DNA from: an uncultured Pelagibacteraceae bacterium
GTDB taxonomy: Bacteria > Pseudomonadota > Alphaproteobacteria > Pelagibacterales > Pelagibacteraceae
Assembly (NCBI GenBank): GCA_902537055.1
Contig: CACAZW010000001.1
Span: 62,001 to 126,000, forward strand
DNA length: 64,000 nt
Direction of reading: 5' to 3'
Shown: in pieces, positions 1-64,000 of the stretch
Numbering within the stretch: position 1 is the stretch's first letter
Layout of the letters: each line of letters starts with the position of its first letter
Position numbers and translations under genes: made by a program
Notes under the pieces: generated by a model
What the model was told of the DNA's origin: nothing
Databases searched by the model: none
The model's input: the letters and a program-made list of their open reading frames with translations, nothing else

Positions 1-117
1 AATCATGATGCAGCAAAAATTGCTGAAGATGCAGGTTTAAAAGTAGTTATGAATAGATGTCCAAAAATTGAACTCTTCAGACCATTTTGGAAACCGCGAC
101 TAGATCTTAAAATTTAA
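1..117 (+). CDS. C-terminal fragment of a CoA-binding (YccU-like) protein
   Basis: An open frame runs from the left edge to a TAA at 115-117 and gives 38 residues of a protein that starts outside the window. The tail contains VVMNRCPKIE, which resembles the C-terminal strand of the small CoA-binding Rossmann proteins (YccU family), where an invariant Cys-x-Lys pair sits near the end. The complete gene 8 nt downstream belongs to the same family and ends with a similar SNKCIKNE segment, so this looks like a tandem pair. Too little is visible for a firmer call. Confidence 0.6.
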   Translation, partial: NHDAAKIAEDAGLKVVMNRCPKIELFRPFWKPRLDLKI

Positions 118-125
118 ATCAAATT

Positions 126-551
126 ATGGATACAACACTTTTAGATGAAAAAATAAAAGAACTATATTTAAGTTATAGGACAATAGCAATTGTTGGAGCA
201 AGCCCAGACTCAAAAAAAACTTCCAATATAATAATGAAATATTTAAGAAATACAGGTTACAAAGTTTTTCCTGTTAATCCAGTAACAGATAATAAAATTA
301 TACATGGTGAACCAGTTTATAAAAAACTAACGGATATTAAAGATCATGTAGGAATTGTTAACGTTTTTAGACCTAGTGAGGAGGCTGAGGAAATAGCAAA
401 ACAAACAATAGAAATTGGTGCAAATGTATTATGGTTGCAATTAGGAATTCACAATGAAAATGCAGCTAAATTAGTCTCTCAAAATAAAATTTATTATATC
501 TCTAATAAATGTATTAAAAACGAATACGATAGATTATTCAAAACTATATAA
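126..551 (+). CDS. CoA-binding domain protein (YccU family)
   Basis: A 141-residue single-domain protein. Residues 18-50 carry a Rossmann nucleotide-binding start (IAIVGASPDSKKTS) followed by GYKVFPVNP, the usual pattern of stand-alone CoA_binding domain proteins related to the N-terminus of succinyl-CoA synthetase alpha. The length is normal for the family. No catalytic histidine region or ligase domain is present, so it probably binds CoA or a nucleotide without being a synthetase. The molecular role of the family is unresolved. It lies 8 nt after a fragment of a probable paralogue and is likely co-transcribed with it. Confidence 0.8.
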   Translation: MDTTLLDEKIKELYLSYRTIAIVGASPDSKKTSNIIMKYLRNTGYKVFPVNPVTDNKIIHGEPVYKKLTDIKDHVGIVNVFRPSEEAEEIAKQTIEIGANVLWLQLGIHNENAAKLVSQNKIYYISNKCIKNEYDRLFKTI

Positions 552-616
552 TATCAAATTATTAAGTGTGATATTAAGACCTTTTATTTCATTTTAAATT
601 TAAGATAAATTAAAAT

Positions 617-1078
617 ATGAAATTCAAAATATTATTTTTTTTAATTACATTTTTTTATTTTAATTCTTCATTTGCCGATGTTTTAAAACCAAGTGTGAAT
701 ATAGATCCAAAACAAGTTGTTTTAATTCAATTAAAGGCGTTAATGAAAAATGACAGTCCATATAAAGATAGAGGAATTGAGCAAACATGGGAATTTGCAC
801 ATCCAAATAATCAAAGGATGACAGGTCCCTTAGATAGATTTAAAAGAATGTTAAAGGGGGCTTCATACTCAATGTTGATTGATCACAAAGAAAATACAGT
901 AACTGAAATTTACAAATCAAGTACTATGGCAACTTATGAAGTTGTTGTTTTGGATAAGGACAAACAATATTTTAAATTTAAATGGAAAGTTGAAAAGAAT
1001 AATAAAGAAGGCAATCTTTTAGATTGCTGGCTTACAACAGCAGTTTCACAACCAATACCTATGGGATCATCAATATAA
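617..1078 (+). CDS. secreted DUF4864-like protein
   Basis: A 153-residue protein with a clear N-terminal signal peptide (residues 1-20, hydrophobic FFLITFFYF core, cleavage near SSFA-D). The mature part resembles the DUF4864 family: a helix of the type 'QLKALMKND' followed by a region describing a small alpha+beta fold (WEFAHPNNQ, LDRFKRML). The family has no assigned function. The stop codon overlaps the start of the next small membrane-protein gene by one base (TAATG), which indicates translational coupling. Located in the periplasm or envelope by inference. Confidence 0.65.
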   Translation: MKFKILFFLITFFYFNSSFADVLKPSVNIDPKQVVLIQLKALMKNDSPYKDRGIEQTWEFAHPNNQRMTGPLDRFKRMLKGASYSMLIDHKENTVTEIYKSSTMATYEVVVLDKDKQYFKFKWKVEKNNKEGNLLDCWLTTAVSQPIPMGSSI

Positions 1079-1281
1079 TGAAAAAGCCTCCAATGTATAT
1101 TAGGTACGCAATTCTAATGTTTATTTTATGCTTTCCGACAATTTCATCCACTCAACTTGGATGGTATTTTTGGGGAAGTGAAGTCGGGATTAATATTGGT
1201 ATGGTAGTAGGTACAATTTCGGTTGTAGTTGCCGCTTATTTAATGTTCAGAATGGGCTGGCGTGACGCAGATGATGAATAA
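1078..1281 (+). CDS. small inner-membrane protein, 67 aa
   Basis: The ORF track starts this frame at 1024, inside the previous gene. The ATG at 1078 overlaps the upstream TAA (TAATG) and gives a compact 67-residue protein, so I prefer it. Two hydrophobic segments (about residues 8-24 and 36-58) flank a Trp-rich loop (GWYFWGSEVG), and the protein ends in an acidic DADDE tail. It is not a member of any family I can name. Because it precedes the DMGDH-like gene by only 46 nt it may be part of the same transcript, but nothing in the sequence ties it to that pathway. Confidence 0.6.
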   Translation: MKKPPMYIRYAILMFILCFPTISSTQLGWYFWGSEVGINIGMVVGTISVVVAAYLMFRMGWRDADDE

Positions 1282-1327
1282 TAGAATTTTGTTTCGTAAG
1301 TAATTAAAATTTAGTAGGAATCTGATA

Positions 1328-3760
1328 ATGAAATCCAAAGCAAAAGTAGTTGTAGTTGGTGGTGGAGTAGTAGGTGTAAGTGCTCTTTATCATTTAGCAA
1401 AAAAAGGTTGGTCAGATGTAGCTTTGATTGAAAGAAAAGAACTAACATCAGGCTCAACTTGGCATGCAGCTGGCTTATTACCACTATTTAATATGAGTTA
1501 TTCCGTAGGACAACTCCATAAGTATGCTGTCAATTTGTATAAAACTTTAGAAGAAGAGACAGGCAAGAACGTAGGTTTCAGCGTTGTATCAAATATTAGA
1601 TTAGCAAGCACTAAAGATAGAATGGATGAATACTTTCAATACGCTGGTGTTGCTCAAACAATTGGTGTTGATGTAAAATTTTTAACTCCAGATCAAGTTA
1701 AGGAAATCTGGCCATTATGTAATACGTCAGATTTAGTTGGTGCAATACAACACCCTGAAGATGGATATATCCAACCAGCTGATTTAACTCAAGCTCTCGC
1801 AACAGGCGCAAGAAATAGAGGAGCAGAAATTTATAGAAATACAAATGTCGTAGGCATGAAACAAACCAAAGATGGATGGGTTGTTGAAACAGATAAAGGA
1901 TCCATAGAATGTGAACATATAATTTCTTGTTCAGGAAATTTTGCAAGACAAACTGGGAAGATGGTTGGTTTAGATATTCCAGTCATTCCAGTTGAACATC
2001 AATACATTGTTACTGAGCCTCATCCAGAAATTCAAAAAAGAAAAAAAGATGGATTACCAGAGATGGGAGTTTTAAGAGATAGTGATAGTAGATGGTATAT
2101 GAGAGAAGAAGCAGGTGGATTAATTTTAGGGCCATATGAAGATGGTGCACCAGCTTGTTATGTAGATGGACCATCAAAAGATTCTGAATATGAATTATTT
2201 CAGGAAGATTTGGATAGATTGGCTCCACACATTGAAGGTGCAATACATAGAGTCCCTGCGTTTGGAGAAGTGGGAGTTAAGAAAGTTTATAACGGTGCAA
2301 TTTGTTATACACCTGATGGTAACCCAATTGTTGGCCCTGCTTGGGGATTGAAAAATTTTTGGATAAATGAAGGTCATAGCTTTGGTATCACTGCAGCTGG
2401 TGGAGCAGGATGGCAACTTGCTGAATGGATCGTAGATGGTGAACCAACTATTGATATGCTTGGTGTTGAACCAAGAAGATATGGAGATTATTGTTCAAAA
2501 TCATATTTAAAAGCTAAAAATGAAGAAGCCTATAGTCACGTTTTCATAACTCACTTTCCTGATGAAGAAAGACCAGCAGCAAGACCATTAAGAACAGCAC
2601 CATGTTATGACAGAATGAAAAATTTAGGAGCAGTGTTTGGTCAAAAATTTGGATGGGAAAGACCTAATTTTTTTGCAACTGATGGAATGGAGCAAAAAGA
2701 CGATTGGTCATTTAGAAGATCTAAATGGTTCAATGCAATGGAAAAAGAATGCAAAAACGTAAAAGAAAATGTTGGTCTTTTAGATATGACTGCATTTGCA
2801 AAATGTAGAATTAAAGGACCTGGTGCTGAGGAATTTTTAGATAATTTAGTTGCAAACAAATTACCAAAAAAAGTTGGAAGAATTAATTTATGTCACGCTT
2901 TAAATACTAAAGGCGGAGTTCATTCTGAATTTACTATTATGAGAGAGTCACATGATAGCTTTTATTTAGTATCAGCAGGAGCTTTCCAAAGATTAGATCA
3001 TGATTGGATTTTAAAATGGATGCCTTCAGATGGTTCAGTGCAGTTTGAAAATTTAACTAATAGTAATGGAGTTTTGGTTGTTTCAGGTCCGAAAGCAAGA
3101 GAGTTAATGCAAAGAGTTTCAAAAGATGATTTTTCAAATGAAAACTTTAAATGGCTAAGTGCAAAAATGGTTGATGTAGGCTACGCACCAGTAAATGCTA
3201 TGAGAGTTAATTTTGTTGGTGAATTAGGATGGGAACTGCATCATCCAATGGAATATCAAAATCACATTTTTGATAAACTTATGGAAGCAGGGCAAGATCT
3301 TGGACTAAAGCCATATGGTATTAGAGCAATGAATAGTTTGAGAGTAGAAAAATCTTATAAATTGGTTGGAACAGAACTATCAATAGAATACTCACCTTAT
3401 GAAAGCGGTCTTGATAGATTTATACATCCTAATAAAGGAAGTTTTATTGGACTTGAAGCATTGAACAAGTGGAGAGAAAAAGGTTTTGATAACAAACTTG
3501 TTACCTTGGAGGTTCACAATCCAAAAGATGCAGATGTATTAGGCAACAATCCCATTTATGAAAATGGAAGTGTTATAGGAAGAGCTACAGGAGGAGATTT
3601 TGGTTTTAGAATTGGAAAATCATTAGCATTAGGAATGGTTAAACCAGAATTAGCAAATGTTGGACAAAAACTTAAAATTGAAATATTAGGTGAGAAATAT
3701 GATGCTACAATTTTAGATGAAAGTCCTTACGATCCAGAAAACAATTTATTAAGAGCTTAA
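1328..3760 (+). CDS. dimethylglycine/sarcosine dehydrogenase-like flavoprotein
   Basis: An 810-residue two-part enzyme. Residues 5-400 are a DAO-type FAD oxidoreductase: the dinucleotide motif [21 protein letters not shown] opens it, and SGSTWHAAG carries the His that holds covalent FAD in dimethylglycine and sarcosine dehydrogenases. Residues 430-810 match the aminomethyltransferase (GCV_T) fold that moves the released C1 unit to tetrahydrofolate ([11 protein letters not shown] near 635). The length is typical of the family. It oxidatively demethylates a methylated amine. The exact substrate (dimethylglycine, sarcosine or similar) cannot be read from sequence. The stop overlaps the start of etfB by one base, so its electrons very likely go to the adjacent ETF. 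A second paralogue lies at 15266. Confidence 0.88.
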
Positions 3761-4509
3761 TGAAAATATTAGTCGCAGTTAAAAGAGTTATTGATTACAA
3801 CGTTCAAATAAGAGTTAAAGAAGATGGTTCTGGTGTTGTTACTGACAACGTTAAAATGTCAACAAATCCACCAGATGACAATGCAATAGAAGAAGCAGTA
3901 AAAATTAAAGAGGCTGGCAAAGCTAAAGAAATAGTTGCAATTACAATCGGTGAAGAAAAAGCACAAGAAACTGTTAGAAAAGCATTAGCTGTTGGAGCGG
4001 ATAGGGGAATACATGTCAAAGTTGATAATGTGATTGAGCCATTAGCAGTTTCAAAAATTTTGAAAAAAATAGTAGAAAAAGAAAATCCTGATTTGGTGTT
4101 TATGGGAAAACAAGCAATTGACGATGATTGCAATCAAACTGGTCAGATGCTTGCAGCTTTATTAAATTGGCCTCAAGCAACTTTTGCATCGAAAATTGAA
4201 GTTAAAGATAATGCATTAGAAGTAACTCGTGAAATTGATGAAGGTTTAGAAACTATTGAAGTAAATGTTCCAGCTATTGTTACATGTGATTTAAGACTAA
4301 ATGAACCAAGATATGCTTCGCTTCCAAATATTATGAAAGCTAAGAAAAAACCAATAGAACAGATAAATGCTTCAGATTTAGGAGTTGATATTAATCCTAG
4401 AATCGAACAAATTAAAGTTGAAGAACCACCAAAAAGAAAAGCTGGAATAAAAGTCGCTAGTGTTGAAGAATTGGTGCAAAAATTAAAAAATGAGGCTAAG
4501 GTAATTTAA
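3760..4509 (+). CDS. etfB: electron transfer flavoprotein beta subunit
   Basis: A 249-residue protein with the family's N-terminal KILVAVKRV start and the diagnostic beta-subunit signature around residues 175-200 ([20 protein letters not shown]). Beta subunits bind AMP structurally and form a heterodimer with the FAD-carrying alpha subunit. Its ATG shares a base with the stop of the DMGDH-like gene, and etfA begins at the next base after its stop. The gene order oxidase-etfB-etfA-ETF-QO argues for a dedicated electron path from the amine dehydrogenase to the quinone pool. Confidence 0.95.
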
Positions 4510-5463
4510 ATGTCAGTATTATTAATTGCAGAACATAATAATAAAGAGGTTAGACCATTTACTTATAATGCTATAACTGCAGCTTCTCAAATAAACGAAG
4601 ATCTTCATGTTTTAGTTTTAGGTCATCAAGCTGATGATGTTGCAAAATCTTTATCTGAAGTTCCAAATGTAAAAAAAGTTATTCACGTTGATAATGAAAT
4701 TTATGAAAACTACATTGCTGAAAATTATACAACAGCAATAATTAAGCATGCAGAAAGTTATTCACATATTGTAAGCTCAGCAAATACATTTGGTAAAAAT
4801 TTAATGCCAAGAATTGCGGCATTACTAGATACTTCGCAAGTGAGCGATATAATTAAAGTTATTTCTGAGGATACTTTTTTAAGACCAATTTATGCAGGAA
4901 ATGCTTTTGCTACAGTTAAAAGTAATGACAAAAAAAAATGTGTTACCATTAGACCGACGTCGTTTGACCCTGCTGATAAGAGTGGTGGATCTGCTGAAAT
5001 TACAAAATCCGATCCAGCAGAAGCTAGTTCATCAACTAAATTTCTAAAGAAAGAAGAAGTTAAGTCAGACAGACCAGAGCTTGGAACAGCTAGAATAGTT
5101 ATTTCTGGTGGCAGAGGAATGCAAAATGGCGAAAATTTTAAATTAATAAGTGATATTGCGGATAAACTAAATGCAGCAATTGGAGCATCTAGAGCAGCAG
5201 TTGATGCTGGTTATATTACGAATGATCATCAAGTAGGGCAAACGGGTAAAGTTGTAGTTCCAGATTTATATATTGCAGTTGGAATTTCGGGTGCGATACA
5301 GCACTTAGCGGGAATGAAAGAAAGTAAAGTTATTGTAGCTATAAATAAAGACGGTGAAGCTCCAATTTTTAGTGTCGCAGATTACGGATTAGAAGCAGAT
5401 CTTTTTGAGGCGCTTCCTCAGTTTTTGTCAGAATTGAACAAATTAAACACTATACAAAAATAG
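4510..5463 (+). CDS. etfA: electron transfer flavoprotein alpha subunit
   Basis: A 317-residue protein. The C-terminal half holds the FAD-binding region: ISGGRGMQN (about 197), SRAAVDAGY (about 231) and [20 protein letters not shown] followed by [11 protein letters not shown], all hallmarks of ETF alpha. The length is normal. It starts directly after etfB with no spacer and forms the FAD-carrying half of the soluble heterodimer that collects electrons from flavin dehydrogenases. Confidence 0.95.
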
Positions 5464-5487
5464 CAAATACTGTAAGAAATTATCATT

Positions 5488-7107
5488 ATGTCCAGAGAAG
5501 TGATGGAATACGATGTTGTCATCGTAGGTGGCGGACCATCAGGACTTTCAACTGCAATTAAATTAAAGCAGTTAAATCCAGATATTAATGTCTGCCTTTT
5601 AGAAAAAGCATCTGAAATAGGTGCACATATTTTGTCAGGGAACGTGTTTGAAACACGTGCTTTAGACGAACTAATACCTAATTGGAAAGAATTAAATGCT
5701 CCCATTAAAACAAAAGTTACAAAAGAAAAATTTTTATTTTTAGGAAAACAAAAATCATTAAGTTGGCCAACATGGTTGCTTCCTAAGGTTCAACAAAATC
5801 ATAACAATTATATTATAAGTCTTGCAAATCTTTGTAGATGGTTAGCAGAGCATGCTGAGGGATTAGGAGTTGAAATATTCCCAGGATTTCCAGCAAGTGA
5901 AGTTTTATATAATGATGATGGATCAGTTAAAGGTATTGCAACCCAAGATATGGGTATCGACAAAGAGGGAAATAAAAAAGATACTTATGAACCAGGAATG
6001 GAATTACATTCAAAAGTTACAGTATTTGCAGAAGGATGCAGAGGTCACTTAGGAAAAGAATTAATTAAGAAGTTTCAGTTGGATAAAGGTAAAAATCCTC
6101 AACAATATGGAATTGGTTTTAAAGAAATTTGGGAGATAGATGAAAAAAATCATACAGAAGGTTTAGTAATGCATACTGCTGGATGGCCTTTAGACAATAA
6201 CACCTACGGTGGAAGTTTTATGTATCATGCAGAAAATAAACAAGTTTTTCTTGGTTATGTAATTGGATTAGATTACCAAAATCCTCATCTATCACCTTTC
6301 GATGAATTCCAAAGGTTTAAAACTCATCCAGATATAAAAAAAATAATTGAAGGTGGAAAAAGAATTTCTTATGGCGCAAGAGCTTTAATTGAGGGAGGTT
6401 TACAGAGTTTACCTCAGATGTTCATGCCTGGTGCTTTGTTAGTTGGGTGTGATGCAGGAACATTAAATATGCCTAAAATAAAAGGGTCTCATACTGCAAT
6501 GAAGAGTGGAATGATAGCTGCTGAAACAATTTATGAGCATCTTACAAAAAATTTAAATTTATCTACATATGAACAAAAATTTAAAGAAAGTTGGGTTTAC
6601 AAAGAATTACATGAGGCAAGAAATGTAAAACCAAGTTTCTCTTGGGGATTAATTTTGGGTATATTATTTACTGGAATTGACCAGATTTTATTTAGAGGAA
6701 AGCTTCCTTTCACATTAAAGCATAAACATGCTGATCATGAAGCTTTAAAACCAGCAGACAAAATGCCAAAAATTGATTATCCTAAGCCTGATAACATTAT
6801 TACTTTTGATAAAACAAGTTCGGTTTATTTAACGGGTACAATTCATGATGACAATCAACCAGTTCACTTAAAACTTAAAGATCCAGATTTGCCTATAAAA
6901 TATACTTTAGAAAAATTTGATGAGCCTGCACAAAGATATTGTCCAGCAGGAGTTTATGAAGTTCAGGAAGTAAATTCAGTTCAAAAATTTGTAATAAATG
7001 CACAAAATTGCATACATTGTAAAACTTGTGATATTAAAGAGCCATCTCAAAATATTACATGGGTCACTCCTGAAGGTGGGGGCGGACCTAAATATGGAAA
7101 TATGTAG
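5488..7107 (+). CDS. electron transfer flavoprotein-ubiquinone oxidoreductase
   Basis: A 539-residue inner-membrane-associated enzyme. It begins with an FAD motif (VVIVGGGPSGLSTAIKL, residues 10-26), has the long central quinone-binding region, and ends with a [4Fe-4S] ligand set: YCPAG, then CIHCKTCDIK and the conserved TPEGGGGPKYGNM tail. All four cluster cysteines are present. It oxidises reduced ETF and reduces ubiquinone. A second ATG five codons in is an alternative start. It lies 24 nt after etfA and completes the four-gene electron chain from the DMGDH-like enzyme to quinone. Confidence 0.95.
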   Translation: MSREVMEYDVVIVGGGPSGLSTAIKLKQLNPDINVCLLEKASEIGAHILSGNVFETRALDELIPNWKELNAPIKTKVTKEKFLFLGKQKSLSWPTWLLPKVQQNHNNYIISLANLCRWLAEHAEGLGVEIFPGFPASEVLYNDDGSVKGIATQDMGIDKEGNKKDTYEPGMELHSKVTVFAEGCRGHLGKELIKKFQLDKGKNPQQYGIGFKEIWEIDEKNHTEGLVMHTAGWPLDNNTYGGSFMYHAENKQVFLGYVIGLDYQNPHLSPFDEFQRFKTHPDIKKIIEGGKRISYGARALIEGGLQSLPQMFMPGALLVGCDAGTLNMPKIKGSHTAMKSGMIAAETIYEHLTKNLNLSTYEQKFKESWVYKELHEARNVKPSFSWGLILGILFTGIDQILFRGKLPFTLKHKHADHEALKPADKMPKIDYPKPDNIITFDKTSSVYLTGTIHDDNQPVHLKLKDPDLPIKYTLEKFDEPAQRYCPAGVYEVQEVNSVQKFVINAQNCIHCKTCDIKEPSQNITWVTPEGGGGPKYGNM

Positions 7108-7482
7108 TTAGGATAAATCGATTGCAAACTTTTTTAAAGTTTCAATTGGAATAAGTTTCAAAGTGTTTTTATGAGTTTTCTTTAAATAAATTGGACATCC
7201 TTTTCCCGCTTCTAAAGCTCTAGCATACCAACCTGCACAAACACACCAACTATCTCCATCTTTTAAACCCGGAAAACCAAATTCAGGATGAGGTGTAATT
7301 AAATCATTGCCTGCTTCTTTACACCATTCTAAAAATTCAGTATTTACTTTTGCACAAACAGTGTGCACACCATGATCATTTTCATCTGTATTGCAACATC
7401 CGTCTCTATACCATCCTGTTAAAGGATCATTTGAACATAACTCCAAGTCTTCGTCTAAAACATTTTTTTGTTTATCAGCCAT
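7108..7482 (-). CDS. DUF2237 family protein
   Basis: A 124-residue protein matching the DUF2237 family: PLTGWYRDGCCNT near the N-terminus, HTVCAKVNTEFLEW, and the diagnostic GDSWCVCAGWYARALEAGKGCP. The several conserved cysteines suggest metal or disulfide chemistry, but no function is established. It is the last gene of a minus-strand run (hisI, 2OG oxygenase, DUF2237) and overlaps the oxygenase gene by 8 nt. Its stop codon abuts the ETF-QO stop with no intervening base. Confidence 0.85.
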   Translation of the reverse strand: MADKQKNVLDEDLELCSNDPLTGWYRDGCCNTDENDHGVHTVCAKVNTEFLEWCKEAGNDLITPHPEFGFPGLKDGDSWCVCAGWYARALEAGKGCPIYLKKTHKNTLKLIPIETLKKFAIDLS

Positions 7483-8083
7483 GAAACAATCTTGTTAATT
7501 TTTTATCAATATCTATGTTAAAAGAAAATGATCTTCTTTCACCATCAGATTTAAATGGATATGCAGTATGCATTAAATTATTTGGGAATAAGATAAGATC
7601 ACCAACTCTTGGTTTATGATTAAATATAGAATTATTTAAAAAAGATTTAGAACCATAAATAAAATCAATTGTTCCGTTAGTTTTAATTTTTTTATGTCCC
7701 TTTGTTAAATTGTTTGGAATTTTTAAATAACCAACTCCAGAAACATTGCCATCATGAAAATGTACAGGATTATAATCATTTTTAAATTGTCTTACGACCC
7801 ATAAATTCTTAATTTTAATATTTTTTGACTTCTTATTAAGATTTTTTTTTAAATATTGATTTACGCTTTTAGAAATAAAACTTTTTAAATTTTTTTTAAT
7901 AAATTTATTTTTTAATTCAATTTCTTGCTCAACTTGACCTACTAACTTTTTTGAATAGTCATTTGATTTCAATTTTTTCTTATCTTTAATAATACTTTCA
8001 ACTTCGTCATTAATTTTTTTTACCAAGTTTAACGGAATTTTAACAACAGCAATTTTTGGTCCAAACGGACTTAAAACTTTCAT
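7475..8083 (-). CDS. putative 2-oxoglutarate/Fe(II) oxygenase
   Basis: A 202-residue protein. The C-terminal half shows a double-stranded beta-helix with the facial triad and 2OG-binding Arg in order: NPVHFHDGNVSG (HxD), NLMHTAYPF (distal His) and ERRSFSFNI (Arg). These are standard for small hydroxylases of the prolyl-4-hydroxylase/PhyH-like group. The N-terminal 90 residues are lysine-rich and helical and do not resemble a known domain. The substrate is unknown. It lies between hisI (8 nt upstream) and DUF2237 (overlapping), so it is probably co-transcribed with hisI. Confidence 0.75.
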   Translation of the reverse strand: MKVLSPFGPKIAVVKIPLNLVKKINDEVESIIKDKKKLKSNDYSKKLVGQVEQEIELKNKFIKKNLKSFISKSVNQYLKKNLNKKSKNIKIKNLWVVRQFKNDYNPVHFHDGNVSGVGYLKIPNNLTKGHKKIKTNGTIDFIYGSKSFLNNSIFNHKPRVGDLILFPNNLMHTAYPFKSDGERRSFSFNIDIDKKLTRLFHG

Positions 8084-8091
8084 TAATTTTT

Positions 8092-8580
8092 TTATATTTT
8101 TGTTGGATTAGGTTGCCCTTTATAAACAACTTCTGGATCAAATTTTTTTTCTTCTTCTTCAAATTTCATTTCGATTTGTCTTGCATTATCAATTTTACCC
8201 AAAGGAACAGATCTATAAAAACAGGATCTGTAACCAACGTGGCAACTAGAGCCTTCGCCAATATCTACAGTCATCCAAACTGCATCTTGATCATCATCAA
8301 TTCGAATCTCCTTTACTTTTTGAACAAACCCACTTGTTTTTCCTTTATGCCAAATTGATTGTCTTGATCTGCTCCAGTAATGAGCTTCTTTAGTTTCAAT
8401 AGTTAACTTGAAGGCTTCGACATTCATATACCCATGCATTAATATTTCTTTTGTTTTTGAGCATGTTGTAATGACTGGAATCAATCCATCATTGTCAAAT
8501 TTAGGAGATAAAAGCTTGCCTTCTTCTATTTCTGCTACATTTTCTCTTTTTTTAAACATATATGTGGAATTATCTAACAT
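8092..8580 (-). CDS. hisI: phosphoribosyl-AMP cyclohydrolase
   Basis: A 162-residue enzyme of histidine biosynthesis that opens the purine ring of PR-AMP. Diagnostic segments are GYMNVEAF, SRSRQSIWHKG, the metal-binding DDDQDAVW and the CHVGYRSCFYR zinc region. The usual DCDxD has Asp where many HisI proteins have the first zinc Cys; I believe alphaproteobacterial HisI often shows this. There is no HisE domain fused. A second Met at residue 8 could be the true start. It is divergent from folE across a 57-nt gap that must hold both promoters. Confidence 0.9.
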   Translation of the reverse strand: MLDNSTYMFKKRENVAEIEEGKLLSPKFDNDGLIPVITTCSKTKEILMHGYMNVEAFKLTIETKEAHYWSRSRQSIWHKGKTSGFVQKVKEIRIDDDQDAVWMTVDIGEGSSCHVGYRSCFYRSVPLGKIDNARQIEMKFEEEEKKFDPEVVYKGQPNPTKI

Positions 8581-8637
8581 AATAATAAATATAATAAATA
8601 TTTTAAAATTAAGGTTTTATATATATAAAAGCACGTC

Positions 8638-9240
8638 ATGAAATTAGTAAAAAACGAAAACGAAAAAAAAATTAATGAAGTAACTGACAAAGAAGCTGAA
8701 GAAGCTTTTGTCAAAATCCTTAAATGGTTAGGTGAAGATCCTACTAGAGAAGGTTTATTGGAAACTCCAAAAAGAGTTACAAAAGCATTTAAAGAATATT
8801 TCAAGGGTTATAAAGAAGATCCTAAAGCAGTTCTAGATAAAACATTTGGTGATGTTGAAGGCTATAGCGATATGGTTGTTCAAAAAAATATCTCAGTACA
8901 AAGTCATTGCGAACATCACATGGCACCAATTATAGGAATTGCTCATGTAGCATATATTCCAAATCAAAGAGTTGTAGGATTAAGTAAAATAGCAAGAGTT
9001 GTAGAAGTATTTTCAAAAAGATTACAAACACAAGAAAGATTAACTGTTCAGATCGCTAATACTTTAATGGAGTCGTTGGATGCAAAAGGTGTTGCGGTTA
9101 CAATAGATTCAACTCATCAGTGTATGACTATGAGAGGTATAAAAAAAGAGCAAGCTACCACAGTTACAAATTTTTATCTTGGACAGTTTAAAGACGATTT
9201 AAGTTATCAAAATAGATATTTGCGATTTATTGCAAAATAA
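8638..9240 (+). CDS. folE: GTP cyclohydrolase I
   Basis: A 200-residue protein with the complete FolE signature: VQSHCEHHMAPIIG (zinc Cys and His ligands, residues about 83-96) and STHQCMTMRGIKK (third zinc ligand Cys). It converts GTP to dihydroneopterin triphosphate, the first step of folate synthesis. The length is normal. It is the first gene of a plus-strand run (folE, AcuI-like reductase, LysR). Folate supply fits with the tetrahydrofolate-dependent DMGDH-like enzymes in this window, although they are not in the same operon. Confidence 0.95.
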   Translation: MKLVKNENEKKINEVTDKEAEEAFVKILKWLGEDPTREGLLETPKRVTKAFKEYFKGYKEDPKAVLDKTFGDVEGYSDMVVQKNISVQSHCEHHMAPIIGIAHVAYIPNQRVVGLSKIARVVEVFSKRLQTQERLTVQIANTLMESLDAKGVAVTIDSTHQCMTMRGIKKEQATTVTNFYLGQFKDDLSYQNRYLRFIAK

Positions 9241-9255
9241 TATTTACTGATAAAC

Positions 9256-10257
9256 ATGGCGGACTCATTTAAAGCAGTTGTAATAAATAATCAGAACGAA
9301 AATTTTACAAGAGAAGTTAAAGAATTAAGTTTAGACCATTTTAAAAATGGTGAGGTGCTAGTTAGGATAGATTATTCTGATCTTAATTGGAAGGATGCAA
9401 TGATACTAAAAGATGGTGGTAAATTAGTTAAAGAGTATCCAAGAATACCTGGTATTGATTTTTCTGGAACAGTTGCACAAGGCGATGGTGAAGAATTTAA
9501 AGAAGGAGACAGAGTTATATTAACAGGTTGTAGAGCAGGAGAACTTTTTGATGGTGGATATTCTCAATACGCAAAAGTTAAAAAGGATCATATTACAAAA
9601 ACACCTGAGGGAATGACAAATAAACAAGCTATGATTTTAGGTACTGCTGGTCTTACAGGTTTGTTATGTGCCTTTGCGGTTAAAGCAAGAGAGGAGCTAT
9701 TGATGCAATCAAAAGTTAACGATGTATTAGTAACTGGTTCTACAGGAGGTGTTGGAATGGTAGCAGTAATGGTTCTTGCTAAAATGGGAATTAATGTAAC
9801 AGCAATAACTGGTAAACCAGATAAAGCAGATTATCTAAAAGAGCTTGGTGCTAAAAACGTTATAGATCGTAAAGAATTTGAGGGTGAAGCAAGATTAATT
9901 GATAAAGGAACATGGGATGGAGTTGTAGATACTGTGGGTGGTAACATTTTATCTAATGCAATAGCTCAAACTAAACCAAAAGGAATTATTGCCATATGTG
10001 GAAATGCTAGTGGCAATAAATTAAATACATCAGTAATTCCATTTATTTTAAGAGCAGTCAAATTATGGGGAGTAGACTCGGTTAATATCAGTAAAAAAAG
10101 AAAAGAGTTTGTATGGGGAGAATTTCCTGCTTTGCTAGATTTTAATATTTTAGAAAAATCAGTAAATACTATTGGATTAGATGAATTATTAAATGTCTAT
10201 CCTGATATATTAAAAGGTAATTTAAAAAATAAAATTGTAGTGGACGTAAATAAATAA
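9256..10257 (+). CDS. AcuI/YhdH-type NADPH-dependent acrylyl-CoA reductase-like protein
   Basis: A 333-residue zinc-independent medium-chain reductase. The N-terminus has the family's DYSDLNWKDAMILK, then PGIDFSGTV, and the NADPH motif VTGSTGGVGMVAVMVLAK (about residues 158-175). It groups by eye with YhdH/AcuI quinone oxidoreductase-like proteins, which reduce acryloyl-CoA to propionyl-CoA in DMSP and 3-hydroxypropionate metabolism. Whether this copy has that substrate cannot be settled here. It starts 15 nt after folE and its stop overlaps the LysR gene start (TAATG), so the regulator is translationally coupled to it. Confidence 0.82.
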   Translation: MADSFKAVVINNQNENFTREVKELSLDHFKNGEVLVRIDYSDLNWKDAMILKDGGKLVKEYPRIPGIDFSGTVAQGDGEEFKEGDRVILTGCRAGELFDGGYSQYAKVKKDHITKTPEGMTNKQAMILGTAGLTGLLCAFAVKAREELLMQSKVNDVLVTGSTGGVGMVAVMVLAKMGINVTAITGKPDKADYLKELGAKNVIDRKEFEGEARLIDKGTWDGVVDTVGGNILSNAIAQTKPKGIIAICGNASGNKLNTSVIPFILRAVKLWGVDSVNISKKRKEFVWGEFPALLDFNILEKSVNTIGLDELLNVYPDILKGNLKNKIVVDVNK

Positions 10258-11147
10258 TGGATTGGGATAAATTAAAGATATTTCATGCAGTTGCTGAGGC
10301 AGGTAGTTTTACAAGCGCTACAGTAATTCTAAATCTTAGTCAATCAGCGATAAGTAGACAAATTCAATCTTTAGAAGAAGACTTAAAAGTAAAATTGTTT
10401 GAGAGACATGCTAGAGGATTAACTCTTACAGAAAATGGAGAATATGTATTTAAAACTGCTCACGAGGTAATCTCAAAATTAAAAGAGGTAGAAACAACTT
10501 TAGGAGACAAAAAAACCAAACCTTCTGGAAAATTATCAGTAACAACTGTAGTAAGTTTTGGAACAACATGGTTAACGCCAAGAATACAAGAATTTATGCA
10601 ATTAAATCCCGAAATTGAAGTTGAACTCATATTTGATGATAGAGAGCTAGATTTAAGCACAAGACAAGCGGATATTGGAATATTTATGAGAAGACCAAAA
10701 CAACTTAATTATATCCAAAAAAAGCTTATAGATATCAATTATCACATTTACGGATCACCAAAATACCTAGAAAAACATGGATATCCTAAGACAGTTAATG
10801 ATTTAAATAAGCACAACTTTATTTCATTTGGTAGAGGAGCTCCATCTCCAGTTTATAATCCAGATTGGGCATTAAAACTTGGAATGAAAGATAATAAAAA
10901 AAGAAAAACTGTAATGAGAGTGAATAGTGTTTATGGTTTACTATTAGCCGTTCAAAGCGGTGTCGGATTAGCTGCAATACCAGATTACTTGACTGTCAAA
11001 CAACCTAATATTGTTAAAGTTTTACCAAGCGTTCAAGGTCCAACTACCGAAGCACACTTTGTATATCCTCAATCACTTAAAAATGTTGCTAGAGTACAAG
11101 CTTTTAGAAACTTCCTTTACAGTAAAATTTCTGAGTGGGAATTTTAA
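10257..11147 (+). CDS. LysR-family transcriptional regulator
   Basis: A 296-residue LysR-type regulator. Residues 1-60 form the winged helix-turn-helix (KLKIFHAVAEAGSFTSA, LSQSAISRQIQSLEEDL, LFERHARGLTLTENG). Residues 90-290 form the periplasmic-binding-like effector domain. It belongs to the group that resembles GcvA and other alphaproteobacterial regulators of amino-acid or reductase genes. The start overlaps the stop of the AcuI-like gene, which suggests it may regulate that gene, but no operator was identified. The effector is unknown. Confidence 0.9.
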   Translation: MDWDKLKIFHAVAEAGSFTSATVILNLSQSAISRQIQSLEEDLKVKLFERHARGLTLTENGEYVFKTAHEVISKLKEVETTLGDKKTKPSGKLSVTTVVSFGTTWLTPRIQEFMQLNPEIEVELIFDDRELDLSTRQADIGIFMRRPKQLNYIQKKLIDINYHIYGSPKYLEKHGYPKTVNDLNKHNFISFGRGAPSPVYNPDWALKLGMKDNKKRKTVMRVNSVYGLLLAVQSGVGLAAIPDYLTVKQPNIVKVLPSVQGPTTEAHFVYPQSLKNVARVQAFRNFLYSKISEWEF

Positions 11148-11172
11148 TAAAATTTTCCAAAAAAACAGCACT

Positions 11173-11245
11173 AATTGCGATTGATTATCAATTGCGACAT
11201 TATTGCAATTGATTATCATTTACATTGAGAATAGTTATCATCCGC
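11173..11245 (+). promoter_or_regulatory. three Fur-like operator repeats upstream of the iron transporter
   Basis: Three related sequences share a T(G/A)(A/G)TTATCA core: gattatca at 11183, gattatca at 11211 and agttatca at 11233. The first two lie in a longer direct repeat (attgcgattgattatca and attgcaattgattatca). Compared by hand with the 19-bp E. coli Fur consensus the three score about 12, 13 and 12 matches. They end about 50 nt before the FutA/FbpA-like start. This fits iron-dependent repression, although the identity of the regulator (Fur or another iron sensor) is inferred. Confidence 0.6.
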
Positions 11246-11293
11246 AGTGCAGGACAAATAACGTTTAATTAATATATTAATTTAAGGAGTAGA

Positions 11294-12316
11294 ATGAGAA
11301 AAATAACAATAATTTCATTGTTTTTTGGTTTAATTTCAAGTTTTACGATTGCAGCTGAGGTCAATATTTTTAGTGCTAGACACTATGATTCTGACATTCA
11401 ATTATATGAAAAGTTCACAGCAGCAACAGGAATTAAAGTAAACGTAGTTTCAGGAAAAGACAAAGCTCTTCAAAAAAGAATTACTGAAGAAGGAGCAGAC
11501 TGTGTTGGAGATTTATACATCACAGCTGATGCTGGAAGACTAGGTGCATTTGCAGCAAAAGGAATGATGCAAAATGCAGGTTGGTCAAAAGCTATTAAGG
11601 ATGCCGTACCTGCACAATTTAGATCTGCAAAATGGACTGGAATAGCTAAAAGAGCAAGAATAATTTATTATTCACCTGAAAGAGTAAATGCAAACGAACT
11701 TAATGGCATGACTTACGAAGGTCTAGCTGATCCAAAATGGAAAGGCAGATTAGTAATAAGAAAATCTAACAACATTTATAACCAATCTTTAGTTGCTTCA
11801 CTTGTTAAAAATAATGGTAAAGCAAAAACTGCAGAATGGTCTAAAGCTGTTGTAGCAAACATGGCTAGAACTCCAAAAGGTAATGACCGTGCTCAAATCA
11901 TGGCTGTTGCTGCAGGAGAAGCTGATATTGCTGTTGCAAACACGTACTATCATGCGTTGATGTTATCTGGAAAAAAAGGTGCTGAACAACAAGAAGCAGC
12001 AAAAAAAGTAATGCCTTTTTTCCCTAATCAACAAGATAGAGGAACGCACATTAATATTAGTGGAGCTGGTATGCTAAAACATGCACCAAACAAAGCTAAT
12101 GCTGTAAAATTAGTTGAGTTTTTATTATCAACAGAGGCTCAAAATCATATTGTAAATAATACTTTTGAGTATCCAATGATTGGCGGTGTAACACCTAATG
12201 ATTTAGTTCCAGGCAAAGAGATGAACTTTGTAATGGATACTAAAACAAGTGTTAAGTCATATGGTGCAAAACAAGCAGATGCATTAGAAGTAATGTTAGC
12301 TGCTGGTTGGAAGTAA
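11294..12316 (+). CDS. Fe(3+) ABC transporter substrate-binding protein (FutA/FbpA family)
   Basis: A 340-residue periplasmic protein. Residues 1-21 are a signal peptide (cleavage near TIAAE). The mature N-terminus EVNIFSARHYDSD matches the FutA/IdiA type of ferric-binding proteins, and the C-terminal region has VANTYYHALML with the paired Tyr that coordinate iron in this family. A strong Shine-Dalgarno (aaggag) lies 7 nt before the ATG. It is the first gene of an iron-import operon with Fur-like boxes upstream. A stem-loop after the next short gene probably keeps its level above that of the permease. Confidence 0.92.
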   Translation: MRKITIISLFFGLISSFTIAAEVNIFSARHYDSDIQLYEKFTAATGIKVNVVSGKDKALQKRITEEGADCVGDLYITADAGRLGAFAAKGMMQNAGWSKAIKDAVPAQFRSAKWTGIAKRARIIYYSPERVNANELNGMTYEGLADPKWKGRLVIRKSNNIYNQSLVASLVKNNGKAKTAEWSKAVVANMARTPKGNDRAQIMAVAAGEADIAVANTYYHALMLSGKKGAEQQEAAKKVMPFFPNQQDRGTHINISGAGMLKHAPNKANAVKLVEFLLSTEAQNHIVNNTFEYPMIGGVTPNDLVPGKEMNFVMDTKTSVKSYGAKQADALEVMLAAGWK

Positions 12317-12490
12317 ATGACAGCTGTTAAAAAAAAATTTACTACGGAAGTTGATTATAATAAATCTACCAAAGCCTGTCCTGCATGTGCTTCGGAGTGT
12401 GAAAAAATCAATAAACGTGTAAATAATAGAAAATTGTCCGAAATTAAAACTAAGGAGGTTCCGCATATCCTAAAAGTATTTAATTTTTGA
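12317..12490 (+). CDS. CxxCxxxC microprotein, 57 aa, in the iron-transport operon
   Basis: This frame is missing from the ORF track because of its length. An ATG starts at the very next base after the FutA stop, and the frame runs 57 codons to a TGA at 12488-12490, ahead of a terminator-like hairpin. The middle holds KACPACASECEKI (Cys 21, 24 and 28), a spacing that suits a metal or Fe-S site. The remainder is basic (many Lys and Arg) and contains no membrane segment or signal peptide. Being sandwiched in a ferric ABC operon, it may sense or handle iron in the cytoplasm; that is inference. I do not recognise a named family. Confidence 0.6.
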   Translation: MTAVKKKFTTEVDYNKSTKACPACASECEKINKRVNNRKLSEIKTKEVPHILKVFNF

Positions 12491-12503
12491 TTTTCTAAAG
12501 TTT

Positions 12504-12550
12504 GTGCCTATGGTTTGGTCTCCTAAACCATGGGCACTTTTGATTTTCAT
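12504..12550 (+). terminator. stem-loop between iron-binding protein and permease genes
   Basis: gtgcctatggttt pairs with aaaccatgggcac to give a 13-bp stem with a single T-G wobble and an 8-nt loop, followed by ttttgatttt. This is a convincing Rho-independent terminator or attenuator. It sits between the substrate-binding protein plus microprotein and the permease gene, where partial termination would keep the binding protein in excess. Confidence 0.8.
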
Positions 12551-12573
12551 GATTATAAGGCGGATTATAATAT

Positions 12574-14184
12574 ATGAAATTTAATTCCTGGTATTTATCA
12601 TCTTTTATAGTTTCATTTATTGTTGCAATCCCAATTTTAACTGTGTTTGCAAGTTTCTTCCAAGAAACTACAAATTACTACGATATATTAAAAAATACTT
12701 TTCTAATTGAGTACATCTATAACTCTTTAACTTTACTTATTGGAGTATTAATACTTACCTTAGTTTTAGGTGTTGGATGTGCTTATGTAGTTTCATTTTA
12801 TGATTTTCCAGGTGTTAAATTTTTTAAATGGGTCTTAATATTATCTTTTGCGGTACCTGCTTACATTTATGCTTATTCATTAACTGCTTTTTTTGAAAAC
12901 TTTGGAACACTTTATTCAATTTTAAAATCTTTATTTGGACCTGGTGAATATAATAGATCAATCCCTAAATTTGATGGTATGCTTGGTGCTATCTTATCGG
13001 TTTCTTTTTCACTATTTGGTTATGTATACGTTCTAACTAGAGCATCTTTTCATTATCAATCTCAAAATTTAATAGAATTAGGACAAAATCTAGGTTTTTC
13101 AAAATATAAATCTTTTTTTAAGATTATTTTACCATCAGCTAGACCAGCAATTGTTGCGGGATTAGCCTTAGTTGCAATGGAAACACTATCTGATTTTGGT
13201 GCAGTATCTTTTTTTGGAATAGCAACTCTTACAACAGGTATCTATGACTCATGGATATCTTTTGATGATTTAGCTTTTGCAAACCAGCTTTCATTTTTTT
13301 TGCTGTTATTTATTTTAGGACTTTTTTTTATTGAAAATATCTCAAGAAAGCGTGCTCAATATCACTCTCCAATTAAAGGTGGCATCAAAGAAAAGAAGAA
13401 AATTAAACTAAATTTTTCTAAAGGGACTTTGGCTTTTGTGTTTTGTTTTTTAGTTTTTTTTATAAGTTTTCTATTTCCCGTTTTACAAATGTTATATTGG
13501 ACAATAATTTTTCCAAAAAATTTATTTGATTTAAATACCTTTCAATTGTTTTCAAACACCATTTATCTAGTTTTTTTATCTAGTATTGTATTAGTAGTTT
13601 TTTCATTTATCTCAAATTATGGAAATAGAGTAACTAAAAGTAAATTTTTAAACTTTCTTACAACATTTTCTATTACAGGATATGCGATACCTGGTGTAAT
13701 TTTAGCTGTTGCGTTCATCACTTTTATTGCTTGGTTTGACAATACTTTTGTTAAAGCCTTTGAATTTAATTCTATGAAGAAAATATTTATAGGATCTATT
13801 TTTGGTTTAGTGATAGTTTATTTTATAAGATTTTATTCACTAGCTTATAACGGATTGAAAACTGGTTACGAAAGAATTAACAGGTCAATTGATGAAAGTT
13901 CTTATCTTCTCGGCTACTCAAAAATAAAAACTTTTTTAGGAATTCATGTTCCTTATTTAAAAAATTCTGTATTTCTAATAGGAATATTGATTACTATAGA
14001 AGTAATAAAAGAATTACCTATCACATTAATATTGAGACCATTTAACTTTGAAACTTTTGCTACAACAGCATATATATTTGCATCTCAAGATCTTTTAGAA
14101 GCAGCAGCAGTTCCATCATTATTCTTGATATTAATTGCAAGTACATTTATTTTGATCACATCTAAATTTATTTTGAAAGACTGA
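12574..14184 (+). CDS. Fe(3+) ABC transporter permease (FbpB/FutB family)
   Basis: A 536-residue protein with about twelve membrane helices in two homologous halves, the usual arrangement for iron(III) ABC permeases (fused binding-protein-dependent transport domains). Each half carries an EAA-type loop: ELGQNLGFSKYKSFFKIILPSARPAI (around residue 165) and a second copy at ESSYLLGYSKIKTFLGIHVPYLK (around residue 450). Its stop overlaps the ATPase start. It forms the inner-membrane channel for the FutA-delivered iron. Confidence 0.93.
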   Translation: MKFNSWYLSSFIVSFIVAIPILTVFASFFQETTNYYDILKNTFLIEYIYNSLTLLIGVLILTLVLGVGCAYVVSFYDFPGVKFFKWVLILSFAVPAYIYAYSLTAFFENFGTLYSILKSLFGPGEYNRSIPKFDGMLGAILSVSFSLFGYVYVLTRASFHYQSQNLIELGQNLGFSKYKSFFKIILPSARPAIVAGLALVAMETLSDFGAVSFFGIATLTTGIYDSWISFDDLAFANQLSFFLLLFILGLFFIENISRKRAQYHSPIKGGIKEKKKIKLNFSKGTLAFVFCFLVFFISFLFPVLQMLYWTIIFPKNLFDLNTFQLFSNTIYLVFLSSIVLVVFSFISNYGNRVTKSKFLNFLTTFSITGYAIPGVILAVAFITFIAWFDNTFVKAFEFNSMKKIFIGSIFGLVIVYFIRFYSLAYNGLKTGYERINRSIDESSYLLGYSKIKTFLGIHVPYLKNSVFLIGILITIEVIKELPITLILRPFNFETFATTAYIFASQDLLEAAAVPSLFLILIASTFILITSKFILKD

Positions 14185-15239
14185 TGGCTAATAATTTTTT
14201 TGAAATCGATAATGTATCCTTTGCTGCTGGTGGAAAAAATAAAGTTAATAACGTTTCTTTAAAAATCGAAAATGAGGGAGATATTGTTTGTTTACTTGGT
14301 CCGTCAGGTATAGGTAAAACTACAATATTAAGAACTATTGCAGGTCTAGAAAAAATTAATAAAGGTAAAATTAATTTAAAAGGCAGAACACTTTCATCTC
14401 AAAATATTCATATTGAGCCAGAAAATCGAAATATAGCTCTATCTTTTCAAGAAAACAGTTTATTTCCTCATTATAATATAGAAAAAAATATAAATCTTGG
14501 CTCTGATAGAGTGAAAGAAGATAAGAAAATAGAAACTAAAGAAATAATTAATTTTTTAAATTTAAACAAAATATTAAATAAATTTCCTCATGAAATAAGT
14601 GCTGGTGAAGCACAAAGAGCTTCTTTAGCAAGATCTTTAGTTTCTCAACCAGATTTATTAATGCTTGATGAGCCGTTATCAAATGTAGACCAAAGTTTTA
14701 AAGAAGAAATTCAGGTTGAATTAAAACAAATTTTAACAAATTCTAAAATTACAACAATAATTGTAACACACGATTCTTATGAAGCTTTTTATCTAGGCAG
14801 TAAATGTGGAATAATTTTAGATGGTGAATTAAAGCAATATGATGATCCATATAATGTCTACCATTTACCAAATTCAGTTGAAGTAGTTAATTTTCTAAAT
14901 AGAGGAATTTTGATACCTGCTGAGGTTACTAGCCCCAAAAGTCTAGAAAATGAGGATTTAGGAACAATAACAGGAAATTTCGCAAAACCATTCCCAATAG
15001 GATCTAAAGTAAAACTATTAATACAGCCAGAGGACCTACAGCATGATGATGCAAGCAATCTTAAACTTGAGGTAGTAGATAGAAAATTCAGAGGATCAAA
15101 TTTTATTTATACATTAAAAACATTAAGTAATAAATTAATACCAGTTTTTGTGCATTCTCATCATATTCATCAACATGAAGTTGATGAAAAATTTGGTATA
15201 AAAAGACCCATCCATATCGATCATATTGTTTGCTTTTAA
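14184..15239 (+). CDS. Fe(3+) ABC transporter ATP-binding protein (FbpC/FutC family)
   Basis: A 351-residue ABC ATPase. Visible motifs are Walker A LLGPSGIGKTT (about 34-44), Q-loop SFQENSLFPHY, the signature ISAGEAQRASLARSL (variant of LSGGQ), Walker B LLMLDEPLSN and the switch His in IVTHDSYEAF. The C-terminal 110 residues form the regulatory TOBE-like domain usual in FbpC proteins. The signature's second Gly is Ala-Gly shifted (SAGEA), a common variation. Coupled to the permease gene by an overlap of one base. Confidence 0.93.
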   Translation: MANNFFEIDNVSFAAGGKNKVNNVSLKIENEGDIVCLLGPSGIGKTTILRTIAGLEKINKGKINLKGRTLSSQNIHIEPENRNIALSFQENSLFPHYNIEKNINLGSDRVKEDKKIETKEIINFLNLNKILNKFPHEISAGEAQRASLARSLVSQPDLLMLDEPLSNVDQSFKEEIQVELKQILTNSKITTIIVTHDSYEAFYLGSKCGIILDGELKQYDDPYNVYHLPNSVEVVNFLNRGILIPAEVTSPKSLENEDLGTITGNFAKPFPIGSKVKLLIQPEDLQHDDASNLKLEVVDRKFRGSNFIYTLKTLSNKLIPVFVHSHHIHQHEVDEKFGIKRPIHIDHIVCF

Positions 15240-15265
15240 ATTTAATTGTATAAATCACTTTAAGT

Positions 15266-17704
15266 ATGAAAGAGATACCAAAAAGTACTAAAGTAGTAGT
15301 TATAGGCGGAGGTGTTGCCGGAACATCATGTGCTTATCATTTAGCTAAATTTGGATGGAAAGATGTAATATTGCTTGAAAGAGATCAATTAACATCAGGA
15401 ACTACCTGGCACGCCGCAGGTCTTCTAGGTCAATTAGGTGCATCGTCTACAATTACCAAAATTAGAAAATACTCGTTAGATCTTTATAAAGAATTAGAAA
15501 AGACTACAGGATTATCAACTGGAATGAAGCAAAATGGTGCAATTACAGTTGCATCTACTAAAGAAAGAATGCAAGAATTGTTAAGACAAGCAACGACTGC
15601 ACAATTGTCTGATGTTGAAGTTGAAGTGTTAGATCACAAAAGACTAAAAGAATTATATCCAGTGATCCATAGTGAAGATCTAGTAGGTGGTGTTTACATG
15701 CCAAAAGATGGACAAGCAGATCCTGTTGGAGTTACTAACGTTCTTGCAAAAGCTGCAAGAATGGAAGGTGCCCAAATTTTTGAAAAAACTCCTGTAAAAA
15801 AAATACTTACAAAGAATTCAAGAATAAGTGGAGTAGAAACAGAAAAAGGTATTATAGATTGTGAGTATGTAGTTATGGCTACAGGAATGTGGTCTAGACA
15901 ATTAGGTGAAGAAATTAATGTTAGTGTTCCTTTATACCCAAATGAACATTTTTATATAATCACTGAGCCAATGAAAGATTTGCCTCAAAATCTTCCTGTT
16001 TTAAGAGATTATAATGCTTGTTTATATTTGAAAGAAGATGCAGGGAAAATGCTTGTTGGAATTTTTGAACCAAATGCAAAACCAGCATTTAAGGAGACTG
16101 GAAGAGTGCCAGATGATTTTTCTTTTGGCGAACTTCCTGATGATTTTGATCATTTTGAACCGTATTTAGAAAAGTCATTTCATAGATTACCAATGTTGGA
16201 AAGTGCAGGAATTAGAAAATTTTTTTCAGGCCCGGAATCTTTTACTCCAGATACACAGTATTTATTAGGTGAAACTCCTGAGATAAAAAATTTATATACA
16301 TGTTGTGGCTTCAATAGCATCGGAATTGCTAGCTCTGGAGGAGCGGGTAGAGTAACAGCCGAATGGATGATGAATGGACATATAAATGAAGATTTATTTT
16401 CATTAGATATTAAAAGGTTTCAAAAATTTCACTCTTCAAAAAACTTTATTATGGAAAGAGTTACAGAAACACTCGGTGATTTGTATGGAATGCATTGGCC
16501 ATTTAAACAGCACAATACATCAAGAAATCAAAAGCTTTTACCTTATCACGAGGAATTAAAAAATGCTGGAGCTTGTTTTGGAGTTGCAGGAGGTTTTGAA
16601 AGACCAATGTGGTATTCATTAAATGGTAAAGAGCCTAAGTATGAATATAGTTTTAATTATCAAAATTGGTACCCATCAGCAAAGCACGAAACTTTAAATG
16701 CTAGAAAGAATGTTGGTCTATTTGATTTTTCAACATTCTCAAAATTTGACTTAAAAGGTGAAAAAACACATCAAGAATTGCAAAAGTTGTGCACTGCTAA
16801 TATTAAAAATGAGATTGGTAAAACAACATATACTCATATGCTGAATGAAGATGGGGGAATAGAAACAGATTTAACTGTTGTATGTATGGATAAAAACTTT
16901 TTTAGAGTTGTAAGCTCTGCAGCTACAAGAGAACACGATAAATACCATATCTTAAAATATTTAGATGAAGACGTATCTTTTAAAGATGTAACAGAGGATA
17001 TTTGTTGTTTAGGATTGTTTGGTCCAAAGAGTAGAGAGATGATCTCAAAAATAAGCAATGATGATTTTAGTAACGATAAATTTAAGTTTGGAACTGGAAA
17101 GTTCATAATGATAAATGGTGTTAAAGTCTGGGCTCAACGACTTTCTTACGTTGGTGAATTAGGATTTGAGCTTTATGTTGACTCAAGTTTAGCTAAGGAT
17201 TTATATGAAATTCTAATTGAAGAGGGGAAAAACTCCGAACTATCTCATTGTGGAATGCATGCAATGGATATTATGAGAATGGAAAGTGGATTTGTTCACT
17301 GGGGACATGATATTTCGCCTGAAGAAAATCAGTATCAAGCAGGTTTAAAATTTGCAATTAGTTATAAAAAAAATGTCAACTTTATTGGAAAAGATGCTTT
17401 ATTGAAAATTAAAGACCAAAAATTAGATAAGAGGATGATGATGTTTACTCTTAAAGACAGCAAACCTGGTGAGCCACTTTTACTTCATGAAGAACCTATT
17501 TATATGGATAACAAAATCATTGGTAGAACAACTTCAGGAAATTATTCTTTTTGTTATGATAAAAATCTTTCTTTTGGATATGTCAATTCTGGAAATACAG
17601 TTGAAACATTAAAAGACAAAAATATATATATTGAAATTGAAAAACAAAAATATCCAGTTCAGGTATTAGAAAAACCTTTAAACAATAAAAATTTTAAGAA
17701 CTAA
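15266..17704 (+). CDS. second dimethylglycine/sarcosine dehydrogenase-like flavoprotein
   Basis: An 812-residue paralogue of the gene at 1328 with the same layout: an FAD motif (VVVIGGGVAGTSCAYHLAKFGW), the flavinylation-type SGTTWHAAG, then the GCV_T-like C-terminal half with LSYVGELGFELYV. The two proteins share the motifs but diverge elsewhere (for example in the substrate half), so different methylated substrates are likely. It lies 26 nt after the iron ATPase gene and may be read from the same transcript, but has no functional link to iron beyond that. No ETF gene is adjacent; it could use the ETF encoded at 3760-5463. Its end overlaps the convergent EamA gene by 11 nt. Confidence 0.86.
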   Translation: MKEIPKSTKVVVIGGGVAGTSCAYHLAKFGWKDVILLERDQLTSGTTWHAAGLLGQLGASSTITKIRKYSLDLYKELEKTTGLSTGMKQNGAITVASTKERMQELLRQATTAQLSDVEVEVLDHKRLKELYPVIHSEDLVGGVYMPKDGQADPVGVTNVLAKAARMEGAQIFEKTPVKKILTKNSRISGVETEKGIIDCEYVVMATGMWSRQLGEEINVSVPLYPNEHFYIITEPMKDLPQNLPVLRDYNACLYLKEDAGKMLVGIFEPNAKPAFKETGRVPDDFSFGELPDDFDHFEPYLEKSFHRLPMLESAGIRKFFSGPESFTPDTQYLLGETPEIKNLYTCCGFNSIGIASSGGAGRVTAEWMMNGHINEDLFSLDIKRFQKFHSSKNFIMERVTETLGDLYGMHWPFKQHNTSRNQKLLPYHEELKNAGACFGVAGGFERPMWYSLNGKEPKYEYSFNYQNWYPSAKHETLNARKNVGLFDFSTFSKFDLKGEKTHQELQKLCTANIKNEIGKTTYTHMLNEDGGIETDLTVVCMDKNFFRVVSSAATREHDKYHILKYLDEDVSFKDVTEDICCLGLFGPKSREMISKISNDDFSNDKFKFGTGKFIMINGVKVWAQRLSYVGELGFELYVDSSLAKDLYEILIEEGKNSELSHCGMHAMDIMRMESGFVHWGHDISPEENQYQAGLKFAISYKKNVNFIGKDALLKIKDQKLDKRMMMFTLKDSKPGEPLLLHEEPIYMDNKIIGRTTSGNYSFCYDKNLSFGYVNSGNTVETLKDKNIYIEIEKQKYPVQVLEKPLNNKNFKN

Positions 17705-18575
17705 CTTTCCTTTTTCTACTTTCGGCCTGAACAAATAAAACTCCAAAAACAATTATTCCAATAACTCCAAAAGTTTTATTAAAATCAAAAGGTACTCCAA
17801 ATATATAAAAATTGATTAATGTTGACCAAATTAGTTGTGAATATTGAAAATTAGTAACAAAAGATAAATTTGATAGCTGAATTGCAAATATAATTAAAAG
17901 GTGGCTAGTAAAACCTAATACACCTAGAAATACTAACCAAATCCATAACTTTTTATTCTCAATAGGTGTCCAGTCTAACATTACATAAATAGAGAAAACA
18001 ATGGCCCCAACAACAGCAGCATAAAATAACGCCACTAAAGGATCATTATTACCAGAAATAAATTTTGTAAAAAATTGATATAAAGCCCAACATACTGGCG
18101 GTACCAAAGGAAAAATTAAGTCTAAACTTAAAACCTTCATACTTGGACTCATTGAATAAATTATACACCCAAAGCTTAATAACATTAAAATTATACCTTT
18201 AGATGAAAGAATATCTTTTAAAAACAATGCCGTTAAAATTGATACTATTAATGGAGCTGAGAAGAAAACTACATAGATATCGACAAGGTCAAATTTTTGT
18301 AAAGAATGAATAAAAAAAAAAGTAGCAAAAACCATTAATATAGATCTAATAATATTAATTTTAAAATTGCTTTTTAAGTTTAACTTAGGTTTTAATATCA
18401 CGAATAAAATTAAAATAATCACAAAGTGAAAAAAAAATCTTCCCCAAATTACTTGATTTAATGGCATTAATGTTCCCAGATATTTTGCAGTAGAATCTTG
18501 GCAAACTAAAATAAAAAATCCAGATATAGATAAAATTATAACTTTGGTAATAGACTTATTTTTAAGAAAATTCAT
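17694..18575 (-). CDS. EamA/DMT-family transporter
   Basis: A 293-residue membrane protein with about ten predicted helices in two EamA repeats. Residue patterns such as VIWGRFFFHFV after the first helix and SLDLIFPLVPPVCWALYQFFTK at the start of the second half are typical of drug/metabolite transporters. The substrate is unknown. It is the last gene of a minus-strand run after a tartrate-dehydrogenase-like gene and GMP reductase, and its 3' end overlaps the second DMGDH gene. Confidence 0.85.
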   Translation of the reverse strand: MNFLKNKSITKVIILSISGFFILVCQDSTAKYLGTLMPLNQVIWGRFFFHFVIILILFVILKPKLNLKSNFKINIIRSILMVFATFFFIHSLQKFDLVDIYVVFFSAPLIVSILTALFLKDILSSKGIILMLLSFGCIIYSMSPSMKVLSLDLIFPLVPPVCWALYQFFTKFISGNNDPLVALFYAAVVGAIVFSIYVMLDWTPIENKKLWIWLVFLGVLGFTSHLLIIFAIQLSNLSFVTNFQYSQLIWSTLINFYIFGVPFDFNKTFGVIGIIVFGVLFVQAESRKRKVSS

Positions 18576-18590
18576 AATTTTGATTAAATT

Positions 18591-19664
18591 TTAGACTGAA
18601 CTTAGATTATCTAAAATTTTTTTTGAGCACTGTTCTGTATTACTAGAGCCTTGAAGATCTTTTGTTCGACTGTCTTTATCTTTAAGAGTTAATTCAATTG
18701 ATTTTACTATTCTATCAGAAGCTTCTTTTTCACCTAAGTAATCTAACATCATTGCAGCTGACCAAATTTGACCCACTGGATTAGCTATCCCTTGTCCCGC
18801 AATATCTGGTGCCGATCCATGAACGGGTTCAAATAATGATGGATACTTATTAGTTGGATTAATATTTCCAGACGGTGCAATTCCAATAGTTCCAGTACAA
18901 GCTGGTCCTAGATCAGATAGAATATCCCCAAAAAGGTTTGATGCGACTATCACATCAAAACGTTCAGGACTTAGAACAAATCTAGCAGCTAATATATCAA
19001 TATGGTACTGATCAGTTTCCACATCAGAATAATTTTTCTTATTCTTATTAAATCTTTCGTCCCAATAAGGCATTGTAATTGATATTCCATTTGATTTTGT
19101 TGCACTTGTTAATTTTTTTCTTTTTCTTTTTTTAGCTAATTCAAAAGCAAATTGTTGAACTCTATCTATTCCATATTTTGACATTATTGTTTCTTGAATA
19201 ACTACTTCTCTATCAGTTCCCTGATACATTCTTCCACCGACTGATGAGTATTCACCTTCAGTATTTTCTCTTACAATTATCATGTCAATATCACCTGGCT
19301 TTTTATTAGCTAAAGGTGCATTTACACCTTCAAAAAGTTTTACAGGTCTTAAGTTAATAAATTGATCAAATTCTCTTCTAAATTTTAATAATGAACCCCA
19401 AAGAGTTATGTGATCTGGATATTTATCTGGCATACCAACTGCACCAAAGAAAATTGCATCGTGTTTAGTTAATTTATCTTTCCAGTCATCTGGCATCATT
19501 TTTCCATGTTTTTCATAATAATCACATGATGCAAAATCATAATCTTCTATCTTTAATTTGAATTGATGTTGTTGACAAATTTCTTTTAATATTTTTTGCG
19601 CTTCAGGTACAACTTCTTTTCCAATGCCGTCACCAGCAATAGAAGCTATTGAATATTCTTTCAT
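18591..19664 (-). CDS. isocitrate/isopropylmalate-type dehydrogenase, tartrate dehydrogenase-like
   Basis: A 357-residue beta-decarboxylating dehydrogenase. It shows the family's IAGDGIGKEVVPEA start, the substrate-binding region LLKFRREFDQFINLRPVKL, VRENTEGEYSSVGG and the metal/NAD region GDILSDLGPACTGTIGIAPSGN with FEPVHGSAPDIAG. The arrangement most resembles the tartrate dehydrogenase/decarboxylase branch (Ttu/YeaU) and not LeuB. Exact substrate assignment is uncertain. It lies between an exporter-like EamA gene and GMP reductase on the same strand, only 15 nt upstream of the EamA gene and immediately after guaC. Confidence 0.82.
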   Translation of the reverse strand: MKEYSIASIAGDGIGKEVVPEAQKILKEICQQHQFKLKIEDYDFASCDYYEKHGKMMPDDWKDKLTKHDAIFFGAVGMPDKYPDHITLWGSLLKFRREFDQFINLRPVKLFEGVNAPLANKKPGDIDMIIVRENTEGEYSSVGGRMYQGTDREVVIQETIMSKYGIDRVQQFAFELAKKRKRKKLTSATKSNGISITMPYWDERFNKNKKNYSDVETDQYHIDILAARFVLSPERFDVIVASNLFGDILSDLGPACTGTIGIAPSGNINPTNKYPSLFEPVHGSAPDIAGQGIANPVGQIWSAAMMLDYLGEKEASDRIVKSIELTLKDKDSRTKDLQGSSNTEQCSKKILDNLSSV

Positions 19665-20717
19665 TTATTTAGTGAATGTATCATTAAATTGCTTAGTAAC
19701 TCTGACAAAAGTTGTGCACTTACTTAATTGTTTTAAAGAGGGTGCACCAACATATGTACAACTACTTCTTACACCACCTAAAATATTTAAAATGGTATCA
19801 TTAATTTTACCACGGTACTTCACTCTGACTGTTCTTCCTTCGCTACTTCTGTAGTCTGATAGTCCGCCGTAATGTTTATTGTTAGCTGTTTCAGAACTCG
19901 ATCCATAAAATTCAACATATTTAGAACCATTAGATTTCACTAATTTTCCTTTACCTTCATCATGACCTGCAAACATTCCTCCAAGCATAACAAAATCAGC
20001 TCCTCCACCAAATGCTTTAGCAACATCACCTGGACATGTACATCCACCATCTGCAATGATATGTGCACCTAATCCATGAGCAGCATCAGCACATTCTATC
20101 ACTGCACTTAACTGTGGATATCCAACTCCAGTTTGTATTCGTGTCGTACAAACACTACCTGGTCCAATTCCAACTTTAACAATATCTGCGCCTGATAAAA
20201 TTAATTCTTGAGTCATATCAGCAGTAACAACATTACCTGCTATGATTGTTTTTGTCGGATATTTATCCCTAACAGATTTTAAAAATTTACTAAAATGCTC
20301 TGAATAACCGTTTGCAACATCAATGCATATAAATTTAATGAAACTAAATTCTTTTAAAACTTTGTCTAAATTTTGAAAATCTTCTTTTTTTGTTCCAATA
20401 CTTAAAGCTACATTTGGATATATTGATTTAATTTTTTTAAATTGTTTAATTTTCTTTACATCATGTTGTTTTGTTAAACATGTAATCATTCCATAATCAG
20501 ATAATTTTTCAGCAACACCAAGCACGCCCACACCATCCATGTTAGCTGCCATTATAGGAATTCCAGACCATTCGTTTTTACTGTATTTAAAACGATAGGT
20601 TCTCTTTAAATTAACGTCTTTTCTACTTTTAAGAGTGCTTCTTTTAGGTCTAAAAAGTACGTCGGAATAATCTAGTTTTAGCTCTTCTTCAATTCTCACA
20701 AAAATGAAGGTATACAT
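19665..20717 (-). CDS. guaC: GMP reductase
   Basis: A 350-residue (beta/alpha)8 enzyme that deaminates GMP to IMP with NADPH. The N-terminal [19 protein letters not shown], the central [20 protein letters not shown] with the catalytic Cys loop, and [15 protein letters not shown] match E. coli-type GuaC, and there is no CBS domain, which separates it from IMP dehydrogenase. E. coli GuaC begins MRIEEDLKLG; here a GTG at 20699 would begin [10 protein letters not shown], so the true start may be that GTG and not the ATG at 20717. It starts a three-gene minus-strand run. Confidence 0.9.
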
Positions 20718-20821
20718 CCAATGAATAATAATTCAATTTAATAATTGACCTTATTAACGTTGTATTTGAACAATTTTAAAATTACTGATTGAATTATAAA
20801 AATATATATTAAAGTAAATAA

Positions 20822-21697
20822 ATGTTTGAAGGTTTTAAGAGCAGATACATAAAAGTTAAAAAAGGGAAAGTCTTTTGTAAAGTTAAAGGAGATGGGCCAC
20901 CTTTATTATTACTCCATGGTTACCCCCAAACACATTTAATGTGGCACAAAACAGCTCCAGAGTTATCTAAAAGTTTTACTGTAGTTGCAGCAGATTTAAG
21001 AGGTTATGGAAATAGTTTAGCACCGTCATCTGATATTAAGCATTTTAATTATTCAAAAAGAGAAATGGCAAGTGATATGAAACAAATGATGTTAAAATTG
21101 GGGTATTCTAAATTTTTTGTTGCTGGCCATGATAGGGGCGGAAGAGTTGCTCATAGATTGGCAAGAGATCATAGAAAAAACGTGCTTGCTCTCAGCGTTT
21201 TAGATATTTGTCCAACCTTAGATATGTATGAATTAACAACAAGAGATTTTGCAAAAGCTTACTTCCATTGGTTTTTCTTAATTCAACCAAAGTGGCTACC
21301 CGAAAGAATGATAATGAATGATCCAAGAAAATGGATGAAGTATTGCTTAGATAAATGGTCTGGGAATCATAAATTTGGAAAAGTTGAAGAGGGTTATCTA
21401 AAGTGCTTTAAACAACCAAATAGAATACATGGATCATGCGAGGATTATAGAGCATCTGCTACTATTGATCTTGATCATGACAGACATGATCGAAAGAAAA
21501 AATTAAATATTCCTGTTCAAGTTTTATGGGGAAAAAATGGAGTTATAGGTAAACAATTTAAACCAATTAAAATTTGGCAAAAATATGCAAATAAAAAAGT
21601 TGTTGGAGTTGCTGTTAAATCTGGACATTTTATACCAGAGCAAAACCCCAAAGAAACAATTAAACAATTAAAAAGTTTCTTTTTAAAAAATGCTTAA
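20822..21697 (+). CDS. alpha/beta hydrolase, haloacetate (fluoroacetate) dehalogenase-like
   Basis: A 291-residue alpha/beta hydrolase. From memory of Rhodopseudomonas fluoroacetate dehalogenase, every key residue aligns: nucleophile Asp104 and Arg105/Arg108 in GHDRGGRV, Asp128, the His149-Trp150 pair (AYFHWFF), Tyr209 (CEDYRA) and catalytic His269 (SGHF). The HW pair and two arginines are the halide- and carboxylate-binding residues that set this subgroup apart from ordinary esterases. It is therefore a good candidate for a 2-haloacid hydrolase. The start of the next gene overlaps its end by 8 nt. Epoxide hydrolase remains an alternative. Confidence 0.8.
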   Translation: MFEGFKSRYIKVKKGKVFCKVKGDGPPLLLLHGYPQTHLMWHKTAPELSKSFTVVAADLRGYGNSLAPSSDIKHFNYSKREMASDMKQMMLKLGYSKFFVAGHDRGGRVAHRLARDHRKNVLALSVLDICPTLDMYELTTRDFAKAYFHWFFLIQPKWLPERMIMNDPRKWMKYCLDKWSGNHKFGKVEEGYLKCFKQPNRIHGSCEDYRASATIDLDHDRHDRKKKLNIPVQVLWGKNGVIGKQFKPIKIWQKYANKKVVGVAVKSGHFIPEQNPKETIKQLKSFFLKNA

Positions 21698-22478
21698 AAT
21701 TATTCCAAATAAAAAAAATATAGGTGCAGAATTAATCTGTGATTTAAATAAAATTAATGATTCTACATTAAAAAAAATAAAATCTGCACTCTCAAAATAT
21801 GGGATGATTTATTTTAGAAACCAAAAATTAAATTCTGATCATTATATAAAGTTTGCAAAAAAATTTGGAAAGCTTGCAAACTATCCAAGACTTAAAGGAT
21901 TGAATAAAAAATATCCTCAAATAACTGTTGTTCAAAGAAAATCTACTGATAAAGGACCTAGTTTTGGTGAGCAATTTCACACAGATTCTATTTATACTAA
22001 AAAGCCCCCTAGATTTACAATGTTGTTATCTAAATTAGTTCCAAAAAAAGGTCAGGCAAACACAGATTTTTGCTCTCAATATTTAGCTTATCAAAAATTA
22101 CCAGCCAGTTTCAAAAAAAAGTTTAAAAACGAAAAATGTATATTTTCATCAGAAGGTCCTATTTCTGTAACAAGATTAGAGCGAGAGAAAGAAAAGGGGA
22201 AAAAAGCTAAAGAGCTTATTTCAAAGCATAAATTAATAAGAAAAATAAATAGTAAATATACTTTATATTGTAGTCCAGGGCATTTTATTCGATTTAATAA
22301 TAGTAAAATTGATAAAAAATTAAAAACTTATTTATTTAAACACCAATTAAAAAAAAGTTTTCAATATTCTTTAGAATGGGAAAAGAACCAATTAGCTATT
22401 TGGGATAACAGATCTATGCTTCATCAAGCTACAGCCTTTAAAGGAGATAGAATTATGCATAGAATTACTGTCCAATAA
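21690..22478 (+). CDS. TauD/TfdA-family 2-oxoglutarate dioxygenase
   Basis: A 262-residue protein with the TauD facial triad: EQFHTDS (His97, Asp99), the distal His245 in MLHQATAF, and the 2OG-binding Arg258 (HRITV) close to the C-terminus. Iron-dependent dioxygenases of this family cleave sulfonates, aromatic ethers or carnitine-type amines. Lysine-rich insertions near residues 160-210 are unusual. The substrate is not predictable. It overlaps the dehalogenase-like gene and its stop overlaps the AEC transporter start, so the three probably form an operon of small-organic-acid breakdown and export or uptake. Confidence 0.8.
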   Translation: MLKIIPNKKNIGAELICDLNKINDSTLKKIKSALSKYGMIYFRNQKLNSDHYIKFAKKFGKLANYPRLKGLNKKYPQITVVQRKSTDKGPSFGEQFHTDSIYTKKPPRFTMLLSKLVPKKGQANTDFCSQYLAYQKLPASFKKKFKNEKCIFSSEGPISVTRLEREKEKGKKAKELISKHKLIRKINSKYTLYCSPGHFIRFNNSKIDKKLKTYLFKHQLKKSFQYSLEWEKNQLAIWDNRSMLHQATAFKGDRIMHRITVQ

Positions 22479-23401
22479 TGTTTCAAGTATTTCTAGGCTT
22501 AACTCCATTTATAGGCATCACTCTTATTGGTTATATTTTAGGATATATTAAAATATTTGATTTACAAAAGGCTAGAATATTTAATTTATTTTCATTCTAT
22601 ATAGCGGTACCAGCTTTAATAATAAAACTAGTTGCACAAAGTGAAGTCAGAGAAATAGACGTATCTCAAATTTCATCCTATTTTTTAATGCAGTTAACAA
22701 GTGGAATATTTGCTTTTTTATTAACTAAAAATACTTTTAAAAGATCTATGCAGGAGTCTATTATTTGGGCTTTAACTGTTGCTTTATCCAATCACGTAAT
22801 ATTAGTTTTACCTATTGCAGAAATATTTTTTGCAGGAAGTACGATAACTCAAATATCAGGTATTATTTTAATGGATAGTGTAGTTTTATTATCAATAATT
22901 AGTTTTTTTTTAGAGCTTACTGTTAAAAAAAGAATTAAATTATTTCAGTTTTTAAGAAATTTAATATTAAATCCAATGATATTAGCAATATTAATTGGAT
23001 TGATTATAAGAATTTCAAAGATCAATATAGACGAAACACCATTTGAGTATATTCTTCAAAGACTAGCAGCATGTGTGATGCCCGTTGGTTTATTTGCAAT
23101 TGGTATCATTCTATCTTTTTATTCAAAACAAGTTTTCAATAAATTAACAATCACTATTTCAATATTAAAATTAGTTATATCTCCGACGATATTACTAATT
23201 TTAGGGTACACATTCTTTAGCTTATCAAATCCAACGAACTTTGCTGGGGCTTTGTTAGTTAGTGTTGGTCCATGTGGAGCTACCTCAATAGTCATGTGCT
23301 CTGCATATAATGTAAGCCCAGAAAATATCATTAAGGCAATATTTATATCTACATTTGCTTCAATATTTACCTTTTTATTTACTATAAATTTATTAAATTA
23401 A
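22478..23401 (+). CDS. AEC-family (auxin efflux carrier-like) transporter
   Basis: A 307-residue membrane protein with about ten helices and the AEC hallmarks: an N-terminal TPFIGITLIGYILGY and a C-terminal region VSVGPCGATSIVMCSAYNVSPENI. Bacterial AEC members move small organic acids such as malonate, malate or lactate. The coupling with a dehalogenase-like and a TauD-like gene suggests an organic-acid substrate. A decayed 3' fragment of a second copy lies about 630 nt downstream. Confidence 0.85.
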   Translation: MFQVFLGLTPFIGITLIGYILGYIKIFDLQKARIFNLFSFYIAVPALIIKLVAQSEVREIDVSQISSYFLMQLTSGIFAFLLTKNTFKRSMQESIIWALTVALSNHVILVLPIAEIFFAGSTITQISGIILMDSVVLLSIISFFLELTVKKRIKLFQFLRNLILNPMILAILIGLIIRISKINIDETPFEYILQRLAACVMPVGLFAIGIILSFYSKQVFNKLTITISILKLVISPTILLILGYTFFSLSNPTNFAGALLVSVGPCGATSIVMCSAYNVSPENIIKAIFISTFASIFTFLFTINLLN

Positions 23402-23405
23402 AATT

Positions 23406-23855
23406 ATGTTTAAAAAAATATTTAGTGTAGTTTTTATTTTTCTTTTTTTGTCATCGATCTCGATAGCCAAAGATAAAATAGATGAAACCATTGATAAAAC
23501 TACTGATTTTTTAAAATCAATATCTAAGAAAAGTTTGAATAAATCACAAACAGCAGAGTTTTTGAACAATTATGCAATAACATTAGAAGATGAAAGAAAT
23601 CAAGGTGTTGTAACATATATATTTGATGAAAAAAATTATAAAAGATACCAAGATGGAAAAGTGATTTCTGAGGATGGATGGAGATTTACAAACTTAGGTA
23701 AGTTAAGAGTTTTTTCAGGAGATATCAAATTAACATGGAAATTTAAACTTGATAAGCAAAATGTGATAGTAATTAAAACTAAATTCCAACCACTTGGAAA
23801 AGAATATCCTTTTACTTATCAATTAAAAGAAAAGTTTTTTGAACAAATAAATTAA
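23406..23855 (+). CDS. secreted protein of unknown function
   Basis: A 149-residue protein with a signal peptide (residues 1-21, cleavage after SIAKD-type site). The mature part starts with a lysine-rich amphipathic helix (DETIDKTTDFLKSISKK) and continues with a probable beta-rich region (EDGWRFTNLGKLRVFSG, LTWKFKLDKQNVIVIKTKFQ). I do not recognise a family. It follows the AEC transporter by 4 nt and is followed directly by a 37-codon lysine-rich frame. Confidence 0.65.
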   Translation: MFKKIFSVVFIFLFLSSISIAKDKIDETIDKTTDFLKSISKKSLNKSQTAEFLNNYAITLEDERNQGVVTYIFDEKNYKRYQDGKVISEDGWRFTNLGKLRVFSGDIKLTWKFKLDKQNVIVIKTKFQPLGKEYPFTYQLKEKFFEQIN

Positions 23856-23969
23856 ATGTCAAAAAGATATAGTGGAAAATCATTTAAAGACTCTAGTGTG
23901 ATGAAAAAAGCTAAACTTTCTTTGAAGGAAAAAAGAAAAATTAAAAAAAATAAGAAAAAAAACAAGTGA
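23856..23969 (+). CDS. 37-aa lysine-rich microprotein
   Basis: A frame too short for the ORF track: the ATG follows the previous stop with no gap and the frame ends at a TGA at 23967-23969. Well over a third of its 37 residues are Lys or Arg, with two Tyr-Ser and Phe-rich turns (RYSGKSF) and a C-terminal run of Lys and Asn. It may be a nucleic-acid-binding or ribosome-associated peptide, but that is speculation; AT-rich sequence makes lysine-rich frames easy to obtain by chance. The immediate start after the upstream stop is the main support. Confidence 0.4.
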   Translation: MSKRYSGKSFKDSSVMKKAKLSLKEKRKIKKNKKKNK

Positions 23970-23971
23970 AG

Positions 23972-23990
23972 TCTTGTTTGCACCAAAAAA
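23972..23990 (+). repeat. 19-nt direct repeat, left copy
   Basis: The sequence tcttgtttgcaccaaaaaa here and tcttgtttgcatcaaaaaa at 25391-25409 differ by one base over 19 nt. The two copies flank the AEC remnant and the secreted HExxH gene. A 1.4-kb insertion or duplication boundary is one explanation. No transposase is present between them. Confidence 0.6.
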
Positions 23991-24030
23991 AACAAAAAAT
24001 AACAAAAAAAACAAAATTAATTTCTAATTT

Positions 24031-24177
24031 TATAAGTGTTGTTCTTTGTGGTGTTCCTCTATAGTGTTGAGTTCAGCCTATAATTTAAATTCTCAAAATA
24101 TAATAAAAGCTATTTTTATCTCTACATTTGAATCAATAGGTACTATATTTTTTGCAATAAAATATTTATTATTTTAA
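24031..24177 (+). pseudogene. decayed 3' end of a second AEC transporter gene
   Basis: The stretch translates in two frames as ISVVLCGV followed, after a one-base frameshift, by SSIVLSSAYNLNSQNIIKAI and ISTFESIGTIFFAIKYLLF, ending at the TAA at 24175-24177. The intact AEC gene at 22478 ends with VSVGPCGATSIVMCSAYNVS and IIKAIFISTFASIFTFLF, so about 45 residues of homology remain. Only the 3' tail survives and the frame is broken, so this is a remnant of a tandem duplicate or of a paralogue lost by deletion. Confidence 0.8.
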
Positions 24178-24183
24178 AAAAAA

Positions 24184-25338
24184 GTGAAAAAGTTTATAGC
24201 AATCTTATTGCTTAGTTTTTTTCTGCACGAAACTTCCAATGCAGAAATTAAAGAAGCGGGAAAAGACAATTCTCTATTATGCACTATTGGAGCATTAGAA
24301 GCTTACAATGAAGGCTTACAGTATTTAGAAAAAAATCCTAAAAAAAATGTTGTTGTATACCTGGCTTGTAACGCACCCAATTATACCTGGAATTGGCGAA
24401 AAGGTAGTAATTTAGAAAAAATACATAAAAAATCATTTAAAGAATGTACAAAACTTTCAAAAAAACAAGGTAATGGAAAATGTTATTTGTTTTCCATAAA
24501 TGAAAAAATTGTTTGGGAATTGTCAAATGATAAAATGAAAAATTTGATTAAAATAAATTCAAAAAAATTACGAGCTCTGGTAAACCCAAAAGCAAAACCA
24601 ATATTCAGTGATGAAAAAATGAGTGAATTTGAAAAAAATATAATAAAAAAAACAGATCCAACAAGTTTTTTAAAGTTGGAATTTATCGGTCGTAAAAATT
24701 TAAAGATGGAAGAGAGCGATCCGTTAAATTTAATTTTATATGAAAATGTTTATATTTATAAAGCTTTCTATAAAAATAATCATGAGATTACACTTAGATT
24801 ACATCCCAAATTTAATGAAAAAAAAGCTAATGATATTGCCTACAGTCTTTCATATGCGATTGGACAACTCCCATATTTTTTAACGAAAAGTTATAACAAG
24901 GCTAATATTTTTAAAAATAAGATTTATTCTATAGACGATAAGAAAAAAAAATTACCAGCTTCGGCAAAAGCAGCTCCGAATGGAATACTTATTATTGATG
25001 TTACATCAGATGTATCCAATCCTAGCAAACCCTATTTTCAAGAAACTCTTGTACACGAAGCAGGACATTTTGTTTTCAGAGCAATTTCGTATTCTGAAGA
25101 TTTTAAGTTTACAAGAAACCAAGATTCAAAATTTATTTCAAAATATGCTACAACAAATATTGACGAAGATCTTGCAGAGTCTGTTGTTGCGTGGGTTGGA
25201 TTAAGGTGTAAGCCAGATAGAATAAAAAAAATTTATTTTAAAAAAGTATCAGAGGGAATTAAAAACCGACTAAAATTTATTGATAATTATGCAAATGATA
25301 AAGCAGTTGATACTTATCCGATGAAATGTGATTACTAA
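24184..25338 (+). CDS. secreted putative zinc metallopeptidase (HExxH), paralogue of the MORN protein at 45880
   Basis: A 384-residue protein starting at GTG, with a signal peptide (residues 1-20, ending HETSNA-E). Residues 291-295 are HEAGH, and EDLAESV follows with a Glu at 332; the pair is the pattern of gluzincin-type zinc peptidases in which a downstream Glu is the third ligand. Homology by eye to the protein at 45880 covers the signal peptide (CETSNAE), a Cys-containing N-domain, NIIKKTDPTSFLKLEFI against DIINKKDPSNFINLSFV, and RCKPDRIKK against RCKVDRISK. No named family is recognised. It lies alone between an AEC remnant and tRNA-Met. Confidence 0.68.
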   Translation: MKKFIAILLLSFFLHETSNAEIKEAGKDNSLLCTIGALEAYNEGLQYLEKNPKKNVVVYLACNAPNYTWNWRKGSNLEKIHKKSFKECTKLSKKQGNGKCYLFSINEKIVWELSNDKMKNLIKINSKKLRALVNPKAKPIFSDEKMSEFEKNIIKKTDPTSFLKLEFIGRKNLKMEESDPLNLILYENVYIYKAFYKNNHEITLRLHPKFNEKKANDIAYSLSYAIGQLPYFLTKSYNKANIFKNKIYSIDDKKKKLPASAKAAPNGILIIDVTSDVSNPSKPYFQETLVHEAGHFVFRAISYSEDFKFTRNQDSKFISKYATTNIDEDLAESVVAWVGLRCKPDRIKKIYFKKVSEGIKNRLKFIDNYANDKAVDTYPMKCDY

Positions 25339-25350
25339 ATGAAAAAAAGT

Positions 25351-25383
25351 GATCACAATCTGATCACACTCAGATCAGAAATT
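25351..25383 (+). repeat. three 11-nt direct repeats beginning GATCA
   Basis: gatcacaatct, gatcacactca and gatcagaaatt follow one another without spacers, so that GATC recurs at exactly 11-nt intervals (25351, 25362, 25373). The first lies in the 8-bp palindrome gtgatcac. The phasing equals about one helical turn. It lies between the HExxH gene and tRNA-Met. It could be an operator or a chance micro-repeat. Confidence 0.5.
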
Positions 25384-25390
25384 ACATAAA

Positions 25391-25409
25391 TCTTGTTTGC
25401 ATCAAAAAA
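25391..25409 (+). repeat. 19-nt direct repeat, right copy
   Basis: tcttgtttgcatcaaaaaa, an 18/19 match to the copy at 23972-23990. It lies 31 nt upstream of tRNA-Met. The pair brackets the AEC remnant plus the secreted HExxH gene. Confidence 0.6.
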
Positions 25410-25439
25410 TAAAAGTAGTATAAACCAACAATTATTTAC

Positions 25440-25516
25440 GGCGGGGTAGCTCAGTTGGTTAGAGCGCGGGACTCATAAGCCCGAGGTCAGTGGTTCGATC
25501 CCACTTCCCGCTACCA
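25440..25516 (+). tRNA. tRNA-Met (CAT anticodon)
   Basis: A 77-nt cloverleaf: acceptor ggcgggg against tcccgct with G-T pairs at both ends, D-arm agctcagttggttagagc, anticodon arm cgggactcataagcccg with CAT, T-arm agtgg-ttcgatc-ccact, and an encoded CCA. The overall sequence resembles elongator tRNA-Met of alphaproteobacteria. CAT could also belong to tRNA-Ile2 (lysidine-modified), which is less likely from the acceptor sequence. The last pair of the anticodon stem is an A-G mismatch. Confidence 0.93.
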
Positions 25517-25594
25517 AAATAAAGAATTTGATATAAGAAATCAGTATCTGTTTCTAGATATGAATTAGTTTTCTTAAGAAATTAAATCTGCAAA

Positions 25595-26122
25595 TTAGTG
25601 ACCTGGAAAATCTAAAAGGTTTTCAACACGATATCCCTTTTTAATTAGATTATCTGTACCACCTAAGTCAAAAAGATTTATTACAAAAATAAAACCAGCT
25701 ACTTTACTTTTTGATATTTCAATTAATTGACCAGCTGCTTCTGCTGTACCACCAGTAGCAATTAAATCATCAATTATTAAAACTTTGTCACCTTCGTCAA
25801 ATGAGTCTTTATGGACTTCTATAGTAGCTGTTCCATACTCTAGTTCAAAATCAACTGAATGAACTTCACTAGGTAATTTATCTTTTTTTCTTAACATTAT
25901 AAACGGCTTGTCCAAAATATAAGAAATTGCAGAAGCAAAAACAAAGCCTCTAGATTCAACAGCAGCAATTTTATCAAACTGAAACTTTTTTGATCTTTCA
26001 ACGATTTGATTTATGCACTCTTTAAAGGCTTTTTCATTTTTTATGAGTGTTGTAATATCTCTGAACAAAATTCCTTTTTTGGGATAATCATGAATTGATC
26101 TAATATGTTCTTTTAAATCCAT
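25595..26122 (-). CDS. apt: adenine phosphoribosyltransferase
   Basis: A 175-residue enzyme converting adenine and PRPP to AMP. The N-terminal DLKEHIRSIHDYPKKGILFRDITT and the PRPP-binding loop VLIIDDLIATGGTAEAA are diagnostic. The length is normal. It is divergent, across a 38-nt gap, from a run containing mtnP, the enzyme that releases adenine from methylthioadenosine. Co-location suggests a shared task of adenine recovery after polyamine synthesis. Confidence 0.96.
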   Translation of the reverse strand: MDLKEHIRSIHDYPKKGILFRDITTLIKNEKAFKECINQIVERSKKFQFDKIAAVESRGFVFASAISYILDKPFIMLRKKDKLPSEVHSVDFELEYGTATIEVHKDSFDEGDKVLIIDDLIATGGTAEAAGQLIEISKSKVAGFIFVINLFDLGGTDNLIKKGYRVENLLDFPGH

Positions 26123-26160
26123 TATTATTATATAACTACTATAATAGGTTGACTTTATAT

Positions 26161-26982
26161 ATGATTATAAAAAATTCTTATTTAATTAACGCTTTCAAAA
26201 TACTTTTATTTTTAATTATTTTAGAAGGTCTTATTTGTCAACCAAATATTGGTAGATTGGGAATTACGGACATTAATGGTGGAAATATATATAAGGTTTT
26301 TATTACTGACAATTTGAAATTTTCAACATTTGATTTTTGTCAAGAAAATTATTTTTTTTCTAATTTTTGGGCAGAGAATGGTTTTGTTGAAAACATGCAA
26401 TCATTGTTTTTATTTATTTCAATTATCCTACTTTTTAAAGCACGAATGAAATTTTTACAGAATAACATAATTAGCCTTTTTTTAATAATTAAAATATTTG
26501 CTTTAATATATTATTTAGGAGAAGAGATAAGTTGGGGCCAGCATTTTTTTAAATGGGGTACAAGTGAATGGTTTAAAATTCATAACAATCAAGATGAAAC
26601 TAACTTGCACAATATTTCAAATCTTTTTGATCAATTACCTAGAACACTAGTTATGATATGGTGTACTTTAGTTGTTCCATTAACACTTTTTTTGATTAAT
26701 CGTATAAAGATAAATAAAGACATTCTCAAAATTCTTTGTCCAGATAGAAAACTATTAATAATCTCTATTATTCTAATTACTATTATTGTCCCAGATTTAT
26801 TGATTGATAAATTTAATTTACATCCAGGCTGGACTGATGTAGATGGATCCCGTTTAAATAATTATTCATATTTTTATGATATGATATCGTTAAATTTTAT
26901 TAGGTTGTCAGAATTGCAGGAATTTGTTTTTTCTTACTATTTCTTCATCTATTCAAATTCATTTAAAAATAAAAATATATAA
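26161..26982 (+). CDS. polytopic membrane protein of unknown function
   Basis: A 273-residue protein with about six to seven hydrophobic segments. I start it at the ATG at 26161; the ORF track uses a TTG four codons earlier. The segment GEEISWGQHFFKWGTSEWF followed by ETNLHNIS, between membrane helices, is a conserved pattern that I associate with a widespread uncharacterised membrane-protein group. No catalytic assignment is possible. It is 19 nt upstream of mtnP on the same strand and may be co-transcribed with the methylthioadenosine salvage genes. Confidence 0.7.
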   Translation: MIIKNSYLINAFKILLFLIILEGLICQPNIGRLGITDINGGNIYKVFITDNLKFSTFDFCQENYFFSNFWAENGFVENMQSLFLFISIILLFKARMKFLQNNIISLFLIIKIFALIYYLGEEISWGQHFFKWGTSEWFKIHNNQDETNLHNISNLFDQLPRTLVMIWCTLVVPLTLFLINRIKINKDILKILCPDRKLLIISIILITIIVPDLLIDKFNLHPGWTDVDGSRLNNYSYFYDMISLNFIRLSELQEFVFSYYFFIYSNSFKNKNI

Positions 26983-27001
26983 ATTATAATTATTAATTTT
27001 C

Positions 27002-27874
27002 ATGAAAAAAAATAAATTAGCAATAATTGGTGGAAGTGGCCTTTATGATGTGGAAGAGTTAAAAAATAGAGAATTATTAAACTTAGATACTCCCTGGGGA
27101 AAGCCGTCTGATCAAATTTTAAAGTTTAATTATAAAGATAAAGAAGTTTATTTTTTACCAAGACATGGAAAAGGTCATTTTATATCTCCTTCTAAAATAA
27201 ACTTTAGAGCAAATATTGATGCTCTTAAACAACTAGGTATCACAGACATTGTTTCTGTTTCAGCAGTAGGATCTTTAAAAGAAGATCTACCTCCAGGTAA
27301 ATTTGTTATCGTTGATCAGTTCATTGATAGAACTTTTGCGAGAAACAAAACTTTTTTTGATGATGAAATTGTTGCGCATGTATCAATGGCACATCCAACT
27401 TCAAATGGGCTGATGAATGCTTGCGAAGATGCTATTAAAAAAGAAAATATACCTTATCAAAGAGGTGGAACTTATGTTGTAATGGAAGGTCCACAATTCT
27501 CTACATTAGCTGAGTCAAATCTATATAGATCATGGAAAGCAGATGTTATTGGAATGACAAATATGCCAGAAGCTAAACTAGCAAGAGAAGCAGAAATTAG
27601 ATATGCTTCAGTTTCTATGGTGACAGACTATGATTGCTGGCATCCAGATCATGAAAATGTTGACGTTCAACAAGTTATAAAAGTACTCTTAGATAATGCT
27701 GCAAAAGCAAAAAATATGATTAAAAATTTGATAGATAACTTTGAAAATCATATTGATCCTAATGACCCAACTAATAATTGTTTAGATGTAGCAATAATTA
27801 CTGCTTCAGAAAAAAGAACACAAAAAACTAAAGACAAATTAAAAACAATTGCAGGAAGGGTACTTAATAAATGA
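27002..27874 (+). CDS. mtnP: S-methyl-5'-thioadenosine phosphorylase
   Basis: A 290-residue phosphorylase that splits methylthioadenosine into adenine and methylthioribose-1-phosphate. Family features: IIGGSGLYD at the N-terminus, PRHGKGHFISPSKINFRAN, VVMEGPQFSTLAES and GMTNMPEAKLAREAEI, the purine-site segment that separates MTA phosphorylase from PNP. It overlaps the following gene by 4 nt. MTA comes from spermidine synthesis, encoded three genes downstream. Confidence 0.95.
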   Translation: MKKNKLAIIGGSGLYDVEELKNRELLNLDTPWGKPSDQILKFNYKDKEVYFLPRHGKGHFISPSKINFRANIDALKQLGITDIVSVSAVGSLKEDLPPGKFVIVDQFIDRTFARNKTFFDDEIVAHVSMAHPTSNGLMNACEDAIKKENIPYQRGGTYVVMEGPQFSTLAESNLYRSWKADVIGMTNMPEAKLAREAEIRYASVSMVTDYDCWHPDHENVDVQQVIKVLLDNAAKAKNMIKNLIDNFENHIDPNDPTNNCLDVAIITASEKRTQKTKDKLKTIAGRVLNK

Positions 27875-28845
27875 AAAAAATTTTAGGGATCGTGGTTATT
27901 AGTTTATTGTTAATCAGTAATGTTTATTCTAAAACAATAGTGGTAAAAGCTAATCCAGAAAAAGGTTTTAATTTTCCTTATTTATTAAAAACTTCAAAAA
28001 AAACTGTTGATGCTAATTACATAGTAGTAGAGTCAAATAACACTGGTAGTGATTATTCAATTAAAGGCATGACTAGTAAAGCTAAAAAATCTTTGAGTTG
28101 GGTTTTAGGCTCAAGTATTTCAAAAAAACTGAATTACCCAATGTTAATGCCTGTTTTTCCATTCGGCACTTCGGCACTAATGCAAAATAAATATTATTTT
28201 CCTCAATTAGACAGCGATGTTCTAAAAATAGATAAAGATAAATATAGAAGAATTGATTTACAGTTAATTGCAATGATTGATGACGCAAGAGAAAAATTAT
28301 TGAAAGAAAATAATCAAAATATTAATGAAAAAGTGATTATGGTAGGATTTTCATCATCATCTTTATTTTCTGCAAGATTTACTTTTTTACATCCAGATAG
28401 AGTTTCAGTAGCTATAGGTGGAGGAATAGGAGGCTTATTACCTGTTCCAGCTGACAAAATTAATGGAATTGAAGCAATATATCCAATTGGAACATATGAT
28501 TTTGAAAATATTACTGGTACAAAATTTAATTTAGAAGAGTACAAAAAAACTCCACAATTTTACTATCAAGGCACAAAAGATAAATCAAATCCCTTTAGAA
28601 GAGGGGCTGAAGATTTAACAGATGAAGAATACAAAATTGTAAAAAAACTTTTTGTAGATGGTTTACCTTTTGGAGACAAACCTGTTTCTTTAAAAGTAAG
28701 CACTGTTATGTGGAATAATTCTCAAAAATATATTAATCAAATAGTAGATAATGTTAAATTTGAAAGTCCTAAAGGTTTAGGACATGAAATAACACCTAAA
28801 ATGATAAGAAAAAGTACAAAATTTATTAAAGAAAATTTAAAATAA
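27871..28845 (+). CDS. secreted alpha/beta-hydrolase-like protein
   Basis: A 324-residue protein with a signal peptide (residues 1-20). A GFSSSSLFSARFTFLHPDRV segment near residue 160 looks like the nucleophile elbow (G-x-S-x-S) and following helix of an alpha/beta hydrolase, and GHEITP near residue 312 could carry the catalytic His. No clear family name. It overlaps mtnP at its start and mtnA at its end, so it is firmly inside the methylthioadenosine salvage operon, yet it is exported while the pathway is cytoplasmic. Its role is unknown. Confidence 0.6.
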   Translation: MKKILGIVVISLLLISNVYSKTIVVKANPEKGFNFPYLLKTSKKTVDANYIVVESNNTGSDYSIKGMTSKAKKSLSWVLGSSISKKLNYPMLMPVFPFGTSALMQNKYYFPQLDSDVLKIDKDKYRRIDLQLIAMIDDAREKLLKENNQNINEKVIMVGFSSSSLFSARFTFLHPDRVSVAIGGGIGGLLPVPADKINGIEAIYPIGTYDFENITGTKFNLEEYKKTPQFYYQGTKDKSNPFRRGAEDLTDEEYKIVKKLFVDGLPFGDKPVSLKVSTVMWNNSQKYINQIVDNVKFESPKGLGHEITPKMIRKSTKFIKENLK

Positions 28846-29924
28846 TGAAAATTAATGGCGTTGAATATAAAACAATTTGGTTTGATGAAGAAAAACAAGT
28901 TGTAAAAATAATAGATCAAACAAAGCTTCCACATAAATTTGTAATAAAAGAATTAAGTTCAGTTAAAGATGCTATAAATGCTATCAAAACAATGGAAGTT
29001 CGAGGTGCACCATTAATTGGAGGAACGGCTGCATTTGGATTAGTTCTAGCTATTAAAGAAAATAACAATTTAGATTTTATAAAAAAAAGTTCAGAAGAAT
29101 TAGTTGCTTCTAGGCCAACGGCTATAAATCTTCAATGGGCAGTGCATAGAATGAACAATAAACTATCATTTGTTGAACCTGGAGATTTATTTAATGTTGC
29201 ACTCAAGGAAGCTAAAGAAATTTGTAAAGAGGATGAAGGATTTTGTGAAAGTATTGGTAAAAATGGATTAAATATTATTGAAGATATATATAATAAAAAA
29301 AAAGATACCGTAAATATTCTCACTCATTGTAATGCAGGTTGGTTAGCTACAATAGATTGGGGAACGGCAACTTCTCCTATTTATCACGCACATAAAAAAG
29401 GAATACCAATACATGTTTGGGTAGATGAAACTAGACCAAGAAATCAAGGAGCAAACCTTACATCATATGAACTTAATGAAGAAGAAATTCCTAATACAAT
29501 TATAGCAGATAATACAGGTGGAATATTAATGCAAAGAGGACAGGTTGATATGTGTATTGTTGGAACAGATAGAACATTATCTAATGGAGATGTGTGCAAT
29601 AAAATTGGTACATATTTAAAAGCTCTTGCAGCTCATGATAATAAAGTTCCTTTTTATGTTGCTTTACCAAGTTCAACGATAGATTGGAATTTAAAAAACT
29701 CTAAAGATATTCCAATAGAAGAAAGAGATCCAAAAGAACTTTCTCATGTAGATGGAATTAACAAAGATAATAAAGTTGATAAAGTTTTAATTTATCCAGA
29801 GAAAAGTAAATCATTAAATTTGGCTTTTGATGTAACTCCAGCTAAGTATGTTACAGCATTAATAACAGAAAAAGGAATATGCGAAGCCTCTACTGCAGGT
29901 TTAAATGGTCTCTTCAAAAACTAA
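28845..29924 (+). CDS. mtnA: S-methyl-5-thioribose-1-phosphate isomerase
   Basis: A 359-residue eIF2B-like isomerase. Matches are VRGAPLIGGTAAFGL, the active-site loop NILTHCNAGWLA (catalytic Cys), VWVDETRPRNQGANLTSYEL and the general acid region CIVGTDRTLSNGDVCNKIGT. It converts the methylthioribose-1-phosphate made by MtnP to methylthioribulose-1-phosphate. The ATG overlaps the stop of the preceding gene, and its 3' end overlaps the aldolase gene by 20 nt. Confidence 0.95.
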   Translation: MKINGVEYKTIWFDEEKQVVKIIDQTKLPHKFVIKELSSVKDAINAIKTMEVRGAPLIGGTAAFGLVLAIKENNNLDFIKKSSEELVASRPTAINLQWAVHRMNNKLSFVEPGDLFNVALKEAKEICKEDEGFCESIGKNGLNIIEDIYNKKKDTVNILTHCNAGWLATIDWGTATSPIYHAHKKGIPIHVWVDETRPRNQGANLTSYELNEEEIPNTIIADNTGGILMQRGQVDMCIVGTDRTLSNGDVCNKIGTYLKALAAHDNKVPFYVALPSSTIDWNLKNSKDIPIEERDPKELSHVDGINKDNKVDKVLIYPEKSKSLNLAFDVTPAKYVTALITEKGICEASTAGLNGLFKN

Positions 29925-30549
29925 TAAAAAGAAAAATGATGTTATTAAGTTTTCAAAAATGCTTAATGACAAAAAATTATCAGCTTTAAGATCCGGCAAT
30001 ATATCAGTCAGACATAAAAATGGTTTTCTTATTACCCCTTCAGGAAAAAAATACTCATCACTAAAAGTAAAAGATATAGTGTTTGTAAGTCTAGATGGAA
30101 AATATGAAAAAAAATATAAACCTTCGTCAGAATGGAGATTTCATCAAGATATTTATATCAAAAAGAAAGATGCACAAGCAATAGTTCATACACATTCAAC
30201 TAATGCAACAGCTCTATCTGTTCACAAAAAACCTATACCAGCTTTTCATTACATGGTTGCACTTGTGGGAGGTAATGATATTAAATGTGCAAAATACGCA
30301 ACTTATGGAACAAGAGAGCTTTCAAAAAACATTTTAAAAGCTTTGAATAATAGAAAAGCCTGTTTGATTGCAAATCACGGTCAGATTGCATTTGATAAAA
30401 ATCTACCTGATGCTTTTGAATTGGCACAAGAAGTTGAAAATTTGAGTTTACAGTATATAACCGCCCTTAAGCTTGGAAAGCCAAAAATTCTTTCTATAAA
30501 TGAAATGAATAAAGTTTTAAAAAAAGCTAAAGATTATAAAAGAGGTTAA
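29905..30549 (+). CDS. class II aldolase/adducin-family enzyme, possible methylthioribulose-phosphate aldolase
   Basis: A 214-residue zinc aldolase/epimerase. Metal ligands appear in IVHTHSTNA (two His) and ANHGQIAF, with the Glu of PSSEWRFHQDIY; GNISVR near the N-terminus is the phosphate site. The family covers fuculose-1-phosphate aldolase, ribulose-5-phosphate epimerase and MtnB dehydratase. Because mtnP and mtnA precede it and no mtnC, mtnD or enolase gene is visible, I infer the Ald2-type reaction of the DHAP shunt (methylthioribulose-1-phosphate to DHAP plus methylthioacetaldehyde). MtnB is the main alternative. Confidence 0.78.
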   Translation: MVSSKTNKKKNDVIKFSKMLNDKKLSALRSGNISVRHKNGFLITPSGKKYSSLKVKDIVFVSLDGKYEKKYKPSSEWRFHQDIYIKKKDAQAIVHTHSTNATALSVHKKPIPAFHYMVALVGGNDIKCAKYATYGTRELSKNILKALNNRKACLIANHGQIAFDKNLPDAFELAQEVENLSLQYITALKLGKPKILSINEMNKVLKKAKDYKRG

Positions 30550-30552
30550 TAG

Positions 30553-31593
30553 GTGACAAAAGTTGGTGAACATATAACTCTAGATATCATTGGAACTAAA
30601 AAAGAATATGATCCCTCATTTTATGAAAAGTTAGTTTATAAAATTGCAAAATTAGCAAAAGTAACAGTTTTAAAGATTTCAAAATATAAATTTGAGCCTC
30701 AAGGTTTTACATTGGTAGCTCTGTTAGCAGAAAGCCATATAAGCTTTCACACTTTCCCGGAAAATGAAATTATAAGCTTTGATTTTTTTACTTGTGGTAA
30801 AGTTTCACCATCAGTTGCTCTTAAAGTAATAAAAGAAGAAATAGAACACAAACAAATCATTATTAAGGAATTTAACAGAGATACGATTGATCTATATCAT
30901 GATAACTATAGTTCACCAGGATTAAAAAAATCTTATGTTGTAAATAAAGTATTAGAAAATTTTAAATCTAAGGTTGGTCAATATATTGAAATATTAGATT
31001 TAGAACAGTTTGGAAAAGCTTTATTTATTGATAATGAAATACAAGTTGCTGAGAGTGATGAACATTTATATAGCTCAACCTTTGTAAATTCTGGTCTTAA
31101 TTTGAATTCAAATAAAGAGAAAGCTGCAATTATTGGTGGAGGTGACGGTGGTGTTGCAAGAGAATGTATTTCACAAAATTTTGGATTTATTGATTGGTAT
31201 GAATTAGATCCTGAAGTTGTTGATGTATGTGATAAACATTTAAGTAAAATAGGAGAAAAGGCGACAGAAAAAAATTCAGTTAAATGTGTCTGGGGTGATG
31301 CATTTGAGAGCATTAAATCAGTCAAAGATAATACCTATGATCAAATTTTTGTTGATCTTAACGATGATCAATTTTGCATAGATTTAGCAGCAAAAAATAT
31401 GTCATCTTTAGAAAGAATTTTAAAACCTAAAGGTGTAATTACTGCTCAAGTTGGAAGCCAAGATAAAAAACCAAAACAAGTTGAAAATTGGTTAAATGTT
31501 TTCAACAAAAATTTTGGAAATACAAAACTTTCAAGAGTTTACATACCAAGTTTCGATTGTTCTTGGAATTTTTCCTCTTCAATAAATCATTAA
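30553..31593 (+). CDS. S-adenosylmethionine decarboxylase-spermidine synthase fusion
   Basis: A 346-residue two-domain protein starting at GTG 3 nt after the aldolase stop. Residues 1-115 are a class 1B AdoMet decarboxylase proenzyme: AESHISFHTFPE holds the self-cleavage Glu60/Ser61 that makes the pyruvoyl group, with His66 and Cys81. Residues 120-346 are an aminopropyltransferase: GGGDGGVARECI binds decarboxylated AdoMet, and WYELDPEVVDVC is the adenosine-binding strand. The catalytic-acid loop reads VDLNDDQF, not the common DSTDPxGP, so the amine acceptor may differ from putrescine. No internal start or stop separates the domains. Its by-product MTA feeds mtnP and mtnA in the same run. Confidence 0.85.
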   Translation: MTKVGEHITLDIIGTKKEYDPSFYEKLVYKIAKLAKVTVLKISKYKFEPQGFTLVALLAESHISFHTFPENEIISFDFFTCGKVSPSVALKVIKEEIEHKQIIIKEFNRDTIDLYHDNYSSPGLKKSYVVNKVLENFKSKVGQYIEILDLEQFGKALFIDNEIQVAESDEHLYSSTFVNSGLNLNSNKEKAAIIGGGDGGVARECISQNFGFIDWYELDPEVVDVCDKHLSKIGEKATEKNSVKCVWGDAFESIKSVKDNTYDQIFVDLNDDQFCIDLAAKNMSSLERILKPKGVITAQVGSQDKKPKQVENWLNVFNKNFGNTKLSRVYIPSFDCSWNFSSSINH

Positions 31594-31651
31594 TTTTACT
31601 TTTTAAAACAATAATTTTATGAAATAATCTTCAAAATTTTGGAGGAAAAAA

Positions 31652-32479
31652 ATGAAAAAATTAAAAGTAATAGGACTTGGTATTTTAATATCATCATTCC
31701 TAACAATTTCTTCAATTGCAGATCAAATTAAAATTGGAACCGAAGGTGCATATCCACCTTGGAATTCTAAAGACTCAGCAGGAAATTTGATTGGCTTTGA
31801 AGTCGAATTAGCAAATGAACTATGCAAAATTATGAATCATGATTGCACTATTGTGGAGCAAGATTGGGATGGAATGATACCAGCTTTAGTTTCAAGAAAA
31901 TTTGATGCTATTATGGCTGGAATGTCAATAACTGGTGAGAGAATGAAAACAATAAATTTTTCTCAAGGTTATGCTGATGAAGTTGCATCATTAGCTGTTA
32001 TGAAAGGATCGAAAAACGAAGGCCTTAAAACAATGTCAGCTATAAATCTATCTGACGTAAGTGCTGATGAACAAGCAACACTAGATGTTTTGACCAAAGC
32101 ATTTAAAGGTAAAACTATTGGTGTACAAACAGCAACAATTCACCAGAACTTCTTAGAATCTGGATTAATGGGTAATGTAAAAATTAGAACTTACAAAACT
32201 CAAGACGAAGTAAACTTAGATTTATCTGCTGGTAGAATAGATGCAGCACTAGCTGCAGCTGTTGCTTTTACTGATTATGCAGAAAAATCTGGTAAAGGAG
32301 TAGTATTAACTGGACCAACATTTGCAGGTGGAGATTTTGGTAATGGTGTTGGTGTTGGTATTAGAAAAGGTGACTCTAAACTTCTAAATGATTTTAATGC
32401 AGCAATTGATAAAGCTAGAGATGATGGCATTATTAGTAAGCTTGCTATAAAACATTTTGGTTTTGACGCTTCTATGTAA
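31652..32479 (+). CDS. polar amino-acid ABC transporter substrate-binding protein
   Basis: A 275-residue periplasmic protein of solute-binding family 3. Residues 1-23 are a signal peptide (cleavage near SSIA-D). Mature start QIKIGTEGAYPPWNSKDSAGNLIGFEVELANELCKIM is the classic pattern, with the ligand-binding VSRKFDAIMAGMSITGERM. It resembles lysine/arginine/ornithine or histidine binders. A strong ggagg Shine-Dalgarno lies 8 nt upstream. It is followed by two permease genes after a small hairpin. No ATPase gene is adjacent. Confidence 0.9.
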   Translation: MKKLKVIGLGILISSFLTISSIADQIKIGTEGAYPPWNSKDSAGNLIGFEVELANELCKIMNHDCTIVEQDWDGMIPALVSRKFDAIMAGMSITGERMKTINFSQGYADEVASLAVMKGSKNEGLKTMSAINLSDVSADEQATLDVLTKAFKGKTIGVQTATIHQNFLESGLMGNVKIRTYKTQDEVNLDLSAGRIDAALAAAVAFTDYAEKSGKGVVLTGPTFAGGDFGNGVGVGIRKGDSKLLNDFNAAIDKARDDGIISKLAIKHFGFDASM

Positions 32480-32492
32480 TAAATTATTTATG

Positions 32493-32512
32493 GGTGGCTA
32501 TAATTAGCCACC
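32493..32512 (+). promoter_or_regulatory. intercistronic hairpin between binding-protein and permease genes
   Basis: ggtggcta-taat-tagccacc is a perfect 8-bp stem with a 4-nt loop in the 39-nt gap between the amino-acid binding protein and its permease. No T-run follows, so it is more likely an mRNA-stabilising or processing structure than a terminator. It would favour the binding-protein part of the transcript. Confidence 0.65.
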
Positions 32513-32518
32513 TATATT

Positions 32519-33211
32519 ATGGAACTTCTATATTTTGGTGATAAAGGTTGGGGAGACGAGTTATTCTTTGCAACATTAATGACAATTGCAGTTTCCATAA
32601 CTGCAATGATAATAGGCTTTATATTTGCTGCTTTATTTACTCCACTAAAATTATCTAATAATAAATTTCTTAACTCTATTGGTAATGCATACACCACTGT
32701 TATTAGAGGTGTACCAGAGCTTCTTGTAATTTATTTGTTTTTCTTTGGTGGAAGTGGAGCAATTATGTTTGTTGCTTCTATATTTGGTTATAATGATTAT
32801 ATTGAAATTAATGCTTTTTTAACTGGTTCATTTTCAATAGGAATTATATCTGGAGCGTACTCGACAGAAGTATTTAGAGGAGCACTACAATCAATTGATA
32901 AAGGTCAGTTTGAAGCTGCAAAAGTTTTAGGTTTTAATAAATATATTTACTTCTTTAAAATTATTTTGCCTCAAATGCTAAGACTAGCAATACCAAACTT
33001 AAGTAATGTTTGGCAAATTACATTAAAAGATACTTCTCTTATATCTGTCACTGGTTTAGTTGAAATAATGAGACAATCTTACATTGCCGCTGGCTCAACT
33101 AGAGATCCATTATTTTTTTACTCATTTGCAGCAGTTTTATACTTAATACTTACATTTTTAAGTATGCAATTATTAAACAGATTAGAAACAAAATATAGCA
33201 AAGGTTATTAA
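32519..33211 (+). CDS. amino-acid ABC transporter permease (HisQ/ArtQ type)
   Basis: A 230-residue inner-membrane protein with about five helices. The EAA loop QFEAAKVLGFNKYIYFFKIILPQM and the segment VWQITLKDTSLISVTGL are standard for polar amino-acid permeases. It lies 39 nt after the binding protein and its stop overlaps the second permease start, so the two permeases form a heterodimer. The ATPase must come from elsewhere. Confidence 0.92.
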   Translation: MELLYFGDKGWGDELFFATLMTIAVSITAMIIGFIFAALFTPLKLSNNKFLNSIGNAYTTVIRGVPELLVIYLFFFGGSGAIMFVASIFGYNDYIEINAFLTGSFSIGIISGAYSTEVFRGALQSIDKGQFEAAKVLGFNKYIYFFKIILPQMLRLAIPNLSNVWQITLKDTSLISVTGLVEIMRQSYIAAGSTRDPLFFYSFAAVLYLILTFLSMQLLNRLETKYSKGY

Positions 33212-33888
33212 TGGATATTGAATTAATGATTAGTAGTTTTCCAAAGTTGTTAAATGCAACCTTGATTACTCTTAAACTATTATCTGTATCTTTAATTCTT
33301 GGTCTTTTTATTGGATTAGGTTTTGCAATCTTGAGAATGAATAATAATAAGTTGATTAATAAATTTGCTTATGGATATTCATATATTTTTAGGGGAACAC
33401 CTTTGTTGGTTCAAATCTTCATAATATATTTTGGATTAGGTCAAATTGAATATTTAAGAACAACATTTTTGTGGGTAGTTTTAAAAGAACCATATTGGTG
33501 TGCGATAATAGCATTTTCATTAAATACTGGTGCTTATACATCAGAAATATTGAGATCAGCTTTTCAAACTATAAAACCAGGATATTTAGAAGCTGGGAGA
33601 AGCCTAGGGATACCTTCAAAAATTATTTTTACAAAAATACAAATTCCTATAGCAATTAAACAATCTTTACCAGCTTATGGTAATGAAATTATTTTAATGC
33701 TTAAAGGCACATCTTTGGCAAGTACAGTCACTCTTATGGACTTAACGGGTGTTGCTAAATATATAATTTCAACAACGTTTAAGCCAGTAGAAGTTTTTAT
33801 TGTGGCAGGAGGTATTTATTTGTTTATGACTTTTATAATTCATAATGTTATTAAATATTTAGAAAAAAAATATGGTTTTCAAACATGA
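33211..33888 (+). CDS. amino-acid ABC transporter permease (HisM/ArtM type)
   Basis: A 225-residue permease paired with the preceding one. It shows YIFRGTPLLVQIFIIYFG near residue 55, the EAA loop YLEAGRSLGIPSKIIFTKIQIP and LKGTSLASTVTLMDL, all typical. It overlaps the nitrilase-family gene start by 4 nt, so the transporter and the amidase are translationally linked; import of a nitrogen compound that the amidase then hydrolyses is a reasonable inference. Confidence 0.92.
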   Translation: MDIELMISSFPKLLNATLITLKLLSVSLILGLFIGLGFAILRMNNNKLINKFAYGYSYIFRGTPLLVQIFIIYFGLGQIEYLRTTFLWVVLKEPYWCAIIAFSLNTGAYTSEILRSAFQTIKPGYLEAGRSLGIPSKIIFTKIQIPIAIKQSLPAYGNEIILMLKGTSLASTVTLMDLTGVAKYIISTTFKPVEVFIVAGGIYLFMTFIIHNVIKYLEKKYGFQT

Positions 33889-34670
33889 AAATAGCTTGCA
33901 TACAATTATCTAGTGGAGAAAATTACGAAAGTAATTTTAAAGACATTCTTAAATATGTAAATCAAGCTATAAAAAATAATTCTGATTTAATTATTACACC
34001 TGAAACCTCTTCTTTGATGTCTAGTAGTAGAGAAACACTTTTTAAATATTCATTTGAAATGAATAAAGATCCGATTTTGAAGAAAATTAGAGAAGTGTCA
34101 AAAAAATATAAGAAATGGATTTTACTCGGATCGATTTGTGTTAAGGTTAAAAACAAACTCAGAAATAGATCTATACTGGTTGGACCAAATGGAAAAATTG
34201 TCAAATATTATGATAAAATTAATATGTTTGATGTTAAAATTCCAAATAAAGAGCAACATAAAGAAAGTAAAACTTTTAAAGCAGGAAATAAATTAGTAAC
34301 CGCTAAATTGCCTTGGGGTAAAATTGGTTTTACAATCTGTTTTGATTTAAGATTTCCTGAACTTTATAGAAATTTATCAAAAAAAAAATTGAGTTTTATT
34401 GCTGTTCCATCAGCTTTCACAAAGTTTACTGGACAAAAACATTGGTTAACACTTTTAAGAGCAAGGGCGATTGAAAATTTCTGTTATATTTTTGCACCAG
34501 CTCAAACTGGTAAAAATACACCTAAAAGAGAAACATTTGGTCATACAGCAATTATTTCACCAGACGGAAAAATATTAGCATTAAAAAAATTTGGCAAGGG
34601 AGTGATATATTCAAAAATTAACCCTAAGCTTTCTATGGATTTAAGAAAAATAATTCCAAGTTTAATTTAA
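33885..34670 (+). CDS. carbon-nitrogen hydrolase (nitrilase/omega-amidase family)
   Basis: A 261-residue protein with the complete Glu-Lys-Cys triad of the family: Glu40 in ITPETSS, Lys111 in YYDKINMFDV and Cys152 in TICFDLRFPEL. The length and FDLRFPE motif fit the Nit/omega-amidase branch. Substrates in that branch include 2-oxoglutaramate and deaminated glutathione. It is coupled to amino-acid permease genes. Its stop shares the tetramer TTAA with the stop of the convergent ATP-grasp gene. Confidence 0.85.
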   Translation: MKIACIQLSSGENYESNFKDILKYVNQAIKNNSDLIITPETSSLMSSSRETLFKYSFEMNKDPILKKIREVSKKYKKWILLGSICVKVKNKLRNRSILVGPNGKIVKYYDKINMFDVKIPNKEQHKESKTFKAGNKLVTAKLPWGKIGFTICFDLRFPELYRNLSKKKLSFIAVPSAFTKFTGQKHWLTLLRARAIENFCYIFAPAQTGKNTPKRETFGHTAIISPDGKILALKKFGKGVIYSKINPKLSMDLRKIIPSLI

Positions 34671-36115
34671 TTCCTACTATCAACAATCAATGTATCTTTA
34701 GATCCACCTCCTTGAGAACTATTAACTATTGTACTGCCTTTTTTTAGAGCAACTCTAGTTAATCCACCAGTTGTAACATAAGTTGATTTACCTGTTAAAA
34801 TAAAAGGTCTTAAATCTAAATGTCTTGGTTCAATGTTATCAGGTGTGATTGTAGGAACAGTAGAAAGAATTTCTAATGGTTGTGCAATATAATTTCTTGG
34901 ATCTCTCTTAATTTTTTTTATCATTTCATCTTTTTCTTTTTTAGATGCTTTAGGGCCAATCATGATACCATATCCACCAGATGCATTAGCCGGTTTTACA
35001 ACTAATTTGGATATATTTGAAATAACATGATTTCTATGTGTTTTTATATTACATAAAAAAGTTTCAACCTGATCAATTTTTGGTTGTTCGCCTAAATAAT
35101 ATACAATCATCTTTTCTACATACGAATAGACTGCTTTATCATCTGCGACACCAGTTCCTAATGCGTTTATGATACCCACATTACCTTTTCTCCAGCATTT
35201 AAATAGACCAGGAACTCCTAAAAGAGACCCTTTAAAGAATACTTTTGGATCAATAAAATTATCATCTAATCTTCTATATATACAGTCTACCTTTAGAGGC
35301 CCTTTGACAGTTTTCATATAGACATTGTCATTTTCAACAAATAGGTCTTTGCCCTCAACTAAAGCAATACCCATTTGTTCTGCTAAAAATTCGTGTTCAA
35401 AATAAGCTGAATTATAAACTCCTGGAGTTAATAAAACCATATGTGGATTATTAGTTTTTTTAGGAATGCATTCATTCATGCAATTATATAATTTATTCGC
35501 ATACTGATGAACTGAAGATACCTTATATCTTGTAAATAATTCAGGGAAAATATCTCTCATTACCATTCGATTTTCCAACATATATGAAACACCAGATGGA
35601 ACCCTAAGATTATCCTCAAGCACTAAAAAATTACCATTTATATTTTTAATTAAATCTGTTCCAGAAATATTAGCCCAAGCCTTATGTTTTGGTGAAAAAC
35701 CATCGCATTCTTTCAAATATTGTGGAGAATTAAAAACTAATTCTTTTGGAATTATTTTGTCCTTAAATATTTTTTTTTGATTATAGACATCATCTATAAA
35801 TAAATTTAACGCCTTAATTCTTTGGGATAATCCTATAGATACTGTTTTCCATTGCGATTTCGTTATAATTCTTGGTATAATATCTAAAGGCCATTTTTTT
35901 TCTTCCGCTCTATTACTTGCAGAGTAAACTCTAAAATTTATTCCTCTAGCATTTATTGTACTTTGGCAATTTAACTCAATTTCTTGAAGTCTCTTTTTTC
36001 CATATTTTTCGAGAATACTTGAAATAATTTTAGCATGACTTCTTAACTTTTTATCTTTGCTAATGTATCCGTCAAAAGTTGATTTTGAATCATAATTTTT
36101 CCAAAAATCTGACAT
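34667..36115 (-). CDS. circularly permuted ATP-grasp protein
   Basis: A 482-residue member of the circularly permuted type 2 ATP-grasp family (formerly DUF404/407). Recognisable parts: INGNFLVLEDNLRVPSGVSYML, LLTPGVYNSAYFEHEFLA, DCIYRRLDDNFIDPKVF and KPANASGGYGIMIGP, the last two being the ATP and metal-binding regions. Such proteins are thought to form amide-type bonds on an unknown peptide and usually sit with an alpha-E protein, a transglutaminase and the Anbu peptidase. Here only Anbu is adjacent (divergent), so the cluster is reduced. The reaction is not established. Confidence 0.85.
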   Translation of the reverse strand: MSDFWKNYDSKSTFDGYISKDKKLRSHAKIISSILEKYGKKRLQEIELNCQSTINARGINFRVYSASNRAEEKKWPLDIIPRIITKSQWKTVSIGLSQRIKALNLFIDDVYNQKKIFKDKIIPKELVFNSPQYLKECDGFSPKHKAWANISGTDLIKNINGNFLVLEDNLRVPSGVSYMLENRMVMRDIFPELFTRYKVSSVHQYANKLYNCMNECIPKKTNNPHMVLLTPGVYNSAYFEHEFLAEQMGIALVEGKDLFVENDNVYMKTVKGPLKVDCIYRRLDDNFIDPKVFFKGSLLGVPGLFKCWRKGNVGIINALGTGVADDKAVYSYVEKMIVYYLGEQPKIDQVETFLCNIKTHRNHVISNISKLVVKPANASGGYGIMIGPKASKKEKDEMIKKIKRDPRNYIAQPLEILSTVPTITPDNIEPRHLDLRPFILTGKSTYVTTGGLTRVALKKGSTIVNSSQGGGSKDTLIVDSRN

Positions 36116-36205
36116 ATTTACTTAATTTTTTTACATAAGAGTCAAATAAGCAAATGATTAAATTAGATACCTGATATGAAATAAATGGGTTTTATTGTGA
36201 TAACA

Positions 36206-36211
36206 TATAAT
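36206..36211 (+). promoter_or_regulatory. candidate -10 element for Anbu gene
   Basis: A perfect TATAAT lies 18 nt before the Anbu ATG in the 114-nt divergent region. There is no convincing -35 box at 17 nt, and TATAAT occurs often by chance in DNA this AT-rich. Listed as a low-confidence candidate. Confidence 0.25.
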
Positions 36212-36229
36212 TTAAACAGTTAATTGATC

Positions 36230-36952
36230 ATGACTTATTGTATTGGTATTAAAACAGAGACCGGATTAGTATTTGCATCAGATTCCAGAACAAACGCTGG
36301 ACTTGATAATGTAAATATATACTCCAAAATGCTAACACATGATGTTGGGGATAGATCAATTGTAATTGTCACTTCAGGAAATCTTGGAACTTCCCAGGCA
36401 GTTTATAATTCAATAAAAAAAGATTTAAAAAGTGAAACAGGTATTATGAATTTAAATACATGCAGTGATTTTGAGCAAATTGCCTCCTACATAGGTTCTC
36501 TCAATATTGAACATTCATCTCCTCAAGGCATTAATACTGATAGTGTTTTACTAGGCTCAACCTTTATTGTTGGTGGTCAAATAAAAGATCAACCACCACA
36601 ATTATATTTAGTTTACCCGCAAGGTAATTATATTCGTCCAGCAGATAGCAAACCGTATTTAGTTATAGGTGAAGTAAAATATGGAAAACCAATTTTAGAT
36701 AGAGTAATCACACCAAAAGTCTCAATTGGAGATGCATCTAGGTGTGCGCTGATTTCAATGGACTCTACATTAAAAAGTGATTTAACTGTTGGTCCACCAA
36801 TAGACTTTGCTGTGATAAAAAAAGATGAAATCAAAATAGCATCACTTAAATGTTTAAATATGAATGACCCTGAATTTTCTAAAGTTTGTAATCAATGGTC
36901 ACAAGGTATTTTTAAGATATTTGACTCTTTTCAAAGGTTTGATTGGGAATAA
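36230..36952 (+). CDS. Anbu-type proteasome-related peptidase
   Basis: A 240-residue Ntn-hydrolase of the Anbu (ancestral beta subunit, COG3484) family. The ORF track starts at a TTG at 36224; the ATG at 36230 gives MTYCIGIKTETGLVFASDSRTNAGLDN, where removal of Met exposes the catalytic Thr, exactly as in other Anbu proteins, so I choose it. SDSRTNAG and the SGNLGTSQ loop match proteasome beta-like folds. Anbu forms ring or helical assemblies with a regulated peptidase or peptide-ligase partner. It faces the ATP-grasp gene across 114 nt. Confidence 0.9.
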   Translation: MTYCIGIKTETGLVFASDSRTNAGLDNVNIYSKMLTHDVGDRSIVIVTSGNLGTSQAVYNSIKKDLKSETGIMNLNTCSDFEQIASYIGSLNIEHSSPQGINTDSVLLGSTFIVGGQIKDQPPQLYLVYPQGNYIRPADSKPYLVIGEVKYGKPILDRVITPKVSIGDASRCALISMDSTLKSDLTVGPPIDFAVIKKDEIKIASLKCLNMNDPEFSKVCNQWSQGIFKIFDSFQRFDWE

Positions 36953-36953
36953 A

Positions 36954-37343
36954 TTAATATTTTGTGTATTCTTTAATTTCTTTAATTTTAGAACCAGTTT
37001 TATTATTTATCTCTAATTTTATTTTTGACCTTTCATCATTAAGGAAGTGAACATCTCTAGATAATTTTATAAATTTTTCACCAAAGTCAGAATTTTTTTC
37101 ACAAAGTCTTTTATCATCCTCTATTACCCAAAGTTTTGAATTAATTTCTTTTAGTGATTTATATAAATTTTCAATTTCACTATAATTTTTGATATTTGTA
37201 TTTAATTGGTCTTTTAAAATTTTATACTCATCATTTATGAAATTTAGTTTTTCATGATCTTTAATTTTTTCAGATTTAATTTCTAAAATTGAAATTTTAT
37301 CAAGTAATTCTCCAACTGATACTTCTACTAAAATTTTATTCAT
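36954..37343 (-). CDS. DUF6165-like protein
   Basis: A 129-residue cytoplasmic protein with VSVGELLDKISILEIKSEKIKD at the N-terminus, then alternating charged helices (KILKDQLNT, YKSLKEINSKLWVIEDD). The opening resembles the small DUF6165 proteins often found near polysaccharide or LPS genes. The next gene, divergent by 32 nt, is a heptosyltransferase-like GT9 enzyme, which supports an envelope-related context. Function unknown. Confidence 0.65.
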   Translation of the reverse strand: MNKILVEVSVGELLDKISILEIKSEKIKDHEKLNFINDEYKILKDQLNTNIKNYSEIENLYKSLKEINSKLWVIEDDKRLCEKNSDFGEKFIKLSRDVHFLNDERSKIKLEINNKTGSKIKEIKEYTKY

Positions 37344-37375
37344 ATAAATCTATATTATGTTAAGTTGTTAAAAAT

Positions 37376-38317
37376 ATGTCTAATATACTTATTATAAAAC
37401 ATGGATCTTTAGGTGATATAGCGCAAGCAAGTGGTGCAATTCAAGATATATCTGATAATCATCCAAATGATGATCTTTATATACTATCAACCAAACCTTA
37501 TTATGATTTATTAAAAAAAAATCCAAATATAACCGATGTCATTTTAGATAAACGACTCTCTAAGTTTAACTTAATTTATTTATATTTATTAATGAGAAAG
37601 ATAAAAAAATATAAATTTATTAAAGTTTACGACCTTCAAAATTCTAAAAGAACTAGTTTTTATAAAAATATTCTCTTTCCAAAAGCAACATCAGATATTT
37701 GGTCATCAACAGAAACAACACTTCCTGAAGGAACTAGTAAGATTGATTTTGATAAAGACACTGTACTAAACCGCTTTGAACATCAATTAAATGTTTCTGG
37801 AATTAAAACCAATAAAGTAACTAAGCCAGACTTTTCTTGGAGCTGTGAGGATATTTCAGAAATCAAAAAAAAATATAATTTAAACAAATATTTAATTTTA
37901 TTCCCCTTTTCATCATCTCATTTAACTATAAAAAGATGGCCATATTATAATGAATTGATAAAAAAAATTAAATCTACTTTTAGAGATGAAATCCAAATTT
38001 TAATTGCTCCCGGTCCTAATGAAATCAAATTAGCTAATGATATTGATGCTAATATTATTTTAGATAATGATAAAGCGCTCAACATTTCTCAACTTTCATC
38101 ATTAATAAAAGAAAGTTATTTTGTTATATCTAATGATACTGGGCCAGCACATATGGCGGCTCATTTAAATGTAAAAGGATTAGTTTTATTTGGATCGCAT
38201 ACTACTGCAAAAAAAGTTAGTATTGAGCGAGAATATTTTAAAGCAATTCAAGTTTCAGATTTAACTAAGCTCTCAGCAGATAAAGTTTTTCAAAGAATGC
38301 AAGAAGCTATTAATTAG
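37376..38317 (+). CDS. glycosyltransferase family 9 (heptosyltransferase-like)
   Basis: A 313-residue GT-B enzyme. N-terminal ILIIKHGSLGDIAQASGAIQDI is the classic GT9 acceptor-domain start, and the C-terminal donor domain has FPFSSSHLTIKRWPYYNELI and SNDTGPAHMAAHLNVKGLVLFGS, the ADP-heptose-binding region. It would add a heptose-type sugar to the LPS core on the inner face of the inner membrane. The acceptor cannot be read from sequence. Its 3' end overlaps the convergent AbrB-type gene by 8 nt. Confidence 0.88.
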   Translation: MSNILIIKHGSLGDIAQASGAIQDISDNHPNDDLYILSTKPYYDLLKKNPNITDVILDKRLSKFNLIYLYLLMRKIKKYKFIKVYDLQNSKRTSFYKNILFPKATSDIWSSTETTLPEGTSKIDFDKDTVLNRFEHQLNVSGIKTNKVTKPDFSWSCEDISEIKKKYNLNKYLILFPFSSSHLTIKRWPYYNELIKKIKSTFRDEIQILIAPGPNEIKLANDIDANIILDNDKALNISQLSSLIKESYFVISNDTGPAHMAAHLNVKGLVLFGSHTTAKKVSIEREYFKAIQVSDLTKLSADKVFQRMQEAIN

Positions 38318-39389
38318 TTTTTTTAAATTTTGATAATAAAAAAGGCAAAAATAAAACTATTATAAAAATTCTCAAAAAATGATGGTAGCTTACAAATATT
38401 GGATCAATGTTATAAGCGACACTAATAATAACCATTTCATGAATTCCTCCTGGAGCAAAACTTAAAAAAGTTGGAATAAATTCAAATCCTATGTAAGTAA
38501 GCAAATATGCAGTTATCATAGCTATAATTACTAGAATTGAACTAACAATTATTCCATGAAATATAAAAAACAGTAATTCTTTAATTTTTAATCCATTTAA
38601 TCTTGTGCCTAAAGCTGTTCCAAGAAATATAAATGCAATATTTATAAATGCATCTGGGAATCTAGCATTAATTATTTCAAAGGTATAAAAAGCACCGGAT
38701 AAAGCCATTGCACCAACCAAAGTGGGCGATGGAATTTTGTAATTTTTTAAGATATTTGCAAAAATGAAACAAATAAACAATAAAAATAATATCTCTAAAA
38801 AATATCTTTCATTATAAACATTTTCATAATTGTAACCGGTCATTTCTGAGAAGCCTAAATTATTAATAAAAAAAATAGGAACAAAACTTACAATAAATAT
38901 TACTCTAGTAGCCTGAGGGATCAATACACCTTTATCATTTTTGCTTTTACCAAATTCTAATAAAGCTGCAGATATTGGAACAAATGCACCTGGAAGAGCT
39001 GCCAAAACTGAAATGAATTTACTAAATTTACAAACTTTAAAAAAATAATAACCAGCAAGAATAGTACTGACTATTGTACAGACCAACATTGCTAATGATG
39101 AAAAAATCCATAAATGAATTTTATACAATAATGTTACATTTAATGTTCCGCCTAGAATTATACCAACGATTAAAAATATAGGATTTAACAATTTAGTTGG
39201 AAAAATAATTTTGAAATTCGTAAAAGCAAAACATAAATTTAATCCTAAAGACCCTAATAACCACGGTAAAGGTAGATTAATTAAAGTACCTAAGTAACCT
39301 CCAACAAGACCTATAAATAATGCCTTGTAACTACCTACCAATGCTATGAAATATTCCTTTATATTTTTCGATAAATTATATTTGAGCAT
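38310..39389 (-). CDS. AbrB-family membrane protein (putative ammonia monooxygenase-related family)
   Basis: A 359-residue polytopic membrane protein of COG3180, with about ten helices in two internally similar halves: GLVGGYLGTLINLPLPWLLGSLGLN in the first and PSPTLVGAMALSGAFYTFEI in the second, and the conserved FLSFAPGGIHEMVIIS near the end. Database names such as 'AbrB transcriptional regulator' or 'ammonia monooxygenase' for this family are misleading; it is most likely a transporter. Its gene is divergent from a TTT transporter operon. Confidence 0.82.
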   Translation of the reverse strand: MLKYNLSKNIKEYFIALVGSYKALFIGLVGGYLGTLINLPLPWLLGSLGLNLCFAFTNFKIIFPTKLLNPIFLIVGIILGGTLNVTLLYKIHLWIFSSLAMLVCTIVSTILAGYYFFKVCKFSKFISVLAALPGAFVPISAALLEFGKSKNDKGVLIPQATRVIFIVSFVPIFFINNLGFSEMTGYNYENVYNERYFLEILFLLFICFIFANILKNYKIPSPTLVGAMALSGAFYTFEIINARFPDAFINIAFIFLGTALGTRLNGLKIKELLFFIFHGIIVSSILVIIAMITAYLLTYIGFEFIPTFLSFAPGGIHEMVIISVAYNIDPIFVSYHHFLRIFIIVLFLPFLLSKFKKTN

Positions 39390-39450
39390 TGACTATATTT
39401 TATAACTTATGTTTAATGATGATTTCATAAATATAATAAGAGAGGAAATA

Positions 39451-40425
39451 ATGAAACTATTTAAAACTTTTATTTCAGTTTTATTCTCTGCTTTCCTTCT
39501 ATTTTCATCAACAAGTTCATTTGCCGTTGAAAAATTACATTTCTTAATTGGCGGTGGTGCTGGTGGTGGTTGGGATGGAACTGCTAGAGGTACTGGAGAA
39601 GCACTAACAAAAGCTGGTTTTTTGAAAAGTGCATCATTTGAAAATATGTCGGGTGGTGGAGGCGGTAAAGCTTTGGCCTACCTAATCAATAACGCTCCAA
39701 AAGATACAGTGTTAGTTCAATCAACACCATTGGTATTAAGATCTATTACAAGACACAAAGGTTATGTAAAAGGTACTGGTACATTATCTTATAAAGATGT
39801 TAAACCAATTGCAGGTGTAATTGGAGATTATGGCGCGATAGTTGTTGCAAAAAATTCACCTATCAAAAATTTCAAAGATGCTGTTGATCAATATCAAAAA
39901 GATCCAAAGTCAATTAAAATGGCTGGTGGATCTGTAAGAGGAAGCATGGACCATTTAATTGGTGCGTTAGCTTTCCAAGCAGCTGGAGCAAATCCTAACG
40001 ATGTGATTTATGTTCCATATGATGCTGGTGGTAAGGCACTTGCTGGACTTTTATCTGGAGAAACTCAAATACTTTCAACAGGTTTAGGTGAAGTAATGGG
40101 TGCTAGAGATCAAGTAAGAATAATTGGTATCACTGCTCCTGAGAGAGTAGGTGATGCACCAGAAGCTCCAACATTAAAAGAGCAAGGATATGATGTTCAG
40201 TTTGTTAACTGGAGAGGTTTCTTTGCACCAAAAAGCATGAGTATGAGTGACTATAATAAAATCTCTAAAATGCTTGGGGATGTTCAAAAAACACCAGAGT
40301 GGGAAGCTGTTAGAAAAAGAAATGCATGGGTAAATATTTATAACCCAGGTTCTAAATTTGATGCGTTCTTGGAAAAACAAACAGTTGAAATGACAGCTCT
40401 GATGAAAAAACTTGGAGTAATATAA
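39451..40425 (+). CDS. tripartite tricarboxylate transporter substrate-binding protein (TctC family)
   Basis: A 324-residue periplasmic protein. The ORF track begins at 39409, but the ATG at 39451 has an agagga Shine-Dalgarno and opens a clean signal peptide (residues 1-25, ending SSFA-V), so I use it. The mature part has LIGGGAGGGWDGTARGTGEALTKAGF, the TctC-type binding loop, and VNWRGFFAPKSMS. The ligand is probably a carboxylate but cannot be named. First gene of a complete SBP-TctB-TctA operon. Confidence 0.92.
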   Translation: MKLFKTFISVLFSAFLLFSSTSSFAVEKLHFLIGGGAGGGWDGTARGTGEALTKAGFLKSASFENMSGGGGGKALAYLINNAPKDTVLVQSTPLVLRSITRHKGYVKGTGTLSYKDVKPIAGVIGDYGAIVVAKNSPIKNFKDAVDQYQKDPKSIKMAGGSVRGSMDHLIGALAFQAAGANPNDVIYVPYDAGGKALAGLLSGETQILSTGLGEVMGARDQVRIIGITAPERVGDAPEAPTLKEQGYDVQFVNWRGFFAPKSMSMSDYNKISKMLGDVQKTPEWEAVRKRNAWVNIYNPGSKFDAFLEKQTVEMTALMKKLGVI

Positions 40426-40439
40426 TCTTTATAGATTAT
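40422..40439 (+). promoter_or_regulatory. weak hairpin at the TctC/TctB junction
   Basis: ataatc-tttata-gattat forms a 6-bp AT-rich stem that spans the TctC stop codon. It is weak by itself; listed because stronger hairpins occur at the equivalent position in three other transporter operons of this window. Confidence 0.3.
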
Positions 40440-40455
40440 TAAAGAATGTAAAGCA

Positions 40456-40926
40456 GTGAGAATAAGTCCTACAAAATTTATCTCACTGCTTTTTTTAGTT
40501 TTATCAGTATTTTATTTATACACAGCTTATAACATTCAAGTATTTGCATTTGATGAGAACGCACCATTCAATGCTAGGACTTTTCCAATATATTTAGGTT
40601 GGGCAGGTATAATTTTATCAAGTTTAAAAATAATTTTACCTGAGAAAATTACTACAGAGGTAAATCATAAACACTTAGATTATAAAAGTATAATCTATCT
40701 AATAATTATCTCTCTAATATATGCAGCTGTAATTTTAAAAATTGGATATTTTATATCAACTTCTTTATTTCTTTTTGCATCTTACTATTTCTTAGGTGAA
40801 AGAAGATGGGGATTAATGTTTATTTTATCTTTTCCATTTGTTGCTGCATTTATGTATTTATTACACGGTTTATTAAACATTTATCTTCGTGATCCATTTT
40901 TAAAATATATTGGAGTTATGGGATGA
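40456..40926 (+). CDS. tripartite tricarboxylate transporter small permease (TctB family)
   Basis: A 156-residue membrane protein with four helices, starting at GTG. The segment FNARTFPIYLGWAGIILSSLKI in the first half is typical of TctB. It overlaps the TctA start by 4 nt. It forms the small membrane subunit of the importer. Confidence 0.85.
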   Translation: MRISPTKFISLLFLVLSVFYLYTAYNIQVFAFDENAPFNARTFPIYLGWAGIILSSLKIILPEKITTEVNHKHLDYKSIIYLIIISLIYAAVILKIGYFISTSLFLFASYYFLGERRWGLMFILSFPFVAAFMYLLHGLLNIYLRDPFLKYIGVMG

Positions 40927-42422
40927 TCGAAGGAATACTTATCGGATTATCAACAGCGCTATCATTAACGAATATTTTAATGGTGATGGTTGGTTGTTTT
41001 GCTGGAACAATAATTGGAATGTTACCAGGACTTGGACCAATGACTGCAATAGCATTAATGATACCAATTACTTACGGCTTTGATCCATCAACAGGTCTGA
41101 TTTTAATGGCAGGTGTATATTATGGAGCAGTATTTGGAGGATCTACATCTTCTATTTTATTAAATGCACCTGGAATTCCAGGAACAGTTGCTACTGCATT
41201 TGATGGTTATCCGATGGCACAACAAGGGAAAGCTGGCAAAGCTTTAGCTATAGCAGCTTATAGTTCATTTGCAGGTGGAACAATTTCTGCAATTTTTTTG
41301 CTAGTTGCGGCACCTAGTTTGTCAAAAGTAAGTTTAGCTTTTAGGTCGCCTGACTATTTTGCATTAATGATTTTAGGCTTAACAGCAATTTCTGCATTTT
41401 CATCTAAAGGACAGTTTTTAAAAGCAATGATGATGGTAGTTTTAGGATTAATGTTAGCAACAGTTGGTCAGGATTCATTGTCAGATATAACAAGATTTAC
41501 CTTTAACAATATGAACTTAACTGACGGAATAAGCTTTGTATTAATTGTCATGGCTACATTTGCAATGAGTGAAGCTCTAACGATTATTTTTAGAGGTAAA
41601 GATCCTAACAGAGCAGCAAAACAAATCTCATTAACTGAATTAGGCTCAATTAAAGTAAATAAAGAAGAAACAATTAAAATGGCCAAAACAATTCCAAGAT
41701 CTTCAATACTTGGTTTTCTGATAGGTGTTTTGCCTGGCGCAGGCGCAACTATTGCATCTTTCTTAGCTTATGGAATGGAAAGAAATTATGTAAACGAGGA
41801 AGAAAAACAAAAATTTGGAAAAGGTAGTGTTCATGGTTTATCAGCGCCTGAAACGGCAAATAATGCTGCTTGCTCTGGTTCTTTTGTACCATTACTAACA
41901 TTAGGAATTCCTGGAAGTGGTACAACTGCAGTTATGCTTGGAGCTCTTTTAGGGTTTGGTATTCAGCCAGGTCCAAGACTATATCAAACTAACCCTGAAA
42001 TTTTCTGGTCAGTTATTATGTCAATGTACATTGGTATGGTCGTACTTTTGATTTTAAATTTACCCTTAATCCCTTATATCGCTAGAATTTTAGCAGTACC
42101 TAGAAATTATTTAATTCCTCTAATTTTATTTTTTTCAGTAACAGGAATATATTTGATGTCATTTAATAATTTTGATATTTTTTTAATGATAGGTATTGCT
42201 GTAGTAGCAACTTTTTTAAGGCTCTATGATTTTCCCATGCCACCTTTAATATTAGCTTTTGTACTTGGAGGACTAATGGAGGAAACATTGAGAAGATCAC
42301 TTTTAATAAGTGATGGTTCACCTAATTTTTTATGGGATAGACCAATAACTCTAATAATATTATTGATCACAATCACAATTGTTGGGTGGCAAATATTTTC
42401 AACTTTTAGAAAAAAAAATTAA
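40923..42422 (+). CDS. tripartite tricarboxylate transporter large permease (TctA family)
   Basis: A 499-residue protein with about twelve helices. Diagnostic stretches are GTIIGMLPGLGPMTAIALMIP, YYGAVFGGSTSSILLNAPG and GVLPGAGATIASFLAYGME with SAPETANNAACSG, all characteristic of TctA. It is the ion-coupled channel of the TTT importer. Its stop shares a TTAA tetramer with the stop of the convergent small membrane protein. Confidence 0.94.
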   Translation: MIEGILIGLSTALSLTNILMVMVGCFAGTIIGMLPGLGPMTAIALMIPITYGFDPSTGLILMAGVYYGAVFGGSTSSILLNAPGIPGTVATAFDGYPMAQQGKAGKALAIAAYSSFAGGTISAIFLLVAAPSLSKVSLAFRSPDYFALMILGLTAISAFSSKGQFLKAMMMVVLGLMLATVGQDSLSDITRFTFNNMNLTDGISFVLIVMATFAMSEALTIIFRGKDPNRAAKQISLTELGSIKVNKEETIKMAKTIPRSSILGFLIGVLPGAGATIASFLAYGMERNYVNEEEKQKFGKGSVHGLSAPETANNAACSGSFVPLLTLGIPGSGTTAVMLGALLGFGIQPGPRLYQTNPEIFWSVIMSMYIGMVVLLILNLPLIPYIARILAVPRNYLIPLILFFSVTGIYLMSFNNFDIFLMIGIAVVATFLRLYDFPMPPLILAFVLGGLMEETLRRSLLISDGSPNFLWDRPITLIILLITITIVGWQIFSTFRKKN

Positions 42423-42835
42423 ATATAAATTTTATCAGCTAGACCGTAGCAAAGAATTCCACTCAGCACTGTTAAAATTCCAGATGCAATGACACCTTCG
42501 CTATTTGTTTTTTCGTTATGTCCAAGCTTATTGATATAAATTGTATATATCCCAATTAAAAAATATAAAACGTTTTGAGCAAAAATTAGTGTAAAGAAAC
42601 CCCATGTTCCAGCCAAACCATCTGCTTTGATTAACATTATGTAAAGTGCCACTAAAATTGATGCAATAAATGGAGCCCCAAAAAATCTAACCATCACAGC
42701 TGCAGAGTTATCTATATTGTATTGATCTAAAAAAGACTTAGTTGCAACTACTGTTCTGAAAGCGTAAACAGCGTAAACAAGAAAATGTACAATAAAAATA
42801 CTTAAATAAATTATTCCATTAAATTTATCTAACAT
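42419..42835 (-). CDS. small membrane protein of unknown function
   Basis: A 138-residue protein with four hydrophobic segments (about 7-28, 50-68, 74-98 and 115-135). GLAGTWGFFTLIFAQNVLYFLIGIY and a short ILTVLSGILCYGLADKIYI tail are the most ordered parts. No family recognised. It is the last of five minus-strand genes from 45346 but is separated from the methyltransferase gene by 47 nt. Confidence 0.65.
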   Translation of the reverse strand: MLDKFNGIIYLSIFIVHFLVYAVYAFRTVVATKSFLDQYNIDNSAAVMVRFFGAPFIASILVALYIMLIKADGLAGTWGFFTLIFAQNVLYFLIGIYTIYINKLGHNEKTNSEGVIASGILTVLSGILCYGLADKIYI

Positions 42836-42882
42836 ATTTAAATCATATAGGATTCTCTTATATTTTTCAATCTGATGAAATA

Positions 42883-43707
42883 TTAGATTTTTTTATAAAT
42901 ATGAAAAATTATGTCTTTGGGAAAAACTTTTTGAAAATAATAAAATAAAAATAAAAGATAACTAAAAAAATGACAAATTAGTTTATTTTTAATAGTAGAA
43001 TTTAATCTCTCAAAATTTTTATTTCTGCTCACAGTTATCAAAGAAGATGCATAAATCTGCTTATAACCATTTTTGCACAAAAATTTACTTAAGTTATGAC
43101 TATTAAAATATGATAAATGTGGTGATGACAGACCTTTTTGCCAAAGACGATCATAAAAATTTGTAATACCTATCTTTCGTAATAAATTAGAAGTTTTAAA
43201 TATTAATCCATCTGATGATGGAAGATTTAAAACTATTTTACCTTCATCATTTAAAATTGATTTCAATTGACTAAGAACTAATTCAAGGCTTTCTAAATGC
43301 TCAAAGACATCATTAAAAATTATATAATCAAACGTGTTATTTAAATTATTTGTTGAAACATCAAAAGGAAGGCTTAATTGAATAATTTTATTATATTTTT
43401 TTCTTAATAAACCTAATTGTTCTTCATCCGCCTCTGAACCAGTAATATCAATTTCTGCTTTATTACATTCTTCAATAAAGAAACCATTTCCTGATCCAAT
43501 TTCAAGAATTTTTATATTTTTAGTTTCTATTGATTTAATTTTTTTTATAATACTTTTAAAATTATTTTTCCTAACCTCACTTATTCCCTCAATTTCTCTT
43601 CCGAAACCAGGCTTGAGGTTTGACTTTAAAAATTTACATTGATTACATTCATAAACGTATTCATTTAACTTTTGAAATTGATTGTTACATATAATGCAAT
43701 TATTCAT
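42883..43707 (-). CDS. class I SAM-dependent methyltransferase with N-terminal zinc ribbon
   Basis: A 274-residue protein. Residues 4-23 contain CIICNNQFQKLNEYVYECNQC, a CxxC...CxxC ribbon. Residues 65-170 are a Rossmann methyltransferase: ILEIGSGNGFFIEE (SAM motif I), YIIFNDVFEHLESLELVL and IVLNLPSSDG. This combination occurs in sugar and polysaccharide-modifying methyltransferases, which fits the adjacent GT4 gene (1-nt overlap). Substrate unknown. Confidence 0.82.
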   Translation of the reverse strand: MNNCIICNNQFQKLNEYVYECNQCKFLKSNLKPGFGREIEGISEVRKNNFKSIIKKIKSIETKNIKILEIGSGNGFFIEECNKAEIDITGSEADEEQLGLLRKKYNKIIQLSLPFDVSTNNLNNTFDYIIFNDVFEHLESLELVLSQLKSILNDEGKIVLNLPSSDGLIFKTSNLLRKIGITNFYDRLWQKGLSSPHLSYFNSHNLSKFLCKNGYKQIYASSLITVSRNKNFERLNSTIKNKLICHFFSYLLFLFYYFQKVFPKDIIFHIYKKI

Positions 43708-44792
43708 TAGTTTAAAATCTTACTGTATTGATCAATTATGTTGGACCAATAGAAATTTGGTACTTTTTCTTTGGCATTTCTTCCATATTCAAGATGTTTA
43801 TTATTTTTAAACATTAAGCATATTGATGAATAAATCTCATCTAGACTATTACCGTCGCAAATTAATCCAGATTTGTCATGCTCTATTGCATCTGATGCTC
43901 CCCCGTCTTTGCCACCAATTGAAGGTATCCCATACTGTGCTGCTTCAATAAATGAAATTCCAAAACCTTCTACAGAGGATTTGTAGATTATTGATGGCAT
44001 AATAAAAACATCTGATTTAGTAACCAATGCATTTTTCAATTCATTTGAAATATCATTCAAAAAAACTACGTGCTTTTCTAAATTCAATTCAATTACTAAT
44101 TTTTTTAAATTTTCCTCCTCATCACCATAACCTATACAGGTGTAAAAAATATTTGGAAATTTTTCCTTCAAATTTCTTAATGCCATTATAACTTTTTCAT
44201 GATTTTTTCTTTTATCATATCTCGATACAGTAATTAACTTTTGCTCTTTACCTTTTAAAATTTCTTCTGCTTGTTTTATATCTTCTTTTGGTATTTCATT
44301 TGCTGGATCAATACCTGGATTTATTACAACTATTTTATTTTCTTCAACACCTTTCTCAATTGCTAGGTTTTTTGTAAATTGAGAATTAGCAACAACATAG
44401 TCAATATTGTTCAGAATTTTTAACAACTTTGTATTATTTCTCGAACCTTTGTTGTGATTTATTTCTTTAGAATGAATTAAACAAATTTTCTTTTTCTTTG
44501 ATGAAATCAATTCCAAACTTTTCCAATGATCAGCAATTATACATTTTACATTTTTGTTTTCTTTTAAATATTCATTAATTAAAAAAGATTTGCGATATTT
44601 TCTGATTAACTTTAATCCACTTATTCTTTCAATCGTGAATGAAACTTTTTCGTCAAATTTTTTGTGATTTTCATGATAATCGGCAAATACTTTTACCATG
44701 TCAAGTTTGGCTAAAGATTTTGCTAATCCCCACATTAAATTTTGCATACCACCGATATCAGGTGGGAAGGTTCTTGTTATTATTAAATACAT
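43707..44792 (-). CDS. glycosyltransferase family 4
   Basis: A 361-residue GT-B enzyme. Start MYLIITRTFPPDIGGMQNLMWGLAKSL is the usual GT4 acceptor-domain opening. The donor domain contains ITVSRYDKRKNHEKVI and EGFGISFIEAAQYGIPSIGGKDGGASD, the E-x7-E retaining motif. It probably builds an envelope glycan. It overlaps the methyltransferase and peroxiredoxin-like genes by one base at each end. Confidence 0.9.
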   Translation of the reverse strand: MYLIITRTFPPDIGGMQNLMWGLAKSLAKLDMVKVFADYHENHKKFDEKVSFTIERISGLKLIRKYRKSFLINEYLKENKNVKCIIADHWKSLELISSKKKKICLIHSKEINHNKGSRNNTKLLKILNNIDYVVANSQFTKNLAIEKGVEENKIVVINPGIDPANEIPKEDIKQAEEILKGKEQKLITVSRYDKRKNHEKVIMALRNLKEKFPNIFYTCIGYGDEEENLKKLVIELNLEKHVVFLNDISNELKNALVTKSDVFIMPSIIYKSSVEGFGISFIEAAQYGIPSIGGKDGGASDAIEHDKSGLICDGNSLDEIYSSICLMFKNNKHLEYGRNAKEKVPNFYWSNIIDQYSKILN

Positions 44793-45346
44793 TAATTAGT
44801 TGACCATTTTATCCCACAGCCCATACTAGGAAATTGCTCCTCTGGACCTTTACCTGTTTCTGAAACTTGTTTCATAGCAATAAACAAATCACTATCTCCA
44901 GATCTTACAGGTTTTAGTTCTCTTAATTCTCTAATTCTTCCTCTATATTGAAGACCAAAATCTTTATCGTAACCAAAAAAATCTGGAGTGCACACAGCAT
45001 CATATTTTCTTGCAATATCTTGTGTTTCATCAATTAAGTAAGGAAAATTAAACTTATGTTTAATTGCAAACTCTATCATTTTTTTAAAAGAGTCTTCTGG
45101 ATAATTAATTGGATCATTAGAACATATAGCAACTGAATTTATTCCTAAATCATTAAGTTTATTACAATCCTCCACCACATCTTTTATAATTGCTTTTACA
45201 TATGGACAATGATTACAGATAAACATTACCAACGTTCCATTTTCACCTTTGATATCATTTAATGATATTAATTTGTTCTCTGTAGATTTTAATTCAAAGT
45301 TTTCTGCTTTTTTTCCAAAATCACATACTGGTGTTTTAATAGGCAT
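44792..45346 (-). CDS. thioredoxin-fold AhpC/TSA (redoxin) family protein
   Basis: A 184-residue thioredoxin-fold protein. The active-site region is VMFICNHCPYVKAIIKDV, with one Cys pair separated by two residues (C-N-H-C), followed by AICSNDPINYPEDSF and FPYLIDETQDIARKYDAVCTPDFFGYDKD. It belongs to the redoxin group with the NHCPYV motif. Whether it reduces peroxides or disulfides is not known. First gene of the minus-strand run, divergent from the carbonic anhydrase gene across 20 nt. Confidence 0.88.
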   Translation of the reverse strand: MPIKTPVCDFGKKAENFELKSTENKLISLNDIKGENGTLVMFICNHCPYVKAIIKDVVEDCNKLNDLGINSVAICSNDPINYPEDSFKKMIEFAIKHKFNFPYLIDETQDIARKYDAVCTPDFFGYDKDFGLQYRGRIRELRELKPVRSGDSDLFIAMKQVSETGKGPEEQFPSMGCGIKWSTN

Positions 45347-45366
45347 AATGTAATAATATATAAATT

Positions 45367-45879
45367 ATGTTTTATGATTTAAAAGATAAAAAACCAAAAA
45401 ACTCTGGCGAAAATTGGGTGGCACCAAATGCAACTATAATAGGAGATGTCACATTAGAAAAAAACTCTAGCGTTTGGTTTAATGCTGTAATTAGAGGTGA
45501 TAATGAAAACATTCATGTTGGAGAAGGTTCAAATGTTCAAGATGGGAGTGTTCTACATACTGACCCAGGATGCCCATTAAGAATAGGTAAAGACGTAACC
45601 ATCGGTCACATCGTTATGCTTCATGGATGTACAATTGGAGACAATAGTTTAATAGGTATTGGAGCTGTCATTTTAAATAATGCGAAAATAGGCAAAAACT
45701 GCATCATTGGTGCAAAAGCATTAATAACTGAAAACAAAGAAATTCCAGACAACTCATTAGTAGTTGGAGCTCCAGGAAGAGTAGTTAGAAAACTTACAGA
45801 CGAAGAGATAGGTAAAATTACAGAGAACGCAAAACATTACCAAGATAATTGGAAACGATATTCGAAATCAATATTTTAA
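45367..45879 (+). CDS. gamma carbonic anhydrase family protein
   Basis: A 170-residue left-handed beta-helix trimer protein built from hexapeptide repeats (IIGDVTLEKNSSVWFNAVIRGD). Metal ligands are visible: LHTDPG (His) and IGHIVMLHGCTIGDNSLIGIG (two His). It is YrdA/PaaY-like. Many members bind zinc or iron; only some have proven carbonic anhydrase activity. Its stop is followed directly by the MORN-repeat gene. Confidence 0.93.
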   Translation: MFYDLKDKKPKNSGENWVAPNATIIGDVTLEKNSSVWFNAVIRGDNENIHVGEGSNVQDGSVLHTDPGCPLRIGKDVTIGHIVMLHGCTIGDNSLIGIGAVILNNAKIGKNCIIGAKALITENKEIPDNSLVVGAPGRVVRKLTDEEIGKITENAKHYQDNWKRYSKSIF

Positions 45880-47574
45880 ATGAAAAAAATATTAGCGACC
45901 ATATTTTTTAGCTTTATATGGTGCGAAACTTCTAATGCAGAAAATCAACAAATATGTGATTGGATTGTTGATGAAATTTATGCCGACCTTTTAAATCAAG
46001 GCTCTAATGATCATCTTTTTGTTGTAGTTGGGAATGATGGAAAATGTGAGTACGGACGTGGAACAGAGAAGCAAGATGGATTTAATGATTGTGAAAAACA
46101 TAGGAAAGAAAAAGGAATAAATGGTGAGTGTAAACTTTTTGCAATTGGCAAGAAAAAATTTATAGAAAATAAAACAGCCCTTAAGACTGGTTGCATAAAA
46201 GGTAATTGCGTTAATGGAAAAGGAACTTTTATATGGCCCAATGGGGATAAATATAATGGAAATTGGAAAAATCAAAAACCCCATGGCCTAGGTACTTTTA
46301 AATGGGTTAATGGAACAAAATATATTGGTGATTGGGAGCTGGGTATACAAAATGGTCAAGGAACAGTTACTTGGGCAAATGGAGATAAATACATCGGTGG
46401 AAGAAAAAATGGAGAAGCTGATGGGCAAGGAACCTTCATATTCGCAAACGGCATAACACAATCCGGAGAGTGGAAAAATGGAAATTTAATCGAGACAGAC
46501 TCGAGCGGAAAGGCAATAGGTTGTGTTGAAGGCAATTGTGATAATGGAAAGGGGACAGGTGTTTGGGAAAAAGGTTTTAAATATGTCGGTGAATGGAAAA
46601 TGCAAAATATGCATGGTTTTGGAATTGGTACTTGGCCAAATGGAGATAGATATGAAGGTGATTGGGTAAATGGCCAAAGAACTGGACAAGGTAAATATTT
46701 TTATAGTAGTGGTGGAGGTGTTTATACCGGAGAGTGGAAAAATAATAATAGACATGGCGAAGGAACAATGATTTGGAACGATGGTGTAAAACAAGTTGCA
46801 ATATGGGAAATGGACAAACCTGTAAAAACAATAAGTTTAAGCAAAAATTTCATTTTTAAAGGTGGTAGTGAGTGGAAAGATGGAGACATAATAAATAAAA
46901 AAGACCCAAGTAATTTTATAAATTTATCATTTGTAGAGAAAAAAAAAGTGATGGGTTATGATAAGAGAACCTTGACAAACAAATACACAAAAGATGGTTG
47001 GGGTAAAAGTAGTTTTACAGTTTTTGTCTTTAACGCAAGTTTTGAGAACAGTAAGGATATATTAATAAATGTTAATGATGAATTTAAAACTAATAAAAAG
47101 GCAAAAAAACAAGCAATAAAGTGGGCAAAAATATATGGACAAATGCCAAAATTTTTAAAAAAAAATGTTAAAGAAATAAATATACATAAAGGCAAAGTAG
47201 GCTGGGCAGGAGGACAAGGTACTATAGTAATTCACACAGATTATCTTACAAATGAAAATAAAAAATATGCTGAGGAGTTAATGTTTCATGAATTAACCCA
47301 CGCTTCTCTTGATTGGTGGTGGGGCGGATCTGTTAATGAGGAAAAATGGCTAAATGCTGTTAGCACAGACAAGTATTATATTTCAGAATATGCTTGGGAA
47401 TTACCAGGAAATGAAGACTTAGCTGAAACTGTATTATGGTGGTATGCATCAAGGTGTAAAGTAGATAGAATTTCAAAAAAAAATAATGAAAAAGTTAATA
47501 AATTTTTAACTAATCGTTTTCAATACCTAGATGAACAAAACTATGACACGAGTCCATCTAACTGTATTAATTAG
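45880..47574 (+). CDS. secreted MORN-repeat protein with putative HExxH zinc-peptidase domain
   Basis: A 564-residue protein. Signal peptide (residues 1-20, CETSNA-E). A Cys-rich N-domain (about 22-95) is followed by MORN repeats in two blocks, each opened by a near-identical GNC-x-NGKGT element (GCIKGNCVNGKGT and GCVEGNCDNGKGT), about eight repeats in all to residue 310 (YNGNWKNQKPHGLGTF, YEGDWVNGQRTGQGKY). Residues 467-475 carry the HELTH zinc motif and Glu516 lies in EDLAETV, a possible third ligand. The C-terminal half is homologous to the protein at 24184, which lacks the MORN blocks. Function unknown. Confidence 0.7.
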   Translation: MKKILATIFFSFIWCETSNAENQQICDWIVDEIYADLLNQGSNDHLFVVVGNDGKCEYGRGTEKQDGFNDCEKHRKEKGINGECKLFAIGKKKFIENKTALKTGCIKGNCVNGKGTFIWPNGDKYNGNWKNQKPHGLGTFKWVNGTKYIGDWELGIQNGQGTVTWANGDKYIGGRKNGEADGQGTFIFANGITQSGEWKNGNLIETDSSGKAIGCVEGNCDNGKGTGVWEKGFKYVGEWKMQNMHGFGIGTWPNGDRYEGDWVNGQRTGQGKYFYSSGGGVYTGEWKNNNRHGEGTMIWNDGVKQVAIWEMDKPVKTISLSKNFIFKGGSEWKDGDIINKKDPSNFINLSFVEKKKVMGYDKRTLTNKYTKDGWGKSSFTVFVFNASFENSKDILINVNDEFKTNKKAKKQAIKWAKIYGQMPKFLKKNVKEINIHKGKVGWAGGQGTIVIHTDYLTNENKKYAEELMFHELTHASLDWWWGGSVNEEKWLNAVSTDKYYISEYAWELPGNEDLAETVLWWYASRCKVDRISKKNNEKVNKFLTNRFQYLDEQNYDTSPSNCIN

Positions 47575-47593
47575 ATAGATTAAAGGAGAATAA

Positions 47594-47884
47594 ATGTCGG
47601 CAGGGTATGTAATTGCGCAATTAAGAGTAACTAATTCAGAAAATTATAAAGAGTACATTGAAAAAGTTAATCCAATTGTAAAAAAATTTGATGGAGAGTT
47701 CTTGGTTAGAAATGGTGAATATCAAATATTTGATGGAGAAACTAATTTTCCAAGAATAATTATTCTAAAATTTCCAAGTTATGAGAGGGCTTTGGAGTGG
47801 TATAATTCAGAGGAATATAAACCTATTAAACAGATTAGACTCGATAATTCTGAAGGCACTAATATAATAATTAAAGGTTTGTAA
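47594..47884 (+). CDS. DUF1330 family protein
   Basis: A 96-residue protein of the dimeric alpha/beta barrel fold. GYVIAQLRVTNSENYKEYIEKVNPIVKKFDGEFLVRNG and FPSYERALEWYNSEEYKPI are diagnostic of DUF1330. A good Shine-Dalgarno (aaaggag) precedes the ATG. No enzymatic role is known for the family. Confidence 0.92.
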   Translation: MSAGYVIAQLRVTNSENYKEYIEKVNPIVKKFDGEFLVRNGEYQIFDGETNFPRIIILKFPSYERALEWYNSEEYKPIKQIRLDNSEGTNIIIKGL

Positions 47885-47892
47885 AATACAGT

Positions 47893-48756
47893 ATGTTAAA
47901 AATATTGTTTTCAATTTCACCTGCAATTTTAATTTTACTTTTTTTTTATTTTAAAGATAAATTTAGAGAGCCACCAATACATGTTTTCCAAGCTTTTTTC
48001 CTAGGGATAATGATTGTTCTTCCAGTGGTATTAGTTAATGAAATTTTTTACTATGATTTTTGTTGGAACAAAATTCAAGGATCTTATTTTGGTAAATCAG
48101 TCTACAATCATTTATCCAGGGTAGCTTTTCAAGAGGAACTATGGAAATTTTTAATTTTGTTCTTTTTCTTTTCACATTTAATGGAAGAGCCAATGGATGG
48201 AATTGTTTATGGAGTGGCTGTTTCTTTAGGTTTTTCTGCATATGAAAATATTGATTACGTTTTTAGAGCCGACAAATTTAATATTTCTTGGACGTATATG
48301 TCTTTTGTAAGAATTTTGCCAACATTTATGCATTTTGTTACAGGTGCTTTTATGGGTTTATTTATTGCTCTTAACCTTCTGTATTATAAAAATAAAAATA
48401 ATTATTTTTATATATTCCTTTTATCTGTTGTATTTCATGCTTCCTATAATGTATTTTTGGATTTCTTTTTTTACAGCACCATATTTATACTTTTTATTGC
48501 AGTAACAGCTATGTTCTATTTTTATAAATTAATAAGTAAAGAACAGATTAAAAATTTAAAAGAGTTAGATAAAATCCCTGAAGAATTTAAATTAAATCCT
48601 GAAAGGTTATTTTATCCCGATCCATCTAAAGCAAAAATAAAAGATATTGTATTTCCAATAACATCTGTATTTATTTTAGTTCATTTGATTGCAGCAATTA
48701 CTTTATTTATCTCACCAAATCTTACTCCAGAAATATATCCTATTTTAGAAAAATAA
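47893..48756 (+). CDS. PrsW-family intramembrane glutamic protease
   Basis: A 287-residue polytopic membrane protein. The PrsW signatures are present in order: FQEELWKF (double Glu), LMEEPMDGIVYGVAVSLGFSAYENIDYV, HFVTGAFMGL with a His, and VVFHASYN with a second His. PrsW cleaves an anti-sigma factor in Bacillus; family members are site-1-like proteases in many bacteria. No anti-sigma or sigma gene is adjacent. Neighbouring genes encode secreted HExxH proteins. Confidence 0.85.
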   Translation: MLKILFSISPAILILLFFYFKDKFREPPIHVFQAFFLGIMIVLPVVLVNEIFYYDFCWNKIQGSYFGKSVYNHLSRVAFQEELWKFLILFFFFSHLMEEPMDGIVYGVAVSLGFSAYENIDYVFRADKFNISWTYMSFVRILPTFMHFVTGAFMGLFIALNLLYYKNKNNYFYIFLLSVVFHASYNVFLDFFFYSTIFILFIAVTAMFYFYKLISKEQIKNLKELDKIPEEFKLNPERLFYPDPSKAKIKDIVFPITSVFILVHLIAAITLFISPNLTPEIYPILEK

Positions 48757-48816
48757 TTATTAAAGATTTAAGAAGTTTAACTAGATAATTTTGTATATAA
48801 ATATATTATTTTATTA

Positions 48817-49683
48817 ATGAAAAAAATATTCTTAATTCTAATAATCACATTATTTAGTTCATCAATATTCGCATCAGATGAAAAGCCAGGTAGATTTTTT
48901 GAAGACCAGCCAGATGTTACTGATGATTATCAAATTCATTTTATTTATTTTCTTGCAAAAAAAACAAAAGATAATGAAAGAGATATTAATGGCTGGATAG
49001 AAAAAGAAGTCAAAAAAATAGATGATTTATTTTTTAAAATGACTGGCAATAAGCAAAGATTAAAATTTGATTATCGACAAGATGGCAAACTAGATATCTC
49101 ATTTGTAAGAATGGATCGTAAAGCTAAAAAAGGTGGATGGAATGTTAATTATCCAGATTATTACTTGCAAAAACAAGGATTTAATAATCCAAAAAAATTA
49201 TATTTCTCATTTACAGATGCGGCAAGCGGAGACGGAGGTCAAATGGGACCTCATCATGGATACTTGTTTATAAAAAGAGCATCAGGTCAAATTACTAAAA
49301 TTTCAATTCATGAATTACTTCATGGCAATGGTTTTGCTATGCCTTGTACTAAAGGAGTTAAAAATGGAGCACATTTAACCACTGGTATTCTTAGTCAAAA
49401 TCTTTCAAAAAAATTTGGAAAAGGAGTTTACGATCACAATGATCCAACTTGTCCAGACTTAAAAGACTCAGTTTATTTAACTCCAACTTCAGATAATCCA
49501 TTTGATCCACTTCAAATTGCTTGCGCTTTAGGTCAAAAGAAAAGAGGTAATCCTCCTGGAAATTATCAAATTCCAGCAAGATATACTCATAAAAAATTAC
49601 TTAAAGGACGAAAAAATGAATGGTGTACTTATAAGTTAACTGAGTATGCCAAAGAAGATTGGTTTAAAAAATGGAAAGAATAA
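48817..49683 (+). CDS. secreted protein with metzincin-like HExxHxxGxxM motif
   Basis: A 288-residue protein with a signal peptide (residues 1-19, ending SIFA-S). Residues 165-175 read HELLHGNGFAM: the spacing equals the metzincin consensus HExxHxxGxxH, but the third His position holds Met. Four Cys in the C-terminal half (MPCTKG, TCPDL, IACALG, WCTYKL) suggest disulfides. The remainder, including FFKMTGNKQRLKFDYRQDG, is unfamiliar. It may be a zinc peptidase that finds its third ligand elsewhere, or an inactive relative. Confidence 0.6.
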   Translation: MKKIFLILIITLFSSSIFASDEKPGRFFEDQPDVTDDYQIHFIYFLAKKTKDNERDINGWIEKEVKKIDDLFFKMTGNKQRLKFDYRQDGKLDISFVRMDRKAKKGGWNVNYPDYYLQKQGFNNPKKLYFSFTDAASGDGGQMGPHHGYLFIKRASGQITKISIHELLHGNGFAMPCTKGVKNGAHLTTGILSQNLSKKFGKGVYDHNDPTCPDLKDSVYLTPTSDNPFDPLQIACALGQKKRGNPPGNYQIPARYTHKKLLKGRKNEWCTYKLTEYAKEDWFKKWKE

Positions 49684-49698
49684 TCTTGTTAAAATTTA

Positions 49699-50097
49699 TT
49701 ATTTATCACTTAGTTTTAATATTTTAAAAGATAGTTTTAATTTAGGAAATCTTTTATTTAAAATTGCTTTAATTTTTTCAAATGAGTCTTTATGAATTTT
49801 CTTTTCTACAAACGAACCAATTTCTTTTTTTCCATTTACTATTTTAGCTGCACCACAATCTTCATGATTAATAACTATTAATTTATTAATATTATGCAAC
49901 TTTATCGAAGTTGATAAATTATCCAAAAAGGTTGATTGCCATTTTTTAAATTTTTTAGAAGTTACACCAATTGCTGATCCAGCAATAGTAAATGAGCTAT
50001 ACTTTCCAGTTAATTTCTTTTTTTTTAAATAATTAAAAACTTTTGGCTGAAACCTTGGATCCATACATGACAAAACCATAGCTTCATATTTTTTCAT
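49699..50097 (-). CDS. short beta-carbonic-anhydrase-like protein
   Basis: I start it at the ATG overlapping the previous stop (TAATG at 50097); the track's frame begins five codons earlier inside the PNPOx gene. The 132-residue product shows VLSCMDPRF (CxDxR), SFTIAGSAIG and VINHEDCGAA (HxxC), the zinc and active-site motifs of beta carbonic anhydrases, but it is only about two-thirds the normal length and ends soon after the last motif. It may be a related zinc protein and not an active anhydrase. Confidence 0.7.
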   Translation of the reverse strand: MKKYEAMVLSCMDPRFQPKVFNYLKKKKLTGKYSSFTIAGSAIGVTSKKFKKWQSTFLDNLSTSIKLHNINKLIVINHEDCGAAKIVNGKKEIGSFVEKKIHKDSFEKIKAILNKRFPKLKLSFKILKLSDK

Positions 50098-50702
50098 TAT
50101 GGTACCAACCAAGTATCTTTACTATTATCAATATCAAATCTAGCTCTTCGATGACCTTTTGCAGCTAAATATAACCATTCTATAGATTTAATTTTACACT
50201 GTATAACAGTAAAGTTTTTATATCCTTCTTCGCTTTGTTCTTTTGTATAATCAAAATTATCTAATTCAGGTTTTAAACCAGATGTTGGAATATCAGACTC
50301 TGTTCCTGGTCCATTATCTACCAAGTAACATTTACGACTTATATGTTGAGTTTTTTCCCAAGATTGTTTTGTTATATCGTTATTGTGATTAATAAGTGCT
50401 TCAACTTTTAATCTAACCTGAATTTTTTCATCTTTATCGTAAAATAACATTGAAGAATTAGGATTTTTTTCTAAGATTTTAATTTTATCAGATCTAATAT
50501 CACTATGGAATTGTACTAAATTATTTTGTTCATCTGATTTTCTAAGAACAACAATTCTACTTTCGATATCGCTCTCACTACCACATGAAAAAACAGGTAT
50601 TCTAAAAGGAGAAGATCTATTAGTAACTGCATCAGTTAGCATTAACCAAATTTTCTTTTTTATTTCGGAAAAATCCTCGTAGTAGGGAACGGTGGTATTC
50701 AC
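50097..50702 (-). CDS. pyridoxamine 5'-phosphate oxidase-family flavoprotein
   Basis: A 201-residue split-barrel FMN-binding protein. NRSSPFRIPVFSCGSESDIESRIVVLRKSDEQN is the N-terminal FMN-binding strand, and RVKVEALINHN plus WEKTQHISRKCYLVD resemble the alphaproteobacterial PNPOx-like proteins. The C-terminal RRARFDID is the putative substrate-side Arg motif. It is shorter than PdxH in the N-terminus and its substrate is uncertain. Lies between GlxR-like dehydrogenase and the beta-CA-like gene in a minus-strand run. Confidence 0.8.
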   Translation of the reverse strand: MNTTVPYYEDFSEIKKKIWLMLTDAVTNRSSPFRIPVFSCGSESDIESRIVVLRKSDEQNNLVQFHSDIRSDKIKILEKNPNSSMLFYDKDEKIQVRLKVEALINHNNDITKQSWEKTQHISRKCYLVDNGPGTESDIPTSGLKPELDNFDYTKEQSEEGYKNFTVIQCKIKSIEWLYLAAKGHRRARFDIDNSKDTWLVP

Positions 50703-50704
50703 AA

Positions 50705-51580
50705 TTACTTTTTCTTTTTTAGTCTAGCAATTAAACTTGAACTATCCCAACGGTTTCCACCCATTTTTTGAACTTCTGCATAATAACCATCAACAATTTC
50801 AGTTACTGGTACAGGTGAACCATTTCTTTTTGCTTCGTCAATACAAATTTTTAAATCTTTTCTCATCCAATCTACAGCAAATCCGTAATCAAATTTATCA
50901 GCTACCATAGTTTTATATCTATTTTCCATTTGCCAAGATTGAGCTGCACCTTTTGAAATAGTTTCCATAACTTTATCCATATCTAAACCTGCATTAATTC
51001 CAAAATTTACTGCTTCAGATAAACCTTGAACTAAACCACCAATACACATTTGATTAACCATCTTAGTTAATTGTCCACTACCTGATGGTCCGATTAAAGT
51101 TACTTTTTTACTATAACAATCAATTATTGGCTCTGCTTTTTTAAAATCATTGTCATCTCCACCAACCATAACAGTTAATATCCCACCTTCAGCACCTGAC
51201 TGTCCTCCCGATATAGGAGCATCTAAAAAACCAAATCCTTTATCTTTTGCAGCTTTATAAAGTTCTCTAGAAATTTCAGCAGACACTGTTGAATTATCTA
51301 TATATACGCATCCTTCTTTAGCATTATGAAATAAACCATGTTCTCCTAAAGAGACTTGTCTTAAATCATCGTCATTACCAACACACGTAAAAATAAAATC
51401 AGCATCTTTAGCAGCTTCAGATGGTGTATCAGCCATTTTACCTTTGTATTCACCAATCCACTTTTCTGCTTTTGATTTTGTTCTGTTAAAAACAGTTACA
51501 TTATGTCCTACTTTTGATATATATCCTGCCATTGGATAACCCATTACACCAAGACCTATGAAAGCAACTTTAGAAGCCAT
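50705..51580 (-). CDS. 3-hydroxyisobutyrate/tartronate-semialdehyde reductase family dehydrogenase
   Basis: A 291-residue beta-hydroxyacid dehydrogenase. VAFIGLGVMGYPMAGYISKVGHNVTVFNRT is the NAD(P) motif, FLDAPISGGQSGAEGGILTVMVGG the substrate-binding segment, and GSGQLTKMVNQM carries the catalytic Lys. Members include GlxR, MmsB and GarR; the substrate among these is undetermined. Its start lies only 8 nt from the start of the divergent MFS gene. Confidence 0.88.
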   Translation of the reverse strand: MASKVAFIGLGVMGYPMAGYISKVGHNVTVFNRTKSKAEKWIGEYKGKMADTPSEAAKDADFIFTCVGNDDDLRQVSLGEHGLFHNAKEGCVYIDNSTVSAEISRELYKAAKDKGFGFLDAPISGGQSGAEGGILTVMVGGDDNDFKKAEPIIDCYSKKVTLIGPSGSGQLTKMVNQMCIGGLVQGLSEAVNFGINAGLDMDKVMETISKGAAQSWQMENRYKTMVADKFDYGFAVDWMRKDLKICIDEAKRNGSPVPVTEIVDGYYAEVQKMGGNRWDSSSLIARLKKKK

Positions 51581-51588
51581 ATTTTTTT

Positions 51589-52797
51589 ATGTTTAAAAAT
51601 TTAAGTTTAAAAGTAATTGTATTTGGTTTTATATTTACATTTTTTTCAAGCTTTGGACAGAGTTTTTTTCTTGGAATATTCAATACAAGTATAAGAGAGA
51701 CACTCTCGATAACTCATGGACAATTTGGCTCAATATATGCATCAGCAACATTGTGCAGTAGTTTACTACTTATTTGGGTTGGAAAGAAAATTGATGATAT
51801 AAATATTTTCCGATTTGCAATCTATGTAACATTACTTTTATCATTTTCTTGTTTTTTCTTTTCAAAAATTTCATCAATCATTTTTTTATTCATTGCAATT
51901 TTTTTAATGAGATTTTCGGGTCAAGGAATGATGTCTCATACTGCAACAACAACAGTTTCAAGATATTTTACAAAATCTAGGGGTAGGGCATTAAGTATTT
52001 GCTGGTTTGGTTTATCAAGTGCTGAATTTATTTTACCTGTTTTAATGGTATTTTTGTTGTCATTAACAACTTGGCAAAATATTTGGACAGTAATTGCTTT
52101 ATTAATTTTAATATTTTTACCGATTGCATCATTCTTTTTAGTTCGAACTGTTAAACTTGATACGAGAGAAAGCACTGAAGGTGAAGAATTTAAAGAGGAA
52201 AATATTAAGCAATGGAAAAGAATTGAAGTAATAAAAGATTATAAATTTTATATAGTAAGTATGAATATGCTGGCCATGCCTTGGATTGCAACTGGTGTAT
52301 TTGTATACCAATCATTTATAACTGAATCAAAAAACTGGGGACCATTTGTAATTGCTCAGTCTTTTATGTCTTATTCCGTATTTTCAGTAATTACACTTTT
52401 AATATCTGGTTTTTTAATTGATAAATTTACAAGTCGAAAACTTTTAATATTTATGAATATTCCTTTATTTCTGTCGACTTTTGTAATTATTTATTTTGAT
52501 GCACAATTTACTGCATTTATATTTCTAGGTTTAATTGGAATATCAAATGGTTTAGCAAACGTTTTGGGATCTTCTACTTGGGCTGAGGTTTATGGTGTAA
52601 AGCATATTGGATCTATTAAAGCTTTGACCACTGCACTTATGGTTTTTTCTACAGCTTTCGGAACCGCTCTTTTTGGTATTTTAATTGATATTGGATTTTC
52701 AATTGAGAAAATTGCTATAATATCTGCACTTTATATACTTATTTCTTTTATTCTTCTTTTTTTAGTTAGAAAAAAATTAAATCCAATTTTAGTATAA
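51589..52797 (+). CDS. MFS transporter
   Basis: A 402-residue twelve-helix major facilitator. The first half has SITHGQFGSIYASATL and GKKIDDINIFRF (the motif A-like loop between helices 2 and 3), and RFSGQGMMSHTATTTVSRYF after helix 4. The second half begins near residue 215. It resembles oxalate/formate-antiporter-type or nitrate-like MFS proteins only in general terms. Substrate unknown. Divergent from the GlxR-like gene with an extremely short 8-nt gap, so the promoters must lie in neighbouring coding sequence. Confidence 0.87.
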   Translation: MFKNLSLKVIVFGFIFTFFSSFGQSFFLGIFNTSIRETLSITHGQFGSIYASATLCSSLLLIWVGKKIDDINIFRFAIYVTLLLSFSCFFFSKISSIIFLFIAIFLMRFSGQGMMSHTATTTVSRYFTKSRGRALSICWFGLSSAEFILPVLMVFLLSLTTWQNIWTVIALLILIFLPIASFFLVRTVKLDTRESTEGEEFKEENIKQWKRIEVIKDYKFYIVSMNMLAMPWIATGVFVYQSFITESKNWGPFVIAQSFMSYSVFSVITLLISGFLIDKFTSRKLLIFMNIPLFLSTFVIIYFDAQFTAFIFLGLIGISNGLANVLGSSTWAEVYGVKHIGSIKALTTALMVFSTAFGTALFGILIDIGFSIEKIAIISALYILISFILLFLVRKKLNPILV

Positions 52798-52839
52798 AAA
52801 TACTTGATTTTGTTGATCTTGGAGTATATTTAATCGCCC

Positions 52840-53367
52840 ATGGCAAGAGTTACCGTTGAAGACTGCATAGATAAAGTAGATAGCCCTTATGAATTAGTTT
52901 TGGTTGCTAAAGAAAGAGCTACTCAACTTAATTCAGGAATTGAACCTACATTAGATAGAGATAACGACAAGCATACAGTTATTGCTTTAAGAGAAATAGC
53001 TGAAGAAACAATTAAAGTTCCAGATCTAACCGAGGCTGCAGTTTACAAACTAAGAAAACATGTGGAACAAATAGATGATACTACTGAAGAAGATGAAGAT
53101 ATTGGAGATGATTTTGAGAATTTGTACAAAGGTGAAATTTCTAAAAGTGGTGTACCAATTCTTCCTTCTAAAAGAGCTAGAAAAATACCTGAAAAAATTC
53201 AAGTTTCAAAAGAAGATCTTGCAGAATTATCACCATCAGCTCAAACTGATGTTAATGTAGAAGCTCCAAGTGAAGCTGATGAAAATGATGACGTTTCACT
53301 AGATCAAGTTTCAGAAGCAGAAGAACAAGTATCAGATAACGTAAGTGACGAAGAAAATAATTCTTAA
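52840..53367 (+). CDS. rpoZ: RNA polymerase omega subunit
   Basis: A 175-residue protein. Residues 1-60 match omega: [30 protein letters not shown], then [18 protein letters not shown]. Omega is typically 80-130 residues; here residues 75-175 add an acidic tail rich in Glu and Asp ([27 protein letters not shown]). Long acidic tails are known in alphaproteobacterial omega, although this is a longer example. It stabilises beta-prime during assembly of RNA polymerase. Its stop abuts the convergent CoA-transferase stop. Confidence 0.93.
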
Positions 53368-54510
53368 TTAAGAAAACTCTTTTAATATCTGTTCCCTGTG
53401 TTCATCAAGATCAGGAATGTCTCCTCTAGTACTTTTATCTTCGTATGAAGACATTTTTATAGGATTGCCTGCTAATCTAAAATCACCAACTACTTTATGA
53501 TAAGCTTTAACAATCATGTTTCTTGCTTCGACTTGAGGATTTTCTACCGCTTCTTTAATATTAAATATCGGTCCACAAGGTATCTTTAACTTTTCCATTT
53601 CATTTACCCATTCAGAAGTATTTTTTAAAGAAAGTTTATCTTCAAAAATTGATTTTAGTTCATTCATATTTTCACATCTGAGTGAATTGGTATTAAACCT
53701 TTTATCACTGACCATTTCAGTTATTCCTAATACTTCACAAAGTTTTTCATATAATTTATCGTTACCTGCAGCAATAATTATATAACTATCTTTTGTTTTA
53801 AATGCCTCAAACGGAGCGATTGAAGGATGCCTAGATCCCATAGGTTTAGGAATTTCATTTTTAGACAAATATCTTGCAATTGCATTTTCTAAAATTGCAA
53901 TTTGGCAGTCTAACATAGAAACATCTATAAACATTCCTTTACCTGTTTTTTGTCTATCATACAAAGCTGCGTTAATTCCGATTGCAGTAAAAAGTCCTGC
54001 TGTAATGTCACCAATAGATGTTCCAACTCTTGTTGGTTCACTATTTGGATGACCTGTAACACTCATCAGTCCACCCATTCCTTGAACTACCATGTCATAA
54101 GCCGGCAATTCTTTTAAAGGGCCAGTTTGACCGAAACCAGATGCAGATGCATATATTAACTTTGGATATTTTTTACTTACATCTTTCCAACCATATCCCC
54201 ATTTTTCCAAAGTGCCTGGTTTAAAATTTTCTACTAAAATATCTGCCTTTGCTAAAATTTTATCAAAGATTTTTTTATCATCTTCATTTTTTAGATTAAG
54301 AGCAATACTTTCTTTTCCTCTATTCAGTGACATAAAATATGCTGAATAGTCTTTTACAAAAGGTCCAAACTTTCTTGAATCGTCACCAATTTCTGGTGCT
54401 TCTACTTTAATTACACGTGCACCGAGATCAGATAAAATCATTGTACAATATGGACCTACTAAAACCCTAGTAAGATCAACAATTAATAAATTTTTTAAAG
54501 GACCATCCAT
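53368..54510 (-). CDS. CaiB/BaiF family (class III) CoA-transferase
   Basis: A 380-residue protein. GPLKNLLIVDLTRVLVGPYCTMILSDLGARVIKVEAPEIGDDSR is the family's N-terminus; the Asp nucleophile region is in YDMVVQGMGGLMSVTG, and FIDVSMLDCQIAI follows. These enzymes swap CoA between carboxylic acids. It is divergent from TRAP dctPQM and a malonyl-CoA decarboxylase gene, so I infer it may activate the imported acid, possibly malonate. Confidence 0.93.
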   Translation of the reverse strand: MDGPLKNLLIVDLTRVLVGPYCTMILSDLGARVIKVEAPEIGDDSRKFGPFVKDYSAYFMSLNRGKESIALNLKNEDDKKIFDKILAKADILVENFKPGTLEKWGYGWKDVSKKYPKLIYASASGFGQTGPLKELPAYDMVVQGMGGLMSVTGHPNSEPTRVGTSIGDITAGLFTAIGINAALYDRQKTGKGMFIDVSMLDCQIAILENAIARYLSKNEIPKPMGSRHPSIAPFEAFKTKDSYIIIAAGNDKLYEKLCEVLGITEMVSDKRFNTNSLRCENMNELKSIFEDKLSLKNTSEWVNEMEKLKIPCGPIFNIKEAVENPQVEARNMIVKAYHKVVGDFRLAGNPIKMSSYEDKSTRGDIPDLDEHREQILKEFS

Positions 54511-54592
54511 AATAAGTACGTCATTTCCTTATATTGACTCTTCTGCTCAAGTTCAATTTAATATCATCATTATAAATAAAAAGGGGAAAACT

Positions 54593-55603
54593 ATGTTAAG
54601 AAAAATAACATTATATTTGTCTTCAATAATTATAGCTTTTTCAATAGTAGGGTCTGCATATGCAGTTACATTAAAAGCAAGTCACCAATGGCCAGGTACA
54701 CCAAGAGCTGATGGCTCTTTTGACCCACGTCATGAAATGGTACAAATTATTGCTGACGAAGTAAAAAAAGCAAACGTTGATTTAGAAATCAGAATTTATC
54801 CAGCTAAATCACTTTATAAGCCAAAAGAACAGTGGAAACCTATGACTACAGGTCAATTAGATATTTCTGCTTTCCCATTAGCTTATGCATCAAAATTCCA
54901 TCCAGAGTTTGATGCTACATTAATGCCAGGAACTGTAAAAAATCACGAACATGCATTGAGATTTAATAAAGGTCCAATGATGACTGAGATAAAAAAAATA
55001 ATCAGTGATGCTGGTGTTGTAGTACTATCTGATGCATGGTTAGGTGGTGGTTTCGCATCAAAAACTAAATGTATCAAGAATCCAAGTGATGCTAAAGGAC
55101 AAGTGATGAGAGCTGCAGGAAAAGCTTTCAACCAAATGTTAGAGGCTGCTGGTGCAGGTATTCAAAGTATGCCATCATCTGAAATTTATACTGGATTACA
55201 AACTGGTGTATTAACAGGTGCAAATACTAGTTCAGGAAGTTTTGTAAGTTACAAAATTTACGAACAAGTAAAATGTGCAACTCCTCCAGGGAAATTTGGT
55301 TTATGGTTTATGTATGAGCCAATTTTAATGTCTAAGAAAAGCTACAATGCTTTAAATTCTAGCCAACAAGTGGCTTTGATGAAAGCAGGAAAAGTTGCTG
55401 AAAAATATATGACAGCACAAGTAGAAAACTTAGATAAAAAGTTTGAGGAAGCATACAAAGCTGCAGGTGTTAAATTAGTGTATATGGATGCTGATGATCA
55501 TGCTGCATGGGTTGATATTGCAATAAAATCATCTCACAAAGCTTTTGCTGAAAAAGTTCCAGGTGGAGATAAGCTAATGGAAATGGCTTTAGCAGTTAAA
55601 TAA
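54593..55603 (+). CDS. TRAP transporter substrate-binding protein (DctP family)
   Basis: A 336-residue periplasmic protein with signal peptide (residues 1-24, ending SAYA-V). VTLKASHQWPGTPRADGSFDPRHEMVQIIADEV opens the mature domain, and MRAAGKAFNQMLEAAGAGIQSMPSSEIYTGLQTGVL is the conserved DctP ligand-binding core, with its Arg near residue 170. A good Shine-Dalgarno (aaggggaaaa) is present. It delivers a carboxylate to the DctQM permease. The downstream malonyl-CoA decarboxylase gene points to malonate, by context only. Confidence 0.92.
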   Translation: MLRKITLYLSSIIIAFSIVGSAYAVTLKASHQWPGTPRADGSFDPRHEMVQIIADEVKKANVDLEIRIYPAKSLYKPKEQWKPMTTGQLDISAFPLAYASKFHPEFDATLMPGTVKNHEHALRFNKGPMMTEIKKIISDAGVVVLSDAWLGGGFASKTKCIKNPSDAKGQVMRAAGKAFNQMLEAAGAGIQSMPSSEIYTGLQTGVLTGANTSSGSFVSYKIYEQVKCATPPGKFGLWFMYEPILMSKKSYNALNSSQQVALMKAGKVAEKYMTAQVENLDKKFEEAYKAAGVKLVYMDADDHAAWVDIAIKSSHKAFAEKVPGGDKLMEMALAVK

Positions 55604-55617
55604 AATAATATATAAAG

Positions 55618-55653
55618 AACCCCTATTTATTCTCTATAAGTAGGGGTTTTTTT
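55618..55653 (+). terminator. hairpin terminator/attenuator between dctP and dctQ
   Basis: aacccctatttat pairs with ataagtaggggtt (13 bp with one wobble) around a 5-nt loop, followed by five more Ts after the final tt of the stem. The dctQ ATG begins at the next base, so the only purine-rich element upstream of dctQ (agggg) lies in the 3' arm of the stem. The element can terminate most transcripts after dctP and hide the dctQ ribosome-binding site in those that continue. Confidence 0.85.
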
Positions 55654-56148
55654 ATGAAAGAAAAATACTTAAAATTCTGTGATTATGTTGCCAGAGCTTG
55701 TGGAGCTTTTGCTGTTTTAGCTTTACTCTTATCAATTCTTGTTATTGTTGAATTAGTTTTTGAAAGATACTTTTTTCAAAGAGCAATAACTTGGCAAACA
55801 GAGCTAGTTACAATGCTACTAGTTGCTTCAACATTTATAGGAAGTGCATATGTTTTAAGTGAAAAAGCTCATGTAAGCATGGAGTGGATTTACGATTTTT
55901 TATCAAAGAAAAATATTTTAAGACTTAAAATATTTACCTCATTAGTCAGTTTATTATTCTTCTTAATTTTATTCTACTTTGGTTTTCTAATGGTTGAGGA
56001 AGCGTTTACTAAAAATTATTCAACAGGAACAGTTTGGGACCCTCCATTGTGGGTACCATATTCTTCTATGATGATAGGTGCTGCGTTAATGATTTTACAA
56101 TATATAGCAGAGATTATTAAGCTTACAGACGAAAAGGATACTAACTAA
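55654..56148 (+). CDS. TRAP transporter small permease (DctQ family)
   Basis: A 164-residue protein with four helices, characteristic of DctQ: ERYFFQRAITWQTELVTMLLVASTFIGSAYVLSEKAHVSMEW is the helix 2-3 region. Its ATG follows directly on a terminator T-run and has no separate Shine-Dalgarno. It overlaps the dctM gene by one base. Confidence 0.9.
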   Translation: MKEKYLKFCDYVARACGAFAVLALLLSILVIVELVFERYFFQRAITWQTELVTMLLVASTFIGSAYVLSEKAHVSMEWIYDFLSKKNILRLKIFTSLVSLLFFLILFYFGFLMVEEAFTKNYSTGTVWDPPLWVPYSSMMIGAALMILQYIAEIIKLTDEKDTN

Positions 56149-57479
56149 TGGATCCATTAATAATTGCAATAATCGTTGCTGTTTTTACTTTGATAGTTTT
56201 ATTTTCCGGAATACCAATTGCTTTTGGTTTAAGCTTTGTATCAATAGCTCTTTTAGTTGCTTTCGAAGGTTTCCAAATGTTAGATGTCTTTGCTGAAACT
56301 TTTTATGCAGGATTGAATTCGTTTGTTCTTCTTTCAATACCAATGTTTATTTTAATGGGAATGGCAGTTGCTAATTCTCCAGCAGGAAAAGATTTATATA
56401 CAGGATTAGACAGATGGTTATGGAGAGTACCTGGAGGACTAGTTATCTCTAATATAGGAGCTTGTTCAATTTTTGCTGCACTTAGTGGATCAAGTCCTGC
56501 AACCTGTGCTGCAATTGGTACCATGGGAATTCCTGAAATGAGAAAAAGAGGATACTCAGACCAAATTGCAACAGGCACTATAGCAGCGGGCGGAACATTA
56601 GGAGTTTTAATACCTCCAAGCATTGTGTTAATTGTTTATGGTATTGCTACCGGAACATCGATTGGAAGATTATTTTTAAGCGGATTGATACCAGGATTTA
56701 TGCTTGCAGGTATGTTTGCTATCTGGGCACTGATACACAGTTACTTTATAGATAAAGATTCAGCTAAAGCTTTAAAAAATAGAACACCTCCAACTTTCAA
56801 AGAAAAAATTGAAGTGTTACCAAGGATACTTCCTTTCTTGGCAATCATTGCTGGTGTTTTATATGTTTTATATGGTGGTGTTGCTACTCCATCAGAGGCT
56901 TCAGGGGTTGGAGCCTTTTTAGTTTTTGTTTTGATTGCAGTTGTCTACAAAATTTACCAACCAAAAAAAATATGGAATATTGTAAAAGTTTCCATGAAAG
57001 AAAGTGTGATGATAATGTTTATCATCGCAGCTTCTTATCTTTTTGCATTTACATTATCACAACTTTACGTAACTCAATCATTAGCTCAAAGTATGGTAGA
57101 GATGAGCTCTAATAAATGGGTAGTATTTATTTTAATAAATATATTTCTTTTGATTGCAGGTTTCTTTTTACCCCCTGTTGCCGTAATTGTTATGACTTCA
57201 GCAATATTATTGCCAGTTATAACTCAACTGGGATTTGATCCGTACTGGTTTGCAATTGTATTTACAATTAATATGGAAATTGGTCTTATTACTCCACCTG
57301 TTGGATTAAACCTTTATATAATAAAGGGTATAACACCTGATGTTAGTTTGTCAGAAATTTTAAAGGGATCTATACCATTTATGATAATTATGGCTTTAGC
57401 TATACTTATTTTGTGTATTTTTCCTGAGATTGTGACCTGGTTACCTGACAAAATAATGGGTAAAAGTTTAGGTTTTTAA
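56148..57479 (+). CDS. TRAP transporter large permease (DctM family)
   Basis: A 443-residue protein with about twelve helices. SIPMFILMGMAVANSPAGKDLYTGLDRWL, ALSGSSPATCAAIGTMGIPEMRKRGY and TLGVLIPPSIVLIVYGIATGTSIG are standard DctM motifs, with a second-half NMEIGLITPPVGLNLYIIKGI. It is the Na+-coupled channel. Coupled to dctQ by overlap and 15 nt ahead of malonyl-CoA decarboxylase. Confidence 0.95.
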   Translation: MDPLIIAIIVAVFTLIVLFSGIPIAFGLSFVSIALLVAFEGFQMLDVFAETFYAGLNSFVLLSIPMFILMGMAVANSPAGKDLYTGLDRWLWRVPGGLVISNIGACSIFAALSGSSPATCAAIGTMGIPEMRKRGYSDQIATGTIAAGGTLGVLIPPSIVLIVYGIATGTSIGRLFLSGLIPGFMLAGMFAIWALIHSYFIDKDSAKALKNRTPPTFKEKIEVLPRILPFLAIIAGVLYVLYGGVATPSEASGVGAFLVFVLIAVVYKIYQPKKIWNIVKVSMKESVMIMFIIAASYLFAFTLSQLYVTQSLAQSMVEMSSNKWVVFILINIFLLIAGFFLPPVAVIVMTSAILLPVITQLGFDPYWFAIVFTINMEIGLITPPVGLNLYIIKGITPDVSLSEILKGSIPFMIIMALAILILCIFPEIVTWLPDKIMGKSLGF

Positions 57480-57494
57480 TATATAAAAAACACA

Positions 57495-58802
57495 ATGCTA
57501 AATATAAAAAGAATATTCGAGACAATTGCTGATGCTGGTCAAAAAATTTTAGAGAAAAAATCATTAAAAAAATTCTCTAAAAAAAGAGATTTGATTGAGC
57601 TATGTGATGACCTGTTATCATCAAAAGGAGCAGCTTTTGGAATTACATTAGCAAGAGATGTCTTGTTTAGGTATCATAACTTGTCTTACGATGAAAAATT
57701 AAAATTCTTATTACAAGTTAATGAAAAATATAAACCAAATTCAGATAGCATAGATGAGGCAATAAAAGATTATAGTCAAAACAAAAATAGTAGGTCAATT
57801 TTAAATTTATCAAGAATATCATCAGGTAAACGAAAAGAATTATTTAAAAGATTAAATATGGCACCAAATGGTACACCAGAAATAGTTTCTTTAAGAGAGG
57901 ATTTACAAACTTTTCTAATTAAAAATCCAGAATTAAAAGATTTAGACTATGATCTCATAGATATCTTTAAAAATTGGTTTAATCCTGGATTTTTAAAATT
58001 AAGAAAAATTACATGGGATACTAAAGCAGCAATATTAGAAAAATTACTAAAATATGAGAAAGTTCATTCAATGAAAGATATGAATGAATTAAAAATTAGA
58101 CTTGGAGAAAATAGAAGATTTTTTGCTTATTTTCACCCTGCTTTAGATGAAGAACCAATTATTTTTGTTGAGATTGCATTAACCAAAGGTTTGGCTAAGT
58201 CCATTCAAGAGTTGACACGACCTAATAATGAGAAAAAAGAAAATTATGACACCGCAACATTTTATTCAATTAGCAACTGTCAAGAGGGACTATCTAGGGT
58301 TACTTTAGGAAATTTTTTAATCAAAAGAGTAGTCTATGAGTTGCAAGAAGAATTAACTGATGTAAAGAATTTTGGAACACTCTCTCCAATGATAGGTTTT
58401 GCCGATTGGGTTAAGTCTTTAGATAATGAAAAATTAGGAGAAATAGTTAAAAAAGAAAACTTTCCTAAAGTTGAATTTCTAAAATCATTAGGATTAAAAA
58501 TTGGAGATAGAAAATTTATAGACAATAAAGATTTACTTACAAAACTTGCTTTAAATTACCTAGCTGTTCAAAAAAATGATCTAGGTTTTCCAATTAATGA
58601 TGTTTGTAGATTTCATCTAAACAACGGTGCAGAAATTGACGATATTGTAATAAATGCAAATGTGTCCGATGTAGGTTTTAAAAGATCATTTGGAATCATG
58701 GTTAATTACAAATATGAACTTGGAAAAATTGAGCAAAATCATCAAGAGTATGTAAACGAAAAGAAAATTAATTTATCAAGCAAACTCAAAAAATATGTCT
58801 AG
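57495..58802 (+). CDS. malonyl-CoA decarboxylase
   Basis: A 435-residue enzyme that converts malonyl-CoA to acetyl-CoA and CO2. The N-terminal half is helical (LCDDLLSSKGAAFGITLARDVL, MAPNGTPEIVSLREDL). The C-terminal catalytic half includes RRFFAYFHPALDEEPIIFVEIALTKGL, FYSISNCQEGLSRVTLGNFLIKRVVYEL and NDVCRFHLNNGA, matching MCD. The Ser and His of the active site lie in these segments. It is expressed from the TRAP operon, consistent with breakdown of imported malonate after CoA activation. Confidence 0.93.
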   Translation: MLNIKRIFETIADAGQKILEKKSLKKFSKKRDLIELCDDLLSSKGAAFGITLARDVLFRYHNLSYDEKLKFLLQVNEKYKPNSDSIDEAIKDYSQNKNSRSILNLSRISSGKRKELFKRLNMAPNGTPEIVSLREDLQTFLIKNPELKDLDYDLIDIFKNWFNPGFLKLRKITWDTKAAILEKLLKYEKVHSMKDMNELKIRLGENRRFFAYFHPALDEEPIIFVEIALTKGLAKSIQELTRPNNEKKENYDTATFYSISNCQEGLSRVTLGNFLIKRVVYELQEELTDVKNFGTLSPMIGFADWVKSLDNEKLGEIVKKENFPKVEFLKSLGLKIGDRKFIDNKDLLTKLALNYLAVQKNDLGFPINDVCRFHLNNGAEIDDIVINANVSDVGFKRSFGIMVNYKYELGKIEQNHQEYVNEKKINLSSKLKKYV

Positions 58803-59796
58803 ATTAAATAGAACAGTTTCTGTTGCTCCAATGATGGACTGCACAGACAAACATGAAAGATTTTTCTTAAGACTGATTAGTAAAAATGTTCTTCTTTATA
58901 CTGAAATGATTGTTTCAGAAGCTATTGATAGAGGAGATAAAAACAAACTATTAGAATTTGATATGAGGGAAAAACCTGTTGCTCTGCAGTTAGGAGGGTC
59001 TTCTCCAAAATTATTAGGAAATGCCGCATATTTAGGTGAAGAATTTGGCTACGATGAAATAAATTTAAATTTAGGTTGTCCAAGTAAAAAAGTTCAGAAA
59101 AATAGATTTGGGGCTTGTTTAATTCAAGAACCTAATCTTGTTGCTGATTGTCTAAGTGAAATGATTTCAAAAACATCACTTCCTGTAACAGTTAAAACTA
59201 GAATCGGATATGACAATGTTGATCAATACGAAAATTTATATAATTTTGTGAATATTTTAAAAGAAACAGGTGTTAAAACTTTTATAATTCATGCCAGAAA
59301 AGCAATGCTAGGAAAATTTACTCCTAAACAAAATTTAAATATTCCACCTTTGAAATATGAATATGTTAATAGATTAAAGAAAGATTTTAAAGATTTAGAA
59401 ATAATAATAAATGGTGGCATAACTTCAACTGATCAAATTAAAGAACATTTAGATAATGTAGATGGTGTTATGATTGGAAGGTCAATTTATCATTCTCCTT
59501 ACATGTTAGCAGATATTGAGAACCAAATTTTTAATAATAGTAAAGTTTTGACAAGACAAGAAGTTGTTGAGAAACTAATTGAGTATGTTAAGGAAGAAAT
59601 TAAAAAAGGTACAAGATTAAATCAAATCATGAGACATACTCTTGGTTTATTTCATGGACAAACAGGTTCTAGTTTTTGGAAAAGATATTTAAGTGAAAAT
59701 ATGTGTGTAAGAGATGCCGATGTTAAGAAAATAGATCACATAATGGATAAAGTAAAATTTAATCCACAAAGTATTTCGGCAGGTCAAATTGAATAA
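58795..59796 (+). CDS. dusA: tRNA-dihydrouridine synthase (DusA type)
   Basis: A 333-residue FMN TIM-barrel enzyme that reduces uridines in the tRNA D-loop. RTVSVAPMMDCTDKHERFFLRLIS starts as in DusA, GCPSKKVQKNRFGACLIQEPNLVADC is the FMN and catalytic-Cys region, and NGGITSTDQIKEHLDNVDGVMIGRSIYHSPYML is the C-terminal phosphate site. It overlaps malonyl-CoA decarboxylase by 8 nt. Three Dus families exist; the N-terminal sequence favours DusA (U20). Confidence 0.93.
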   Translation: MSRLNRTVSVAPMMDCTDKHERFFLRLISKNVLLYTEMIVSEAIDRGDKNKLLEFDMREKPVALQLGGSSPKLLGNAAYLGEEFGYDEINLNLGCPSKKVQKNRFGACLIQEPNLVADCLSEMISKTSLPVTVKTRIGYDNVDQYENLYNFVNILKETGVKTFIIHARKAMLGKFTPKQNLNIPPLKYEYVNRLKKDFKDLEIIINGGITSTDQIKEHLDNVDGVMIGRSIYHSPYMLADIENQIFNNSKVLTRQEVVEKLIEYVKEEIKKGTRLNQIMRHTLGLFHGQTGSSFWKRYLSENMCVRDADVKKIDHIMDKVKFNPQSISAGQIE

Positions 59797-60622
59797 TACT
59801 CTTTTAGAGATTAATAATATTTATTTTATTTTTTTAATGATGGCAGCCGCTGTTCCGGTTGGTTTTTTTGCAGGTTTTTTTGGTATTGGTGGAGGATTAA
59901 TTTCAGTTCCATTTTTATTTTTTGTATTTGAAGCATTTAACGTGGATAAAGATTATTTAATGCACTTATCTGTAGGGACAGCTTTCTCAATAACAATTTT
60001 AACTGCTACAGCTTCAGTACTAACTCATAGGAAATATAATGCTGTTGATTTTAATATTATTAAAAATTATGGAACATTTGTAATAATTGGAGTTTTTTCT
60101 GGAACATTGATGGCAGCATTGATGAATACTAAAACATTGTTATTTTTTTTTTCTGCTGCTGTTTTCTTTTTTGGAGCTTACTTGCTATTACAAAGTGAAA
60201 AGAAAAAAAAAATTAAGAAAAAATTTAATATTTTCCCAAGAATAATATTTGGATTTTTGTCAGGATTAATATCTGCTCCTATGGGCATTACAGGAGCTAT
60301 GATGAATGTTCCTATATTAAGATACTTTGGTTATCCAATTAATTTAGCAATTGGTAGCTCTGCAGCGATTGGATTTATAATAGCTTTATTTGGATCAATT
60401 GGATTTTTTACATCTGGTTTAATGTTAAAAGCTGATATCCCTCTCAGTATTGGATTTATTAATATACCTGCATTTATAATTTTTGTTCCAATAACCACAT
60501 ATATGGCAAGGATTGGAGCAAAAACAGTTCAGGACCTTGATAGAGTTAAAACACAGAGGTTATTTGGTGTTTTTCTATATGTTATTGGCACTTTATTTTT
60601 ATATAGATTTTTAGTGACTTAG
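59789..60622 (+). CDS. TauE/SafE-family sulfite/anion exporter
   Basis: A 277-residue membrane protein with about seven to eight helices in two repeats. The GFFAGFFGIGGGLISVPFLFF motif in the first helix pair and FGFLSGLISAPMGITGAMMNVPIL in the second are standard. Members export sulfite or sulfoacetate. I follow the TTG start at 59789, preceded by agg at a suitable distance and overlapping dusA; an ATG at 59837 is an alternative. Confidence 0.88.
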   Translation: MNNTLLEINNIYFIFLMMAAAVPVGFFAGFFGIGGGLISVPFLFFVFEAFNVDKDYLMHLSVGTAFSITILTATASVLTHRKYNAVDFNIIKNYGTFVIIGVFSGTLMAALMNTKTLLFFFSAAVFFFGAYLLLQSEKKKKIKKKFNIFPRIIFGFLSGLISAPMGITGAMMNVPILRYFGYPINLAIGSSAAIGFIIALFGSIGFFTSGLMLKADIPLSIGFINIPAFIIFVPITTYMARIGAKTVQDLDRVKTQRLFGVFLYVIGTLFLYRFLVT

Positions 60623-60657
60623 GAGACGAGGTGGTTTCAGTCTCCCTCCGCCACCTC
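60622..60657 (+). other. compact structured element with two competing stems after the TauE gene
   Basis: Just downstream of the TauE stop, ggagac (60622-60627) can pair with gtctcc (60640-60645), and gaggtgg (60628-60634) can pair with ccacctc (60651-60657). The stems interleave with no linker, so they are likely alternatives rather than a true pseudoknot. The segment gtttcagtctccctccgcc looks vaguely like a tRNA or tmRNA 3' end but does not fold as one. It may be a terminator region, a small RNA or an integration-site remnant ahead of the accessory gene pair. Confidence 0.35.
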
Positions 60658-60753
60658 AACTTAATTTTAATCGATTCTCTTCTATTCCTTTAACTCTTTT
60701 TGGTTGTATTACGTTTGATATTAACAATTTTGAATGCTAAAGAATTTCAAGTA

Positions 60754-61653
60754 ATGAACACTATTATAAAAAGTCTAATAATTATTATGCTTTCGACTAT
60801 TACACATTTTACGTTTGCGGACGAAATAAAGTCGAAAATTGAAAGTAAAATATATTCAAAATTCGATGATTTTGCAGAAAATATAGGGGATGACTTTGCT
60901 GAAAGCCTAAAAGATTTTGAGAATTTAAAATATCTAGATTTTTCATATAATCTTCATGAGGGGTTTGATCCATCAATACAAATTGAGAGCGTTTCAAAAT
61001 TAATAGAATATGATGATGGTGCATTGTTTAATCAATTAAATTTAATATCCCAAGATAGTAAAACTACAATTAATCTTGGAATTGGAAAAAGGAAGTTGTT
61101 TGATAATGATACTTACATGCTAGGAACAAACTTTTTTATTGATTATCAATTTGATGAGTCTCACCTAAGAAGTGGACTAGGCTTTGAAGCAATTTCTAAT
61201 TCTTTAGATTTTATAGCCAATTATTACAATGCAATATCTGGCTTTAAAACAGTAACTAATGGTAGAGAGAAAGCACTTGATGGTTATGATTTAAAATTTA
61301 ATTATCATTTATCTAGTAAATCCAATACAGACCTTTTTGTTCAATTATTTGAATGGGAAAATCCAAATTCAACTTATGAAGAAAAAGGAGAAAAAGTTGG
61401 AATTACTTCTTCAATTGGAAATCTTGCTTTTGAAATTGGATATTTAAATGACAACAAAGACAATGATGGCCTGTTTGGAAGTTTAAAAGTAGTTATACCT
61501 CTTGGAGAACAAACAGAAGATGTCAATCAAAATAATGAAAAAACAAATAAAAATAATTTAAGTGTTAGAAATAAATTATATATGCCTGTTCAAAGAGAAA
61601 ATAAAATAAAGTTAGTTAAAATATCTTCAGGAGTAAAAGTCAGTGGTTTCTAA
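60754..61653 (+). CDS. inverse-autotransporter (invasin/intimin-type) beta-barrel domain without passenger
   Basis: A 299-residue outer-membrane protein. The ORF track starts at a TTG at 60700; the ATG at 60754 opens a signal peptide (HFTFA-DE), so I use it. From about residue 62 the sequence follows the invasin barrel: YMLGTNFFIDYQF, HLRSGLGFEAISNSLDFIANYY, LDGYDLKFNYHL and VGITSSIGNLAFEIGY. A linker with VRNKLYMPVQRENKIKLVKI matches the segment after the barrel in invasins (typically RYDLVDRNN.I). The protein then ends, so the usual Ig-like passenger is absent. A secreted protein gene follows, overlapping by 11 nt. Confidence 0.75.
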   Translation: MNTIIKSLIIIMLSTITHFTFADEIKSKIESKIYSKFDDFAENIGDDFAESLKDFENLKYLDFSYNLHEGFDPSIQIESVSKLIEYDDGALFNQLNLISQDSKTTINLGIGKRKLFDNDTYMLGTNFFIDYQFDESHLRSGLGFEAISNSLDFIANYYNAISGFKTVTNGREKALDGYDLKFNYHLSSKSNTDLFVQLFEWENPNSTYEEKGEKVGITSSIGNLAFEIGYLNDNKDNDGLFGSLKVVIPLGEQTEDVNQNNEKTNKNNLSVRNKLYMPVQRENKIKLVKISSGVKVSGF

Positions 61654-62695
61654 ATTATTAAAAAATTTTGTAGCAATTTTATCTTTTGTAATTGGATTTA
61701 CATTAATTTCTGAGAGTATGGCAAATGCGGGAGATACCTGTCACAGAAATGCAGATAATAAAATAGTCTTGGATGATACTTCAGGTACACCTGTTTCTCA
61801 TGATAGTGGAATCACTTATGATAAAGATTATTGTAATGAAGAACCATTAAATTATAAAATTAAAATCTTTGAGGTAATGGTTTGTTCTTCTGATCCATAT
61901 GTTGCTGGAACAGGCGATACTGGAGCAGACCCAGATTTTACATCATGTACAAATTTTTTTACAAATACTTCAGGCAAAGATGTAGTTATAAAACCTAATG
62001 TAAAGGCTGACTTATTTGATGGCTCAAGTGTTGCATTACCAATTGGTACATTTCCATACTCTGTTATCATTTTAGATAATGAACTGAATATTAAACACTA
62101 CGAAACATTTATAGATACAGGCGGAAATGATGCGGACATTAGAGGATACAAGGCTGCAGGATTTTCAACTGGCAAAACTTGTTATTCACATGGAAAAACA
62201 ACAACTTATACCGGATACACAACAGCTACTGTTCACGGAAAAACAATTATTTCAACTTCAGCAGGCACTGGTAGCTCGCTTGGTCTAATATGTACCGATT
62301 CATTCGACCCAGAAAATCCGCCATCTGATTATGACTACACGACTGAAATTATAGATTCAATTGATGATACTTGTGATAGTTCAAATGACTGCGATACTAC
62401 TTTTAGGCCTTATATTGGTTATCAGAATAGTAGTGCAATTAACGGAAGATATGCTGGAGTTTTAGTACAAAATGATCGAAGAGCTGTAGGTTCTAACAGA
62501 AATAACTCTACAAGAATAGCGTATATAATGAATTTTAACAATCCAATTGAAATAACAGAGGATATAACAAATTTTGAAATGCAGTTTGATACTAAAACCT
62601 CAGTAAGTATTGATTGGGATGCTGCAGCAAGTGTTACAAATGCTATAAAATTAGGTGCAGATCCTTTTCAAGTAAAATACATTGTGACTAACTAG
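61643..62695 (+). CDS. secreted Cys-containing protein, possible partner of the beta-barrel
   Basis: A 350-residue exported protein starting at GTG with an aggag Shine-Dalgarno; signal peptide of about 30 residues ends at MANAGD. The mature protein has several Cys (DTCHR, DYCNEE, MVCSS, SCTNFF, KTCYSH, DDTCDSSNDCD) suggesting disulfides, Thr- and Ser-rich stretches and no membrane segment or LPXTG. No family recognised. Its overlap with the invasin-type barrel gene argues for a two-gene surface module, with this protein a candidate surface cargo or ligand. That is inference. Confidence 0.6.
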   Translation: MVSKLLKNFVAILSFVIGFTLISESMANAGDTCHRNADNKIVLDDTSGTPVSHDSGITYDKDYCNEEPLNYKIKIFEVMVCSSDPYVAGTGDTGADPDFTSCTNFFTNTSGKDVVIKPNVKADLFDGSSVALPIGTFPYSVIILDNELNIKHYETFIDTGGNDADIRGYKAAGFSTGKTCYSHGKTTTYTGYTTATVHGKTIISTSAGTGSSLGLICTDSFDPENPPSDYDYTTEIIDSIDDTCDSSNDCDTTFRPYIGYQNSSAINGRYAGVLVQNDRRAVGSNRNNSTRIAYIMNFNNPIEITEDITNFEMQFDTKTSVSIDWDAAASVTNAIKLGADPFQVKYIVTN

Positions 62696-64000
62696 TCAAT
62701 AGTTTGATCGTATTCTCCAACTTTACCTGTTTTTTTTAATAAATTATCGATAAACTCAAATATCTTCATCTTTCTTTTTTCAGATGTTGAACTTTCAATT
62801 ACTATGACCAATGAAGGTTTATTAGAAGATGCTCTTATTAAACCCCAAGATCCATCTTCAAAAGAAAATCTTATTCCATTTACAGTTAGTATTTCTCTAA
62901 TTTCTTGATCATCAATTTTAGTTTTATTTTCTTTTATTTTCTTAATTTCATCTACTAATTGTTCAACAACTTGATATTTTTCACTGTCTTTGCAAAAAGG
63001 ACCCATCGTTGGACTTTGATAAGTTATTGGTATCTCGTTAAGAATTTCGCTAATGCTTTTTTCACTTTTATTTAGTAATTTACAAACTTGGATTGCAGAA
63101 TTAATTCCATCATCATACCCAAAACCCAGAGGTTCATTAAAAAAGAAATGTCCGCTTTTTTCAAATCCAGCTAATGCTTTTTCAGCATTCACTTTTCTTT
63201 TAATATGAGAATGACCAGTTTTCCAATAAATAGTATTACAATTATTTTCTCTTAAAACTTTATCGTTGGAATAAAGCCCAGTTGATTTAACATCTACGAT
63301 AAATTTACTATTATTGTAATCTTTTGATAAATTTCTCGCAATTAAAAGTCCAATTTTGTCTGAGAATATTTCGTTACCTTTATCATCTATAACACCAACT
63401 CTATCTCCATCTCCATCAAAACCAAATCCAATATCAGCATTATTTTCTTTAACAGCCGAAGAAATTGCATGTAACATTTCTAAATCTTCAGGATTAGGAT
63501 TGTATTTTGGAAAAGTCCAATCCAAGTTACAATCAAGTTCAATTACTTCACAACCAATACTTCTTAAAATATCTGGTGCAAATATTCCTGCAGTTCCGTT
63601 ACCACATGCAACAACTGCTTTAATTTTTTTATTTAATGGGTTTTTTGTTATTAAATCATTTTTATAAATTTTCTGAAAATCATCAATTTTTTTTATATTT
63701 CCCTCCCCATTAATAAATTTTTGATTGAGAGTAATATCTTTTAGTTCTTTCATTTCTTCAGGCGCATGAGTTAATCCTTTTTTGATGCCCATTTTTACAC
63801 CTGTCCAACCATTTTCATTATGACTAGCTGTAACCATTGCAATTGCATCTGAGTTTAAATTAAATTGTGCGAAGTAAACCATAGGGGATAAGGATAATCC
63901 TATATCTTCGATATTGCATCCAGTTGAAACCAAACCTTCTTTTAATTTTTCCTTTATATGTTCGCTGTAAGATCTGTAATCTTGACCAACTATAATTCTA
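62692..64000 (-). CDS. phosphomannomutase/phosphoglucomutase, 5' end outside the window
   Basis: The frame remains open to the right edge (reading IIVGQDYRSYSEHIKEKL before the track's start), so the N-terminus is missing. It is an alpha-D-phosphohexomutase: the phosphoserine loop VTASHNENGWTGVKMG, the metal-binding GFDGDGDRVGVID, and the sugar-binding GFEKSGHFFFNEP are intact. The C-terminal domain with RIRASSNKP-type Arg (LIRASSNKPSLVI) is also present. It interconverts hexose 1- and 6-phosphates for exopolysaccharide or LPS precursors. Its stop shares a CTAG tetramer with the preceding convergent gene. Confidence 0.93.
   Translation of the reverse strand, partial: RIIVGQDYRSYSEHIKEKLKEGLVSTGCNIEDIGLSLSPMVYFAQFNLNSDAIAMVTASHNENGWTGVKMGIKKGLTHAPEEMKELKDITLNQKFINGEGNIKKIDDFQKIYKNDLITKNPLNKKIKAVVACGNGTAGIFAPDILRSIGCEVIELDCNLDWTFPKYNPNPEDLEMLHAISSAVKENNADIGFGFDGDGDRVGVIDDKGNEIFSDKIGLLIARNLSKDYNNSKFIVDVKSTGLYSNDKVLRENNCNTIYWKTGHSHIKRKVNAEKALAGFEKSGHFFFNEPLGFGYDDGINSAIQVCKLLNKSEKSISEILNEIPITYQSPTMGPFCKDSEKYQVVEQLVDEIKKIKENKTKIDDQEIREILTVNGIRFSFEDGSWGLIRASSNKPSLVIVIESSTSEKRKMKIFEFIDNLLKKTGKVGEYDQTID

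Follow-up and report, generated by a model that had tools for sequence, protein, structure and literature searches.

A speD-speE gene fusion in SAR11 was described by Green et al. in 2011, as cited in PMC8437039 (the 2011 paper is also cited in PMC12803844), and the title of the 2011 paper refers to independent origins of such fusions. The fusions of Ca. Pelagibacter ubique HTCC1062 (WP_011282223) and Ca. Pelagibacter sp. HTCC7211 (WP_008544956) were expressed in Escherichia coli in 2024 (PMC11107197). Spermidine was made in a speD mutant, so the AdoMet decarboxylase (AdoMetDC) domain works; spermine and thermospermine were made in a speE mutant, and norspermidine was produced from diaminopropane (PMC11107197). 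It has also been proposed that SAR11 SpeE is reversible and degrades spermidine and norspermidine (PMC8437039). Other bacterial fusions of AdoMetDC and aminopropyltransferase, one from a deltaproteobacterium (MBW2649524; PMC12803844) and an alphaproteobacterial one found in this study (L131), have the same domain order as the protein analyzed here, with L131 being only 29% identical to it. Human spermine synthase likewise has a SpeD-like N-terminal fold followed by an aminopropyltransferase, but this N-terminal domain is no longer active as an AdoMetDC (PMC12803844), whereas the SAR11 one retains all processing residues.

The window, i.e., the whole analyzed stretch of 64,000 nucleotides, originates from an uncultured Pelagibacteraceae bacterium. 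A preliminary description, made from the sequence alone, had reported SpeD and SpeE fused in one 346-aa protein at 30553-31593, processed at Glu60/Ser61. ORF calling and translation, Pfam and NCBIfam searches, and alignment with the solved structure 3iwb showed that the coordinates, the domains, and the predicted cleavage site were correct. The gene is a single uninterrupted ORF on the forward strand, starting with GTG at 30553 directly downstream of an in-frame TAG and ending with its stop codon at 31593. It is read here as the SAR11 SpeDE fusion enzyme, including predicted self-cleavage, use of decarboxylated AdoMet (dcAdoMet), and likely removal of methylthioadenosine (MTA) by the neighboring gene products (probability about 0.95). 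The gene and its domains are as follows:

30553..31593, + strand: speDE, AdoMet decarboxylase-aminopropyltransferase fusion (ORF, Pfam, full-length orthologues)
30571..30879, + strand: class 1b AdoMet decarboxylase domain, residues 7-109 (PF02675, E 1.4e-26; TIGR03330 above cut-off)
30898..31053, + strand: spermidine synthase N-terminal (tetramerisation) domain, residues 116-167 (PF17284, E 1.2e-7)
31060..31572, + strand: spermine/spermidine synthase catalytic domain, residues 170-340, with a shortened C-terminus (PF01564, E 2.8e-24)

All three Pfam domains (AdoMet_dc, Spermine_synt_N, and Spermine_synth) scored above their gathering thresholds. The SpeD part belongs to the class 1b SpeD family (PF02675, 93.4 vs. 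gathering score 25) and exceeded the curated cut-off of the Bacillus-type AdoMetDC model TIGR03330 (95.5 vs. 75.65 bits). The SpeE part carries the GGGDGG motif and matched both PF01564 and PF17284 above cut-off, as expected for an aminopropyltransferase, but it scored below the cut-offs of the equivalog models TIGR00417 speE (106.6 vs. 249.55 bits) and NF002010 (126.6 vs. 260 bits). It was therefore classed as a divergent aminopropyltransferase and not as a strict spermidine synthase. In NCBIfam, the two best SpeE models are matched only as far as profile positions 233 of 287 and 222 of 271, so the ~50 residues usual at the C-terminus are missing. With the equivalog scores below cut-off and the C-terminus short, the product range of SpeE is unreadable from sequence.

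The residues and motifs of both domains are located at the following positions:

31354..31365, + strand: Asp268-Leu-Asn-Asp271, likely counterpart of the catalytic D-x-x-D(P) of spermidine synthases (both Asp invariant, 27-row alignment)
31135..31152, + strand: GGGDGG dcAdoMet-binding motif, residues 195-200 (invariant; motif described in PMC11107197)
30730..30735, + strand: codons of Glu60/Ser61, predicted self-cleavage site, where Ser61 would become the pyruvoyl group (invariant in 90 sequences; 3iwb alignment)
30748..30750, + strand: His66 codon, counterpart of T. maritima His68 (invariant; role from PMC10407285)
30793..30795, + strand: Cys81 codon, counterpart of T. maritima Cys83 (invariant; role from PMC10407285)

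Residue 2 of the solved alpha chain 3iwb (68 aa) was aligned with residue 62 of the query, so residue 61 falls on the first residue of 3iwb, and Ser61 is the predicted processing serine that would form the pyruvoyl group. Glu60, Ser61, His66, and Cys81 were invariant in 90 out of 90 distinct sequences, and GGGDGG, Asp268, and Asp271 were invariant throughout the 27-row alignment; the two aspartates likely correspond to the D-x-x-D(P) motif, which is catalytic in spermidine synthases. The class 1b SpeD of T. maritima has S63 as the processing residue and H68 and C83 as catalytic ones (PMC10407285), and all three have counterparts in the window protein (Ser61, His66, and Cys81). Both domains of speDE are under purifying selection: dN/dS (Nei-Gojobori) was 0.03-0.18 in both domains among SAR11 copies where unsaturated, some SpeD comparisons being saturated at synonymous sites, and 0.08-0.39 among phage copies wherever computable.

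From this conservation and the published activity of the relatives, self-cleavage of the proenzyme is predicted at the Glu60-Ser61 bond. The products would be a beta chain of residues 1-60 and an alpha chain of residues 61-346, the latter bearing the pyruvoyl group and including the transferase. The earlier suggestion that the cleaved alpha chain would remain covalently attached to the synthase is supported. The SpeD part would decarboxylate AdoMet, and the SpeE part would move the aminopropyl group to putrescine, probably also to spermidine and 1,3-diaminopropane, with MTA being released.

The structure prediction proposed in the preliminary description was run with AlphaFold (mean pLDDT 86.7, pTM 0.65). 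Human spermine synthase (3c6k/3c6m, 355-372 columns) accounted for the six best structural matches of the model, and 3c6k was the best full-length match; at a full-length TM-score of only 0.56, the model does not fix how the domains sit relative to each other. Model confidence was lower around residues 101-130. These values bear on the idea that the fusion forms a substrate channel, in which the SpeD active site would hand dcAdoMet straight to that of SpeE. The covalent linkage, the short gap between the domain matches (SpeD ends at 109 and SpeE starts at 116 in Pfam), and the retention of the fusion across SAR11 and phage copies are consistent with channelling, but the low confidence near 101-130 and the TM-score leave the relative position of the two sites undefined, and a small genome could equally well retain the fusion for the sake of co-expression and equal dosage. 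Direct transfer is considered an unlikely conjecture, which would add to the SpeDE reading.

The substrate of the SpeD domain was considered as well. Changes of substrate are documented for class 1b homologues, including that of pelagiphage HTVC201P (PMC9992855; PMC10407285), and, as happened in some pelagiphages, the domain could have become an arginine or ornithine decarboxylase (SpeDA or SpeDC type). Such a switch is very improbable here, as the SpeD part passed the AdoMetDC equivalog cut-off (TIGR03330), is joined to an aminopropyltransferase, and is the only SpeD of its genome, and the Pelagibacter relatives yield spermidine in the E. coli speD mutant (PMC11107197).

The fused gene was then followed across SAR11. 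Identical (100%) copies of the window protein occur in records named uncultured Pelagibacteraceae, and intact copies, identical or 99% identical, were present in many separately assembled single-cell and metagenome-assembled SAR11 genomes, with no frameshift separating the domains. A speDE match was obtained in 215 out of 297 genomes sampled from the order (some of the matches are fragments) and in 122 out of 150 order genomes with completeness of at least 90%. The family search for the same domain order returned full-length fusions across SAR11 genera, those in other genera of the family being 62-66% identical to the window protein. Adjacent speD and speE genes exist in other alphaproteobacteria, so a lost stop codon could make two genes look like one; such an artefact of assembly or sequencing is rejected, because the intact fusion recurs independently in these genomes, in other genera, and on phage contigs. 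Fused speDE is the usual arrangement in SAR11. The novelty implied by the preliminary description did not hold, as the fusion itself was published years ago (Green et al. 2011, as cited in PMC8437039; PMC11107197).

The window protein combines an N-terminal class 1b SpeD and a C-terminal aminopropyltransferase in one chain encoded by a single-copy gene. In a profile search of its own genome (~89% complete), neither a second PF02675 match nor a separate dcAdoMet-type speE was found, an absence that is not absolute at this completeness. The only other PF01564 match above cut-off in this genome was a 542-aa membrane-fused protein with a spermidine-synthase-like domain and no GGGDGG motif (L103, 562-2190, contig 3). 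The Ca. Pelagibacter fusions WP_011282223 and WP_008544956 share the SAR11 lineage, the domain order, the N-terminal class 1b SpeD, and the divergent transferase that is the only one of the genome. Judging by lineage, architecture, and the single gene copy, these two are most likely orthologues of the window protein.

Twelve genomes of the family have no SpeDE, and no PF02675 match at all was obtained in them; nine of the ten that were checked encode a homologue of deoxyhypusine synthase, which is a candidate for a homospermidine synthase. The genome of the window encodes two PLP-dependent ornithine/arginine decarboxylase homologues, one of which lies ~0.5 kb from a deoxyhypusine synthase homologue. 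This pair resembles the Pelagibacter ADC and DHS genes described in PMC9992855.

The genes identified upstream of speDE are as follows:

25595..26122, - strand: apt, adenine phosphoribosyltransferase, which would take up adenine derived from MTA (TIGR01090 above cut-off)
27002..27874, + strand: mtnP, methylthioadenosine phosphorylase, predicted MTA disposal (NF006492 and TIGR01694 above cut-off)
28845..29924, + strand: mtnA, methylthioribose-1-phosphate isomerase (TIGR00512 above cut-off)
29905..30549, + strand: class II aldolase, FucA-like (Ald2-like) (PF00596, E 4e-50; FucA-like NCBIfam models below cut-off)

The observed gene order is apt (on the opposite strand), mtnP, an ORF starting at 27871, mtnA, the class II aldolase, and speDE; 3 nt separate the stop codon of the aldolase gene from the start of speDE. 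The 324-aa ORF between mtnP and mtnA (27871-28845) had no Pfam or NCBIfam match and occurs in only a few related loci. Downstream of speDE are genes for an ABC transporter of the amino-acid type and for a nitrilase-family protein. The search for RNA regulators near the operon with Rfam gave only a tRNA at 25440-25513.

MTA is both the by-product of SpeE and the substrate of MtnP, and the upstream mtnP, mtnA, and aldolase, with apt nearby, would probably remove it. In the DHAP shunt, which is known from E. coli and other organisms (PMC10986504), as predicted for the window neighbors, MtnA and a class II aldolase act on the MTA-breakdown product, the aldolase using 5-deoxy- or methylthioribulose phosphate; unlike there, mtnA and the aldolase of the window are located directly upstream of speDE, and the substrate of the aldolase is a prediction. 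Judging from family assignments and gene order, the genes at 25595-30549 likely form a DHAP shunt-like module for MTA disposal. In many related loci, mtnP and mtnA are upstream of speDE in the same direction. One arrangement is mtnP-mtnA-aldolase-speDE; another has mtnP-mtnA and a bifunctional aldolase/short-chain dehydrogenase on the opposite strand; and in a further one a short nucleosidase-like gene is beside apt. Locus L056 has the bifunctional aldolase/short-chain dehydrogenase and neither mtnP nor mtnA within the stretch examined. These varying neighbors may mostly represent alternative MTA disposal routes beside speDE.

Scans of IMG/VR yielded eight contigs with fused speDE and a ninth match (L152) with the SpeD part only (37% identity). 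The phage contigs are fragments of 4.7-9.6 kb, and their hosts were inferred from the nearest isolates. Seven of the eight (L140 and L145-L150) form one group, with 60-61% identity to the window protein in those measured, and six of these seven retain at least part of the order nrdA-speDE-nrdB-ruvC. The order is primase-nrdA-speDE-nrdB-ruvC in L145 and L149, and also in L140, in which the primase is partial; L147 and L148 have a partial nrdA, L150 starts inside speDE, and L146 has speDE and nrdB with a different upstream gene. On the eighth contig (L144/L151; speDE at 1-915 of L151), the gene is beside T4-like baseplate genes. The genes flanking speDE on L141/L145 were closest to those of Pelagibacter phage Mosig EXVC030M (NrdB 90%, primase 85%), as was the L151 baseplate protein (58%). 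In the isolates, the slot between nrdA and nrdB has no speDE: it is occupied by two small hypothetical genes in Mosig, and by a hypothetical gene and a gene annotated as PurM in HTVC008M. The latter gene (L159, 4361-5008) had no Pfam match at E 0.001, so its annotation may be doubtful.

In a tree of 29 proteins, the two phage groups were placed at separate positions inside SAR11. The L151 SpeDE clustered with other SAR11 genera and was thus probably acquired separately. A single origin of all phage copies, with one phage clade, was rejected (AU test, p 1.7e-5), and the tree requires that the gene was acquired from SAR11 at least twice. No fused phage gene was found in isolated phages, as no INPHARED record covered 80% of the phage protein. 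The virosphere survey in PMC9992855 reported only one phage with both activities, encoded by separate SpeD and SpeE genes; the word "fusion" is absent from its text, and no phage fusion was found in the literature searched, which was of limited coverage. The phage-borne fused speDE is therefore possibly unreported. It is probable that SAR11-type speDE was captured at least twice by T4-like, pelagimyophage-related marine phages as a selected auxiliary metabolic gene, in one group in the variable nrdA-nrdB slot, and that it would provide a single protein turning host putrescine into spermidine during infection.

That two polyamine enzymes share one chain is well established for this highly abundant group of ocean bacteria, and the gene order links spermidine synthesis to the removal of its by-product MTA. 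The phage copies are a less expected side result and the part worth a second look; these relatives point to a possible role of spermidine supply in the growth of phages in SAR11.
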